Positions 1 to 64,000 of a stretch of DNA of 64,000 nt are shown piece by piece. Location: positions 1,680,574-1,744,573 of the forward strand of contig OY811991.1 in the NCBI GenBank assembly GCA_963681505.1, in the 5' to 3' direction. Numbering within the stretch: the first letter of the stretch is position 1; each line of letters starts with the position of its first letter. The position numbers were made by a program, and so were the translations under genes. Below the pieces are notes generated by a model that searched no databases, was not told the origin of the DNA, and saw only the letters and a list, made by a program, of their open reading frames with translations. The DNA is from Eunapius fragilis (Eukaryota > Porifera > Demospongiae > Spongillida > Spongillidae).

Positions 1-184
1 AGAACAAAGCTGTAATCGGATCTCTCATTTCTCTGTCGGCACGTACATGGTACAAGATTGTCGCTCCCAGCGATATAGTTGGCACAATGACAAACAACAT
101 ATGGGCGACGGATATCGCTATATAGGGAATCGGTGAAGGTACCTGGTAAGAGAGATTACACACATTTGCGGAGAAGTTGTCCAT
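1..184 (-). CDS. seven-transmembrane receptor, N-terminal part (cut by window edge)
   Basis: The first 184 bases encode, on the minus strand, the first 61 residues of a receptor nearly identical to the full copies at 1537-2472, 16786-17721 and 50878-51813. It starts MDNFSANVCNLSYQ and contains the first predicted membrane helix (IPYIAISVAHMLFVIV) and the start of the second. The ATG lies in the same sequence context as in the other copies. The rest lies outside the window, so intactness cannot be judged. Family membership is seen by direct comparison inside the window; the GPCR role is inferred. Confidence 0.75.
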   Translation of the reverse strand, partial: MDNFSANVCNLSYQVPSPIPYIAISVAHMLFVIVPTISLGATILYHVRADREMRDPITALF

Positions 185-1035
185 GGTAACTGTAATATTA
201 CATGCGCCGGCTACTTATTTATATGCATTTGTGCAGGCATCAGTGACACATGCATAGTCGATATTTGCGATGAAACTTTGTGTTAATGTGTGCTATTTAT
301 TAGCACCATGTCGCTGGAACACAACTTGACATCAGCATGCAGACCCAGGCTATATATATATATATATATGTGTATTTTTACAGTTTTATAGAATACGGCG
401 CTGTGTAAATATAAATCCGTGGTCATATATGCATGCTTTTCTTGCGGTAGAAACCCGGTTGGGAGGAGGGCCCTTCTGGCACTTAGAATTCCTCCTTCTG
501 GCTGTTAGAATCCATTCAATTGCTTGAGTTGCGTATATTATTATTATTAAGGTTGACTCAATTTATTACTAGTACATGTTGGTCCATACTTTATATTAAA
601 AGTTTGCACAACACTGACGTTCCGGGTACTGAGTTTTGCATCGCATTTGAATCAAGTTAAGACTTTATGCCGGCAGTTTTTTAATTCCAGTGGCAAAATC
701 ATGGACACGGTGCATATTCGAGATGTTACAGCCCATGCAGGGCCCTTGGGGACGTAGATCCCTCAGTTTCAGTGTCTAACCTATATGTTTAGCTCAAATT
801 GTGCATGTGTTTGTGATTTGTACTCGTGGATTACCTTAATTATGATGATGATTGGTGCATGTGTTGTTCTTATTGAACTGAAGTGGGTTTATATATTTAA
901 ACTGCCTAGTTGTTAGAAAAGCAGAAGTACTATACCGGTAGTGGTAGTTGTAAAAACATTGATGGGAGGGCACAAGATGTGCCGGATTTACACGCTTATT
1001 TTTATTGTTCTTCTTCTCTCTCCTCGCATATGCAG
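185..1035. other. intergenic, no gene recognised
   Basis: This stretch holds receptor 5' flank (similar to 2473-2660 and 51814-51960), a short TA repeat near 350-370 and otherwise unremarkable sequence. No ORF here has recognisable homology. Confidence 0.5.
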
Positions 1036-1161
1036 GAAGATTGAAGAGCGACAAGCAGCAGTGGGGGTGCTGAGCACATCAGACAGCCCCAGTATCCCAC
1101 TTCTGAAGCAGACGTTGAGCAAGCTGCCCGACCTGGAGAAGATGTTGTGCAGTGCAAGAAG
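1036..1161 (+). pseudogene. orphan exon resembling MutS homolog (MSH3/MSH6) lever/core region
   Basis: A 126-bp open block lies between a good acceptor (tgcag, ending 1035) and a good donor (gtgagg, starting 1162). It reads KIEERQAAVGVL, then a short linker, then IPLLKQTLSKLPDLEKMLC. The pattern of an R-x-x-AV stretch followed about 20 residues later by LPDLE(K/R)xL is typical of the MutS core of MSH3 and MSH6 (eukaryotic mismatch repair). No neighbouring MSH exon is seen up to 1536, where the receptor copy begins; the following 250 bases are low-complexity GT-rich repeats. It is therefore probably a gene fragment left by duplication, or an exon with very distant partners. Which MSH paralog it came from cannot be decided. 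Confidence 0.5.
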
Positions 1162-1536
1162 GTGAGGAGTCCCTAACTGTTTTGAGGGAGAGTTGTCAGC
1201 TACGTAGGAAAGGATGCATGAGTGCAGAGAGGAGTGTGGGGTTCAGCTGTAAAGGGTGTGAGTGCCAGTGGGGATGATTGTGGTGTCTGCTGTGATACTA
1301 TCTGTGGCGTCAGCTGTGATGGTTGAGAGTGTCAACTGGGATGTGTGGGGGGTGATGTGGGGGGTGCTGCCTGTGATGTGGTGGTGCTGCCTGTGATGTG
1401 ATGGAGTGCCACCATAATTATCATTACATGTATTATATTGGAATCGGTATAATATGTGCGTGTCACACTTATTGTCCAGAAAATATGCATGGAAAGCGAA
1501 GAGTTCATTATTAACTTAAATGCCGGCGAATATAAT

Positions 1537-2472
1537 TCAAGCTTGTGGGATCACCGTATTTCGATTCTTGAAGTAGTTAATAACTTTGGAGAACACGGCC
1601 TTTCGAATCCCTCTGTGCGTCGTCATAAATAGAAGCAAGACAAAACAATACTCCGTGTCACTCATGGTTGTCGAGAGATAGGTGATAGGGGCACTGTTCA
1701 ACACAACAGACACGTAGTATACAAGCGTTGGAGGTATTTTGAGGGCAAATTCAAGGACCAGAGTTGCCACACTGACGATGAGCACAGATCTAATTATTCT
1801 GTCAGCCTCTATCGTACTCTGCCTCACGATAAGGTAGGACCGTACAGAGAATGCCACGACCAACGTAACGGGACATATGATGATAATTACCGCCAAGGCT
1901 GCTGATTGATAAAGGTAGTTCCTTAGCACAGCTTTGTTCTCTTCGCACCATGATCCCCTGATTTTAGGCACAGCCCCTCCGTACGCACCAGCACCTGAAG
2001 CAATAAGAAGAATAGACGCAATGGCAGTACTTACTGTTACGACGCCGAACGCAGCAAGGACGAGTCTGGTCGTGATTTTTTTGCCGTACTTGATCACGTA
2101 GAATTGTGTGCACGTGATCAGCGCTATTTGGCAAGGCGTGAACATTCGCAAAAAACACGAAGTTCCTGTTTGAATAGCCCGAGAAGGGGACGAACAACTT
2201 CCCAACAGCGGTAGATCTGTAATCATTGACATATCAAGGAGTAGACCAAATGTTACGGGTGACAGAATAGTTGTTATCGTCACGGCACAGAACAAAGCTG
2301 TTATCGGATCTCTCATTTTTCTGTCGGAATATACGCGGTACAAGATAGTCGCTCCCAGCAATACAGTTGGCACAATGACAAACAACATATGGGCGACGGA
2401 TATCGCTATGTATGGAATCGGCGATGGTACTTGGTAAGAGAGATTACACACATTTGCGGAGCAGTTATCCAT
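1537..2472 (-). CDS. seven-transmembrane GPCR-like receptor, copy A (311 aa, single exon)
   Basis: An uninterrupted 311-residue ORF with seven hydrophobic stretches: about residues 18-45, 55-80, 105-130, 137-160, 188-215, 226-252 and 265-290. The N-terminus is short with one glycosylation-like NLS site. A cysteine at the start of helix 3 and another in the second extracellular loop (SWCEEN) could form the usual GPCR disulphide. The DRY motif is replaced by TQFYVIKYG and no NPxxY is seen, so it is at best a divergent rhodopsin-like or lineage-specific receptor. The start was chosen because the same ATG and flank occur in all copies. The family has two further full copies and three fragments in this window, all on the minus strand, with similarity extending into flanking DNA. 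Ligand unknown. Confidence 0.75.
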   Translation of the reverse strand: MDNCSANVCNLSYQVPSPIPYIAISVAHMLFVIVPTVLLGATILYRVYSDRKMRDPITALFCAVTITTILSPVTFGLLLDMSMITDLPLLGSCSSPSRAIQTGTSCFLRMFTPCQIALITCTQFYVIKYGKKITTRLVLAAFGVVTVSTAIASILLIASGAGAYGGAVPKIRGSWCEENKAVLRNYLYQSAALAVIIIICPVTLVVAFSVRSYLIVRQSTIEADRIIRSVLIVSVATLVLEFALKIPPTLVYYVSVVLNSAPITYLSTTMSDTEYCFVLLLFMTTHRGIRKAVFSKVINYFKNRNTVIPQA

Positions 2473-2669
2473 GGTCTGCGGGGATACTATATGTAATACA
2501 GTACCGGCTACTTAATATATATATATACGTCTGTGCAGGATCAGTGACGCATGCATATTCGCGACATTTGCGATGAAGCTTTGTTTTAGGATGCGCTATG
2601 TATTGGCACCTTGTCGCGGAAACATTACTTGACATCAGCATGCAATCCTACATGTATATATATATATAT

Positions 2670-2970
2670 ACAAGTAAATAAAAACATTCTCTCTGAGAAA
2701 GTTGGTGGGATATAGGTTTTGCAGGCAAATAGTATACTGCATGGTGTAAAAAACAAGGAAACAAGTTTTATCAGAAGAGAAAATGTAATAGTCCTATATT
2801 TAGCACACTTCGACTAAGGCATATGCTGTTTCTGTGCTAAATATAGGTCTATTACATTATCTCTTCTGATAAAACTTGTTTCCTTGCTTTTTACACCATG
2901 CAGTATACTATTTGCCTGCAAAACCTATATCCCACCAACTTTCTCAGAGAGAATGTTTTTATTTACTTGT
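2670..2970. repeat. foldback element: about 137-bp inverted arms around a 26-bp loop
   Basis: The left arm (about 2670-2808) and right arm (about 2835-2970) are near-perfect reverse complements, starting with acaagtaaataaaaacattc and its complement. A TA-rich run precedes the left arm. Short size, lack of coding capacity and near-identity of the arms suggest a recent foldback MITE. No target duplication was established. Confidence 0.85.
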
Positions 2971-3944
<974 letters not shown>

Positions 3945-3998
3945 GTGTGGACCTCTTGTACAACTGATAGTGTGAGTTGAAATCTCTGTTATACAGAT

Positions 3999-4270
3999 CA
4001 CTGCGAGCAGACTATGATTATACAAACTATAACTGCGGATATAACTAACGTATAACTTTGGTATAACTGCACACAACTCTATATAACTTTGGTATAAACA
4101 CAACATAATCCAATTATTTGCGTTTATACCGAAGTTACAACTTTAGTTTAAATGCACATAATTCATTTAAACCAATTAAAGTTATAGAATTGTGTGCGTT
4201 TATAGGTCCAAAGTCATACGTTAGTTATATCCGCAGTTATAGTTTGAATAACCATAGTCTGCTCGCAGTG
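3999..4270. repeat. foldback element, about 270 bp, imperfect palindrome
   Basis: The outer about 55 bases (cactgcgagcagactatg... inward) are repeated as reverse complement at 4215-4270. The interior is also palindromic with repeated ataactttggtataa-like words. It is AT-rich, non-coding and flanked by microsatellites, consistent with a MITE or foldback element. Confidence 0.85.
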
Positions 4271-4320
4271 CTATAGACATAGAGAAACATAATAATGCCA
4301 CATACACAATAACACTACAC

Positions 4321-4364
4321 GCACACACACACACACACACAAGCACACACAAGCACACACACAC

Positions 4365-4441
<77 letters not shown>
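4321..4441. repeat. CA then GA microsatellites
   Basis: A CA run interrupted by AAG passes directly into a long GA run (about 4364-4441). Confidence 0.9.
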
Positions 4442-4445
<4 letters not shown>

Positions 4446-5290
4446 CTTTACATCAGGAACTCCTCCCACACCTGACTTGCTGCAATGACCAGCTAGCTGG
4501 TCCTCATGTTGGGCCAACAGCCTCACCAACTGAACCACAAATGGAGGACAAACGTAAGTAATTGCCTTGGTACTGTCTTTGGGTGGTACAGAGCATGAGA
4601 GTGGTGGAGTGGAGAGAAAATGGTTAAAGGGAACAACAGACCAAACAATCACAGCTATGAACTGATCCTGCATGTCCAATCTGTGGGAACTGTGGTGACG
4701 TTCATGTTCTTAAATCTCCACATGAACACCACCAAAGTTCCCAACATTGGACTGTCTCCTTTCTCTGTCACAAGTTGCTAGGATGTCTCACTATGTCCGG
4801 TAATGGTAGCTTTTTTGCACCCCCTCTCCATGAGGTGGGTGGAGGATGCATTTATCGCCCATCGCTCGGAATGAGGCCAGGAATTACTAACGTCCGCGAA
4901 GGTGACACAATATCCCTAGGCAACCGCTGCGGGTTTTATTCCGGGCGTGACATTTATCGCACATCCGATCTTTCATTCAAATGATCCATTGATCACGCAA
5001 AACTGCGGTCTAATCAGTACGACAATCGCGCCACACTATCCTTATCGATAAATGCAGTATAAAAATACATGCAATTGGATACTGACGTGCATCAGTCCAT
5101 GCAAAGAATGCTCATCCGTGCATGCATGCATGCATGCATGCGTAAGACCGCCGACCGAGTAACCTGCTGCTTTAACTGCATGCACGCATGTGTAACGTAT
5201 GTTATAAAGACTACAACTAGGTGCGTGCATATGCATGCATGCATCAGATATTATCTCCGCATGCATGCAACTCACTTTAGCATAGAGTAG
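4442..5290. other. intergenic, no gene recognised
   Basis: Contains several self-complementary (TGCA)n and GCATGC runs around 5117-5141 and 5230-5272. No ORF has recognisable similarity. Confidence 0.45.
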
Positions 5291-6140
5291 TCTGGGGACC
5301 AGGTGACTGGCATTCAGCAATCAGTCTGGCGAAATGCGTATATCAAACTTGTTCTGGTTGTTTATGTCGAGACCATGCACCGCTATTCACGTGCCCATAA
5401 AATGATAGCATGCAGGGCCAGTACAGAAAGGGATCGGACGCTAGCTCTTAGCAAACTCTGCTGCCCAATTCAAGCGTTATGGTATAGAAATTATCATTGA
5501 CAACTGGTCTTTTATCCATCGCTGATGCACTAGGGAAGGCATTATCAACAACAACAAAAACACTGAGAGATGTAGATTACAGTTGTGCATATAGTTGAAT
5601 AGTAAAGGGATGTGGCGCTCTTAGCAAACTCTGCTCCAAGTGTTATAGAGCTAGGGGATGCAGTGCCATATAGGGTGGGGTGTGCTTGTCTATACTACAC
5701 CAGTACTATATGCACAACTATGACCATGGGAAAAGTAACTTCATGTCCTTCTCTGCATGTATCCAATATGCGCCATCACCAAAAATCCGCGCATAGTGTG
5801 ACAGAATTACTTGGTCTCTGGGGACCAGATGACTCGCATTCAGCAATCAGTCTAGCGAAATGCGTATATCAAACTTGTTCTGGTTGTTTATGACGATAGT
5901 TTATGTTGACGTCATTATGCTATGAAAAAATTTGTGATTTTTAATTAGTTGAACCGCTATTCACGTGCCCATAAAATTACGGCTGGGCCAGTCAGAAAAA
6001 GGGATGGGGACGCTCTTAGCAAACTCTGCTACCCAAGCGTTATAGAGGGGATGCAGTGCCATCCAGGGAAGGTTGGCGGCCATGTGTTCTGGAGTAGCAG
6101 TATTATTGGCTGCTGCTGCATGGAGGGTGCATGGGATGTG
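5291..6140. repeat. locally duplicated non-coding segment
   Basis: The block ggcattcagcaatcagtctg... at about 5291-5370 recurs at 5818-5893. The block ccgctattcacgtgcccata... at about 5382-5480 recurs at 5953-6045, and part of it (cttagcaaactctgct) again at about 5620-5670. Copies are diverged by substitutions and small indels. No coding role is apparent. Confidence 0.75.
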
Positions 6141-6839
6141 TTTACAGTGCTTCCAACGGGTTATGCACGGGAAGAGTCTATACTACACCAGTCAATACGT
6201 GAAGTCTTCCTTTTCATCCAGGGGGTAGAGACTGTCTACACCACCACTTAGTTCAGATGTAGCGATGGTAGAATTATCAATTAGTCTTTTTTTTTCCATT
6301 GCTGATGCACTGCTTGTAGAGCATATAGGAAAGGAAGATGGGAAGCATTTTCAACAAAAAAAATGATGCATAATTTCCTTACGAATTTACTTTTTACTCA
6401 GTTGGTGTCCCACTTCACCGAAGTTATTTTAATTAAATTTTTATATTTTGTTTCTTTTTAATAAGAAAAAAAAAAAAAGGGTGCTATGCTATTAATGCAC
6501 AAGGGAATATACCGGTACATGCACAGGGGCAGATTCAGGGGGGGGGGGGGGGGGGGGGGGGGTCTTTGGGGTCTAAAGACCCCCCCTTGGCCCCAAGTAA
6601 TGAATAATTAATTACATGCGTGGCTAATTAATTCGGTTATCTTACCGCGATCGAAAGGGCCGAGCTGTTCTACAGGATGTAAGCGCGTCAATGCAATCGA
6701 TCTCAGATCCTTTTTCTCAGGAAACAGGTAGATCTAAGCATATAATATTAAACGCTCGATACACATGTGTAATTGGATCAGCTGTTGGTCACGGTGAGGC
6801 TTCGGGTGCATTGCGTTAATTACTGAGCAGCCGGAACCA

Positions 6840-7490
6840 CAGCAGTGTGAAGAGCTAGGCACAATTGTCCCCGTGGATTTGCGTCATTTGCCCAATGAAG
6901 AAGACTCATGCCCATGTTATGTCTTACGAAAGGGATCTTATCATTAATGTCTTCTTTGGAAGTACCCGAAGGGGCGCTTCATCCAGCAGTTGCCACTGGT
7001 GATCCTGCGGGTGCACATAATGGCGTTGTGTTAATCACTGAGCAGCAGGAACCACAGCAGTGTGAAGAGCTAGACACCAACTCCATCGGTCAAATACACC
7101 TGCAGTTAATGCTAGCCAGTATTACCGACGAACATTAACTATTTCAATGCTGGACCATTTAATTACTGAGCTTGACAATCGTTTTGAAGAAGAAGCAGCA
7201 GGCATTGTTGGAGAATTAGCACAAATTCTGCCTTCTGAATTCTGTTCAGCTAAATCCAAGTCATTTGAAAGAGGTTTTAAGGATGACCTTCCATCAGCTA
7301 AGGCGTCATTACATACTGAGCTGGATTTATGGCGAACGAAACGGAAAAGTGAAACTGTCAAAGCAAAACAGCTTGATACGCCTACAAAGGCTCTAAGTTT
7401 TGTTGACAAGGATTACTTTCCAAACATTTATGTAATCCTATAGCCATATCGGCTACTCTGCCAGTAACTAGTTGGGAGTGTGAAAAGTCA
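6840..7490 (+). pseudogene. hAT transposase C-terminal remnant (52 kDa repressor/THAP0-like)
   Basis: Two reading frames together show the C-terminal part of an animal hAT transposase. LDHLITELDNRFEEEAAGIV begins at 7150 and runs to FPNIYVIL near 7440, where a stop follows. The diagnostic dimerisation motif ATLPVTSWECEKS continues in another frame at about 7455-7493, so a frameshift separates them. The stretch from 6840 to 7140 has only short scattered similarity. It lies inside the hAT ends described above and cannot make a functional protein. Confidence 0.65.
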
Positions 7491-7505
7491 GTTATAGCGT
7501 GCTAA

Positions 7506-7677
7506 AATTCACAGCAAAAAAAAAAAGACGCAAATCATATTTTGATTCCACAAGCGATCTGTTTTTTCATATCTGTCTGTATCAAAACTGTTATCATTTT
7601 GGTACCGATATGAAGAAAAAAAAAAAACAGATCACTTGTGAAATCAAAATATGATTTGCGCCCTTTTTGCTGTGAAA
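7506..7677. repeat. foldback element, about 170 bp
   Basis: Arms of about 62 bases, from ttcacagcaaaa inward through cgcaaatcatattttgatt, are repeated in reverse complement on the right, with A-tract length differences. It is inserted in the decayed hAT element. Confidence 0.8.
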
Positions 7678-7724
7678 ATTGCTGAAGGACATCACATCGA
7701 AGCGCTATGGGTAATGACAGGTTA

Positions 7725-7778
7725 AATGGTTTGGCATTGATGCTGATTCGTGGAGATGTGGAGTTGAATCCAGATGCG
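7725..7778 (+). other. fragment with 2A-like motif of a non-LTR retroelement N-terminus
   Basis: The frame reads NGLALMLIRGDVELNPDA. The pattern of a hydrophobic run followed by GDVExNPGP is the 2A-like ribosome-skipping signal found at the N-terminus of some animal non-LTR retrotransposon ORFs. Here the final GP is replaced by DA, so skipping would not be expected. No reverse transcriptase is recognised nearby. This is a short relic. Confidence 0.4.
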
Positions 7779-7989
7779 GTGGTTGAAGAGTTTTCTCGTC
7801 GTTACTCATGCAGGCTTTTGTTAATTAACCCTTTTTCAGAGTAGCTAGCTCAAAGGTTATACTCGATGCCGTCAATATTAAGTTGTTTTGGAACAGTATC
7901 ATTGTGAAAAGTGCTTTAATTTTCATTCCTGGATCCGCCCCTGATGCACACGTGTTTCCAGTGCTTAAAAAACAAGCGTTCTATAGGAG

Positions 7990-8130
7990 TAATTTTAGGG
8001 CAGGGCCAAAGGCCCCTTAGGGCATAGGGCTGCGCCCACCTCGTATATACTGTTCCCGGCCCGGGACCAACTTTTTCCTAATCTCTTATGAAATTGCACC
8101 CGTCCCTACCTCCCGGCACTCACGGCGATC
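7990..8130. repeat. dispersed repeat shared with 54230-54360
   Basis: Both loci carry a related run including aaattgcacccgtccct and a CCCGGCACTC/CCCGACACTC block. No coding function is seen. Confidence 0.55.
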
Positions 8131-11120
8131 TGCTCTCATTGAACGCGTGGAAACTAGGCCCTACGCCCCAAAATATTGAAGTGGTTACGTACCCCATAGC
8201 AACGAACCTAGCAACCGATGTCCTTTAGAACAAGCTGTGCACGAGGTACATGAAATGTAATCAACACCTAAAAGCCATACTAGCAGTGACAAACACCTCT
8301 GACCTTTATTGTAGGCATAAATCACGTGCCCTGGCGTTGCGAACTGTTGGCTCTGGTTCTTCGAAAGCTATTGACTTACGCACGGTGAATACCGACCACG
8401 TGTGTTCAAAAAAGGATAACGACCCTCGGTGACTGAGATGGAACATGCCAAAACTATCACGGTAAAGTTCGTTGAATGTACTATCGTTTTCTGGTACACG
8501 TTAATGGTGACAACTTTTCTGAAATAGTTTTCAAGCCTTTGGAAATCCACCATTTTTGTGTCAATTTAGGGGTGGAGAATATTTGCGCAATGAGGTTTGA
8601 TTTGACTTCATGTTGATATGTATATAGATTGAATTACATAGCTATAGTATTCTTTACTCTCTTAGCCGGAGGAGGGATGGCAGCTACCAATTGTGGCTCA
8701 ATACTTAGTAAGTGTTCTTTCACAATGCACTTCAGGTTCTGCACCCGGTCTTTAATGGGAGCAAATATACCAAGCCAAGTTGATTAAATTTGGCATGGAA
8801 TGCATGACTCGGCTCCTTGTTCACCCAGAAGGCCAAAGCCAACGTGATTACTATTCGCCCACTGTGCAGTGTGATCCTCTAATAGATGCATTTTAATTGG
8901 GACTGTTGCCTCTGGATATGTGTATCGGAAAAAGGCCATGAACTCTTGAATAGCCTAGTTAGTTAGAATGGAGCATAAAGTGAACCCTACATGTACACTG
9001 AACATTGTTAACTTACCAGGTCTAGTACATGTGCTTGTGTCGCATTAATGAAGTTCTGATCACATATATTGGGACATTTTCCATATAAGGAGAATGCGGT
9101 GATGAACTTAGTCACTTGACCAGCTACCTCTCCAGATCGGTGGGGCAGTTTCTCTTGTGCTAACTGAGATATAGATGTGCACAGAGTCTGGATGTTTGGT
9201 ACCTGATAATTATTTAAGCGGTATGAATTATTCATATCCACATGTATAGCACTTTACCTTCAATGCCTTGTGTACATGGTTGCCAATAAATGCCCCCCCC
9301 CCCCCCCCCCCCCCCCCAAATACTGCTGTCGTTGGACTCCAAATGATTGTAGTGCATTGTCAAGTGTCTTGACAAAGGGCCCTTCTTTTTCAGAGTACCC
9401 TCTTTTCACATTTGCTGTGCATTTGGCCACTTCTGCTTCCTATAATAACTAACTTGAATACAATTGTGCCTGTTGGATAATGACTTACAAGTGCCTTCAC
9501 TGATCTCTTTTTTGCAGCAGATTGCTTCAAAAGATCCACAGCAAGAGGGTTTTTCTTTCCGTGGACTAAGGCCACATATGTTGCCACCTGCTGCAACACT
9601 TTATGTGCATGCTGGGCAGTTTCAAGGTCTGCTTGGAGCAATGGAAGCCTTTGCAGCACCTGGCTGTACTTGGAAAAACTGGAGGAGTCGAAATCAGTTG
9701 TTTGATATGTTAGTTCCAAGTCCAGTTGACAGCATAGAGCTTCCAGCAGATGGAACATCTTCGTGAAGATCCCCAACATGATGTGGAGACCAGGTGGGCA
9801 GACCTGTATGGTGTAATTCGAATAATTGTAATGTTGGATTCATTTACCTGTGAAACAGGGATGTCAAAAATAGGTTCTGAGATGCAGTTAAAGAACATCT
9901 GTGCATCCTTTTTAACACTCCCTGATGATACATAACACTGGTGGTCAGCACACATATCCTCTAGTGACCTTTCTTTGGCATGCCCTCGAACAATTAGAGG
10001 TGTAGCCATCTGGTCACTGTGAATTTTGCAGTATAGGCAAGGGTAGCATCCTATTGCATGGTCATCATTTCACATCATGCTTGCATTTAGTATACTACTG
10101 CATACCACTGGCTCCTGACAAGCCATACATCTTTGACAGGAACTCGTAGTCACCACATATCAACACCTTCACTGTGTATTGCCTGTAATTTATAGCACTT
10201 GTATATTTAACATGATTTAGGTATAGAGCTCTTACCTCACTTCATTCCATGTAGATGTTCTACTTGATCTTTAAAGCGATCAAGTGCCACATGGAGGTTG
10301 GTGATGCTGTCACCAGCCGCAAAACAGCTGAATACACAGGTGTTATGGACTGAATTGGGTGTGGCAACATTTACAATCTGAAAGGTCATCTTGAATGTTC
10401 CACCCCCCTTGTCTCCTCCAATCTTCAACCAGATCTCATTGGCTGGTATAAACCCTTCATGCCAGGTAAGCCTGCCAGTTCTGCAACCATGTTTTAACAA
10501 CCATTGTATTTCACTGTCTTACCATTTCCCTGTCTTACCTTTCATTCCCTTCCAAGAGCTGCACCATCAGCTGTGGAATGTATACCAAAGGAGCTCCTTT
10601 GCTTTCCTCTCCACCAGATGGAATTGGAAACAAAAAACGGGGCTATCTCTCCCTTGAGGTTATCACCAACAATTTGGCTGGAAATGTGGCGCATCCTTTC
10701 CTCACCAGCCAGACAGATGCCTGACAATTTGAGCCACCTGAAATAGCAGTGAGCTAGAATTGGTACCTTTGGTGTATGATGTGACATACCGCCTCAGAAG
10801 CCTCAGTTTATTCCAAGGTATGGCAAGTCCTGCCTTAATTGCCAATACCTGAGCTGCCCCAAGCTCAATCGATGATGAGATTCCTGCCTTATCCAACAAA
10901 GATCGCCTCTCTTCCTCGCTAAGGATGAGGACCTCTTTTTGGATAAGCGCAGATGCTTCTCCACCACTGATAATGCCTCGGATTTTCTGCATTTGAGAAC
11001 AGTCTGCGAGCAGGCAGCTGTGGTTTCTTGGTGAGCTCTGGTAACATGCATAAATGTCATTGGCTAAAGTGTGTGTAGATATTGTGTAACCTCAGTACAA
11101 GTCAATGACATTCACTTAAC

Positions 11121-11681
11121 CTGTTCCTCCTGTAGGAAGTTGTATGATGCCTTTGTCAGGACTGGTAGAGATGGCCCTCTTCAGCAATCCCGCTGCTTGC
11201 TTCTCCTCCTCAGGTGTAAGTGATGGTATACAGTCATGCCCTTCGTAGTCATCAGCCTTAATATCCCTGCTGCAATCTGTACAATTTACCAGAACATCCG
11301 ATAGCAGGAGGAGTATCACACCTGGTGCTTGTCTGACATGGGAGGGAACCAAGGGACCATCCTCCAAGCAGCAGGGACAGTTCACAGTACCTGTTGCTGC
11401 TATCCACTCCTGGAGGCATTTGACACATACCAGTGCACCACACTGCAGTTCCAGTGGCTGTGAGAGGATGTTGGAGCACAGTGCACACTTCAGCTCCTTT
11501 AACATCAACTGGTTGTTCATGCTTGCCAAAGGTGGACTAGGCTCACATAAGAGAACTGGAGGAGGGGCAATCTTCTCAAGATGAGCTATTAGTAAATTAG
11601 GTGTGAAGCCTGCCTGACGACCTCTACAAACTGTTGACCTCCTCTTGTGTCCACTTGAGCATGCATGGAAGTGCTCACATA
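11121..11681 (-). other. exon 2 of the RAG1-N-like gene: RING finger
   Basis: After a Cys/His-rich start, the exon encodes a RING pattern: LKCALCSNILSQPLELQCG, then LVCVKCLQEW and CPCC. A further CTDC/HDC pair follows, as in the zinc finger next to the RAG1 RING. The acceptor (ttag before 11681) and donor (gttaag after 11121) fit. A RING suggests E3 ubiquitin ligase activity, which is known for RAG1; for this copy it is inference. Confidence 0.65.
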
Positions 11682-11743
11682 CCTAAACACCATGATGTCA
11701 TATGTTTGTTTACTTATATATAAAGCATATGTGTACTGTTTAC

Positions 11744-12029
11744 CTTGCATTCTTGGTTTTAGCCAATTAAATACGATCACTGCACATTTGTAATGGACTC
11801 CCTTTGTGATGGCACTGATGGTTCTCTGCATTGAGAGCTGACATTGCTTGCAAAACATCTCTGGGTGAATGTTGACATCATCCCCAGACGTGTCGATGTC
11901 AAAAGCAATTTTCAGCTCAGCTGAGAATACTTTGCACTCATAGCTAATACTCTTCTTTGCCCTGTACTTCGTTAGCCTCTGCCCACAAACTCTACAATGT
12001 ATGGGAACTTGTTGGTTGTGGCAATCCAT
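11744..12029 (-). other. exon 1 of the RAG1-N-like gene: zinc-binding N-terminal region
   Basis: Reads MDCHNQQVPIHCRVCGQRL, then FDIDTSGDDVNIHPEMFC followed by CQLSMQR. CxxC, then IDxxxDxxxIHPxxFCxxC, is the arrangement of the RAG1 region upstream of its RING. The donor gtaaac follows at 11743. The next exon continues with CEHFHACSSGHKRRSTVC, again Cys/His-rich, as in the corresponding RAG1 region. Confidence 0.65.
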
Positions 12030-13507
12030 ACCTATAATCATGTATACATGTAGGGTCAAACCACAACACGTGTCGATTATTCACGCAATTCGCTCAGCTT
12101 GATAGAAAACGTGTCCCACATCAGGTTTGCCAATACTTATAGCCACATGCCTCCTGATCATCGCTGCAGTATGCTTACCTTCCAGCTCGGTCACCGAAGG
12201 CCACGTTGTCTAATTTAGTAACGCCCCCCTTCTAAATACGTGCCGCGTGGCCTTCTGAAACGGTATGCGCATGCATGCTATCTATGTGGGGGGAATTGTG
12301 CGCATCTATTGGACATGCCAGGAAAGGGAGTGCAGTGTTTGTGCTCGTTGTAATTGTTTGATTTGCTCGTTCTGCTGAGTCATGGTCACCTTATAAACGT
12401 TGGATGTCTATAATGGGGCATCTTTTTATGTATTAATACCGTAAATGATCTAATTATAGACCTAGTTTCCAGCCGCATACAGGGGGTCAACCACAAACTA
12501 GGCGGCTCCCCACTTATATGGCTTCCAAAGCCATAAAGGACACACTTCACAACCTCTGTCTGAATACCTTGCCTTTGATATGCAAGCTGCAAATTCAGCT
12601 TAGCCTTTGATCTGGAGGGTTGGGTATAAGGTCCATGCCTATCACTCCCGATTTAAACTACTTCCATCAACTGTATACTGGTTCTGCCTCACCAAAAATA
12701 GCTACCTCGCTCATGGTATGTTCAATGCGAGTATCACCTTAGGTGAAACATTGCCTGTTGTTAGAGAAGTTACTACATGACCATCCACATAACAAAAAAA
12801 TTTCTCATCTAATCTGGATTGTTGTGGAATTGTAAAGCGTGGGGGCTGTGAGCTCAAAACACATTCTCAACCTTAGCCACTCGCCTTACCATCAAATTCT
12901 CCAGGCAATTTCCCGTTTGTACTCAGGAGGAACATTGCACTGTTCAGGGCATCATGTTCTCCCCGAGTACAACGTATATTAATAATAGTTTTGTTTAGTT
13001 GGAGTGTTGTATCATAATTGTAAAGCTTTATTTTAACGTAGTATCACTGATAATGAAATTCGTGTTGAATTTCATAATTACCTGTGGTGTATTTTTGTGT
13101 ATAACATTGCTTGATGTAACGCCGTGAAATTACAAATGGCGATTTTTCTCGATATGCCGATTCTTCCCAAACAATGCAATGATTGTTTTCACATCCACAA
13201 GAGTGGCTTAAGTAATTTATGACTCCTGATTTTGTACTATACATTGAATTACCATATATATGTGGAGGTTAACAAGAAATCTGACCTGCAGATGCAGACT
13301 TATACAGTCGCGCCCTTGGCGGCTTTGGAATTTAAGACACCCCCCCCCCCCCAGGTGAGATTTAATTCAAGCTATATAATATTATAGTGTATATACGATC
13401 TCACTGTACAGTAAAGGATACAGCAATTAATATCATAACTAGCCCATATCGGCTTTCTTTGCGGTGATCTAAAAAACAGGTGCATTTCACTCACGCGCGC
13501 GCGCGCG

Positions 13508-13539
<32 letters not shown>

Positions 13540-13932
13540 CACACATGCACACACACGCACACGCATGCACACACCTACACATGCACACACACATGCACAC
13601 ACACATGCACACTGCACACACATGCACACACACACACATGCACACACACATACACACATGATACATGCACATATATGTATATGGAAGTATATCTATATAA
13701 TATAGGTCCAACTCCATGTTGTTATCTACATGTATCGTGTCACATGAGCATAGTACTTACAAGCATCCAAATGCATGCATGCAATGTGCTTTGCATGCGC
13801 GTTACGCTAACTCCGGCGCGTGTATCCGTGCATATACGGTATCTGTATCCAATATTGCGCCTATCATAAGTATCCATGTATGCAGCATACAGTCTTGTTG
13901 TGCAGCAAGGCAGTAAATTTTGTTCACAAGGC
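12030..13932. other. intergenic, no gene recognised
   Basis: Contains a poly-C run (13339-13352) and a mixed CG/CA microsatellite (13494-13662). Short ORFs on either strand show no similarity and coincide with the repeats. Confidence 0.5.
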
Positions 13933-14955
13933 ATGGACCCGAACGTGAGTAGTACATCCGGTTCCAACTCCTGCTGGGACAAGACGCTGCAGGTTGGCTC
14001 AGACATACCCATCTTGCCCTTCCTACCACCGTTTCAAGTGCTTTTCCTGTCTCTCTATTTCGTGTTCGGATTCAGTCTAAACAGCTTCGTTGTCTTCCTG
14101 GTACTGAGGTACAGAGAGCGGTTATTTAGGCGTGAATTCGCCCTGGTCCTGCAAGTGGTGGCAGCCGACTTAATATCAGTTTGCTGCTACCCTGTGGTCA
14201 TAGCGACAAGGTCCAGCGGACTGTGGCTTAGCCTAGGACCGTCCTGGTGCTCGATGCTCGGCTTCGTCCATATACTTTTCCTCACCCTTCGCTATACGAC
14301 AGTGTTCTTGCTATCCTTCGATCGGTTCAACATGGTGTTCTTCCCATTTACGTATCCGCTGCACGGTAATAAGATTATGCTGCCGCTGACTGTGTCGGTA
14401 TGGCTGGTCTCTCTGCTTTTTGCGACCATACCACTCTCCTTTCAGTGCTTCGGCCTCCAAAAGGCCACCGGCTTTTGCGGGGTTAGCATCTTCTGCTCTT
14501 CGACGTGTGCCACTTGGAGGTACGTTCAGGACTCGGTAGCGTACGTAGTGGGAGCCTTTGTGCCGGTCGTCTTGTATTCGCTGATGTTCTGGAAGGCCAG
14601 GCAGCTGAGCAGGAGAGTGGCAGACAGTGGATCCCAGGCTCTAGCCGATGAATCCCAGAAGCGAGCCCGCTACACGTTTTTGTTTCTCTTTGTAACCCTG
14701 ATGGGGTGCGGCATCCCGCAGTTTGCAAACGTTTTGCTTATGCCGCTGAAGACGCACTACGCGGACGTTTACTGGACCTATGTGGGACTAAGTGCGATTG
14801 CTCTATTTACCGTTGTCATTTTGGACCCGCTGGTTATCATCAAACACCAAGATGTCAGGAATTGTGCGCTCGAACTACTACAATCAGTAGTACCACAGAG
14901 GGCACCGACCAGAGCGAAAGTTGTTGCAGTATTAATTAGCAGCAATTTATCATGA
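13933..14955 (+). CDS. class A-like G protein-coupled receptor (about 340 aa, single exon)
   Basis: The single ORF is open from 13876. The ATG at 13933 (MDPNVSSTSGSN) is preferred because it gives a normal extracellular N-terminus with NxS sites. Seven hydrophobic segments follow. Rhodopsin-family hallmarks are partial: N in helix 1 (FSLNSFVVFLVL), AADL in helix 2, a W and C before helix 3 (SWCSML), DRF in place of DRY at the end of helix 3 (LSFDRFNMVFF), and DPLVII in place of NPxxY in helix 7. It is not closely related to the MDNC-type receptors elsewhere in the window. Ligand and G protein cannot be inferred. The DRF form is unusual but keeps the D and R that matter for coupling. Confidence 0.8.
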   Translation: MDPNVSSTSGSNSCWDKTLQVGSDIPILPFLPPFQVLFLSLYFVFGFSLNSFVVFLVLRYRERLFRREFALVLQVVAADLISVCCYPVVIATRSSGLWLSLGPSWCSMLGFVHILFLTLRYTTVFLLSFDRFNMVFFPFTYPLHGNKIMLPLTVSVWLVSLLFATIPLSFQCFGLQKATGFCGVSIFCSSTCATWRYVQDSVAYVVGAFVPVVLYSLMFWKARQLSRRVADSGSQALADESQKRARYTFLFLFVTLMGCGIPQFANVLLMPLKTHYADVYWTYVGLSAIALFTVVILDPLVIIKHQDVRNCALELLQSVVPQRAPTRAKVVAVLISSNLS

Positions 14956-15230
14956 ATCACGCACAATATCGATATCAGCATGTATGCAAACATCGATCGG
15001 TATATATTATAATAACATTTATAATGATCTGCATGTGACGTCACACGCGTCTTAAAGGTGCAATGTAAATATCGCGAAATCACAGCAAAGGGCATGTATA
15101 CATGTATGCCCAAACAGATATTTAAAAGTAGGAAGACTCTCGGTCACCCGACCTATTGCAACTAGGCACGCACGAACTCTGACTCGACAGCTCTATATGT
15201 GCTTGGCAAGGTATAGCCACTGTTTTACAT

Positions 15231-16060
15231 GATCGCACCATAGATAGTATAATACATGGATTGGAAACGCTATACCTAAATACGTACGTGACGTCATTTC
15301 CCGCGTACAGTCCGGTACTCGTTTTTCGAGGTACTTGAAATTCCCTGGAGTCTTTGTCAGGTGAGTTTTTTTTTCGTGTTTCCAAACGTACTAATACTTC
15401 AGATAGCTTTTCTGGCACTACAAATGGAAGGTACGTGTGTTGTATTGTAGTTCTACATAAGGTATAGGAGAGAAGGCCATAGTTGGGCCGAGTTTTGGTT
15501 GTGTACTTTTCCTCATTGAACGTAACAACTCTGCTAGATTTTTTATGGCCTACTACTTGCTGCTGCACAAGATGTATTGCCCTGTGGTATTTTAAAGGCT
15601 TGAAAGCCTTCGCATACGAAGTTACATTCAAAAATAGGTGTTTTCTGTACTACAAGTGATCACTTTTTGTGGGATTTTACTCACGAAACATTGTTACATC
15701 ATGAACTAGAAGCTATTTTAAACTGATCTATAATCATTCTAGAATTGTTTAGTCAGTATTCCATCTATAAATTGTCATTTGTGTCGCAGCTTCTACTGAA
15801 AGTTAATTGATTGTCGAACCGGCTCGTTCGTGGGCCCGAAGCCCATGAAGTTTTCTATTTCTTTGGCCAGCTTCACCCGCGGGGTGACGTGTTTAAACGG
15901 GACCCTTCAACTTCCAGGACCGAGGCAATAGCACTCCGAACGATACCTGTAGACATCTACAAGAAACCCGGAGGTCAAATAGTTTACGGAAATCGAAACG
16001 CGCATGAAATCCGTAATCTTTATCGTTTCCAATCCATGTATTATACTATCTATGATCGCA
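15231..16060. repeat. inverted repeat pair enclosing about 750 bp
   Basis: The 40-base sequence starting gatcgcaccatagatagtat (15231-15269) reappears as reverse complement at 16024-16060 with few changes. Two ORFs lie in this area (minus 15122-15631, plus 15811-16092) without recognisable similarity. It may be a non-autonomous element. Confidence 0.55.
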
Positions 16061-16785
16061 CAGCGTGCTGGATCGCACGCGCTTTACACTAAATACAGTA
16101 CGTTCCAGATCAAGTACGATGAATTATATATAATTAAAGAATGTGAACACAACCCAGTTAGGTGAAACCTGCAGGCGGTGTAACTGTTAGTGTGTGGTAG
16201 TTGGCCGTGTCCTTTCCAGAGACGAATACGCGCGTCGAGCATGCATGGATTAACAGCAACTAGCTTCTCTTGGAAAGTTCCTATCTCGTTTCAATCGGAA
16301 AATGCCGCTTCGAGAATCAGCCAGCCAGATTAGTCACAGTCGTCAGCCTGTGTCGTTTCGATCTTGTCGCCGCCATTTTTATCACAAACACGACAGACTG
16401 TCAGACTCACGTACGTACAGTACTAGGATGCTTCGATATGAAACCTATTTAATTAGCTGTGAAACGGTTATTGTCAACAGGTTTATGGCCTACGGAGTAA
16501 ATTTCTGAAGGAGTTTCAGAGGTTTACAAGGATATATAGCACCGCTGGACAGACGCCATTTTTTCACAAATTTAGCCGCACCGCTTGCACCCCTCCCCCC
16601 CACTGTGCATGCGCAGTCCAATCTAAACCGATTACACACATTTGCGGAACAGTTACACATAGTTAAAAATTACTACTGTTTTAAAATACGCGTACGTTGC
16701 TTAATTGTTGTCCAGGCAATATCGTGGAAAGCGAATTAAGAGTTCGCTATGACTTAAATGCAATTAATAGCTCAGGGAGTATAAT
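16061..16785. other. intergenic with a tiny receptor remnant
   Basis: At about 16630-16660 there is a short match to the receptor N-terminal coding region (attacacacatttgcgga). From 16700 the sequence matches the 3' flank shared by receptor copies. No gene is recognised in between. Confidence 0.45.
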
Positions 16786-17721
16786 TCAAACTTGTGGGAT
16801 CACAGTATTTCGATTCTTGAAGTAGTTAATAACTTTGGAGAACACGGCCTTTCGAATCCCTCTGTGTGTCGTCATAAACAGAAGCAAGACGAAACAATAC
16901 TCCATGTCAGACATGCTTATCGAGAGATAGGTGATAGGGGCACTGTTCAACACAACAGATATGTAGTATACAATAGCCAAAGGTATTTTGATTGCGAATA
17001 TCAGGACCAGAGTAGCCATACTGACGAGGAGCACAGATCTAACTATTCTGTCCGCCTCTATCGTACTCTGTTTTACGATAAGGTAGGACCGTACAGAGAA
17101 GACCACAACCAACGTCATGGGACACATGACGACAATTGCAACCAAGGCTGCTGATTGATAAAGGTAGGTCCTTAACACAGCTTCGTTCTCTAAGCACCAG
17201 GTTCCCCTGATTTTAGGCACAGCCCCTCCGTACGCACCAGCACCTGAAGCAATAAGAAGAATAGACGCAATGGCAGTACTTACTGTTACGACGCCGAACG
17301 CAGCAAGGACGAGTCTGGTCGTGATTTTTTTTTTGCCGTACTTGACCACGCAAAATTGTGTGCACGTGATCAACACTATTTGGCAAGCAATGAACATTCG
17401 CAAAAAACACGTAGCTCCTGTTCGAATAGCCCGAAAGGGGGATGAACAACTTCCCAACAGAGGTAGATCTGTAATCATTGACATATCATGGAGTAGACCA
17501 AACACAAGTGACAGCATACTCGCCATGGTCACGGCACAGAACAAAGTTGTAACTGGATCTCTCATTTCTCTGTCGGCACGGATATGGTATAAGATAGTCG
17601 CTCCCAGCAATACAGTTGGCACAATGACAAACAACATATGGGCGACGGATATCGCTATGTATGGAATCGGCGATGGTACTTGGTAAGAGAGATTGCACAC
17701 ATTTGCGGAGCAGTTATCCAT
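16786..17721 (-). CDS. seven-transmembrane GPCR-like receptor, copy B (311 aa)
   Basis: Intact ORF very similar to copy A, with the same seven hydrophobic segments and the same MDNC start; four upstream in-frame codons are less likely to be used. It differs from copy A by substitutions spread through the protein (for example YHIRADREMRDPVTTL against YRVYSDRKMRDPITAL) and one extra lysine in the loop after helix 3. It is closest to copy C (50878-51813). The flanks, including the 3' end, are also shared, so the family expanded by DNA duplication rather than retroposition. Confidence 0.75.
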   Translation of the reverse strand: MDNCSANVCNLSYQVPSPIPYIAISVAHMLFVIVPTVLLGATILYHIRADREMRDPVTTLFCAVTMASMLSLVFGLLHDMSMITDLPLLGSCSSPFRAIRTGATCFLRMFIACQIVLITCTQFCVVKYGKKKITTRLVLAAFGVVTVSTAIASILLIASGAGAYGGAVPKIRGTWCLENEAVLRTYLYQSAALVAIVVMCPMTLVVVFSVRSYLIVKQSTIEADRIVRSVLLVSMATLVLIFAIKIPLAIVYYISVVLNSAPITYLSISMSDMEYCFVLLLFMTTHRGIRKAVFSKVINYFKNRNTVIPQV

Positions 17722-18069
17722 GGTTTGCATCATTACTATAATAATAATAATAATAATAATATATGCTGCGTTATATACGTCTGTGCAGGCATCAGTGACG
17801 CACGCATAGTCGATACTTGCGGTGAAGCCTTGTGTTAGGGTGTGCTATTTAGTTAGCACCATGCATGTCACGGAAACATTATTAGGTACATGCAGGCCTA
17901 GTATTTTTAGAATTCTATAACACAGCGATGTGTATTAATATGGATGTGTAGTCATATGGAGAATGAGCAGTCAACAAACCTCAGGAATTATTTCCGGTTG
18001 CGGGATCACCCGTCCCCAGCCATACATAGACAAGTACGTGGCTGCTCAATGCCATGCGAGTACACCAGA

Positions 18070-18245
18070 TTTTTCCCAGCTTGGCTTCCGAGAGATTGTT
18101 AGAATAATCACATTTGACATGATTTTTACGTAAGTCACCAGATCTTTCCGCTTTAAGGTTTCGCTTCCATTGAATTGTTGGGCCATTTTTCTAATCAGTT
18201 GAGTTTCTCATTACAATAATCCACATCTTTTATGTCAAAACCTTA
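18070..18245. repeat. segment shared with 38728-38905
   Basis: About 175 bases (from tttttcccagcttggct to aaatatctgttgt) match the sequence just right of the assembly gap at 38728-38905. The two then diverge: this one runs on to the large transposon, the other into a receptor fragment. It is the site context into which the transposon at 18378 inserted. Confidence 0.75.
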
Positions 18246-18368
18246 AATATCTGTTGTCTGCTCCCGTGAGTATAGCACTTGTGCACGTGCACATTTCGCA
18301 TTATTTGGTCCCGAGTAACCGTGTCGTTCGTTCACCAGAAAATATGCCCAATCACGTACTAAACCCAA

Positions 18369-18377
18369 TTGAAATGT
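18369..18377. repeat. left 9-bp target site duplication (TTGAAATGT)
   Basis: TTGAAATGT directly precedes the left inverted repeat and recurs at 29500-29508 directly after the right one. A 9-bp duplication is typical of Mutator-like elements. Confidence 0.9.
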
Positions 18378-18422
18378 ACCGCTTGGAAGTTAGCACCACA
18401 TTCCTCAGCACCACATTCCAAT
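18378..18422 (+). repeat. left terminal inverted repeat, 45 bp
   Basis: Exact reverse complement of 29455-29499. It contains the direct word AGCACCACATTCC repeated in part (CACCACATTCC occurs twice, 13-15 bases apart), a possible transposase-binding pair. Confidence 0.95.
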
Positions 18423-18639
18423 TAATTTGTAATGTGATTAAGATGCGGCCTGACGATAATCATTAATGCGGCCAACATTAATCGCGGCCAGAACGTTCAG
18501 GTACATGTAGCTAGCTGCTTGCGCAGATCGAAAACAGCCTACTTACCAGTTCACGACACGGCCTGTAATATGAGCCGGGCTTCCACATATGGACTGGAAT
18601 CACGGTACTTTTTGTGTCCAAGGCGCCTGGCTAACCCTA

Positions 18640-20290
18640 CCAAGTTGCACAGAAATGAGACTTTTTATTGTACAGGTGAACCCGCAACCATGATGCACAC
18701 ATGTAGGGCGATGGAATGGTATGGCAGAGGCATAGGGACATCTCACTAGGTCTGTCTGACACTGCTATGCACTTTTTGTGTGCTATGTCCCTCCCCTTTG
18801 AGAACCGTAGCTATGTCAATCATTCCTTTTATAGTACAGGTGACCCGCAACCATGATGCACAAAGACAGGGCGATGGACTGGTGTGGCAGAGGCATAGGG
18901 ACATCTCACCAGGTCTGTCTGACACTGCCATGCACTTTTTGTGTGCTATCCCCCTCCCCGTTGAGAACCGTAGCTATGTCAATCATTCCTTTTATAGTAC
19001 AGGTGACCCGCAACCATGATGCACAAAGACAGGGCGATGGACTGGTATGACAGAGGCATAGGGACATCTCACTAGGTCTGTCTGACACTGCTATGCACTT
19101 TTTGTGTGCTATGCCTCTCCCCTTTGAGAACCGTAGCTATGTCAATCATTCCTTTTATAGTACAGGTGACCCGCAACCATGATGCACAAAGACAGGGCGA
19201 TGGACTGGTATGACAGAGGCATAGGGACATCTCACTAGGTCTGTCTGACACTGCTATGCACTTTTTGTGTGCTATGCCCCTCACCTTTGAGAACCGTAGC
19301 TATGTCAATCATTCCTTTTATAGTACAGGTGACCCGCAACCATGATGCACAAAAACAGGGCGATGGACTGGTATGACAGAGGCATAGGGACATCTCACTA
19401 GGTCTGTCTGACACTGCTATGCACTTTTTGTGTGCTATGCCCCTCCCCTTTGAGAACCGTGGCTATGTCAATCATTCCTTTTATAGTACAGGTGACCCGC
19501 AACCATGATGCACAAAAACAGGGCGATGGACTGGTGTGGCAGAGGCATAGGGACATCTCACTAGGTCTGTCTGACACTGCTATGCACTTTTTGTGTGCTA
19601 TGCCCCTCCCCTTTGAGAACCGTAGCTATGTCAATCATTCCTTTTATAGTACAGGTGACCCGCAACCATGATGCACAAAAACAGGGCGATGGACTGGTAT
19701 GACAGAGGCATCGGAACATCTCACTAGGTCTGTCTGACACTGCTATGCACTTTTTGTGTGCTATGCCCCTCCCCTTTGAGAACCGTGGCTATGTCAATCA
19801 TTCCTTTTATAGTACAGGTGACCCGCAACCATGATGCACAAAAACAGGGCGATGGACTGGTATGACAGAGGCATAGGGACATCTCACTAGGTCTGTCTGA
19901 CACTGCTATGCACTTTTTGTGTGCTATGCCCCTCCCCTTTGAGAACCGTAGCTATGTCAATCATTCCTTTTATAGTACAGGTGACCCGCAACCATGATGC
20001 ACAAAAACAGGGCGATGGACTGGTATGGCAGAGGCATAGGGACATCTCACTAGGTCTGTCTGACACTGCTATGCACTTTTTGTGTGCTATGCCCCTCCCC
20101 TTTGAGAACCATGGCTATGTCAATCATTCCTTTTATAGTACAGGTGACCCGCAACCATGATGCACAAAAACAGGGCGATGGACTGGTATGACAGAGGCAT
20201 AGGGACATCTCACTATGTCTGTCTGAAATTGTTATGCACTTTTTGTGTGTTATGCCCCTCCCCTTGAAGACCGTGGCTATGTCAATCATT
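18640..20290. repeat. 163-bp tandem satellite, about 10 units, inside the transposon
   Basis: Units with the landmark ccctcccctttgagaaccgt begin about every 163 bases (18780, 18943, 19106, 19269, 19432, 19595, 19758, 19921, 20084, 20247). Inner units are almost identical; the outer ones are more diverged. ORFs of about 79 residues repeated along the array result from periodicity, as 163 is not a multiple of 3 and frames rotate. Confidence 0.95.
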
Positions 20291-20667
20291 ACTTGAATTG
20301 TATTAGTACAATACATTACCTGGAGCCATTCAAAGGACAGTCTAGTTTGAGCATTGGTTATTTAGAGGGCAGACAGAGAGGCAGGCTTGACCTACTAACC
20401 TTTTTGCAGACGGAGAGGCAGGCTTGACCTACTAACCTTTGACAAAGCTCCCTTTTAACACACCATTCAAGTGGCGTTCAAAGCAATTGTTCTCTCGATC
20501 ACGGAAGCTGAAGTCATCGAACCATTAATAGATATATAGAATTGTTTGGGCTATATATATATATAAGTACCACCAGCATCAATGCAGTCTGTGAAAGATT
20601 TGTTTGCTATGGTATGTTGATTTCAATTCATATCTGCGCGGTGTGTATAACCAGATGAATCTGTCAG

Positions 20668-21116
20668 GGGAAGAAGAAATACAACATAGACTTTGCGAGA
20701 CTCATTGCTGTTATCAGAAAGAAAGGCCTCCCTCCTCTCAATTCCTCCCGATGTGGCCCGAATGGATACTGGTTCTTAGTTGCTGCAGCTTTATCTAACT
20801 GTATCAAACCATCAGATAATTATGTTCTTGCTGTGTATAAATGTTGGCAGTACAACAAAGGTGGTCTGCGCACATCTCTTGGTAAGGCATCAGTACATAA
20901 GTGTCTCACAAATTTGCTACTATAGTTTCTGTATTATTATTTACTGAAGGCGAGTTACAGCATCAGGACAAAGAAGTGATTGGAGGCACAGAAGAAGGTG
21001 TAGACGACGATGGTGACATGGATGATGTGAGTGGTGGTGATGTTGCTGAGGTGCAGGAGGAATTTGTCCCGTTAGATGAAAGCTTGGTCGAGCCAAGGTT
21101 TGCTGATAAATACTAA
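20668..21116 (+). CDS. accessory ORF of the transposon, two exons, acidic C-terminus
   Basis: Exon 20668-20881 (after ctgtcag, donor gtaagg) reads FARLIAVIRKKGLPPLNSSR, then PNGYWFLVAAALSNCIKPSD and a K/Y/W-rich end. It joins in frame to exon 20950-21116, which is strongly acidic (GGTEEGVDDDGDMDDVSGGD) and ends FADKY. No domain is recognised. A donor-like site (gtttgc) at 21098 would let the exon splice onward before the stop, so this may be the true N-terminal part of the large gene beginning at 22052, now separated from it by the nested cassette. Upstream start exons between 20290 and 20668 are not defined. Confidence 0.5.
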
Positions 21117-21194
21117 AAAAATAGCCATATAAATAATGCTCTATAGAGCTCTTTCATGGTCACATGACAAAAAGCAATTAATCACGTAAATGTA

Positions 21195-21536
21195 ATGACG
21201 TTATCGTGTCCGCCATATTGGTGCTCGGCTGAAATGGGAGTCTGCGTTGTCGACCAGTGTTTTACCAATTCTATGGTAGGCAAGGGCACAAGATTGTACA
21301 GGATACCTAAAGTAAGAGCCCAGTATGGTGAATATGAGCTAGAATTGTCACAGAGACGAAGGAACGGCTTCCTGGCTGCAATCGGTCGTAAAGACTCGGC
21401 GTCACTTTATAACGCTCGGATATGTTCCCTGCACTTCATCAAGGGCAAACCAGCGCAGTCACTGTGTAGTGAATTAGACCAAGATTGGCTGCCTTCACTG
21501 AATCTTCCGGGTATATGTAAGAAAAGCCCAAGTTAG
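21195..21536 (+). CDS. THAP-domain zinc finger protein (113 aa or N-terminal exon)
   Basis: The THAP (C2CH) DNA-binding domain is clear: C-x4-C in CVVDQC, then RLYRIPKV, the RRRNGFLAAIGR stretch, and ICSLHF supplying the second Cys and His, followed by DWLPSLNL (P-S/T-L end). The preferred start may be the ATG at 21234 (MGVCVVDQC), which matches the usual position of THAP domains at the extreme N-terminus. THAP domains serve in P-element-like transposases and host regulators. The ORF stops at 21536. In another frame a basic stretch (RYSKRRRAATKREQ) follows, so a short intron or frameshift may extend it to about 21710. It overlaps the 3' end of the minus-strand ORF by 42 bases. Confidence 0.75.
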   Translation: MTLSCPPYWCSAEMGVCVVDQCFTNSMVGKGTRLYRIPKVRAQYGEYELELSQRRRNGFLAAIGRKDSASLYNARICSLHFIKGKPAQSLCSELDQDWLPSLNLPGICKKSPS

Positions 21537-21977
21537 TAACAGCAACATTGAACGGCTCCTTAGGTACTCGAAAAGACGGCGCGCAGCTACTAAGAGAGAA
21601 CAAAATGCGAATAAACAGTGCAGTGTACCAGGAGTTGCGGCAAAGTCAAAGGCTGTGGATAGTGAGCTGCATGAAAGTAGCGGGGGTATGTCCACCGACA
21701 CTGCATGACGATGTATGTCTTTCACCCATCCACTAACAAACTGGTTATAAGCTTCCAGAGATTTATGGGCTTTGAACTGTTTGCTAGTTATAAAACTGGT
21801 CTGCGATACTAAATACGACACCAAATCGCATCCACTGACTGGTGGTACAACGTCCGATTTTTCTCCAACGAAGTCAGATGAGAACGGATCTAACCCACCA
21901 ATGCTTTCGATTTTATCCATATATCGAGTCTTTGCATCTGGAGGCAAGCTATCTGCATACAAAGACAGCTTTGACAT
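21495..21977 (-). CDS. N-terminal part of a SWIM/YqaJ-associated protein family, convergent to THAP gene
   Basis: The ORF begins MSKLSLYADSLPPDAKTRYM and contains RYMDKIESIGGLDPF, then LVSYLVSQTSFITSKQFKAH and KSLEAYNQFVSGWVKDI. This arrangement is the common N-terminus of cnidarian and sponge mobile-element-type proteins that continue into a SWIM zinc finger and YqaJ-like nuclease. Only this N-terminal part is present. After GWVKDI (about 21725) the reading looks non-coding, and no downstream exon is seen on this strand, so the gene is truncated or very short. The start was chosen as the first ATG after the inverted-repeat arm. Confidence 0.55.
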   Translation of the reverse strand: MSKLSLYADSLPPDAKTRYMDKIESIGGLDPFSSDFVGEKSDVVPPVSGCDLVSYLVSQTSFITSKQFKAHKSLEAYNQFVSGWVKDIHRHAVSVDIPPLLSCSSLSTAFDFAATPGTLHCLFAFCSLLVAARRLFEYLRSRSMLLLLTWAFLTYTRKIQ

Positions 21978-22051
21978 GCTTTACGTTTAAAAGAGCGGAA
22001 TGCCCGAGCACCAATATGGCGGATAATTGATTACGTCAACTAATATATCAC

Positions 22052-25000
22052 ATGATTGCTGCTACGGATCACGCGATGAAAGAGCTCTATACTACATGTT
22101 TATATAATTTTGAATGGAGTATTGGAATGCAAGTTGTTACGCCGATCGCGAATCATCAACAAGCAATAAACCTCGAAGCCTTGCTTCGTGAAGACGAGAA
22201 ATTATACTGCATCTGTCAGGAACCTTTCGATGAGTCAAGGTTAAACAGTACCTGGTCAATTACAAAAATTGATGTGTAATGTTCTTCATTTTAAAAGGTT
22301 CATGATAGCATGTGACTACTGTGGCAAATGGTATCATGGCGATTGTGTCGGGATATCTTTAGAAAAATCTCTATGTATCACTGCATACAAATGCTTTGCA
22401 TGTACCATGGAAGGCATACCCACTCCCTTCTATACAACTGAAGGTTCGTTTTCATTAATGTTGCTTTGAATATATGTTACTATAGTAAAAGCATTAATTT
22501 TTAATTACTAGCTGCACAGCAAAAGGAAGATACTCAAATTACATCAATTCATGAGGTATATGCTACATGTTGTGCATGTTGCTGTTATGCTGCAATTCCG
22601 TATGAGTACTGAACATGGTACAAAGAAATAGTTGCAATGTAATGAGTATTTTTAAAAATACTTTTTATTTTAAGAATATGTTATTTTAAGATTATCTTTT
22701 AATTCACCAGGTTATTAATCTGTATAATATTATTCAGTTAGGGCAATAATTACTAACACAAAGTCAAAGTGTTGAACGCATAAAATAAAGTTGTTAGTAT
22801 GATGCATGTAAATTCCATGCTGATATAGTCTGCTATCAGGCTAGAGCCCATAAGGCTCTAGAGCCTCACATCTATGATGCTGCACTTGGGACCCTCCGCC
22901 ACCTCGGTAGCTGTAGGCTGCTGTAGGTGCCTTGGGGCTTAGCCACGGCCTGCGGCGGCCACTGGCGGGGTTTGAGTTTATGGTGTGTAACTCTGGCGGT
23001 AGAGTGTATAACATTATTTGTATCTTTCATATCAGTCAGGCCTATCAAGGCAAACTGCTATATGTCTTGGTAAATCAATGGAAATTTATGAAGGCCACAA
23101 TGCTGTTATGAGGAAATCACTAGATCAGTCTGGAAAATTTGACATAAGCCAAGATGAATTCCTCTTACATTTTGGCAATGAGAAAGTTAATCCTTCATGG
23201 GTTCATTTATTTTCTAAAGGATTGGCTGAAATCAATACATACTGCAGTTTTGCGTTTTAACCATAAATGTCAAGTTTGAGGGGAGCATATGCCATATCGC
23301 CAGCGAACGACATGCTCGTAGATTGAGTCTAAGTGTCAGAAAAGATACACAGACATATTTCCAACAGACGCGTATACCTCCATCTAAAGAGTATATAGGA
23401 AGGCTTATGAAGCTCACACCTGGACAATTTGCAACAGGAAATCGCGACAATGTAGGCTGTAACCCTTCTGCATTACGAAAAATATCATCGGAAGCAAGGC
23501 TTGCATTACAAGAAGACGAAAACCTTGTATCATCTCTGCTAATACTTAAACAAATATTTGAATTAGATGAGGCAAAACTTGTCAAAGAAGAATTTAACCA
23601 AAAACCAGCTGTTTGTGGGTACATACAGTGTATTCAGGCCTCTCCATTTGCAGTTATATGCTTCAATGATGCAGCAGTGAGGTTGTATCACGAAGTAGCA
23701 AAGAGAAACCCTATATTTTGTGATGCTACTGGCACTATAGTGTCTGTTCGTAATGAGGCTGGAAATAAACTTGTAACGTACTACTACAGCCTAGTGATAA
23801 AACACCCCATCAGAGGCAAACCGCCAATTGCAGTGGCAGAATTAATATCAACGGATCACACTGTTTTAACTGTTTGCTACTTTATTAATTGCTTTCGACG
23901 AGCAGAGGGTTTAATATTTGGATTTAATAATCTCATTAGCCCCAAACACATAGTCATTGATCGCAGTATGGTTTTGTTGCTGAGCTTTTTGCAGGCATTT
24001 AATATGGAAACATTACACGAATACCTCCAAAGAACCTTCCGTGTATGTAGTGGAGCAGGAAGTGACAAGGATATTAAAAAGATATCTCCTCGTGCCTGTA
24101 CTAGTCACGTGATGAATTCTGCTAAAAAGGATTGCAAAAAGTGGTGAGTTTTATTAATTTAGATGTTTTCAATAGTAAAATGCAATATTTTTCTTCTACC
24201 GTAGGTTTCAGAAAAGGCTGTATTCTTTTTCTATGTACAGCTTTTCTAGCCTCGTAAACTGTACAACTTTAAATGAGTTGGTGAAGAGATTATGTCTCAA
24301 GTATTGTATTGCTCAGAAATGGAATCAGTAGATACCAGAAAAGCATACAATTGTATTGTCAGGATTATAAACTTACTTAATAAAGAAACATTAACCTTGC
24401 CACATGAAAACGATTACTGCAATACAGAGGAAATATTAAATGACTTATCAGATTATGATAATGACTCATTACATGTGCAACCTTTTGGGGCATATTTCCA
24501 ACTTAAAGTGGCAAAAGTGAGCCTAACATCACAGGAAAAGTGTAAAAATATGTATTACCAACCACATTTTTTCTTAACGATCATTGAGAAATGGATGCCA
24601 ATGGCACCATTTTGGACATGCCTGATGCTGGGTAAAATTTAACTTGTCGTATATAGTGTTCATAATTTCAATTTTTTTAATTTAACAGGCGATCTGGAAC
24701 GTCATAAAGCAGAAAAGGCTTTAGATGCAACATCTCTGGTAATATAATTATGGCTGTAAAGCCGTACACAATTTAGTTGATGGATATTATGGTACAACAG
24801 AATGAACTGACACGAACAGCTGGAACAATTGAAGCCTGGAATTATATTCTGAAAAAGGTCGATCATTCGCAAAAGCGATTGCGACCTGATGTATTCTTAA
24901 AAGAACACTACCCTTTGATAATTGCACGACAAAGGCAATTCTTTGACGACATGACACAGCCTATTAAAAAACGAGTAAAGGTGAGTTGTTCTGCTAGCTA

Positions 25001-28000
25001 CGTAATGTGCTATAATTATTTTCTAATTAGAAATCTCTTCTAAGAAAGCCATCTCAGCCACTTAAAGAGAAGTGGCAAAGACGAATTATCGACACAAAAA
25101 GATCCCATGGATTTTTCCAGCAGCCTCCTAAAGAATTAATACATTTGATTGATATTGATGAGTTTACTGGTATGACAATGCTGTATATCAGCATTGTAGT
25201 TTATGATTTTTTTTTGGTTGTTGTTGCCGTACTGGGATTGTTCCAGCCAAAGAAGTTGCCATGGTAAGCTTTCCAAAGCATGTTACTTTTACATCACCCT
25301 GTAACCTGGCTATGTTCTCCCCATACTACTCACATCAGCAACCAGACAATGACCCTCTCCCCACATCTTTTCCCGTTCAAAATTCTAGCAGCACATTGTT
25401 TCCAAACCCATCATCACCAGCACAACCATCTCCGAAGTCACCATCATTATTACCACGATCATACCAGTTACAAACGAAAGAGAAAACAGCATTGGGAGAT
25501 ATGATTGAAGTTAATAAGAAACTTAATTCAGGACTTAAAAGTAGTTCCAATCTTTGCTGGCTGAATTCGGTTTTGCAATCTCTTAGTTGCACTCCATTGC
25601 TGCTGATGCTGCAAGGTAAACTACCCATATCATTCAAGTTGGAACAGCTAGTAATTTTTATATACTATAGCACTGCCTTCAACCGGTTTGACTCCACTTC
25701 AAGCAAGCTTTGTGGACCTAATGCAAAACCTCAAGAACACTGAAAAACGTTATTGTATATCTACTGACTTTGCAGTAAGGGTTTTTCAGTATCTTTACAG
25801 CTACAGTTAATAATAGCTCTACTCCAATAGAAGTTGCTAACAAGGGAAGCTGTATTCCTTCAGTATGGAGCTCAAAATGATTGCTGTGAAGGAATTATGG
25901 CAATAATAGAAAAGTTACTTATGTCAACTAATGTAAATTTTAATTTGTTTTGAGCAGCACACATTGGTAACCACTTTTTTTTTACAGATGCCATACAAGT
26001 GTGAGGAGGTTTTTAGAACAAAGTTCAACAAGGTTGCACATTGCTGTTCATTGGTAATTGCTGTTCTTAAAAGTTTAGTATTGACTTCACACTTCTCATC
26101 TTAAATAGCCTGTGCATGAGGTTTCATCATGTACTGTAGTTTCATGTGGTGATTCATCAAAAAGAAATGTGTTTGAGTCAATGTTGGTCTATCTGGAAGC
26201 AACTGTATTATCACACATGGAAGTACAAACGTAAGTACCTTCCCATGGCACATCTGTAAGTGATTACTGTTTCTTTCAGGTGTTGTGAAAAGTGTAATAA
26301 TTCTTTAGACATTATAGAAAGTCACATGCTGCTTCCACCAGTATTAATTATTCACTGCAATCGGGTGTCAGATGAGAATACATCTGTCAAGCTTAAAAGC
26401 CAAGTAATTGTTCCAAGGTGATTTCTTTATGATTCAAAAAGAAACACTATTTTCATATCTAAGTACACAGATGGCAACAATTATCTTATCCAAGTATCGA
26501 TGGAAGCATATGTTACGAGCTGAGTTCAATAGTCGTGAGCAGATAAATCTTGATTATCAGTAGTACTAGTATTGATTTATTTATCTTCACATTAAAGATC
26601 CATCATGGAGAGAGTGCTACAAGTGGACATTGTAACTAAATCATTTGCTTAATTCATGGTATAAATTGTGGTTCTAATACAGATACGTGTGCAGTAAGAA
26701 ATCAGAACAAGTGGATATTGTATAATGAAGCTAAAGTTACTGAAATTCAAACTTCACACTACAACACAATGCCGGAAGTAGAGGTATGTAATATTTATTT
26801 TGAACAGCATTGATATCATTCTTTTGCAGGAAAACATTTGCCTTGCTATATATGCATCATGCATGAAAGATGCAAGTTACTATATTACGTGGTATTTTGT
26901 TACTCAAAACGCTTCTAATCCACTTAGACCTTTATTGATAAAATTAATTCCACTCAACCCATTTGTGTTGGCACCCAATTTGTAAGAACATATCTAGGCT
27001 TAATGCTCTGCTTAAAGGATATGCTTTCCCAACAGCCGTTTGTTGGCTTGCCAGACCACTTGGAAGCCAAGGTTTGCACGTGACCCTAAGTGCAATTATA
27101 TGCATGCAATGTTTTGTTTGATACATAAAGATACAAGGAAATACATTAAAGCCACATTCCAGATTTCAGCTTCTGGAAACAGATATATTGGCTCTGGTAT
27201 CAGGAGATTGGATTGATTCTCAAGTAAGTTCTCAAGATCTGGCAACGGTTAGCAAGGTTTCATTCTTGAATGTGCTCATTTAGGTAATTGTTGCATACAT
27301 GGAACTTCTGCAAACATCCTTGTCAAGTGTAATCTAATTATCCAAATTTCTTTGCTCTAGTTCTGAAGTAACTTTCATTGTGTTACAACCAGGTGGGGAG
27401 AACAGTGATGTGCTTTGATCCCTTACTGATTCCAATCTTAAGAGCAAATGGTTTTGAAGCAGTATCAACACTTTCGAAAGTATGTATGAAAAGCAATCAT
27501 TGTTACATGCATAAATTATACAATACTACAAGGGAGTAAACATATTGATGTATGATGTGCTACTCTTCCCTGTACACAAGACCAAACACTGGTGTTTGAT
27601 GGTTGGTTAAAATAGATTCAGATTTGTTGTCATGTATTTCATGAACCTGACAGGTGGTCCACCCTCACCAGAAAACTGTTGATTGCTTTGACCCATTGCA
27701 TGACTCAAATGATGATGCCTTCAATTGGATATGGTTAGATAATGTGATAATTTGTATAGTACATTGAAATATTTTTTCTAATTTAAGGCTGTACATTTGC
27801 ACTGAGGTTTACCATAACTTGAAGCAAAGGCTGTCAATCTCAGATTGGAAATACAATGACTCAAAAGTATGCACTTCTAGTGTTACCATCATGTGATGTA
27901 ATATATTTTTAGACCAATGGTTCACCAGCTCAAACAAATTCAGTAGATTGCGGTACTTTTTTATGTTTCGTAAGAAAAAATTATGTTTTATTATCCAGCA

Positions 28001-29200
28001 GTTTTCAGTGAATTGATTATATTATCAGGCTGCTCGATTACAGGCTGAAGGTTTGCCATGCCTGCATACACAGGTATGTTTAATAGTCCATGCCTTTAGT
28101 GGTTACTCTTATATCATTATGCTGCTGAAAGGAAATGATGAACACATTCAGACACCAGATGGCCTATGAGCTATCTGAAGGAATGCTATACCCATTGCAA
28201 GGCAGCTCTTCCTGTTCTGCATGGAATTATACAAAAGATACTCCAAAGGTGCACTTAGAGCCCCAGGATAACATTGGATCATAAAGTGTACATGCATCCT
28301 TAATTTTCTAACCATGCGTTTGCAGGCTGATGATGATGGTAGTGATAGCGTTGTCATGGATGAAGAAAGAGAGTTTCAAAGTGATGGTATGGGCCATTGT
28401 AGGGTAGTACTGTCATAGTGTATGAGAAAAAAAACGTGTAACTTCTCATTTCAGAACAAGATCATGATGTATCAGATTACTCTGATGGTGGCGGAATGCA
28501 CAAACGATTTTGCAGTAAATTTCTCATTCCTACCTATGTTAATACTCCTGATCCAGATGACATCACTGCTCTTAAATGGGGCAGAGATCATTACATCCGT
28601 TTTTATCCGACATTGAGCAGACTGCCATACACGTAAGATGAATAAGAGTGATTATCATATTATAATTGCCAACCCTTTGAAGGGAAAAATCATGTCCTTT
28701 CACACGGGAGTTCATAAGAAGTGTAGTAAAGGACATGGAAGTAAGATAGAAAATGTTACTACAAGAATATATCATGCTTTTATAATTATAGCCTACTATC
28801 AGAAAGCTTCAGAATGGACAGCTACTTAGTGAATATCATGGGAATATTCCTATTGTTAAAACGCTTGTGAAAAATGACTCATATTGGCCTTTGCAGCACT
28901 GTCAAGATATGGTAAGTTGCATGTGTCAACTTTAACCACAAGTCAATGGGATCATTTTAGGTTGATGAAATAATTCATTACCTTATGGAAGTGGAAAGTG
29001 ACTGCAAGAAAACTGCTTCAGTTTCCATGACACCCATGAACAAACTTATTGTATGGCCAGAAGTAAGGCACGTAGTGTATACATAATACGCAAATGACAT
29101 GACTCTTTCATAGATTGTTACATCACTTATCATGAAACACTATAATATCAGTCGCAAGGAAGCGATTGCGCACTACCTTGCACACACATTTCCAGAATGA
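22052..29200 (+). CDS. multi-domain transposon protein: PHD, candidate DDE transposase, USP, Ulp1
   Basis: About 25 short exons with GT-AG introns (50-100 bp, one of about 470 bp) on one strand. The start may be 22052 or the ATG at 22127. In order: PHD finger (22199-22430), linker exons, transposase-like block (23251-24980), USP domain (25500-26870), Ulp1 domain (27133-28200), an acidic exon near 28330 and a C-terminal tail ending FPE at 29200. Frames of adjacent exons join at most junctions I checked, for example Q-ALPSTG at 25615/25671 and GHY-TCAV at 26631/26683. One likely frame problem lies near 24300, and the 23034-23260 exon links uncertainly. It could be two genes, one ending between transposase and USP, but no stop-plus-promoter break is obvious. 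Confidence 0.7.
22199..22443 (+). other. PHD finger of the transposon protein (two exons)
   Basis: Exon ending 22239 reads KLYCICQEPFDESR and the next (22298-22443) FMIACDYCGKWYHGDC, then YKCFACT. The C-x-C, C-x2-C, H-x2-C, C-x2-C spacing with W two before YH is a canonical PHD. PHD fingers bind histone H3 tails, often H3K4me3; the aromatic at GKW and the acidic residues upstream fit that class. Binding here is inference. Confidence 0.85.
22840..22990. repeat. GC-rich insert in the 470-bp intron of the transposon gene
   Basis: A GC-rich block (ctgcggcggccactggcggg) stands out from the AT-rich introns around it and contains gctgtaggctgctgtaggtg repeats. It is probably a small later insertion that explains why this intron is much longer than the others. 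Confidence 0.45.
23251..24980 (+). other. candidate DDE (MULE-like) transposase block
   Basis: The main exon (23251-24144) contains NPIFCDATGTIVSV (first D), KHIVIDRSM (second D) and RACTSHVMNS, a C-x2-H motif that MULE transposases carry between the second D and the E. Later exons give EKCKNMYYQPHF and RTAGTIEAWNYILKK, whose E may be the third acidic residue. Between 24206 and 24640 the frame must change once near 24300, suggesting a small indel or undetected intron. The DATG and elements around it are shared with invertebrate proteins that also carry Ulp1 domains. Confidence 0.6.
25500..26870 (+). other. USP (peptidase C19) deubiquitinase-like domain, catalytic residues present
   Basis: Cys box: LKSSSNLCWLNSVLQSLSC (25530-25590). 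A QYGAQNDCCEGI stretch (exon 25831-25932) sits where USPs have QxDAxEF. Then CCEKC (exon 26280-26417) with LPPVLIIHCNR, YELSSIVV (26471-26534), His box HHGESATSGH joined across an intron to YTCAV, and KWILYNEAKV with the third catalytic position (N). The domain ends with ENICLAIYASC. All signature blocks occur in order across about 9 exons. Substrate (ubiquitin or ubiquitin-like) is not known. Confidence 0.8.
27133..28200 (+). other. Ulp1/SENP (peptidase C48) protease domain, catalytic residues present
   Basis: Exons give ETDILALVSGDWIDSQ, VIVAYMELLQ, KTKHWCLMV (catalytic His), VDCFDPLHDSN (catalytic Asp) and GSPAQTNSVDCGTFLCF (oxyanion Gln and catalytic Cys). This is the full H-D-Q-C set of Ulp1-type SUMO/NEDD8 proteases. 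Ulp1-like domains are common partners of plant and invertebrate MULE proteins (the Kaonashi-like group), where their role is unclear. Confidence 0.8.
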
Positions 29201-29284
29201 ATATGTTCGTATTTCGTAGTTCGTATTTCGTATTACTTTTTGTGTTCATGCTCACCTACTATCGTGCCATTGCAACGCAGGCAT

Positions 29285-29440
29285 TGAGGCACAAAAAGTC
29301 CCTAACGGTACGACGTGCGGCGCGCGCACAGGTTATAGCCCTCCCTCCGACAGGCACCTTGTTGCCGCACAGAAAGTCCCTAACGGTAAGATTAGAGTGC
29401 GGCGCGCGTCAGCAAGCGCACGCGCACCTTTTGATTATAG
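29285..29440. repeat. subterminal direct repeats near the right transposon end
   Basis: The word aaagtccctaacggta occurs twice (about 29297 and 29371), each followed by a GCGGCGCGCG block. GC-rich subterminal repeats of this sort often bind transposases. Confidence 0.6.
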
Positions 29441-29454
29441 AATAATCGAATTAC

Positions 29455-29499
29455 ATTGGAATGTGGTGCTGAGGAATGTGGTGCTAACTTCCAAGCGGT
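29455..29499 (-). repeat. right terminal inverted repeat, 45 bp
   Basis: Exact reverse complement of 18378-18422. It is followed directly by the second TTGAAATGT at 29500-29508. Confidence 0.95.
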
Positions 29500-29829
29500 T
29501 TGAAATGTACAAAGTTCGATCTTTCAGTACGAGTAAGTTATAAAACCATCTGCCTCGGGGATTTTGAGAAAAATCGGTTGCCACCTGGGCGCTTAATGAA
29601 ACCTATAAAAGGCTTGCCTGAAGTGGTCACATGCGCGGCATTATTAGGCCAAATGGGAACATACTTCGCGTATTATTCTTTTTTTTTTAAGTACCAAATT
29701 ATAATGGTTTCTGAAAAATAGCGCCTTTGAACGTTAACAACAATATAGTGAGCTCCTCGAGCACAATAAAATACCGTAATATCAAAATGTGTGACTTAAT
29801 TGGAAAGTGAATTATGTCTCAAGTTAAAT

Positions 29830-30480
29830 ACAATTAATATAGCGCGGCGAGTACAATTCAAGCTTGTCCGTATTTCGATTCTCGAAGTAGTTAATAACTT
29901 TGGAGAACAAGGCCTTTCGAATCCGTCTATTCGTCGTCATAAACAGAAGCAAGACGAAACAATACTCATGCATATGGTTGTCGAGAGACAGGCGATAGGA
30001 ACACGTAGTATACAAGCTTTGGAGATATTTTGATTGCGAATTTCAGGACCAGAGTTGCCACTCTGACAATGAGCACAGATCTAACTATTCTGTCAGCGTA
30101 CCCAGAGGGGGTTCGTAACCAAAGAAACCCGTAAATTGCTAGTAAAATCTGATTTTACAATTTTACGGGTTTCCTTAGTTACGAACCCCCTCTGGGTACG
30201 TCCCGGCGCCGGGCGGGTGGCGGCGGGCAGGCGGGCGGCCCGACCAGTCTAAGACTATCGTAATTTGCTTCACGATAAGGTAGGACCGTACAGAGAAGAC
30301 GACGACCAACGTAACGGGACATATGATGATAATTACCGCCAAGGCTGCTGATTGATAAAGGTAGTTCCTTAGCACAGCTTTGTTCTCTTCGCACCATGAT
30401 CCCCTGATTTTAGGCACACCCCCTCCGTACGCACCAGCACCTGAAGCAATAAGAAGAATAGATGTACTTAACAATGCAAT
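29830..30480 (-). pseudogene. broken receptor copy (MDNC family fragment)
   Basis: The C-terminal and middle parts of the receptor are recognisable on the minus strand (helix 7, helix 6 start, helix 5, second extracellular loop). They are interrupted by an insertion at about 30098-30261 and cut at about 30470, where the sequence switches to an unrelated run containing aaaaacaggggcgcc. A short further receptor piece reappears at about 30747-30780. Deletions near 29960-30010 also remove the start of helix 7. It is not translatable. Confidence 0.75.
30098..30199. repeat. palindromic insertion in receptor pseudogene
   Basis: gtacccagagggggttcgta on the left is matched by its exact complement on the right around a short AT-rich centre. 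A GC-rich tail (to about 30261) belongs to the same insertion. Confidence 0.8.
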
Positions 30481-30683
30481 GCCGACAGTGGTGGTGTGGG
30501 CTGTGGCCAGGGGAGCCAGCCCTAAAAACAGGGGCGCCAAAATGCAGTGAAAGCGCCAAAATAACTTAGCGATGTAATAGAGAGCTATTAATTTTGTTAT
30601 TGATTATGAAATAAGGAGATACATGTATTCAGTTTTTTTTATTTTGTTATTTCTAGAGATATTTTTAAGCACGAGGCACCTTT

Positions 30684-30722
<39 letters not shown>

Positions 30723-31199
30723 ACTTCGGGTGCATCACAACTGCACTGAATGCCGAACGCAGCAAGGACAAGTGTGGTCGTGTTGTAACACTGATCAATT
30801 CTATGCACGCCTGGGTACGAGACAATCTCATGTTCCATTTAACCAACATAAGCAATATTCGAATTCCTTGTTTGGGGAACTGCTGCAATGTCTGGGTCAT
30901 CTCTCTTGGGAAGGGGAGGGATCATGTACATTATAACTCCTCCCTCCCTGTCTGTCTCCCTTCTTCCTTGTCTCCCACTCTTTCTGTCATTAGAATATTC
31001 TTGATGATCGCCTGAAGCATGCAAATTTTGGTGTTGTCATGGCAATTGTTCACGTTTTCCTGCATGTCACCTCCAACATGTTGGACATGCAGGCAGACAT
31101 CTTGGAGAGGATAAGAGGTATGTTTATCTGTGTGTGTGTGTGTGGGAGGGGGGGGGCCATGTGGTATCATTGATCATCAGTACCTCTTACCTGTGTTCT

Positions 31200-31238
31200 T
31201 TGTTTTGTTCACATGTGCACACACACGCACACACACGC

Positions 31239-31316
<78 letters not shown>

Positions 31317-31442
31317 GCCCCATTGCTAACGTTCCTTGGCTCAAGCTCCCCTGAGGTTATCTACACATGTCTCCAGCATATTCAACTGGTTATGGCTCGG
31401 CAGTCAGACCTTTGGAGCAAAGACTATTCAACGTTTTATTGC

Positions 31443-31491
<49 letters not shown>

Positions 31492-31500
31492 ACATTTGTA
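31200..31500. repeat. CA and GT microsatellites in introns of the AP4B1 duplicate
   Basis: CA run at about 31219-31314 just before exon 8, GT run at about 31446-31490 just after it. The intact gene has the same two runs (42988-43092 and 43223-43271) with different lengths. Confidence 0.9.
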
Positions 31501-32934
31501 TGCATGATAAATTTAAAGGGAAGCTTGTGTGTATGACCATGGACTCCGGCAGGTACAATGATCCTCCTTATGTGAAGAGCAAGAAGCTAGAGCTGCTGAC
31601 TGAGCTTTGCAACATGGAGAATGCCTTCCAGATTGTGGAAGAGTTGGGGTGAGTGTGGAGTGGGTGTGAAGTGAGTGTGATGTGCAGGGTGGTGGGAGCA
31701 AGCGCCATGCCCGACAGCCGTTAGTGTGACATACCCTGTGGGACTTCATGTGTGAAGCAAGCGCCATACCCAACAGCTGTTAGTGGTGACAGACCCTGTG
31801 GGACTTCATGTGTGAAGCAAGCGCCATATCCAACAGCTGTTAGTGGTGACATACCCTGTGGGACTTCATGTGTGAAGCAAGCACCATGCCCGACAGCCTT
31901 TAGTGGTGACTTCATGTGTGAAGCTGTCAATAGTGTCATATTTGCACCAAATTAGCTACGCCTGACGCCTTGTGATGGATCTAAGCACCAACAAAAGCAG
32001 GCTGTTGCATGGGTGTTAGAGAGAGGGAATGAGAGAATCCTTTTCTGGCTAAGGCGATGGTGTTGCTTTGTTGCCATGGATCCTTCCTCGAGGGCGGTGC
32101 AACAGAGTAACCACTCCCTTCTCTACCTCTCACCCCCCCCCCACCCCCTCCCCCCCTTTTTTTTTTACAGAGGGTATGCTACAGACGTCAATGTGGTAGT
32201 GGCCCAGGAGGCAGTGCAGGCAATATGCAACATCGCCCTGAGGCTCACAGGGAGGGCTGACCTGTGCGTGGATAAGCAGCTCTCCCTCTTTACCATGGAG
32301 ACTGACTACGTCACTGCTGAGGCCTTGGTGGCCATGACAAGTGAGCAGTTTAGGGTCGTTTTGTGAGTGGTCACGTGAGTGCTTTGTTCCGTTGTGGCTT
32401 TGTGCACAGACATTCTCCGTCAGTTTGAAAACATGGTTGAGGTGATCCTGCCACGTCTGCCTACCAGCCTGGACTCGGTCCCAGACCCTTCTGGCAAGGC
32501 TGCACTGATCTGGATACTGGGAGAGTATGGAGAAGTGTGTACCCTCTCCCTTACACCCCACACCATCCCCCCTCCCACACACACATTATATATACTTCTT
32601 CCTCCATTGCAGCAAATGTTTCATCTCCTTATTCTCCCCATCTTTATCCCTTTATTCCTCATGTCTTTTGATCATTGTACTCTGGTCCCCAGTCCCTTCC
32701 AAATGCCCCTTATATACTCGAGGAGGCCATCAACAACATCACGGATGAATCGTCTGCAGCTGTTAAGCTTCAGTTGCTGACGGCTACCATGAAGCTGTTC
32801 TTTAAGAGACCCCCTGCCAGGCCATATTAGGGAGGCTCCTGGAGTATTCTATTGGTCAGTTTTTTTGGTACCCGCTCGCACCCTTGTGTTCCCCCCATGG
32901 TACCCCCTCACACCCTCATGTGTCCCATGGTACC

Positions 32935-33460
32935 CCCTCACACTCCCTCCTCCCCACTCCCTCTGCTCCCTCCTCCCACTCCCTCTGCTCCCTCCTCCCC
33001 ACTCCCTCTGCTCCCTCCTCCCCACTCCCTCTGCTCCCTCCTCCCCACTCCCTCTGCTCCCTCCTCCCCACTCCCTCTGCTCCCTCCTCCCCACTCCCTC
33101 TGCTCCCTCCTCCCCACTCCCTCTGCTCCCTCCTCCCCACTCCCTCTGCTCCCTCCTCCCCACTCCCTCTGCTCCCTCCTCCCCACTCCCTCTGCTCCCT
33201 CCTCCCCACTCCCTCTGCTCCCTCCTCCCCACTCCCTCTGCTCCCTCTCCCCACCCCTCTGCTCCCTCTCCCCACCCCCTACTCCCTCCTCCCCACCCCC
33301 CTACTCCCTCCTCCCCACTCCCTCTGCTCCCTCCTCTCCACTCCCTCCTCCCCACTCCCTCTGCTCCCTCCTCCCCACTCCCTCCACTCCCTTCTCCCTA
33401 CTCCCTCTGCTCCCTCCTCCCCACTCCCTCTGCTCCCTCCTCCCCACTCACTCCCTTAAT
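32935..33460. repeat. 23-bp polypyrimidine minisatellite
   Basis: Units of ctccctctgctccctcctcc plus ccA are repeated about 20 times, with variants to the right. A shorter array of the same unit (about 45470-45680) occupies the matching position in the intact gene. Long ORFs across it on both strands are repeat artefacts. Confidence 0.95.
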
Positions 33461-34002
33461 AGCTGTCACTTTTCCCGGAGTTCAATACACTTGCTGTCAT
33501 GTACAGCCGTCCTTGTAATGAGTTCATCCTACAAGAGTACCCCTATACCCTGGGGACTGGGGCCAAGGGGGGAGGGGCAGAGTCCAGCTTTGACGCAGCC
33601 CCACCAGCCCCTGCTGTGGCCAAACCTCCAGAGGGACTGCCCACCCACTCAGGGATCACCACTGTGTATGCACACAGGTTTTACGAGAACGGAGTGATGG
33701 AGAACCTGCCAGTGAGTGTGAGGTGGGGGGGGAAGGGAGTTAAGTGATGGAGAACTTGCTGGTTAGTGTGAGAGGTGATTTAGAACCTGCTGGTTAGTGT
33801 GAAGTGGGAGGGGGTGGGAGTTAAGTGATGGAGAACCTGCCTGCTGGTTAGTGTGAGGTCACAGACATCATTAAGAATACACTGAGAATGTCATCACACA
33901 TACCATCACCCACACCATCACCCACACCATCACCCACACCATCACACATCCTGCATACCTCAGATTGATGCTGAGCGACCTCACTATGGCAACCCTCCCT
34001 CT

Positions 34003-34777
34003 ACTACTCACATTCTGGGAGTAGATGAAGCTCTTGAGCATGGGTTGGTCGGGAGGACTGGATGCCAAGGTGAACACAAACCGGCTGGCCAGTAGCTTCT
34101 CCATGTCTTTGGGGTGAGGAAGGCTCTCCAGTTGTACCTGGACATCATGGCTTTAGGTGGGCAGGTGTTGGTGTGGCACAGAGACAAGGTGGATGAAAAC
34201 CAATCTAACATTTGTTCCTCTGTCAGTTACATATATATGGGACAGTGTCCAGCAAGATAACCCTTATGATCCTTTTTCAAATTTTCCAGGACAAGCAAAA
34301 GAAAAGTAACGCTCGCATTGAAATGTATGGCTAATTATAAATTCAGTGCCTAATAACTTTATGATGGATAGTCCAATTTAGGGTGCGTAAGGACCATTTG
34401 ATAGAAGCTCTTTGGAGTTCACAGAAAATGAAAAAATTTGAAAACTTGAAAAACTATCCAGAAGGGTGATTTTGCTAGACACTGTCCCATATGTAGATAT
34501 GCACCTTACACAAACACATATGTACATTCGTACACATAAACAAAAAAATTAATATGCATGCACACACACACGCACACAATTAGCACACATGCATACCTCC
34601 CACACACACACACACGCACACACAATTAGCACACATGCACACGCACACATGCACACACATTTAGCACACATGCACATCTCCCATACACATGCACACAGGT
34701 TGCTTACGACTTTGCCATCGCTAGCCACATCTTCTCAAATTCTGGTGTTGGCAGAGTGGGTATGGGGTTTAGGAGAA
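34003..34777. other. inverted segment within the AP4B1 duplicate
   Basis: Compared with 46214-47090 of the intact copy this block is in reverse orientation. The left break follows ccctccctcta (exon 16), the right break follows the reverse complement of ttctcctaaac and enters a poly-C run. It carries exon 17, the exon 16 3' part and a MITE in reversed order. Confidence 0.85.
34239..34488. mobile_element. MITE with GGGACAGTGTCC termini (inverted duplicate)
   Basis: Ends gggacagtgtccagcaa and its complement lie about 250 bp apart; the interior matches 46613-46854 in reverse, since it was carried in the inversion. Flanking TATA is consistent with a TA target. Confidence 0.75.
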
Positions 34778-35879
34778 CCCCCCCCCCCCCCTTCCCAATG
34801 AGAGATCACATGTCTCACGCCTTTGTTGTCATGCCGACCATAGTTGTCCACACTGCACTGGTTTCTTGCTGAGGTCACTATCATGGCTGCCAGCAGGGAG
34901 CTGACTCTGACCCTCAAGTGTGAAAATCCTGACCAGGGGGAGTCCTTCCTCAAACACTTCCTCGAGGTCCTGTTGGGAAACAACTGGCTTGCTTAGTGTG
35001 TTTCTTTATTAGGCATTCTTTGCTTTGTGTGCTCCAAATAGAGTTATTTGAATGATGAGCTGGTACCAAACATGTATGGTAGATTCTTATTTTGTCCTGT
35101 GGGTCATGTCTTCAAGTGTGCATTACCATGTTTTTCCTACATGTAATTTTTTCAAATGGTCCATGTAATCTATGTACTGTACTTGGCTGATAAACATAGC
35201 TTACATGGCTCTGATGAGCCAGGCATGCCATATTTTCCTTTAGCGGTACCCCAGCAGAACACTTTACATATAATATGGCAGCTAGCTCCATCAATGAGAT
35301 AGCATTGATTCAGCTGATGCCACCGTAAGTATTATCAGTGGGGAAACACACCAACTCTCAGCTAAATGTGGGCACAAGGAGTAGGCCTGGGGGACTGATA
35401 TGTAATGTAAAATCTAACAGAAATCAGCTATAACGTACTCTCAAACTCTTCAGTCACGTTTGTAGAGGCATGCTTTCAGTGGATATACTAGAATAACAAT
35501 GCTATGAAGATATCAGCAGGAGATTAGTGTGCTGAATATCTGTGGAGGGCTGTGTACGCTTTATGGAGGGCTGTTCTACACTCCATAGAGGGTTCCGTAT
35601 GCTTTTGTTCCAATGCAGAGCCATTGCAGTATTTCTGGGCAAAATGCTCTTCTTTTTACACAAACTACACTGTCTCCAACATTTGGTTCCTAACACCAGG
35701 CTTTTTGTATGCGAATGTATACTTCATTTTGGAATATAGTTAGTTATAATTCATTTAGTACATGCTGTGTTTCTTCGAGGCACCACTTATATTTTGTCGA
35801 ACATAGTCAATTAATTTGTGTACTAGAGATGGCAGTCAGTCTGTAAACTAAGGATTGGATGAGACCTGTGCAATCTGGT

Positions 35880-36575
35880 CAACAGGGGACTGGTTAAAGG
35901 CATGGCCTAAAGATGATCGAGTTCCTCTGATGCACATGATGGAGGAGAGCGTAGGAGGGAGAAGGAATGATGACATTGAATTCAGGCCATGGTTGAACTA
36001 TAGGAGTGGCCCCATTTTGTTAAGAGCTGGGCAGCAATACGTTTGTAGACCACTGTGGCCTCCCTTCCTAAGCCACCGGTGGCAGAGAAGATGAGTGGGG
36101 TGAAGGAAGCATGCTCAACTTCAAGGATCCTTCGCTTATAGGCTCGTTTCATTGAGGTCTCGTGGGAACGGTAGCAGGCAGATAGTTGAGGTCGTCTATT
36201 TGAGGGGGCGTAGTGGTTGAAAACCTTTAGGTCAGAAGAATGCTCTCTCAAAACGACTCCCCCAGAATCCATCAGCTGCTACATCAAGTCGAGCACCATC
36301 CTGGAAGTTGGCTGAGGCAGAAGTGTGGAACTCACCTGTGATGGGTTGTAGATGAGGCTCAACTGAAACACATTGTGGCAGATTTCTGACAGAAGATAGG
36401 CAGTATAGTCTCTGATCTTATTATGCCTGATTGAAGAGAAACCACCTTTTGGGCATGACAGTGCATGTTCAACAGAGAAGGCAACACCACAGGCACAGCT
36501 GGTGTGTGCGTGTTGGCAGGTAACCAGCCATACCTAAGAGCTAGTGCATCTCGGAAGGAGGGTAAACCCATACTT
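35880..36575 (-). pseudogene. LINE C-terminal remnant
   Basis: On the minus strand, frames separated by stops read FRDALALRYGW (about 36540), then DLKVFNHYAPSNRR, RAYKRRILEVEHASFTPLIF and SATGGLGREATVVYKRIA, with SFSLLR near 35950. This order is the C-terminal tail following the reverse transcriptase of a widespread invertebrate non-LTR retrotransposon class. No reverse transcriptase domain is present upstream. The piece is truncated and frameshifted. Confidence 0.65.
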
Positions 36576-36664
36576 TTCTATAGGTAGCACTGCAAGCCAG
36601 CTGGGTGCTCCTTTTTTTATAACCTAGTGTTCACAAAATATATGGCCGCAAACACATTTGTGAC

Positions 36665-36756
36665 TAGTCTCGTACCCAGACTCAGTTCCCAACAGCTGCG
36701 GGTGGATTACGGTGATGTAATCCATCCGCAGCTGTTCTGTTCTGGATACGAGACTA
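36665..36756. repeat. 92-bp palindromic MITE
   Basis: tagtctcgtacccaga and tctggatacgagacta mark the ends; the interior aacagctgcgggtggatta is mirrored by its complement with one change. Confidence 0.8.
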
Positions 36757-36932
36757 ATTTGTGACTTGCTATCAGATATGCCCAAAAGCTAAGCCCAATG
36801 TTTTTTTTTTTTTTTTCAACTCACTGTAGGTAAGCTGTTAATCCACGACTCCGTGTATATGTAATATTAACAGTCAAATTTTAACAGATGACCTGATCTG
36901 ACCGCTACGTGTGATCACGTGCTAATACCTCG

Positions 36933-38255
36933 ATGCAGCGATTCTTGAAGCGTCTATCCCTAGGCGGAGTGGACAAGTCCCTAAGCTATTTAAGTCCCAG
37001 CGGGGCCATTATTTCAGTACCTTCTGAAATCAACCCATACCTATCACTTGGCGTGGACCAAAACTCATCGATCCAGGAAATCAAGATATGCTTCGTACAA
37101 CGTCTAAAGTCGGTCAACAGAGGAGAAAGAGTGATTGCATCCTTGTCATATTACATGATAACTTCCAAAAGTGAACTGTTTTCTAAGAACAGCGCTTTGC
37201 GGTATAAGATAGCCAAGCATCATGGAAATATATTTTTGTTTGCAACAGTTGGAAACACTCAAAGGTTAATGGCTGCCATTTCAATGGATAAGTCCCTCCT
37301 TACTCTCACAAACGAGCACCAGCATACCGTCATGTACCTAGCCGCTCGATCCGGTTACCATGATACCACACTGGCACTAATCAAGGCCGGTGCCCCGGTG
37401 AACCATCAACAAGTGGACGGGAGCACACCTCTTCACGCAGCTTCGTTCTACGGCCAGCAGGAGATCGTCGAGATGCTATTGGAGTACGGTGCAGATCCTG
37501 CAATAAAGAACAAGTTTGGCAGTACTCCTGTTGAAGAAGCACATGATGAGAACATTAAAGAAGTCTTTAAAAAGTTCACTGAAGATAACATCTTAAAGAT
37601 AATTGTTCCAATGATTACCAGTGAAGATGCACTTAACGTTGGCAAGGTAGAATACAACGGTGAGCTTGTGGCTAAGCAGGTGCACAGAAGGTTAGATGCA
37701 GCTACGCTGGCTACTGTTAGAACCTGGGAAGTGGGGTGGCACGGCACTAAGAGTGAGCATCTTGCATCTATCTTCAAATATGGCCTCAAACCAAGTGGGA
37801 CTACATTGCCATCTGGTGAGGAAATCGTACCACCTAGTAATCATTTTGGGCTCAATTATGCTACTAAAGAGCATCCACATTGGTCTAAAGCTATATTCGT
37901 TTCACCAAGTCTTTTGTATGCTTGTCATGGCTGCTATGCAGAGGAAATAGTTTCAGAGAGCAAGAGGTGGTGTGTTGTTGTCATGACACGTGTGAAGCCT
38001 GGATCTTATACCACCCACCCGCCAACCACATCGCATGAATTTTCCAAAGATGAACCACAGATTTCTGAGTTTCGCATTCCTACTGCTGGTGCTGAAACAG
38101 AAGAAGACCTAGTTTTGAGGATTGAAGCCAGCAGCAATGTTGTTGTAACATCTTGTACATTTATTTCAGTATTATTTCTTGAGGAGTTTAAAACTAGGCA
38201 TGCAGACATGAAGTATGATGATCTGGAGAAACTCTTTTGTAACTCTGATGCCTAA
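36933..38255 (+). CDS. J-like / ankyrin / ADP-ribosyltransferase-like protein (440 aa, single exon)
   Basis: Intact intronless ORF. Residues about 33-90 resemble a J domain (INPYLSLGVDQNSSIQEIK, then ASLSYYMITS) but have no HPD, so Hsp70 stimulation is unlikely. Residues about 105-215 form ankyrin repeats (TVMYLAARSGYHDTTLALI, STPLHAASFYGQQEIVEMLL). Residues about 268-425 begin WHGTKSEHLASIFKYGLKPS, the HGT...I..G signature of PARP-like or related ADP-ribosyltransferases, and continue AIFVSPSLLYACHG and VVMTRVKPGSY. The third ART position cannot be assigned. The same architecture is known in sparse sets from invertebrates and fungi. No close neighbours functionally. The lack of introns among intron-rich genes suggests retroposition or gene transfer. 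Confidence 0.65.
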   Translation: MQRFLKRLSLGGVDKSLSYLSPSGAIISVPSEINPYLSLGVDQNSSIQEIKICFVQRLKSVNRGERVIASLSYYMITSKSELFSKNSALRYKIAKHHGNIFLFATVGNTQRLMAAISMDKSLLTLTNEHQHTVMYLAARSGYHDTTLALIKAGAPVNHQQVDGSTPLHAASFYGQQEIVEMLLEYGADPAIKNKFGSTPVEEAHDENIKEVFKKFTEDNILKIIVPMITSEDALNVGKVEYNGELVAKQVHRRLDAATLATVRTWEVGWHGTKSEHLASIFKYGLKPSGTTLPSGEEIVPPSNHFGLNYATKEHPHWSKAIFVSPSLLYACHGCYAEEIVSESKRWCVVVMTRVKPGSYTTHPPTTSHEFSKDEPQISEFRIPTAGAETEEDLVLRIEASSNVVVTSCTFISVLFLEEFKTRHADMKYDDLEKLFCNSDA

Positions 38256-38527
38256 AAATGTCATTGTTATATGTTTTTAGCGATACATTAGTTTTGATTG
38301 TATTTTTGATAAAGATTTTGCACATTTAGCAATGGAACATTGTGTTAGTACTACCATTGATAATTACATTGAATGACTAAATGGTATCTTCATTCATAAG
38401 TAAGAAAGAGCAATACCCCGCCTCATATGGGGAGGATTGTATACAAAGAGAAAGGCTTCCATATGGTGAAGATATATAGCTATTGGAGAGTGGGGCCATC
38501 AAACTTAGTTCGCTTTGGAAGGAAAAA
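38256..38527. other. 3' flank of the J/ankyrin gene, nothing else recognised
   Basis: AT-rich sequence up to the assembly gap; no canonical AATAAA was identified with certainty. Confidence 0.4.
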
Positions 38528-38727
38528 NNNNNNNNNNNNNNNNNNNNNNNNNNNNNNNNNNNNNNNNNNNNNNNNNNNNNNNNNNNNNNNNNNNNNNNNN
38601 NNNNNNNNNNNNNNNNNNNNNNNNNNNNNNNNNNNNNNNNNNNNNNNNNNNNNNNNNNNNNNNNNNNNNNNNNNNNNNNNNNNNNNNNNNNNNNNNNNNN
38701 NNNNNNNNNNNNNNNNNNNNNNNNNNN
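38528..38727. other. assembly gap (200 N)
   Basis: 200 consecutive unknown bases; the round number suggests a placeholder, so true length is unknown. ORFs drawn through it are meaningless. Confidence 1.
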
Positions 38728-38929
38728 TTTTTCCCAGCTTGGCTCCCGAGAGATTGTTAGAATTATCACATTTGACATGATTTTTACGTAAGTCACCAGA
38801 TCTTTCCCGCTTTAAAAGGTTTCGCTTCCATTGAATTGTAGGGCCATTTTTTCTAATGAGTTGAGTTTCTCATTACAATAATCCACGTCTTTTATGTCAA
38901 AACTGAAATATCTGTTGTAGTTTCTTAGC

Positions 38930-39020
38930 ACAGCTTTGTTCTCTTCGCACCATGATCCCCTGATTTTAGGCACACCCCTTCCGTACGCACCAGCACCTGA
39001 AGCAATAAGAAGAATAGATG
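38930..39020 (-). pseudogene. short receptor fragment (MDNC family)
   Basis: Encodes, on minus, the second extracellular loop and part of helix 4 (LLIASGAGAYG, KIRGSWCEENKAVLRNY). It breaks at the same point as the fragment at 30372-30480 and is followed by the same foreign sequence and poly-C run. Confidence 0.75.
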
Positions 39021-39226
39021 TACTTAACAAATACAATGCTGTGGCCAGGGGAGCGGCCCTAAAAACAGGGGCGCCAAAATGCAGTGAAAGCGCCAAAATA
39101 ACTTAGCGATGTAATAGAGAGCTATTAATTTTGTTATTGATTATGAAATAAGGAGATACATGTATTCAGTTTTTTATTTTGTTATTTCTAGAGATATTTT
39201 TAAGCACGAGGCACCTTTATATACTT

Positions 39227-39259
<33 letters not shown>

Positions 39260-39421
39260 CTTCGGGTGCATCACAACTGCACTGAATGCCGAACGCAGCA
39301 AGGACGAGTGTGGATCACGCAAGTTCTATGTATGCCTGGGTACGAGACAATCTTATTGTCCATTAACCAACATCTCAATTATTAAGCAATATTGGAATTC
39401 CTTGTTTGGGGAACTGCTGCA

Positions 39422-39703
39422 ATGTCTGGTTTAAGAGTACCGGTTGCGGCGCAAGATGCTCGCACGGAGAATAAGAGGAGTGAAGTGAATGAACTAAGGT
39501 AAACAAAAATGTGAAGATTGGGTGCTTTTGCATTTGAAACTCACTTTGGTTCTAAGAACGTTGCTGCGAAGCATGGAAGTGCAACGAGACCCGAAGAACT
39601 ACCTTCAGGTGGTTCAGAAGGTCATCGCTTACATGACCCTTGGTATCGATGTATCCAAACTTTTTAGCGAGATGATAATGGTACGTAACGGTGTCACGTG
39701 CGT

Positions 39704-39745
<42 letters not shown>

Positions 39746-42700
39746 ACTCATCACCCTCCCCACACCAACACTTCCATCACCCTTCCCACACCAACACTTC
39801 CATCTCCCTCACCACGCCAACACTTCCACCACCCTCACCTATACCAACACTTCCATCACCCTCACCACACCAACACTTCCATCACCCTCCCTTACACTAA
39901 CACTCCCATCACCCTCCCACCTTCCCTTTCTCCCCCTCTCTAGGCATCGGCCACACAGGACCTTGTTCAGAAGAAGCTAGTGTACCTGTACCTTACCACC
40001 TACGCCAAATCCAACCCTGAGGTAGCCATCCTTACTGTTAACACCCTTCAGAAGGATTGTAGGGACAGGAACCCTGTAGTGAGGGGACTGGCCCTTAGGA
40101 GCATGTGTTCCCTCAGGTAAGTCCTAGGAGGTGTGGTCTTACATTAGGAGTGGTCTAGGAGAGGAGTGGTCGTATGTTATTACGGGAAATAGGAGAGGTG
40201 TGGTCTTATGTAGCTATGGGAAATAGGAGAGGTGTGGTCTTATGTAGCTATGGGAGATTGGGAGGAGTGATTTTATGTTGCTAAGGGAGATTGGGAGGAA
40301 GGAGTGGTCTTATGTTGCTATGGGAGATTGGGAGGAGTGGTATTATATTGCTATGGGAGATTGGGGGAGTGGTTTTACGTTGCTAAGGGAGATTGGGAGG
40401 AGTCTTGTATTTAATGGAATTGAGGGGTTTCATGGTTTCTGTGCTTTCCAGGATCCCAAACATCGTGGAGTACCTTAGAGATCCCTTGCAGGCAGGATTG
40501 GTAGACCGCAGTGCCTATGTACGGAAGACTGCAGTACTGGGTGTGGTCAAAGTGTTCTATGTGGCCCCCCAGCTGATCACAGGTATGTCTGCATCTGAAT
40601 GTGTTATCTTTTAAGTTACACCTCTTCCTTCCTCTCACCATCAACCTGCCCTCCTCCCCCTCCCCTCTCTCCTCTCCCTTCCTCCCGCTCTCTTACTTTC
40701 TCTTCCTCTCTCTGTCTCCCCCTCTCTCCTCCCTTCCCCTTCCCCTATCTTCTCCTCCCCCTCTCTCCTCCCCTTCCCTCCCCTCTCTCCTCCCTTTGCC
40801 TCCCCCTCTCTCCTCCCCTTCCCTCCCCTCTCTCCTCCCTTTGCCTCCCCCTCTCTCCTCCCCTTCCCCTCCCCCTCTCTCCTCCCCTTCCCCTTCCCCT
40901 CTCTCCTCCCCTTCCCCTCCCTCTCTCTCCTCCCCTTCCCCTCCCCCTCTCTCCTCCCCTTCCCCTCCCCCTCTCTCCTCCCCTTCCCCTCCCCTCTCTC
41001 CTCCCCTTCCCCTCCCCCTCTCTCCTCCCCTTCCCCTCCCCCTCTCTCCTCCCCTGCCGTTGCAGATCTGAACTTGGTAGACATACTCTACCAGATGCTG
41101 AGGGACAAAGATGTCCAAGTGGTCACCAACTGCATAGCGGCCTTGAATGAGATCCTTGCAGCAGAAGGTGGTATGGTCATGAACGCCAAGATAGCTCATT
41201 ACCTCCTCAACAGGTGACCCCTCCACCTCCACACACACACACACACACACACCCAGTTTGATGCAATTATTTTAATTGGGTCATGCATGTATATTCTGTC
41301 ACTGTCACTCAACAATGCCTGAGCAACATTGTATGAGCACTCACTCACTTTAATAATTTCCCTTTAATGAGCTAAGCATTTGTGGCAAGGGCAGCATGTT
41401 ACTACATGCTGCCCTTGTAATACATGATGCAGGAGCGGACGTACGAAGGGGGCGTGGCAGTTAAAGAGGGGGGAGTTAAATGATTATTCACAACTATCAA
41501 TGCAGAGTGCCTAATTTCCTGCTATGAATATTATTATCGAAGGGGGGGGTTAAACCCCCAACCCCCCCTAGATCCACTACTGACATGCACCATATGTACA
41601 TGTATGCACTATATGTACATGTATGCACCATATGTACATGTATGCACCATATGTACATGTATGCACTGTATGTACATGTATGCACCATATGTACATGTAT
41701 GCACCATATGTACATGTATGCACCATATGTACATGTATGCATCATATGTACATGTATGCACCATATGTACATGTATGCACTATATGTACATGTATGCACC
41801 ATATGTACATGTATGCACCATATGTACATGTATGCACCATATGTACATGTATGCACCATATGTACATGTATGCACCATATGTACATGTATGCACTGTATG
41901 TACATGTATGCACTGTATGTACATGTATGCACCATATGTACATGTATGCACTGTATGTACATGTATGCACTGTATGTACATGTATGCACTGTATGTACAT
42001 GTATGCACCATATGTACATGTATGCACCATATGTGCATGTATGCACTGTATGTACATGTATGCACCATATGTACATGTATGCACCATATGTACATGTATG
42101 CACCATATGTACATGTATGCACTATATGTACATGTATGCACCATATGTACATGTATGCACCATATGTACATGTATGCACCATATGTACATGTATGCACCA
42201 TATGTACATGTATGCACTGTATGTACATGTATGCACCATATGTACATGTATGCACTGTATGTACATGTATGCACCATATGTACATGTATGCACCATATGT
42301 ACATGTATGCACCATATGTACATGTATGCACCATATGTACATGTATGCACCATATGTACATGTATGCACCATATGTACATGTATGCACCATATGTACATG
42401 TATGCACCATATGTACATGTATGCACCATATGTACATGTATGCACTATATGTACATGTATGCACCATATGTACATGTATGCACCATATGTACATGTATGC
42501 ACCATATGTACATGTATGCACCATATGTACATGTATGCACTGTATGTACATGTATGCTGGCTGACATTTGTAGGATCCATGAGTTCACGGAGTGGGGGCA
42601 GGGTCAGGTGATGGAGCAGGTGTTGAGATACCAGCCCTCCAGTGACGAGGAAGTGATTGATATCCTGGTCAGTCATCTCTCTTGGGAAAGGGGAGGGATC

Positions 42701-43044
42701 ATGTACATTATAACTCCTCCCTCCCTCCCTCCCTGTCTGTCTCCCTTCTTCCTTGTCTCCCACTCTTTCTGTCATTAGAATATTCTTGATGATCGCCTGA
42801 AGCATGCAAATTTTGGTGTTGTCATGGCAACTGTTCGCGTTTTCCTGCATGTCACCTCCAACATGTTGGACATGCAGGCAGATATCTTGGAGAGGATAAG
42901 AGGTATGTTTGTCTGTGTGTGGGGGGGGGGCATGTGGTATCATTGATCATCAGTACCTCTTACCTGTGTTCTTCGTTTTGTTCACATGTGCACACACACG
43001 CATACATACACGCACACGCACACGCACACGCACACGCACACACG

Positions 43045-43093
<49 letters not shown>

Positions 43094-43219
43094 GCCCCAT
43101 TGCTAACGTTCCTTGGCTCAAGCTCCCCTGAGGTTATCTACACATGTCTCCAGCATATTCAACTGGTTATGGCTCGGCAGTCAGACCTCTGGAGCAAAGA
43201 CTATTCAACGTTTTATTGC

Positions 43220-43272
<53 letters not shown>

Positions 43273-44209
43273 ACATTTGTATGCATGATAAATTTAAAGG
43301 GAAGCTTGTGTGTATGACCATGGACTCTGGCAGGTACAATGATCCTCCTTATGTGAAGAGCAAGAAGCTAGAGCTGCTGACTGAGCTTTGCAACATGGAG
43401 AACGCCTTCCAGATTGTGGAAGAGTTGGGGTGAGTGTGGAGTGGGTGTGAAGTGAGTGTGATGTGCAGGGTGGTTGGAGCAAGCGCCATACCCAACAGCT
43501 GTTAGTGGTGGCAGACTTTGTGGGACTTCATGTGTGAAGCAAGCACCATGCCCGACAGCCTTTAGTGGTGACTTCATGTGTGAAGCTGTCAATAGTGTCA
43601 TATTCGCACCAAATTAACTACGCCTGACGCCTTGTGATGGATCTAAGCAATAACAAAAGCAGGCTGTTGCATGGGTGTTAGAGAGAGGGAATGAGAGAAT
43701 CCGTTTCTGGCTAAGGCGATGGTGTTGCTTTGTTGCCATGGATCCTTCCTCGAGGGTGGTGCAACAGAGTAACCACCCCCCCCCCCCCCCTTTTTTTTTT
43801 ACAGAGGGTATGCTACAGACGTCAATGTGGTAGTGGCCCAGAAGGCAGTGCAGGCAATATGCAACATCGCCCTGAGGCTCACAGGGAGGGCTGACCTGTG
43901 CGTGGATAAGCTGCTCTCCCTCTTTACCATGGAGACTGACTACGTCACTGCTGAGGCCTTGGTGGCCATGACAAGTGAGTAGTTTAGGGTCGTTTTGTGA
44001 GTGATCACGTGAGTGCTTTGTTCCGTTGTGGCTTTGTGCATAGACATTCTCCGTCAGTTTGAAAACATGGTTGAGGTGATCCTGCCACGTCTGCCTACCA
44101 GCCTGGACTCGGTCCCAGACCCTTCTGGCAAGGCTGCACTGATCTGGATACTGGGAGAGTATGGAGAAGTGTGTACCCTCACCCTTACACCCCACACCAT
44201 CCCCCCTCC

Positions 44210-44240
<31 letters not shown>

Positions 44241-47200
44241 TATATATATATACTTCTTTCTCCATTGCAGCAAATGTTTCATCTCCTTATTCTCCCCATC
44301 TTTATCCCTTTATTCCTCATGTCTTTTGATCATTGTACTCTGGTCCCCAGTCCCTTCCAAATGCCCCTTATATACTTGAGGAGGCCATCAACAACATCAC
44401 GGATGAATCATCTGCAGCTGTTAAGCTTCAGTTGCTGACAGCTACCATGAAGCTGTTCTTTAAGAGACCCCCTGAGTGCCAGGCCATATTAGGGAGACTC
44501 CTGGAGTATTCTATTGGTCAGTTTTTTTGGTACCGGCTCACACCCTTGTGTTCCCCCCATGGTACCCCCTCATACCCTCATGTGCCCCCATAGTACTCCC
44601 TCGCACCCTCATGTGTCCCCCACAGTACCCCCTCATACCCTCATGTGCCCCCATGGTACTCCCTCACACCCTCATGTGTCCCCCACAGTACCCCCTCATA
44701 CCCTCATGTGCCCCCATGGTACTCCCTCACACCCTCATGTGTCCCCCACAGTACCCCCTCACACCCACATGTGCCCCCATAGTACTCCCTCACACCCTCA
44801 TTGGCCCCCATGGTACCCCCTCACACCCACATGTGCCCCCACGGTACCCCCTCACACCCACATGTGCCCCCCACAGTACCCCCTCACACCCTCATTGGCC
44901 CCCATAGTACCCCCTCACACCCACATGTGCCCCCCACGGTACCCCCTCACACCCTCATTGGCCCCCACAGTACCCCCTCACACCCTCATTGGCCCCATGG
45001 TACCGATTATTCCACACCCTCCTGTCTCTTTATGGCTTTGCTCCTTCTTCCTCCCTTCTCTCTCCTCCTCCCTCCTCATCCTCCACCCCCAAACATGTCT
45101 ACTCAGATGAAGAAGGAGACATGGATGTCCACGACAGAGGAATGCTCTATTATCGACTCCTGAAGCATGATGTGGAGGAGGTGAGGACGTGTGCCTGTGC
45201 TGGGTACTCCCCTCATCCCCCTACCTATAGGCACGGCAGGTGGTCTGTGGGGAGGTGAAGACTGTGATGCAGGAGAACACTGTGATCCCACGGGTAAGTG
45301 GGTGTGACCGTCTAGTCGGTATGGGGGCGTGGTATCAGTGGTGGGTGGGGTTACTTGGGCGGGTGTGAGGAAAATTAGCATGGTGTGCACGTGTAGGTGA
45401 TACATGTACTTATCTCTGCACTCTGTATGTGTGGAGGTATAGATGTGTGTACTGTTATGTTCATCCCTCCTCCCCACTCTGCTCCCTCCTCCCCACTCCC
45501 TCTGCTCCCTCCTCTCCACTCCCTTCTCCCCACTCCCTCTACTCCCTCCTCCCCACTCCCTCTGCTCCCTCCTCCCCACTCCCTCTGCTCCCTCCCCCCC
45601 ACTCTCTCTGCTCCCTCCTCCCCACTCCCTCTGCTCCCTCCTCCCCACTCTCTCTGCTCCCTCCTCCCCACTCACTCCCTTAATAGCTGTCGCTTTTCCC
45701 GGAATTCAATACACTTGCTGTCATGTACAGCCGTCCTTGTAATGAGTTCATCCTGCAAGAGTGCCCCTATACCCTGGGGACTGGGGCCAAGGGGGGAGGG
45801 GCAGAGTCCAGCTTTGACGCAGCCCCACCAGCCCCTGCTGTGGCCAAACCTCCAGAGGGACTACCCACCCACTCGGGGATCACCACTGTGTATGCACACA
45901 GGTTTTACGAGAACGGAGTGATGGAGAACCTGCCAGTGAGTGTAAGGGGGTGGGAGTTAAGTGATGGAGAACTTGCTGGTTAGTGTGAGGGGTGATTTAG
46001 AACCTGCTGGTTAGTGTGAAGTGGGAGGGGGTGGGAGTTAAGTGATGGACAACCTGCCTGCTGGTTAGTGTGAGGTCACAAACATCATTGAGAACACACT
46101 GAGAATATGTCATCACACATACCATCACCCACACCATCACCCACACCATCACACACCATCACACATCCTGCATACCTCAGATTGATGCTGAGCGACCTCG
46201 CTATGGCAACCCTCCCTCTATTCTCCTAAACCCCACACCCACTCTGCCGGCACCAGAATTTGAGAAGATGTGGCTAGCAATGACAAAGTCGTAAGCAACC
46301 TGTGTGCATGTGTGTGTGTGTGGGAGATGTGCATGTGTTCTAATTGTGTGCATGTGTGTGTGTGTGGGAGATGTGCATGTGTTCTAATTGTGTGCATGTG
46401 TGTGTGGGAGATGTGCATGTGTGCTAATTGTGTGCATGTGTGTGTGTGTGGGAGATGTGCATGTGTGCTAATTGTGTGTGCGTGTGTGTGTGTGTGTGGG
46501 AGGTGTGCATGTGTGCTAATTGTGTGCGTGTGTGTGCATGCATATTTATTTTTGTGTTAATGTGTGTGTATGAATGTACATATGTGTTTGTGTAAGGTGC
46601 ATATCTACATATGGGACAGTGTCTAGCAAAATCACCCTTCTGGATAGTTTTTCAAGTTTTCAAATTTTTTTCATTTTCCATGAACTCCAAAGAACTTCTA
46701 TCAAATGGTCCTTACGCATTCTAAATTGGACTATCCGTCATAAAGTTATTAGGCATTGAATTTATAATTAGCCATACATTTCAATGCGAGCGTTACTTTC
46801 TTTTGCTTGTCCTGGTTAAAGTTTCATAAGGGTGATTTTGCTGGACACTGTCCCATATATATGTAACTGACAGAGGAACAAATGTTAGATTGGTTTTCAT
46901 CCTCCTTGTCTCTGTGCCACACCAACACCTGCCCACCTAAAGCCATGACGTCCAGGTACAACTGGAGAGCCTTCCTCACCCCAAAGACATGGAGAAGGTA
47001 CTGGCCAGCCGGTTTGTGTTCACCTTGGCATCCAGTCCTCCCGACCAACCCATGCTCAAGAGCTTCATCTACTCCCAGAATGTGAGTAGCCCCCCCGCAT
47101 GAGAGGTTACATGTCTCACACCTTTGTTGTCATGCCGATTGTAGGTGTCCACACTGCACTGGTTTCTTGCGGAGGTGACTATCATGGCTGCCAGCAGGGA

Positions 47201-47297
47201 GCTGACTCTGACCCTCAAGTGTGAAAATCCTAACCAGGGGGAGTCCTTCCTCAAACACTTCCTCGAGGTCCTGTTGGGAAACAACTGGCTTGCTTAG
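39422..47297 (+). CDS. AP4B1: AP-4 complex subunit beta-1
   Basis: Large subunit of the AP-4 adaptor, which sorts cargo at the trans-Golgi network without clathrin. Eighteen exons with GT-AG ends: 39422-39498, 39557-39680, 39944-40116, 40452-40582, 41066-41213, 42574-42667, 42779-42902, 43095-43221, 43334-43429, 43805-43974, 44044-44168, 44351-44516, 45107-45180, 45231-45293, 45687-45935, 46181-46290, 46943-47081, 47145-47297. They sum to 2343 bases, 780 codons plus stop, against about 740 residues in human. Trunk motifs include [42 protein letters not shown] and IPxAPY-like [11 protein letters not shown]; the C-terminus fits the beta appendage (EFEKMWLAM, ending [11 protein letters not shown]). 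[16 protein letters not shown] and the short appendage fit AP4B1 rather than AP-1/2/3 beta. Introns carry large repeats. Confidence 0.9.
40640..41056. repeat. polypyrimidine tract in intron 4
   Basis: About 420 bases nearly free of purines on the plus strand, made of ctctcctccccttcccctcc-like units, directly upstream of the exon 5 acceptor. Long ORFs on both strands are artefacts. Confidence 0.95.
41434..41582. repeat. possible small hAT-like MITE remnant in intron 5
   Basis: Left end CAGGAGCGGACG and right end, complemented, CAGTAGTGGATC are loosely similar; interior has G and C runs. Weak evidence. Confidence 0.3.
41583..42556. repeat. 19-bp minisatellite, about 51 units, intron 5
   Basis: Unit TGCACCATATGTACATGTA with variants CACTATATG and CACTGTATG. 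Because 19 is not divisible by 3 and no frame of the unit has a stop, all three plus frames and two minus frames stay open for about 1 kb, giving spurious ORFs of up to 397 residues. The array ends 17 bases before the exon 6 acceptor. Confidence 0.95.
44530..45000. repeat. 28-30-bp minisatellite, intron 12
   Basis: Repeats of accccctcacacccacatgt plus gcccccatagt variants, about 16 units, upstream of exon 13. Only one or two units are present in the broken duplicate (32880-32940). Confidence 0.9.
45470..45680. repeat. 23-bp polypyrimidine minisatellite, intron 14
   Basis: Same unit as 32935-33460, about 9 copies, ending at the exon 15 acceptor. Confidence 0.9.
46290..46540. repeat. GT-rich minisatellite, intron 16
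   Basis: About 30-bp units containing gggagatgtgcatgtgt and ctaattgtgtgcatgtg, five to six copies. Confidence 0.85.
46613..46854. mobile_element. MITE with GGGACAGTGTC termini, intron 16
   Basis: Inverted ends gggacagtgtctagcaaaat and its complement with one change, 242 bp apart, flanked by TAT/ATA. The inverted duplicate at 34239-34488 is the same insertion copied by duplication. Confidence 0.8.
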
Positions 47298-47721
47298 TGT
47301 GTTTCTTTATTAGGCATTCGTTGCTTTGTGTGTGTGTTGCCTATATACGTAGTACATAGAGTGTGCTCCAAATAGAGTTATTTGAATGATGAGCTTGTAC
47401 TAAACATGTATGGTATATATTCTTATTTTGTCCTGTGGGTCATGTCTTCAAGTGTGCATTACAACTGCTACCAAGTTGCCTACATGTAATCAAATGGTCC
47501 ATGTAATCTATATACTGTACTTGGCTGATAAAATGGCTCTGATGAGCCAGGCATGCCATATTTTCCTTTAGCGGTACCCCAGCAGAACACTTTACATATA
47601 ATATGGCAGCTAGCTCCATCAATAAGATAACATTGATTCAGCTGATGTCACCATAAGTATTATCAGTGGGGGAACACACCAACTCCTCTCAGCTAGATGT
47701 GGGCAAAAGGAGTAGTCCTGG

Positions 47722-47940
47722 GGGGATGATACGTGATGTAAGATGGGGGCTGATACGTGATGTAAGATGGAGGGCTGATACATGATGTAAGATGGGGGGG
47801 CTGATACGTGATGTAAGATGGGGGGCTGATACGTGATGTAAGATGGGGGGCTGATACGTGATGTAAGATCAAGGGGATGATACGAGATGTAAGATGAGGG
47901 GCTGATACATGATGTAAGATCTCGGGTGATGTAAGACTGA
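47722..47940. repeat. 25-bp minisatellite downstream of AP4B1
   Basis: Units of ctgatacgtgatgtaagatg plus a G run, about eight copies. It is absent (single unit) at the matching place in the other duplicate (35393-35415). Confidence 0.9.
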
Positions 47941-48289
47941 TCTGACGGAAATCAGCTATAACGTACCCTCAAACTCTTCAGTCACGTTTGTAGAGGCATG
48001 CTTTCAGCACAGATTTGAAATGTTTTCGTGTACCAGAATAACAATGCTATGAAGATATCAGCAGGAGACTAGTGTGCTGAATATCTGTGGAGGGCTGTGT
48101 ACGCTTTATGGAGGGAGGTTGTCCAATGCTGTTCCTAAGTCAGTTCAAAATTGGCAGGAGCTGGATTATCTGCTACCTGAAAACTATGGGAAACTATGAC
48201 AAATATTGTTGCCTTTCGTAACATTTAAATAATGCATATAGTCCAATAGAGGGAAGTGTCAGTAATTTCGCTAGAGAGGCCTATATTGT

Positions 48290-48440
48290 TAGGAGTTATA
48301 CAAAAAGCCTGGTGTTAGGAACAGTGTAGAATAAACTAGTTCGTGTAAAAAGAGCATTACAAGTATGCCCAGAAATTCTGCTATGGCTCTGCATTGGAAC
48401 AAGCATATGGAACCCTCTATGGAGTGTACACAATCTATTT
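48290..48440. other. small inverted block in the duplication end
   Basis: This block matches 35575-35710 in reverse orientation (for example acaaaaagcctggtgttagg against its complement). About 180 bases of unmatched sequence (48117-48290) lie beside it. Confidence 0.75.
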
Positions 48441-48713
48441 CATCTCTAAATCTGATCTGCTTGCCAAATCTACTGTTCAAAAATAAAATTCCACATGCAA
48501 AAAAGTTTGAATCAATTAATTAATACTGTGCTGCATAATTGGGACACCACGTACCTAAAATAAACAGTTATCTCCTTTTAATTGTCTTCAAGCAATGGCT
48601 TCTGTAACTGTTCAGTTGATCCATATACATGTCCCACATCCCTGTCAGGGTTATTTATGATGCTAGCAAATGGTTTTGATTCATTAGGGCTTGGCCAAAG
48701 CCTCAAAAGTTTT

Positions 48714-49640
48714 TTACATTGATGGGAAGTGTGGAATATAACCACCCTGCAGACATTTAGAAGAAATGGCTCCTGATGTGATGGTTAGCAGCAATGTTGC
48801 TGCCATTGCAGCCATGTTCATAATGAACAACATTTCCAGAAGCACATTGTACCTGCATAATTTGGATATCCTGGAGGAGTACCATCCCGCTATGATAATT
48901 ATTAATATCAGGGTAAATAGATAGACAGGGAACACAAACTGAAGCCAAGTTTTGACATAACTCTATTCCAACATCAAGGTTGAACCAGGCAATGGAGGTC
49001 GAGATAAATTTCACCAGCAGACTTCTTTCTTTTGCAAGAAAGAAGATGGTGTCATTTATCCTTAGGATCATTCCATTAATTGTTTCTGCAGACAGTGTGA
49101 GTGAGGTTGAGGACAAACAGCAATGCCACCAAGGCAAGTCCCATTTGGGCAAAAGGGATAACGAGAGAGAGGTAGTAATGAGAACACATCTTACATCGAG
49201 ATGTTCCAAATGTTATACTTAGACCTTGGCATTGACCACATAGGTCACCTGCTCTGTGGTAACTGCACAGGCTGTTGAAATCTGTTAGGTTGATAGTCTC
49301 TTCACTGGAACAATCATTCAGAGACTTCTAGAGCGTTTGCCTTGTGAGATGTAGCCAACCCACTGGTTGCCTGCTGCCCGTACTGTTTGGTTACTAGTGT
49401 AGCAAGTGAAACCATGACTGCATTGCAGATGCAAGAATTGACTGCCAAAACAAATTGTGGGGGACACAGAAATACTGTACCAAAATTTTGATGCTGTACA
49501 TGCACCTTGTTGGGGCATTTTGGATCAGCAAACTCTCAGCTGTTATGATCAGTGTTTGATTGAATGGATCTATAGTAATAGGATAATCTATGCAATCCTT
49601 GTCTGTATACAAAGGACGCAACTGACTTGCACAGTTGGAA
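48714..49640 (-). pseudogene. decayed membrane protein of the LCGQCQ family
   Basis: Minus-strand pieces in changing frames follow the order of a large invertebrate (sponge and cnidarian) membrane protein family: TLIITAESLLIQNAPTR, FTCYTSNQTVRAAGNQWVGY, INLTDFNSLC, RAGDLCGQCQGLSITFG, CSHYYLSLVIPFAQMGLALV (helix), INGMILRINDTIFF, WFNLDVGIELC, and WLQFVFPVYLFTLILIIIIA (helix) with SSRISKL. At least three frame changes (near 49320, 49100 and 48955) and a missing C-terminus mean it is not functional unless these are unrecognised introns. The family's biochemical role is unknown to me. Confidence 0.55.
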
Positions 49641-50877
49641 GTATATTGTACAGAACGACAACTGAAGGTGCAACACTATGGTTCTGCCCAACTGTAACAA
49701 AAGGCATGTCAATCACCTGACGAGAAGAGATGGTTGAGAGCAGGCACCCTCATCATATGGGAAAACCAGTATGGGATCAGATCAGATGAGAGGAATGTAA
49801 TTGCTGTTCCCATATTTGACAATGGCATCAAATACATTGCTACTGTTGCAATGAGTTTGAAAAGTATATGATAACATGCTACAATAATCCATAACACACA
49901 GCAATCAATGTCCTCTCCATACAATACACTACTACCTGCGTCCCTTGCGTGGTTAATTGTTCTCAAAGTATAGCAAACACTTTAATGCTGCTGCTGGAAG
50001 GATCGTCATAGCTATCTGCCACTTTGAAGAAGCAGACTGGAAGTGTCTTCCTGCAACCTTAAGGGACCAATGATATCCTTACATAGATAATGGTTGAGAA
50101 GGTTCAGATGGGATTTTCACATAGATGACTCCAGAAAGACTTCATTTCCTATAAATGGCACATTTCATGGGGATTCGTACACTAGGTGAATCCATAAATA
50201 CATACAGAGCACTGTTGTTTATAAACATCATAACATGGCTAAATGCTGCTGTGACAACAACTGAATTAAACGAAAACAAATATAGTGCTCCTCCAATACC
50301 ATAACTGGGGCAGAGGAAGTAGGAGTAGGAGGAGCACTATACAGCAGATCTCCCAAAATAGATCTTTCGTTCTTACATACATGCCGCATAGGCTGTCACG
50401 CGCAAATATATGTATACCAATATAGATTTTAGATCTGCATGCAATTATACCCTCCTTTTAAAGTTAAGCTACACAAAACACATATACCGGCATACATGTA
50501 CGTTAGTTCTACATGGCACGACGCTTGGACAATTACACGCTACTCGTGCCTTTATTTATTCGCCTTTATAAAATACTGAATCAATGCATGCATGCGTACA
50601 TGCGACATGAAATTGGATACGTGCATGCATGTATGAAATCGACTGCCGATTAACCTGCTAGCTGCTTTAGCTCATACAGCAATGATGATACTAACAGTGT
50701 CTTAGTATATGTAATAATCATTACATGTATTATATACTGGAATTGCATGATATAATTATACATGCATGCATGCACGTATATGATATGTATGTGCGCGTGC
50801 GTGTCACACTTATTGTCCAGACAATATGCATGGAAAGCGAAAAGTTCATTATGATTAAATATCTCAGCGAGTATAAA
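49641..50877. other. intergenic, no gene recognised
   Basis: May include upstream relics of the LCGQCQ pseudogene to about 49966. From about 50700 it is the 3' flank shared with receptor copy A (1415-1536). Confidence 0.45.
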
Positions 50878-51813
50878 TCAAGCTTGAGGGATCACCGTAT
50901 TTCGATTCTTGAAGTAGTTAATAACTTTGGAGAACACGGCCTTTCGAATCCCTCTGTGTGTCGTCATAAATAGAAGCAAGACGAAACAATACTCCATGTC
51001 AGACATGCTTATCGAGAGATAGGTGATAGGGGCACTGTTCAACACAACAGATATGTAGTACACAATAGCCAAAGGTATTTTGAATGCGAATATCAGGACC
51101 AGAGTAGCCATACTGACGAGGAGCACAGATCTAACTATTCTGTCAGCCTCTATCGTACTCTGTTTTACGATAAGGTAGGACCGTACAGAGAAGACCAAAA
51201 CCAACGTCATGGGACACATGACGATAATTGCAATCAAGGCTGCTGATTGATAAAGGTAGTTCCTTAACACAACTTCGTTCTCTTCGCACCAGGTTCCCCT
51301 GATTTTAGGCACAGCCCCTCCGTACGCACCAGCACCTGAAGCAATAATAAGAATAGACGCAATGGCAGTACTTACTGTTACGACGCCGAACGCAGCAAGG
51401 ACGAGTCTGGTCGTGATTTTTTTTTTGCCGTACTTGACCACGCAAAATTGTGTGCACGTGATCAACACTATTTGGCAAGCAATGAACATTCGCAAAAAAC
51501 ACGCAGCTCCTGTTCGAATAGCCCGAAAGGGGGATGAACAAGTTCCCAACAGAGGTAGATCTGTAATCATTGACATATCATGGAGTAGACCAAACACAAG
51601 TGACAGCATACTCGCCATGGTCACGGCACAGAACAAAGTTGTAACTGGATCTCTCATTTCTTTGTCGGCACGGATATGGTACAAGATAGTCGCTCCCAGC
51701 AATACAGTTGGCACAATGACAAACAACATATGGGCGACGGATATCGCTATGTAGGGAATCGGCGATGGTACTTGGTAAGAGAGATTGCACACATTTGCGG
51801 AGCAGTTATCCAT
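50878..51813 (-). CDS. seven-transmembrane GPCR-like receptor, copy C (311 aa)
   Basis: Intact ORF with the MDNC start at 51813; an in-frame extension to 51885 adds 24 residues not conserved in the other copies. It is closest to copy B (same KKK after helix 3, same RADKEMRDPVTTLF stretch). Shared flanks run from about 50700 to 51960. A run of eight or nine T/A at 51418-51426 encodes the lysines and is a likely hot spot for frameshift. Confidence 0.75.
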   Translation of the reverse strand: MDNCSANVCNLSYQVPSPIPYIAISVAHMLFVIVPTVLLGATILYHIRADKEMRDPVTTLFCAVTMASMLSLVFGLLHDMSMITDLPLLGTCSSPFRAIRTGAACFLRMFIACQIVLITCTQFCVVKYGKKKITTRLVLAAFGVVTVSTAIASILIIASGAGAYGGAVPKIRGTWCEENEVVLRNYLYQSAALIAIIVMCPMTLVLVFSVRSYLIVKQSTIEADRIVRSVLLVSMATLVLIFAFKIPLAIVYYISVVLNSAPITYLSISMSDMEYCFVLLLFMTTHRGIRKAVFSKVINYFKNRNTVIPQA

Positions 51814-51959
51814 GGTCTGTATGGAATATAATATCGTACTACTTATTTTAAAAAACATCTGTGCAGGCATCAGTGACACATGCATAGTCGATACTTGCGG
51901 TGAAGCTTTGTGTTATGGTGTGATATTTATTAGCACTATGCATATCGCGGAAGCATTTT

Positions 51960-52537
51960 TAGATGTCTGGACGACAACATGCACACCTGTCCGTGTGATA
52001 TGGAATAATAGAACACCGTGGGCGGGGTCATCTTGCTTTTTTTTTCAAATTGAATTTTAAACACATTTAGAATGTACAATAAATCGGTCTGATTATGATA
52101 TGTGTACTTTGTAAAATTATAGCATGAAGCATGATTTAACTAAAATCAAGACAAAAAAATATTTCTACAGCGCATAACATATCCAGAAATCGGCGGTCAT
52201 TTTGCTTTTTATTTCAAATTGAATTATAAACGACGTTAAAAAATGATAAAAATTGACCTCAATGTAAACTGTTATTTTCACTGCAATTAGAGAAAGCAAT
52301 GTTATGTGAAAATCAAGACAAAAATCTAATTACTACCGCATCTAATTATACAATTCAGCACATAACCACATTAATTCATCGTTTTATTGAATAACTTTCT
52401 GCAGTTACTAAACTATTTTCACATGATCACGTGATAGAATTACTGCGGGCGTAGAATTAGATTATTTTAATGAACCCTTGACCAGTTCCAACCAAGGCAT
52501 AGCTACTAGTGGTATAGAATTGAGCCGCGACTAGAGC
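51960..52537. other. intergenic, AT-rich, no gene recognised
   Basis: Two diverged direct copies of a sequence with cttttttttcaaattgaatt occur at about 52033 and 52201. Confidence 0.45.
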
Positions 52538-52747
52538 TATCGACCCTATCATCCCAGAGGAGGCTGAACCTAACTAGGCCCGGCTCGAACCAGGCATATG
52601 TATTCGAACCAGGCGTACTAAGAGTGCGTCCTCTGTGCAGAGTCTTTCAAAACGTATATAAAAGCACCAGTACGCCTGGTTAGAGGTTGCATGCCTGGTT
52701 CAAGCTCGGCCTAGTTAGGTCCAGCCTTTAGTGATGGTAGGGTCGCA
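52538..52747. mobile_element. MITE, imperfect inverted repeat about 210 bp
   Basis: Left tcgaccctatcat...ctgaacctaactaggcc is mirrored by ggcctagttaggtccagc...atggtagggtcg. aaccaggc words recur inside, and a TATATAAAAG box lies near the centre. Confidence 0.7.
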
Positions 52748-53548
52748 GTTCATTTTTATAACATATGCCCTGGTTCTGTACGCCTTTTGTATACTAGGGT
52801 CGAGGTGTAACTTAAGGATGTTACTAAGTGGGGAGGGGTGAGTTATCCGAAGTATAGCCTATCGTCCGTTTACCCGTTATTGCATGGCGCTGTCCAGGGG
52901 TGTATGATGTAATAAGGGGAGGGGTTACATGAAATAAGAATAAGGTTTTGGGGAGGGTGTAATTAGTATCTATGTCCAAGGGATTGACTTCACATGATGT
53001 CCTCAGTGCAGTTGAGTTGTACACTTTTTAACTGGAACAGCCCATTGATCCAACAGTTGACAAGGGTGGAGATGGAGAGGATGGAGAGACAAGGGTAGGT
53101 GTGAGGAAGAGATAATTGTGTGGACCAGGAGGAAAGTGGGGTAGAGGGAGAGAACTGAACAGGGTAGGGAGGGAAGGGAGGGGAAAAATTGCCTGGGAGG
53201 AAGTAGGGGTAAGAGAGACAATGGTAATGCGCCAAATCATAGTACCGTAATAATCATGGATCAACAATGACTACTGCATAGTATCAAGTCATTCATTACC
53301 TTGGATTTCTAGTTATGTGTAGAAATGGTGTCAGGAAAAGATTGCCATCATCTTGAAATGCATTTGATTTCATTTTATTTAAGTCAAGAGAGACCAGTGA
53401 ATAAAACAGTTGGTGGTGTTGTGTACCAAGGCAATGTACTACTCATGGCTTAGTGGATGTTATGGTAGACGAGGGGAGAGAGAGGGTAAGACCCAAACTA
53501 ACCAACTCACTACAATCATATAGCAGATAATATATCACCACATGTACA

Positions 53549-53552
<4 letters not shown>
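52748..53552. other. intergenic, no gene recognised
   Basis: Purine-rich stretch (53050-53220) gives open frames on minus without similarity. Confidence 0.45.
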
Positions 53553-54485
<933 letters not shown>

Positions 54486-54487
<2 letters not shown>

Positions 54488-54934
54488 GAGGGGAGGAGGA
54501 TGAACAGAGCATCACACATACATGTATGCCATCCATCCTATACAGCAATAGGTTAAAGAGGCTGGCAGGCCTACATTTAATTATTCATGCAGCATTCATC
54601 TAAAAAGAGAGAGGGCGTTTCAAATAGATTAGAGTTAACCATATACTAATATCGAGTTAGAATTATATCTACATGTAGGCCTGCGTGTAAATCGCTCTTC
54701 ACTTTCACGGAAAGTGACATATATGTATACATGGGACTGTAAAATTAGCCCCCAAAAATTTATGTATCAGGGCATGCCTATAAAATGATGAATAGAAACC
54801 TATTAGATATGGATATGAATTAGACTGAATTTAGACACAATGACTTCAGGCCTATTTATCTCCGCCCCACCCCCAAACTATAAAGTTATCTACGTCCCTT
54901 CAACCGCATGCACACACGCTGTATGCACACTTCT

Positions 54935-55008
<74 letters not shown>

Positions 55009-55381
55009 TATAGTGTTCTGGTTTTTAACGAACAATTAGTTTTTCACTATTGAATTCGTGGCATTCACCTTGTGTGTTCTGCCAGCAGCAAAGGGCTCCT
55101 GAATTGTTGAAGGAGTTAAAATTACTTATCACCTTATACTGATAAAAAGGTACTCTCCCACTTTCGTAATGGATGCATTTTCTCTCCATCTGATGCATTC
55201 AAATGTTCTCTACACATACATACGGGACGGCTTTATTTCCCATGAGCTCAATTTGAAATCAAAATTTTATACACAAGCATATATACACATACAAACATGT
55301 ACTCAGACATACTGATGTAAATAGATCATCGATGTACATACATATATACATACATAAATACATAGATACATACACACACAT

Positions 55382-55426
<45 letters not shown>

Positions 55427-55926
55427 TTACAATCACACGAACGCGCGCGCTCACGGGCGTTGTGCGAATGGCTATGAATCCTTCCTCTTTTTCCCTCTGC
55501 ATGCATAGTTTGAGTGCGTGTGCATGTGTGTGTGTGTGAGCGCGTGCACACACACACACACAAAGGTCAAGAACATAGAATTTTTATTTTTTACATGTTT
55601 GTTTATGGTGCTATTATTACTTCAAACGATCAATTGTATACACATGCACACACACATAATACATACATGTACACATATGTATATATACACATACGCATGT
55701 ACATGTAGAGACATACATAAAACACACACATACATACAAGTACACATGTGTACATAAAACACATACATGTGTACATAAAACATACACAAATACATACATG
55801 TACACACATACATAAAACATGCACACATACATGTACACATACACATAAAACACACACTGATACATACATTTTCACATATATACATGTACAAAAAACACAT
55901 ACATGTATGCACACATTTATATATAT
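54486..55926. other. no gene; CA/TA-rich microsatellites
   Basis: CA runs at 54941-55005, 55372-55422 and 55549-55562, and a degenerate ACATACA-rich tract at 55640-55910. ORFs here are products of the repeats. Confidence 0.7.
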
Positions 55927-56535
55927 GAGACAGTTTCCAACAAAATTGCCCCTCAAAATTCCCTTGTGTTTGAATAACTATAACTTCCGAACGGTTAAGG
56001 CTATTGACTTCTTATTCTCAACACTTCATAGTACACCATTTCTGTACGACCGGTGAAATACATTTTGGGGTATTGCAATGTGTGATACCCCACTAGGTTC
56101 AAACCCGCCAAATACCTTTCGGTTCTCCTGTAATCAAATCACTTTTAAAATTTGGTTTGTGGGTAGAGAGGTTCCTGTACCTATCACGGCAAGTTGTGTC
56201 CCGCTATATCAAGCGAGAAAATGTAAATGTAGGGACCTCTCTATTTGCAAACCGAATTTGAAGCGATTTGAATACTCCTACCGAAAGTTATGGTAGGTTT
56301 GAACCCGGTGGGGTATTGGACGTTGCAATACTGGCACAGAGCAAGTGCAAGGCCCCAAAATGTATTTTACCATTGATAAATGGTGTGGTATGAAGTGTTG
56401 AAAATAGGAAATCGATAGCATTAATCATTTGGAAGTTATAATGATTCAAACGCAAAGAATTTTTAAAACATTTTATACAGTCATTGTATAATATAATAAT
56501 TATATGTCATGGGCCGTTTTCATGGAAACTGTCCC
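55927..56535. mobile_element. MITE related to the GGGACAGT family, about 600 bp
   Basis: Left gagacagtttcca and right tggaaactgtccc form inverted ends flanked by TAT/ATA. The interior is itself partly palindromic (gaacccgccaaataccttt... against ...aggtttgaacccgg; taagcattaatg-like ends). Confidence 0.65.
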
Positions 56536-58104
56536 ATATACATGTACATGCATGCACGTACATACACATATGGGGCAGAGAAAACATTTTTCAAATGTTA
56601 TAGTTGACACAACTCTTATGCACCTCAACTTAAACTGGACTAACTGTTGCAAAGTTAAAAGTTAATATAAGGCATTCATTTTCAATGGGAAAGGTGCGTA
56701 CCGCCAGTGTATGACTGCTATTGTACATTTGATGCTTCCATCGTTTGTACCAGACGTTACCACACGTGTAGATAGTTTAGAGATCTATGACGTTACCTCA
56801 CTATGTGTAAGCTTTATCAGGCACCCCCCCCCCCCCCCCCTCCCCCGTCCGATGCTTGAGTTCCGCCTCTTCTAGTTATGGTACTTATAAAAATGCATTA
56901 GGCCCGAAGGTGTCTCTTCTTTCGTATTTGGCCCGCTAAACGCGAGGGGGGACCTGGCGGACTTCCCTCCCCCTCCCACTCCCCCCGTATTTGGCCCCCC
57001 GGATAAATGCTTTTTGAAGTATTAATCGATCCCCCCCCCCCCCCCCCCGCCTAACTTCCTGGCTTCCCAACGCTCCGGTATATTACAGTTACACAACTAT
57101 TTAGCCTATTACGGACGTAGCTACTGTAATCATGTACGTGTCACATTCATGCTAACCTAGGACTCTGAGACTTGCAAGATGCTTCTGTAAGAAGACTGGT
57201 TGGTTGTCATGCCCTGGCAATCCTGTGTCGATTCTATGAGTGGCAAACTCCTCTGTGCAATCGCCACCTCCGTCTTTGCAACATAATCCCAATTAGTGCC
57301 CACTCTTACAAGGGGTCGTGCTAGTAAGTCTGTTGGTCATTAATACAACATCAAAAACAACCAGGTCTGGGCACGGCTGATGACGGTAGGGTGGCACGTG
57401 ACCATCGTGGTAGGCACATTGAATGTGGGGTGTATCTCACTAACCATTCAAAGGAAGAGCGATTTGAAGGCCCTAAGCTCTGAAAAAATAATGATAAATA
57501 AGTGCATTGATTACTCTCATGTAATCCGTTAGCAGGTAAGGGAAATATCATTTGGTTTGAAAACTATTGATGACTGAATAAGGAAATGAAAAAAATGAAT
57601 GGACATTGGAAACCTTGCATTATTAATGTGGAAGTGCGGATATAGGTACTTAAGTTGCGATAAACTACACAAAGTATGTCAACTAGTCCCCACATTGCAA
57701 ATCCGAGAGCAGTTAGTCAATACATTTTTTTTTCTGCAGTTAGCTGCAGTTTTCTGAATGCGTCCGTACATTTTCTATGGACATTGATTACGCAATGACC
57801 GAATACCGCGTAATCCTTTTGAAGTCGATATGTTCTAAATTCAGTTGGTCTTCCTCTTGGCAATATACGTGGTCAGGGTTATAATGGTGCTAGTAGCATG
57901 TCATCAGAGAATGTTGGATTGCAGGCCAGAATAAAAGAGATATCACTTTGGCCACCTACTCACACTGCAGCAATCATCGATTGAACCTAGTTATAAGTCA
58001 CTCGTGTGTTTTACCTGAAGTAATTGATCGACTTCAACACTGCTGTTAGCTAAACATGTTTAATAATACTCCAATCATTGTAGATGAAATTCGAAAAGTA
58101 AGGA
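56536..58104. other. intergenic, no gene recognised
   Basis: Contains poly-C runs at 56824-56840 and 57031-57048 and no ORF with similarity. Confidence 0.5.
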
Positions 58105-58323
58105 GGCGTCTCCAAACTATTTTGGAAAAGTTAACGTCATTTTGACGTTGGGGGGGGGGGGGGGGGGGGGAGGGGGGGTTAGGCTCGTGACGTTTTCCGA
58201 TGTACTGACCAAAAAAAATGGCGGCCGGCCTCCCACAACCTTCGATATCAATGACGTTATGAGGGGGGGGGGGGGGGGTTATAATGAAACGTCTACCTTT
58301 TCCAAAATAGTTTGGAGACGCCC
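58105..58323. mobile_element. 219-bp MITE with perfect 26-bp inverted ends
   Basis: ggcgtctccaaactattttg plus gaaaag at 58105-58130 is exactly complemented at 58298-58323. Two poly-G runs lie inside, each preceded by a tgacgtt word. Confidence 0.85.
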
Positions 58324-58798
58324 CCCAAAGAATCAGCAGGCATATACAATTGTCGTATTGTAACCTTTAAAAGCCAGCTCATTATAGTTTTAACGATGTG
58401 CCTCAGCATTCAAGGTACAGTTCCGATTTACACTATAGCCTATACTTAATAAATGGATGCAAAAGCGAATGTTATAAGAAACAATTTTATACACCGAAAA
58501 CCAATACAGTGGCATAAGTAGTGCGATCGACCAGGAATTGCATAGAAAAACAAAGGGCACCTGGCGCAGCATGTTTGCGGAATTGTCCGACAATACGAGC
58601 CTGCATAAAACTCCATAGGGCAGTCGCAAATGCGTACTGAGTTTTAAATATGAAAAACTGCAAGAATGATCATTCAAACGACTAGGAGGGAATTCCCAAA
58701 ATAACCGCGTCTGTCGTAAACCGCGTGTTAAAAATGTAGTGCTAACTAGGGCAAAAATCTGCATTATGACACAGCCACACATATTGATAGTGAGGTCT

Positions 58799-58806
58799 TT
58801 TATTTC
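58799..58806 (-). terminator. candidate polyadenylation signal of the Slingshot gene
   Basis: AATAAAA on the minus strand about 250 bases downstream of the stop codon at 59056-59058. Confidence 0.4.
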
Positions 58807-59055
58807 AACACATGACATCACAAGCCTCTGTAAAACATTTTACATCAAATGAATTTCAAAATACAATTTAGTTGCTCAATTCTGTGCATTAAATGTATGT
58901 AGAGACACACAAAGTGTACTGCCTGTAGAGATGTGTCCCGACACAGCTGAAGTGGTGATGACCATCTTCAGGCAGCAAGATGAGAGAAGAAGAATATTAT
59001 TACATTGATTGAAACATGATTCAACACACAAATACAAAGTTTTTCATTGATGGTG

Positions 59056-62000
59056 TCAGTGGGCACTGGCATTAGGTGGCTGTAATTCCTTTTTGACTGA
59101 TGGAGTCGCTGGTGTGGAGAATGAGGGACTGGCACTTCGAGGTGTTTCCTGGGGCTTTGGAGACGTCTTGGCAAACAGCTGCAGTTGTTGCCACTGCTGT
59201 GTCTCTGGCTTCTTTGGCTCTGGGTCGCCAAACAGCCTTCTTAGTGTCAGTACACTACTTACTTCGGAATCACTATCTTTATCTTTTTGGTCTTCCCCTT
59301 TTTTCTCAATAAGCTTCTCCTTTTTATCCTCCTCTACACTCATTCTGTCGTCTTTCTTAGGTTCATCCTTCCCAGATTCTTTTCCACTCTTCTCATCTTC
59401 CCTAACTTCTTTCTCTTTCTTCTTCTCATCCTCCTTCATGGTTTCTTTCTCTTTCTTCTTCTCTTCCTCCTTCACTGTTTCCTTCACTTTCTTCTTCTCT
59501 TCCTCCTTCATGATTTCTTTCACTTTCTTCTTCTCTTCCTCCACCACAATTTCTTTCTCTTTCTTCTTCTCTTCCTCCTTTACAATATCTTTCACTTTCT
59601 TCTTCTCTTCCTCTATCAAAGTTTCTTTCTCTTTCTTCTTCTCTTCCTCCTTCACTATTTCTTTCACTTTCTTCTTCTCTTCCTCCTTCACAATATCTTT
59701 CACTTTCTTCTTCTCTTCCTCCATCAAAGTTTCTTTCTCTTTCTTCTTCTCTTCCTCCTTCGCTATTTCTTTCACTTTCTTCTTCTCATCTTCCCTTACA
59801 ATCTGATCCTCTTTCTTTTCTTCCTTCTTTCTCTCTTCCCCACCAGACAAAGGCCTCTTGGCTTCAGTTTCAACGCCCGCTTTCTTTTCAAGTGCAGCCA
59901 TCACAGTCTTATCAGCACTTGCAAGTGAGTCCTTCCGACGCACGGTTACAGGTGCAACATCCTTGGTAAGCTCTTCCATTTGCATTATTTTAGCCTTCAC
60001 ACCACCCCCTTGGGCACAATTCACCAGTTCATCCCCAACCTTCTCCTTGTTCTCACTGGGCTCCCCACCCACAGAAGACGAACAGGGGAATGTTGAACCA
60101 CCATTGCCCTGCAGTGGACTAAGTGGCCCAGTACTGGAGGACGACAGGCGAGGACTGACAGACGCGTGCTTGGATCCACCCGCTGAAACTGTTGCAATGG
60201 GGGCCTCATCTACGGGATGGGGACTAGCAGGTCTGGAACCTTCATCCAAAGAATTAGTGGACCCAAAACCAGGGCGTTGGATGACCTTGTCAACCAGCGG
60301 TAGCACCAGCAAGCCTCTAGCTTTTTCTTCTATCTCCTTCACCCTCTCTGGAACGCTGCTAATCTGCTTGGTCTGCACCAGGGTACCCTCCCCCTCCTCC
60401 CCATCAGAACATTTGGCCACGTCCACATCCAGAATGGGGTTGCACATGCTGGGTGCCGTGACGATAAGGGCGGAGCCCGGGGCTGCGACGTACTCCTCCC
60501 CGGCGGTGGGGCAGCCATTATTGGTTGCCATGCCTCCAAGCCCTCCCTCCTCCCCAGCTGCCTTGACCTCTGCGACGGCAGGTCCTTCCTGTTTGGGCAG
60601 AGCGGTCACCACATTAGGGCAGTAGAGACCAGCCGTCGAGCTATGCAGAGGAGACTCCTTCCTCCTGTCCGATCTCCTGCTCTCGGGAGGTGTGAGGAAC
60701 GGAAAGGGAGGGCTTGGCTTGTTGGTGCACTCGCAATGGTCCCTGTAGACTTCATCGTTGTCACTCAGAGGTGGGAGGGAGTTTAAGAACTGTATCACTC
60801 CTTCTGTCTTGTCCACCGGACAAGTGTACCTCAGGTTCGATCTTGTGGGGCTCCTATTGGAATGCGAATTCTCGTCCTGCTGGAGGTCGTTGGTGGACAT
60901 GAACTGGTGCGTGAAGGACTGTTCTTCGTTGTGAGGGGACAGAGGGTAGTCCGCCTCCATGGTGTTTGGGGACATGCTCCTGATGTTTGGCTCTGACATG
61001 GTCCTCTGGTGAGGTAGAAGTCTGTTAGGGGCGTGCTTGCCCCAGAGTTCATTGTGCCTATCAAAAAGAGATTATGCCATTAAGCACTACAGTGTTATTG
61101 TGGTGATGTTCTTAAATGTTAGACTTCCTTTGCCAGTTACAATTATTTTGTGTGTACAAGTGTGTGTTTGTTTCATTTAGACAATGGTAACATTTAGATG
61201 TTTACTTAGGCAAGTGAGCTAAACAAACATCCAGTTGGATTCATAAAAGTAAAGTCACTACTACACCCCTGCACTCCTCACCACCCACAACCCTGCACTC
61301 CTCACCACCCACACCCCTGCACTCCTCACCACCCACACCCCTGCACTCCTCACCACCCACACCTTGCACTCCTCTACCACCCACACCCTGCACTCCTCAC
61401 CACCCACAACCCTGCACTCCTCACCACCCACAACCTTACACTCCTCACCACCCACACCCCTGCACTCCTCACCACCCACACCTTGCACTTAGGATTCCCT
61501 CGTACGCCCTCAGCTGTTGGATGAAGCCATCGTTGGGGTTGATACAGCTCCTTCTTGATTTCACGTAGGCCAGGGCATCGTCCAATGCTAGCTCATACTC
61601 CTTCATCTTGTAGGCAACCACCTGAAGAGTATGAAGTACCAGTATCCAACAGTATCCAACAGTATCCAACAGTATCCAAAACCAATATCTAACAGTATCC
61701 AATACCAGTAACTAACACCAACATACAGTATCCAACAGTATCCAACATCAATATCCATCATTCACCAATATCCATCTAAGGTCAGTTTCAGCTAAGCCAT
61801 ACCAGCATATGCAAGAGTCAGCCATATCAGCATATGGTCGACTTATAATTAGTACTTACAGTGGCAGCAGAGCGACTGATTCCCATCTTACAGTGTACAA
61901 GAACCTTTGAACCCTTCTCCCTACATAGATATTGCAATGAGATGAGGTGTGTGTGTATGTACATTGGTGTGTTGTGTGTGTGTACACGTGCATGTTGTGT

Positions 62001-62297
62001 GTGTTTGTGTGTGTGTGTGTGTGTGCTATGTGTGTATGTACATAAGGTAATGTCACTTACTTTGCTGTCTTTATGAACTGATATGTCTTATCCCAGTGCT
62101 TGATCAGTTCACTGTCAGGAAGGTCGTACAACCTACATGTATATGTGACCATACAGAGGATTAAAGCACACACACACACACACACATGCACACACACACA
62201 TGCACATATGCACACACATGCACATACACACGTACGCACACACACATACACATATGCACACACACACATACACATATGCACACACACATACACATAT

Positions 62298-62373
<76 letters not shown>

Positions 62374-62456
62374 GACGTTGAAGTATGTGAACATTTCAGG
62401 AAAGAAGTTGTCTATCTCTCGCGTAACGTTGAGGATATAACCAACTCTGTAATGAA

Positions 62457-62538
<82 letters not shown>

Positions 62539-63515
62539 CATAACCACAGCTGTTAGGGCAGACTATTCAGTGTAAACCATGCACATGCCTAAGCAAGCCA
62601 AAATATATATAGAATGCAGCCCATCACTCATGGATATACAGGGTGGCCATCACTCATGGGTATACAGGGTGCCCATCACTCATGGGTATACAGGGTGCCC
62701 ATCACTCATGGGTATACAGGGTGCCCATCACTCATGGACATACAGGGTGGCCATCACTCATGGGTATACAGGGTGCCCATCACTCATGGGTAACAGGGTG
62801 CCCATCACTCATGGACATACAGGGTGCCCATCACTCATGGGTATACAGGGTGCCCATCACTCATGGGTAACAGGGTGGCCATCACTCATGGGTATACAGG
62901 GTGGCCATCACTCATGGGTATACAGGGTGCCCATCACTCATGGGTATACAAGGTGCCCATCACTCATGGGTAACAGGGTGGCCATCACTCATGGGTATAC
63001 AAGGTGCCCATCACTCATGGGTATACAGGGTGGCCATCACTCATGGACATACAGGGTGACCATCACTCATGGGTATACATTGGTCATATACTCACCCCTA
63101 CAGCTAAGCATACATTGGTCATATATTCAGGGGCAGATACAGGGGGTGGGTAACTGGGTTTTGCCCCCCCCCCCCCCTTGCCAAAGTTAGAAATTAAATA
63201 TTCATAGCTAAAGGGTTAAGTCGCGATATTCGATGATGATATGAACAATGAGCGAACGCAATGAAAACGTGCCGAAGTAACATGATAAGAGCAAAGAGTG
63301 GCTGGAACTCCCTTTTACGTGTTTGATTAGTTAGCCATGCCCAATGCATGATTATCATATGCCCCTCCCCTTTGCACCCCCCCCCCCCCCCATCCCTCGC
63401 AAAAAAATTCTGGATCCGCCCCTGGTATTCACCCATACAGCTAAGTATACATTGGTTATAATACTCACCCAAGCCTTTTAAGCTCCTCCAGATTGGCAGC
63501 ATTCCATTCTGACCC
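59056..63515 (-). CDS. SSH: Slingshot protein phosphatase (cofilin phosphatase), 3' part
   Basis: Slingshot phosphatases dephosphorylate and activate cofilin, promoting actin filament turnover. Six exons on minus: 63469-63515 (SEWNAANLEELKRLG), 62372-62446 (GYILNVTREIDNFFP), 62061-62132 (LYDLPDSELIKHWDKTYQFI), 61860-61920 (VLVHCKMGISRSAAT, active site C-x5-R), 61492-61621 (VVAYKMKEYELALDDALAYV) and 59056-61057. Their sum is in frame to the stop (795 codons after the partial first). The last exon begins HNELWG and gives a long tail: Ser/Pro-rich part, then a Lys/Glu-rich repeat, ending NASAH. The SSH-N domain and start lie beyond the window. It cannot be assigned to SSH1, 2 or 3, as those are vertebrate paralogs. 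Confidence 0.9.
59400..59790 (-). repeat. 33-bp coding minisatellite in the Slingshot tail
   Basis: Eleven-residue units of the type KEEEKKKVKEI are repeated about 12 times in frame, alternating VKEI/VKDI with EKET. It predicts a long charged alpha-helix, possibly a single helix or coiled coil. Confidence 0.85.
61261..61491. repeat. 24-bp minisatellite in Slingshot intron
   Basis: Units of cctgcactcctcaccaccca plus cacc, about ten copies, directly adjoining the donor of exon 61492-61621. Confidence 0.9.
61622..61780. repeat. short AGTATCCAAC tandem repeat in Slingshot intron
   Basis: agtatccaac is repeated several times between 61640 and 61770. Confidence 0.7.
62166..62537. repeat. CA and GT microsatellites flanking a Slingshot exon
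   Basis: CA-rich run 62166-62371 abuts the donor side of exon 62372-62446; a GT run (62458-62537) lies on its acceptor side. The two runs are mutually complementary and could pair in RNA. Confidence 0.9.
62625..63080. repeat. 26-bp minisatellite in Slingshot intron
   Basis: Units of catcactcatgggtatacagg plus gtgccc, about 17 copies, with variants lacking two bases or carrying ggacat. Confidence 0.9.
63129..63424. mobile_element. non-autonomous hAT-type element in Slingshot intron
   Basis: Ends CAGGGGCAGATACAGG and, complemented, CAGGGGCGGATCCAGA match the ends of the decayed hAT at 6523-7943. Flanks share TATTC. Poly-C runs lie near both ends. Confidence 0.65.
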
Positions 63516-63779
63516 CTAAGAAGAGATGGAGGGGATGATGTAAGTGTGGGTGGGGTAGGGGTAGTGGGGGTGGGGTAGGGATGGTGGGTAGGGTAGGGAT
63601 GGTGTGGGTGGGGTAGGAATGGTGTGGGTGGGGTAGGGATGGTGTGGATGGGGTAGGGGATAGTGTGGTGGGTAGTGGGTATGAAAGGGTAGTAGATGGA
63701 GATGGGAGTGAAGGGAAAAGAAAAAAGGATGAAAACAGTAAGACAGAAAGGACATAAGAGCTGGAACAAATGCTAAACG

Positions 63780-64000
63780 ACACGCATACCCTAATTATTG
63801 CCCCCCACTGCCTCATGTCAGCATACCCTAATTATTGCCCCCCACTGCCTCATGTCAGCATACCCTAACTATTCCCCCTCATTGCCTCATGACATCATAC
63901 CCTAATCATTGCCCCCCACTGCCTCATGTCAGCATACCCTAATTATTGCCCCCCACTGCCTCATGTCAGCATACCCTAATCATTGCTCCCTCATTGCCTC
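63780..64000. repeat. 37-bp minisatellite at right edge
   Basis: Units of cataccctaattattgcccc plus ccactgcctcatgtcag, about six copies, continuing past the window. Confidence 0.9.

Follow-up and report, generated by a model that had tools for sequence, protein, structure and literature searches.

The described transposon closest to the one reported here is Rehavkus, and our element has a Rehavkus-like build, the two being compared by published features only. In the available passages of its description Rehavkus has a PHD finger, a minisatellite before the 3′ terminal inverted repeat (TIR), a 9-bp target site duplication (TSD), a TIR of 26–400 bp and a single open reading frame (PMC6446971). 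According to the same passages very few such elements are on record, from insects and annelids and as Repbase descriptions only (PMC6446971). One of these, Rehavkus-1_TC of Tribolium, is listed in Repbase and, in the part of the report available, is 9.5 kb long and has inverted termini that contain a 164-bp satellite (PMC10218199).

Several other systems show a more partial likeness. Mutator-like elements (MULEs), defined in the available text by a TSD of 8–11 bp (PMC6446971), share that range and the TIRs with our element, and in the excerpts some of them carry Ulp1. In published trees, as far as the excerpts go, Rehavkus is an outgroup of MULEs, and a 9-bp TSD suits it also. The Vandal and KIU (Kaonashi) elements, non-TIR MULEs, have Ulp1 as a conserved extra domain, but their hosts are plants, they have no TIR, and USP and PHD go unmentioned in the passages at hand (PMC13317346). 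Ginger1, from Hydra and other hosts, has a transposase equipped with a protease domain, either Ulp1 or OTU, and in one family Ulp1 is accompanied by PHD. It differs in a Gypsy-type integrase with YPYY, zinc finger and GPY/F motifs, a length of 2.6–7.1 kb and, in the portions available, no USP (PMC2836005). The foldback-type transposons Tetris and Galileo resemble our element in having repeats inside their ends, and the available accounts derive one satellite from Tetris; Galileo differs in belonging to the P-element superfamily and having a THAP domain.

We analysed a 64,000-nucleotide stretch of Eunapius fragilis DNA (the window), positions 1680574–1744573 of contig C21 in a 219-Mb, 24-contig genome represented by one haploid assembly. 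With a probability of about 0.9 we read the element in it as a defective member of a young family (lineage A) of very large, Rehavkus-like cut-and-paste transposons. These would encode a PHD-transposase-USP protein and a SENP-like protease, their broken copies would move in trans, and the related lineages B to F would carry the same unit or parts of it and exchange ends with one another. The features of the window copy are as follows.

18369–18377, no strand: left copy of the TSD, TTGAAATGT (letters of both flanks compared)
18378–18422, plus: left TIR, perfect over 45 bp (about 51 bp if one indel is allowed), containing the tandem motif AGCACCACATTCC
18378–18691, plus: left end module, the terminal 314 bp; the same module is on a lineage B element at 98.7% identity
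18680–20283, plus: subterminal 163-bp satellite array, 9–10 units in the window
20582–26985, plus: predicted gene 1 (21 exons, 1337 amino acids in intact copy C5a) with an N-terminal region, PHD finger, transposase and USP
21146–22087, no strand: nested THAP-encoding element with TIR GAGCTCTTTCAT and TATA on either side, within a gene 1 intron
22121–22443, plus: PHD finger, two exons (Pfam PHD, E = 5.4e-8 for a single reading frame of the window and 1.1e-7 for the spliced model of C5a)
23036–24143, plus: main transposase exon with candidate acidic residues in FCDATG and IDRS and an ACTSH (CxxH-like) motif (from alignment)
about 24800–24980, plus: exon with the candidate E in GTIEAW (from alignment)
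25247–26985, plus: linker and USP (peptidase C19) exons with Cys box and GHY box (C5a model, Pfam UCH, E = 1.2e-26; PDB USP21, 1e-9)
27003–29200, plus: predicted gene 2 (16 exons, 448 amino acids), SENP/Ulp1 protease and conserved C-terminal tail, frame unbroken in the window
29284–29391, plus: two 30-bp subterminal direct repeats of the right end
29455–29499, minus: right TIR, 45 bp perfect
29500–29508, no strand: right copy of the TSD, TTGAAATGT

The element and its copies

The inverted arms at 18378–18422 and 29455–29499 are complementary at 45 of 45 positions and the inverted similarity reaches about 51 bp at 98% if one indel is permitted. The element spans 18378–29499 and is flanked on both sides, at 18369–18377 and 29500–29508, by exact copies of TTGAAATGT, so that the perfect ends and exact 9-bp duplication claimed from the letters alone are confirmed. 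The 45-mer end occurs 41 times in the genome at three mismatches or fewer (33 exact), and a reversed control pattern gives no occurrence. Given these 41 ends against none for the control, and the exact but differing TSDs of nine of 11 copies, the TIR of the window element is not a product of chance.

Eleven regions picked from genome search tables were compared together with the window, both ends being accepted at up to six mismatches of 45. They are present in 11 of the 12 regions, the window included; the exception is C1a, with a left end diverged at 10 positions. The 11 two-ended lineage A copies are 7.4–13.9 kb long. The window copy and six of the other 10 exceed 10.0 kb, the maximum for 322 complete arthropod MULEs in the published portion available, and the unusual size noted in the sequence-only reading is real, as is the completeness of the element in respect of TIRs, TSD and the existence of further copies with both ends. 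Exact 9-bp duplications, every one different, flank nine of the 11 copies; C5b matches at eight of nine positions and C20a has none. This length lies within the MULE range of 8–11 bp, and both it and the TIR agree with the 9 bp and 26–400 bp given for Rehavkus.

When the flanks of the window element are joined, the junction is crossed in 35 of at least 40 matching rows, at 75–83% identity. Three of these loci, once aligned, are ungapped near the junction and hold a single diverged target copy, with approximately 76% identity over 210 columns. They are paralogous empty sites within a diverged repeat, and the empty site that had been proposed as a check is thus present in this diverged form. For copy C7a the result is sharper: 38 of at least 40 matching rows span the junction of the joined flanks, with 17 loci at 97–100%, and the two empty loci inspected directly have one target copy each. 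By eye, the C7a flank looks like a retroelement integrase. Precise target duplications and empty sites are what cut-and-paste movement leaves, and both are found here.

Among the seven gene-bearing copies, compared pairwise from gene 1 to the right end, differences amount to 0.12–4.1 mismatches per kb. The closest pair, C3a and C5c, has one mismatch in 8132 aligned bases, which with the empty sites bears out the earlier suggestion of recent activity. These two copies have two frame-breaking insertions in gene 1 in common, lie on different contigs and have TSDs of their own. These shared breaks in near-identical, separately inserted copies are most simply explained if a copy already broken was mobilized in trans.

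The THAP cassette had been counted as cargo, and this part of the earlier description has to be abandoned. Both cassette ends are found in the window copy only among the 11. In eight of the other 10 the site is uninterrupted, and the remaining two, C15a and C4a, are deleted derivatives. The cassette also has many copies of its own elsewhere in the genome, the full-length rows at 93–97%. Its absence from the other copies, the empty site in eight of them and its own genomic copies rule out a cargo role and mark it as a separate mobile element. An 8-bp TSD, GCTCTATA, would suit the cassette in the window, but a second copy (L064) shares TATA only. Since that copy supports only TATA and not the 8-bp TSD of the P superfamily, we assign the cassette to no superfamily.

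The encoded proteins

Splice models were built from open frames, GT-AG boundaries and homology, the exon list of C5a being fitted by hand. In that copy all 20 introns of gene 1 are GT-AG and no stop interrupts the 1337 residues. The PHD finger occupies residues 164–209 of the predicted protein (E = 1.1e-7). A stop codon separates gene 1 from gene 2 in the C5a model, and the gene 2 protease matches Pfam C48 (E = 4.4e-21) and PDB SENP1 (5.3e-24).

The transposase itself is distant from anything in the profiles searched. Pfam gave no match of weight, the best hit in eight related exons being unrelated at E = 0.034 and the C5a model having none, and a PDB profile search with the transposase found no match. 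We take the acidic residues and CxxH-like motif, in an alignment read by us, to be catalytic features of a transposase; one of the eight aligned exons (L047) is without the first candidate D. These conserved motifs, together with the 9-bp duplication, lead us to infer an enzyme of the DDE/RNase H type.

Gene 1 of the window copy has lost 139 bp at 23257/23258 and 4 bp near 24300, both losses breaking the frame; a further 9 bp are missing in frame. Despite its perfect ends this copy is for that reason not autonomous. Both genes are open in three of the 11 two-ended copies (C5a, C5b and C3b).

A search of the genome with the transposase exon gave 82 matches. A tree of 32 copies, in which many forks are weak, resolves six lineages with 52–65% identity between them in the pairs computed; 13 rows fall in A, eight in B, six in C and two, two and one in the three others. 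The order PHD-transposase-USP followed by SENP is collinear between lineages whose transposases are this far apart, B and C being compared directly to A. Among the first 42 of the 82 transposase matches, USP lies downstream in at least 37, the tail of gene 2 in at least 35 and both in at least 32, so that at most five of 42 are without USP and at most seven without the tail. Both were seen, within these 42, in each of the lineages of two rows. When A is compared with B and with C, second codon positions differ at 0.22–0.35 and third positions at 0.55–0.63 in every module, proteases included, although these counts cover only the parts alignable by tblastn and are biased to conserved stretches. 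Being collinear across lineages at 52–65% identity, with a codon pattern like that of the transposase, the proteases are on this comparative evidence old working parts and not fresh captures.

Could the element nevertheless be an ordinary MULE of the PF10551 type that has captured fragments of host genes, a Pack-MULE with the proteases as passengers? Its 9-bp TSD is inside the MULE range of 8–11 bp, gene capture is known for MULEs, and Ulp1-bearing Mutator elements are on record in plants, hydra and lancelet in the sections available (PMC2836005, PMC13317346). The genome has 45 matches to PF10551. None falls in the window element, and hmmscan found no MULE domain in the eight related transposase exons. 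Passengers would also sit poorly with proteases that are collinear across lineages at 52–65% identity and vary by codon position just as the transposase does. We regard a Pack-MULE as improbable, and the label ‘MULE-type’ does not apply in the strict sense, the defining domain being absent here and present elsewhere in the genome.

The conservation across lineages upholds the earlier view that PHD finger, transposase and two proteases form a unit. That this unit had not been described holds in part. Our search of literature listings, outside which most subscription papers and Repbase fell, found no PHD-transposase-USP fusion with a SENP gene, which is weak evidence of absence. The PHD finger, minisatellite and 9-bp TSD are published Rehavkus features, and Ulp1 and C19 domains with transposases are in print. 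No relatives of the element were found in the viral contigs or prokaryote genome contigs scanned.

Satellite arrays and shared ends

The satellite reported inside the element is there, as a 163-bp array of seven to 31 units across the 11 copies counted. Array size changes far faster than sequence: C3a has 17 units and C5c 31, although the two are one base apart in 8132. Among the matches listed of 328 to the 163-bp unit, all are in or beside elements of the family. In lineage A the array is on the 5′ side only. In a lineage C copy 163-bp arrays lie in inverted orientation at the two ends, which are themselves diverged, and a TSD looked for at that copy was not found. A motif resembling the tandem AGCACCACATTCC is also present in a lineage C end. 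In a lineage B element a 153-bp array resembles that of A in part, and a further array, of 173 bp, shows no match to it.

The terminal module is shared across lineages. In the lineage B element at C17:4510320 the first 314 bp are 98.7% identical to the A left end and the transposases 58% identical, and its genes have the opposite orientation to those of A relative to the shared end. This hybrid, the only one followed over its whole length, is 19.2 kb long, its far end is a diverged inverted copy (three mismatches in 20) and it is flanked by an exact TSD, GTATTATTT. Its joined flanks match all 220 bases at 99–100% in 19 of 29 rows, 16 of them exactly, and two were checked letter by letter; the target is a young repeat resembling a retrotransposon. 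The 16 exact empty sites mean that this element, 19.2 kb in length and foreign at one end, transposed recently.

An A-type end is found in six of the eight lineage B copies, 6.6–7.9 kb from the transposase exon and on the expected side, and the A/B junction is identical in the two read, on C17 and C18. In a seventh, on C9, no end was found within the 2.3 kb inspected. The A-type ends on B differ from those of A copies at 4–11 positions, and A copies differ among themselves at up to 10. A lineage B relative, C17:4667375, with a transposase 96% identical, has a different end, which has about 30 bp in common with A and is preceded by a 153-bp array of about 30 units. The switch point falls where the arrays of both A and B begin, and this suggests that the end was exchanged by recombination through related arrays. 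The direction was presumably from A to B, because the end of the relative differs and the two ends of A match.

It is possible, if rather doubtful, that the shared end is instead the trimmed remnant of an A element inserted beside the old end of B, or that the exchange ran from B to A. By sequence alone a junction at the start of an array looks the same as a deletion joint, and the direction is judged from a single B copy that has a different end (C17:4667375) and whose fork in the tree is weakly placed. A recent transfer is required either way by an end 98.7% identical beside transposases 58% identical. The joint is moreover common to the C17 and C18 copies, the C17 hybrid transposed in one piece, generating a 9-bp TSD, and the two ends of A match each other whereas those of B do not.

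Relation to Rehavkus

Is the element simply a member of the described Rehavkus superfamily? We consider this somewhat more probable than its opposite. A PHD finger is found in the predicted gene 1, on the transposase as in Rehavkus, and the 9-bp TSD, TIR length and large size agree with the available descriptions. So does a 163–164-bp satellite near the ends, the 9.5-kb Rehavkus-1_TC having one of 164 bp and lineage C its 163-bp arrays inverted at both ends. The differences are also considerable. The published passages give one open reading frame and a minisatellite before the 3′ TIR, against two predicted genes and a one-sided 5′ array in lineage A, and they mention neither a USP fusion nor a SENP-like protease. 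Ends are in addition shared between lineages here. Likeness and difference alike are judged by description and not by sequence. We call the element ‘Rehavkus-like’, as in our main reading.

Proposed mechanism and implications

How might such an element move? Intact copies would supply the fusion of PHD finger, transposase and USP, and this protein would attach to the terminal repeats, with their tandem AGCACCACATTCC motifs, excise the element and insert it with a 9-bp stagger. Binding and cleavage of the ends are likely tasks of the gene 1 product, which broken copies would likely obtain from intact ones; those with a defective gene 1, that of the window included, would then be mobilized in trans. 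As for the two proteases, USP as a domain of the fusion and the SENP-like enzyme encoded separately, they would probably free proteins of the host or of the transposase from ubiquitin or SUMO, either at the ends or at the break. Roles of this kind were earlier proposed, in the passages available, for the Ulp1, OTU and C19 domains of other transposons (PMC2836005), and by analogy we infer that the two enzymes act at the synapse or break, on marks of ubiquitin or SUMO. Expression of the predicted genes and the activities of their proteins are likewise put forward from the gene models. Lineages B to F would encode the same PHD-transposase-USP and SENP unit or parts of it, and elements would exchange ends, a hybrid with an A-type end having transposed.

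A bolder arrangement can be offered only tentatively and is, in our view, less probable than not. The subterminal arrays may serve a modular system of transposons as the joints at which parts are exchanged. They would be rebuilt about the time of each jump, and ends would be swapped between lineages of about 58% identity, even in reversed orientation. Hybrids might then use the machinery of another lineage, and the USP fusion and SENP-like protease might be a matching, built-in ubiquitin and SUMO control at the break.

What is new is the A-type end on lineage B copies and the recent mobility of a hybrid with reversed genes. A young set of several lineages, in which intact copies stand beside deleted derivatives and hybrids and exact empty sites are at hand, makes Rehavkus-like transposons testable. 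The fusion of a transposase with a predicted deubiquitinase, next to a SUMO-protease-like gene, bears on the part in transposition proposed for ubiquitin and SUMO in the available passages (PMC2836005). Ends common to distant lineages indicate that transposons can switch ends while retaining their genes.

Genomic setting of the transposon

The 11.1-kb transposon sits within an array of receptor-like paralogues, copies of which flank it on both sides. Four closely related open frames, one of them partial, occur in the window and by eye look like a seven-helix receptor, a putative assignment from sequence.

Receptor-like open frames in the window
1537-2511, minus strand, closely related to the three other copies
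16786-17844, minus strand, likewise
30175-30603, minus strand, likewise
50878-51912, minus strand, likewise

The THAP-encoding element (window 21146-22087, approximately 0.94 kb) is independent of the transposon surrounding it. In two of its copies TATA flanks it at either side, and the genome is rich in such elements, with full-length matches at 93-97%. Elsewhere in the window a long tandem repeat (41484-42778) has several frames open, encoding repeated units.

Related elements in the genome

Two internally deleted derivatives of the transposon retain perfect ends and an exact target duplication, and the one on C15 includes approximately 1.2 kb absent from the window copy.

Derivatives and hybrid in the E. 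fragilis assembly
C15:718273-725673 (L027), internally deleted derivative
C4:9450205-9458108 (L028), internally deleted derivative
C17:4510320-4529519 (L029-L031), hybrid element of 19.2 kb that combines two transposon lineages

True MULE transposases (PF10551) coexist in the assembly, with 45 matches, some of them in open frames of over 800 amino acids.

In the hybrid the gene orientation is reversed relative to the end shared between the two lineages, and 16 exact empty sites for it are present in the assembly. The repeat that received the insertion (L031, from approximately 4565 onwards) has an open frame encoding both a CCHC knuckle and a protease motif, VDTGSS, and appears retrotransposon-like. 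It occurs in many identical copies and looks young.
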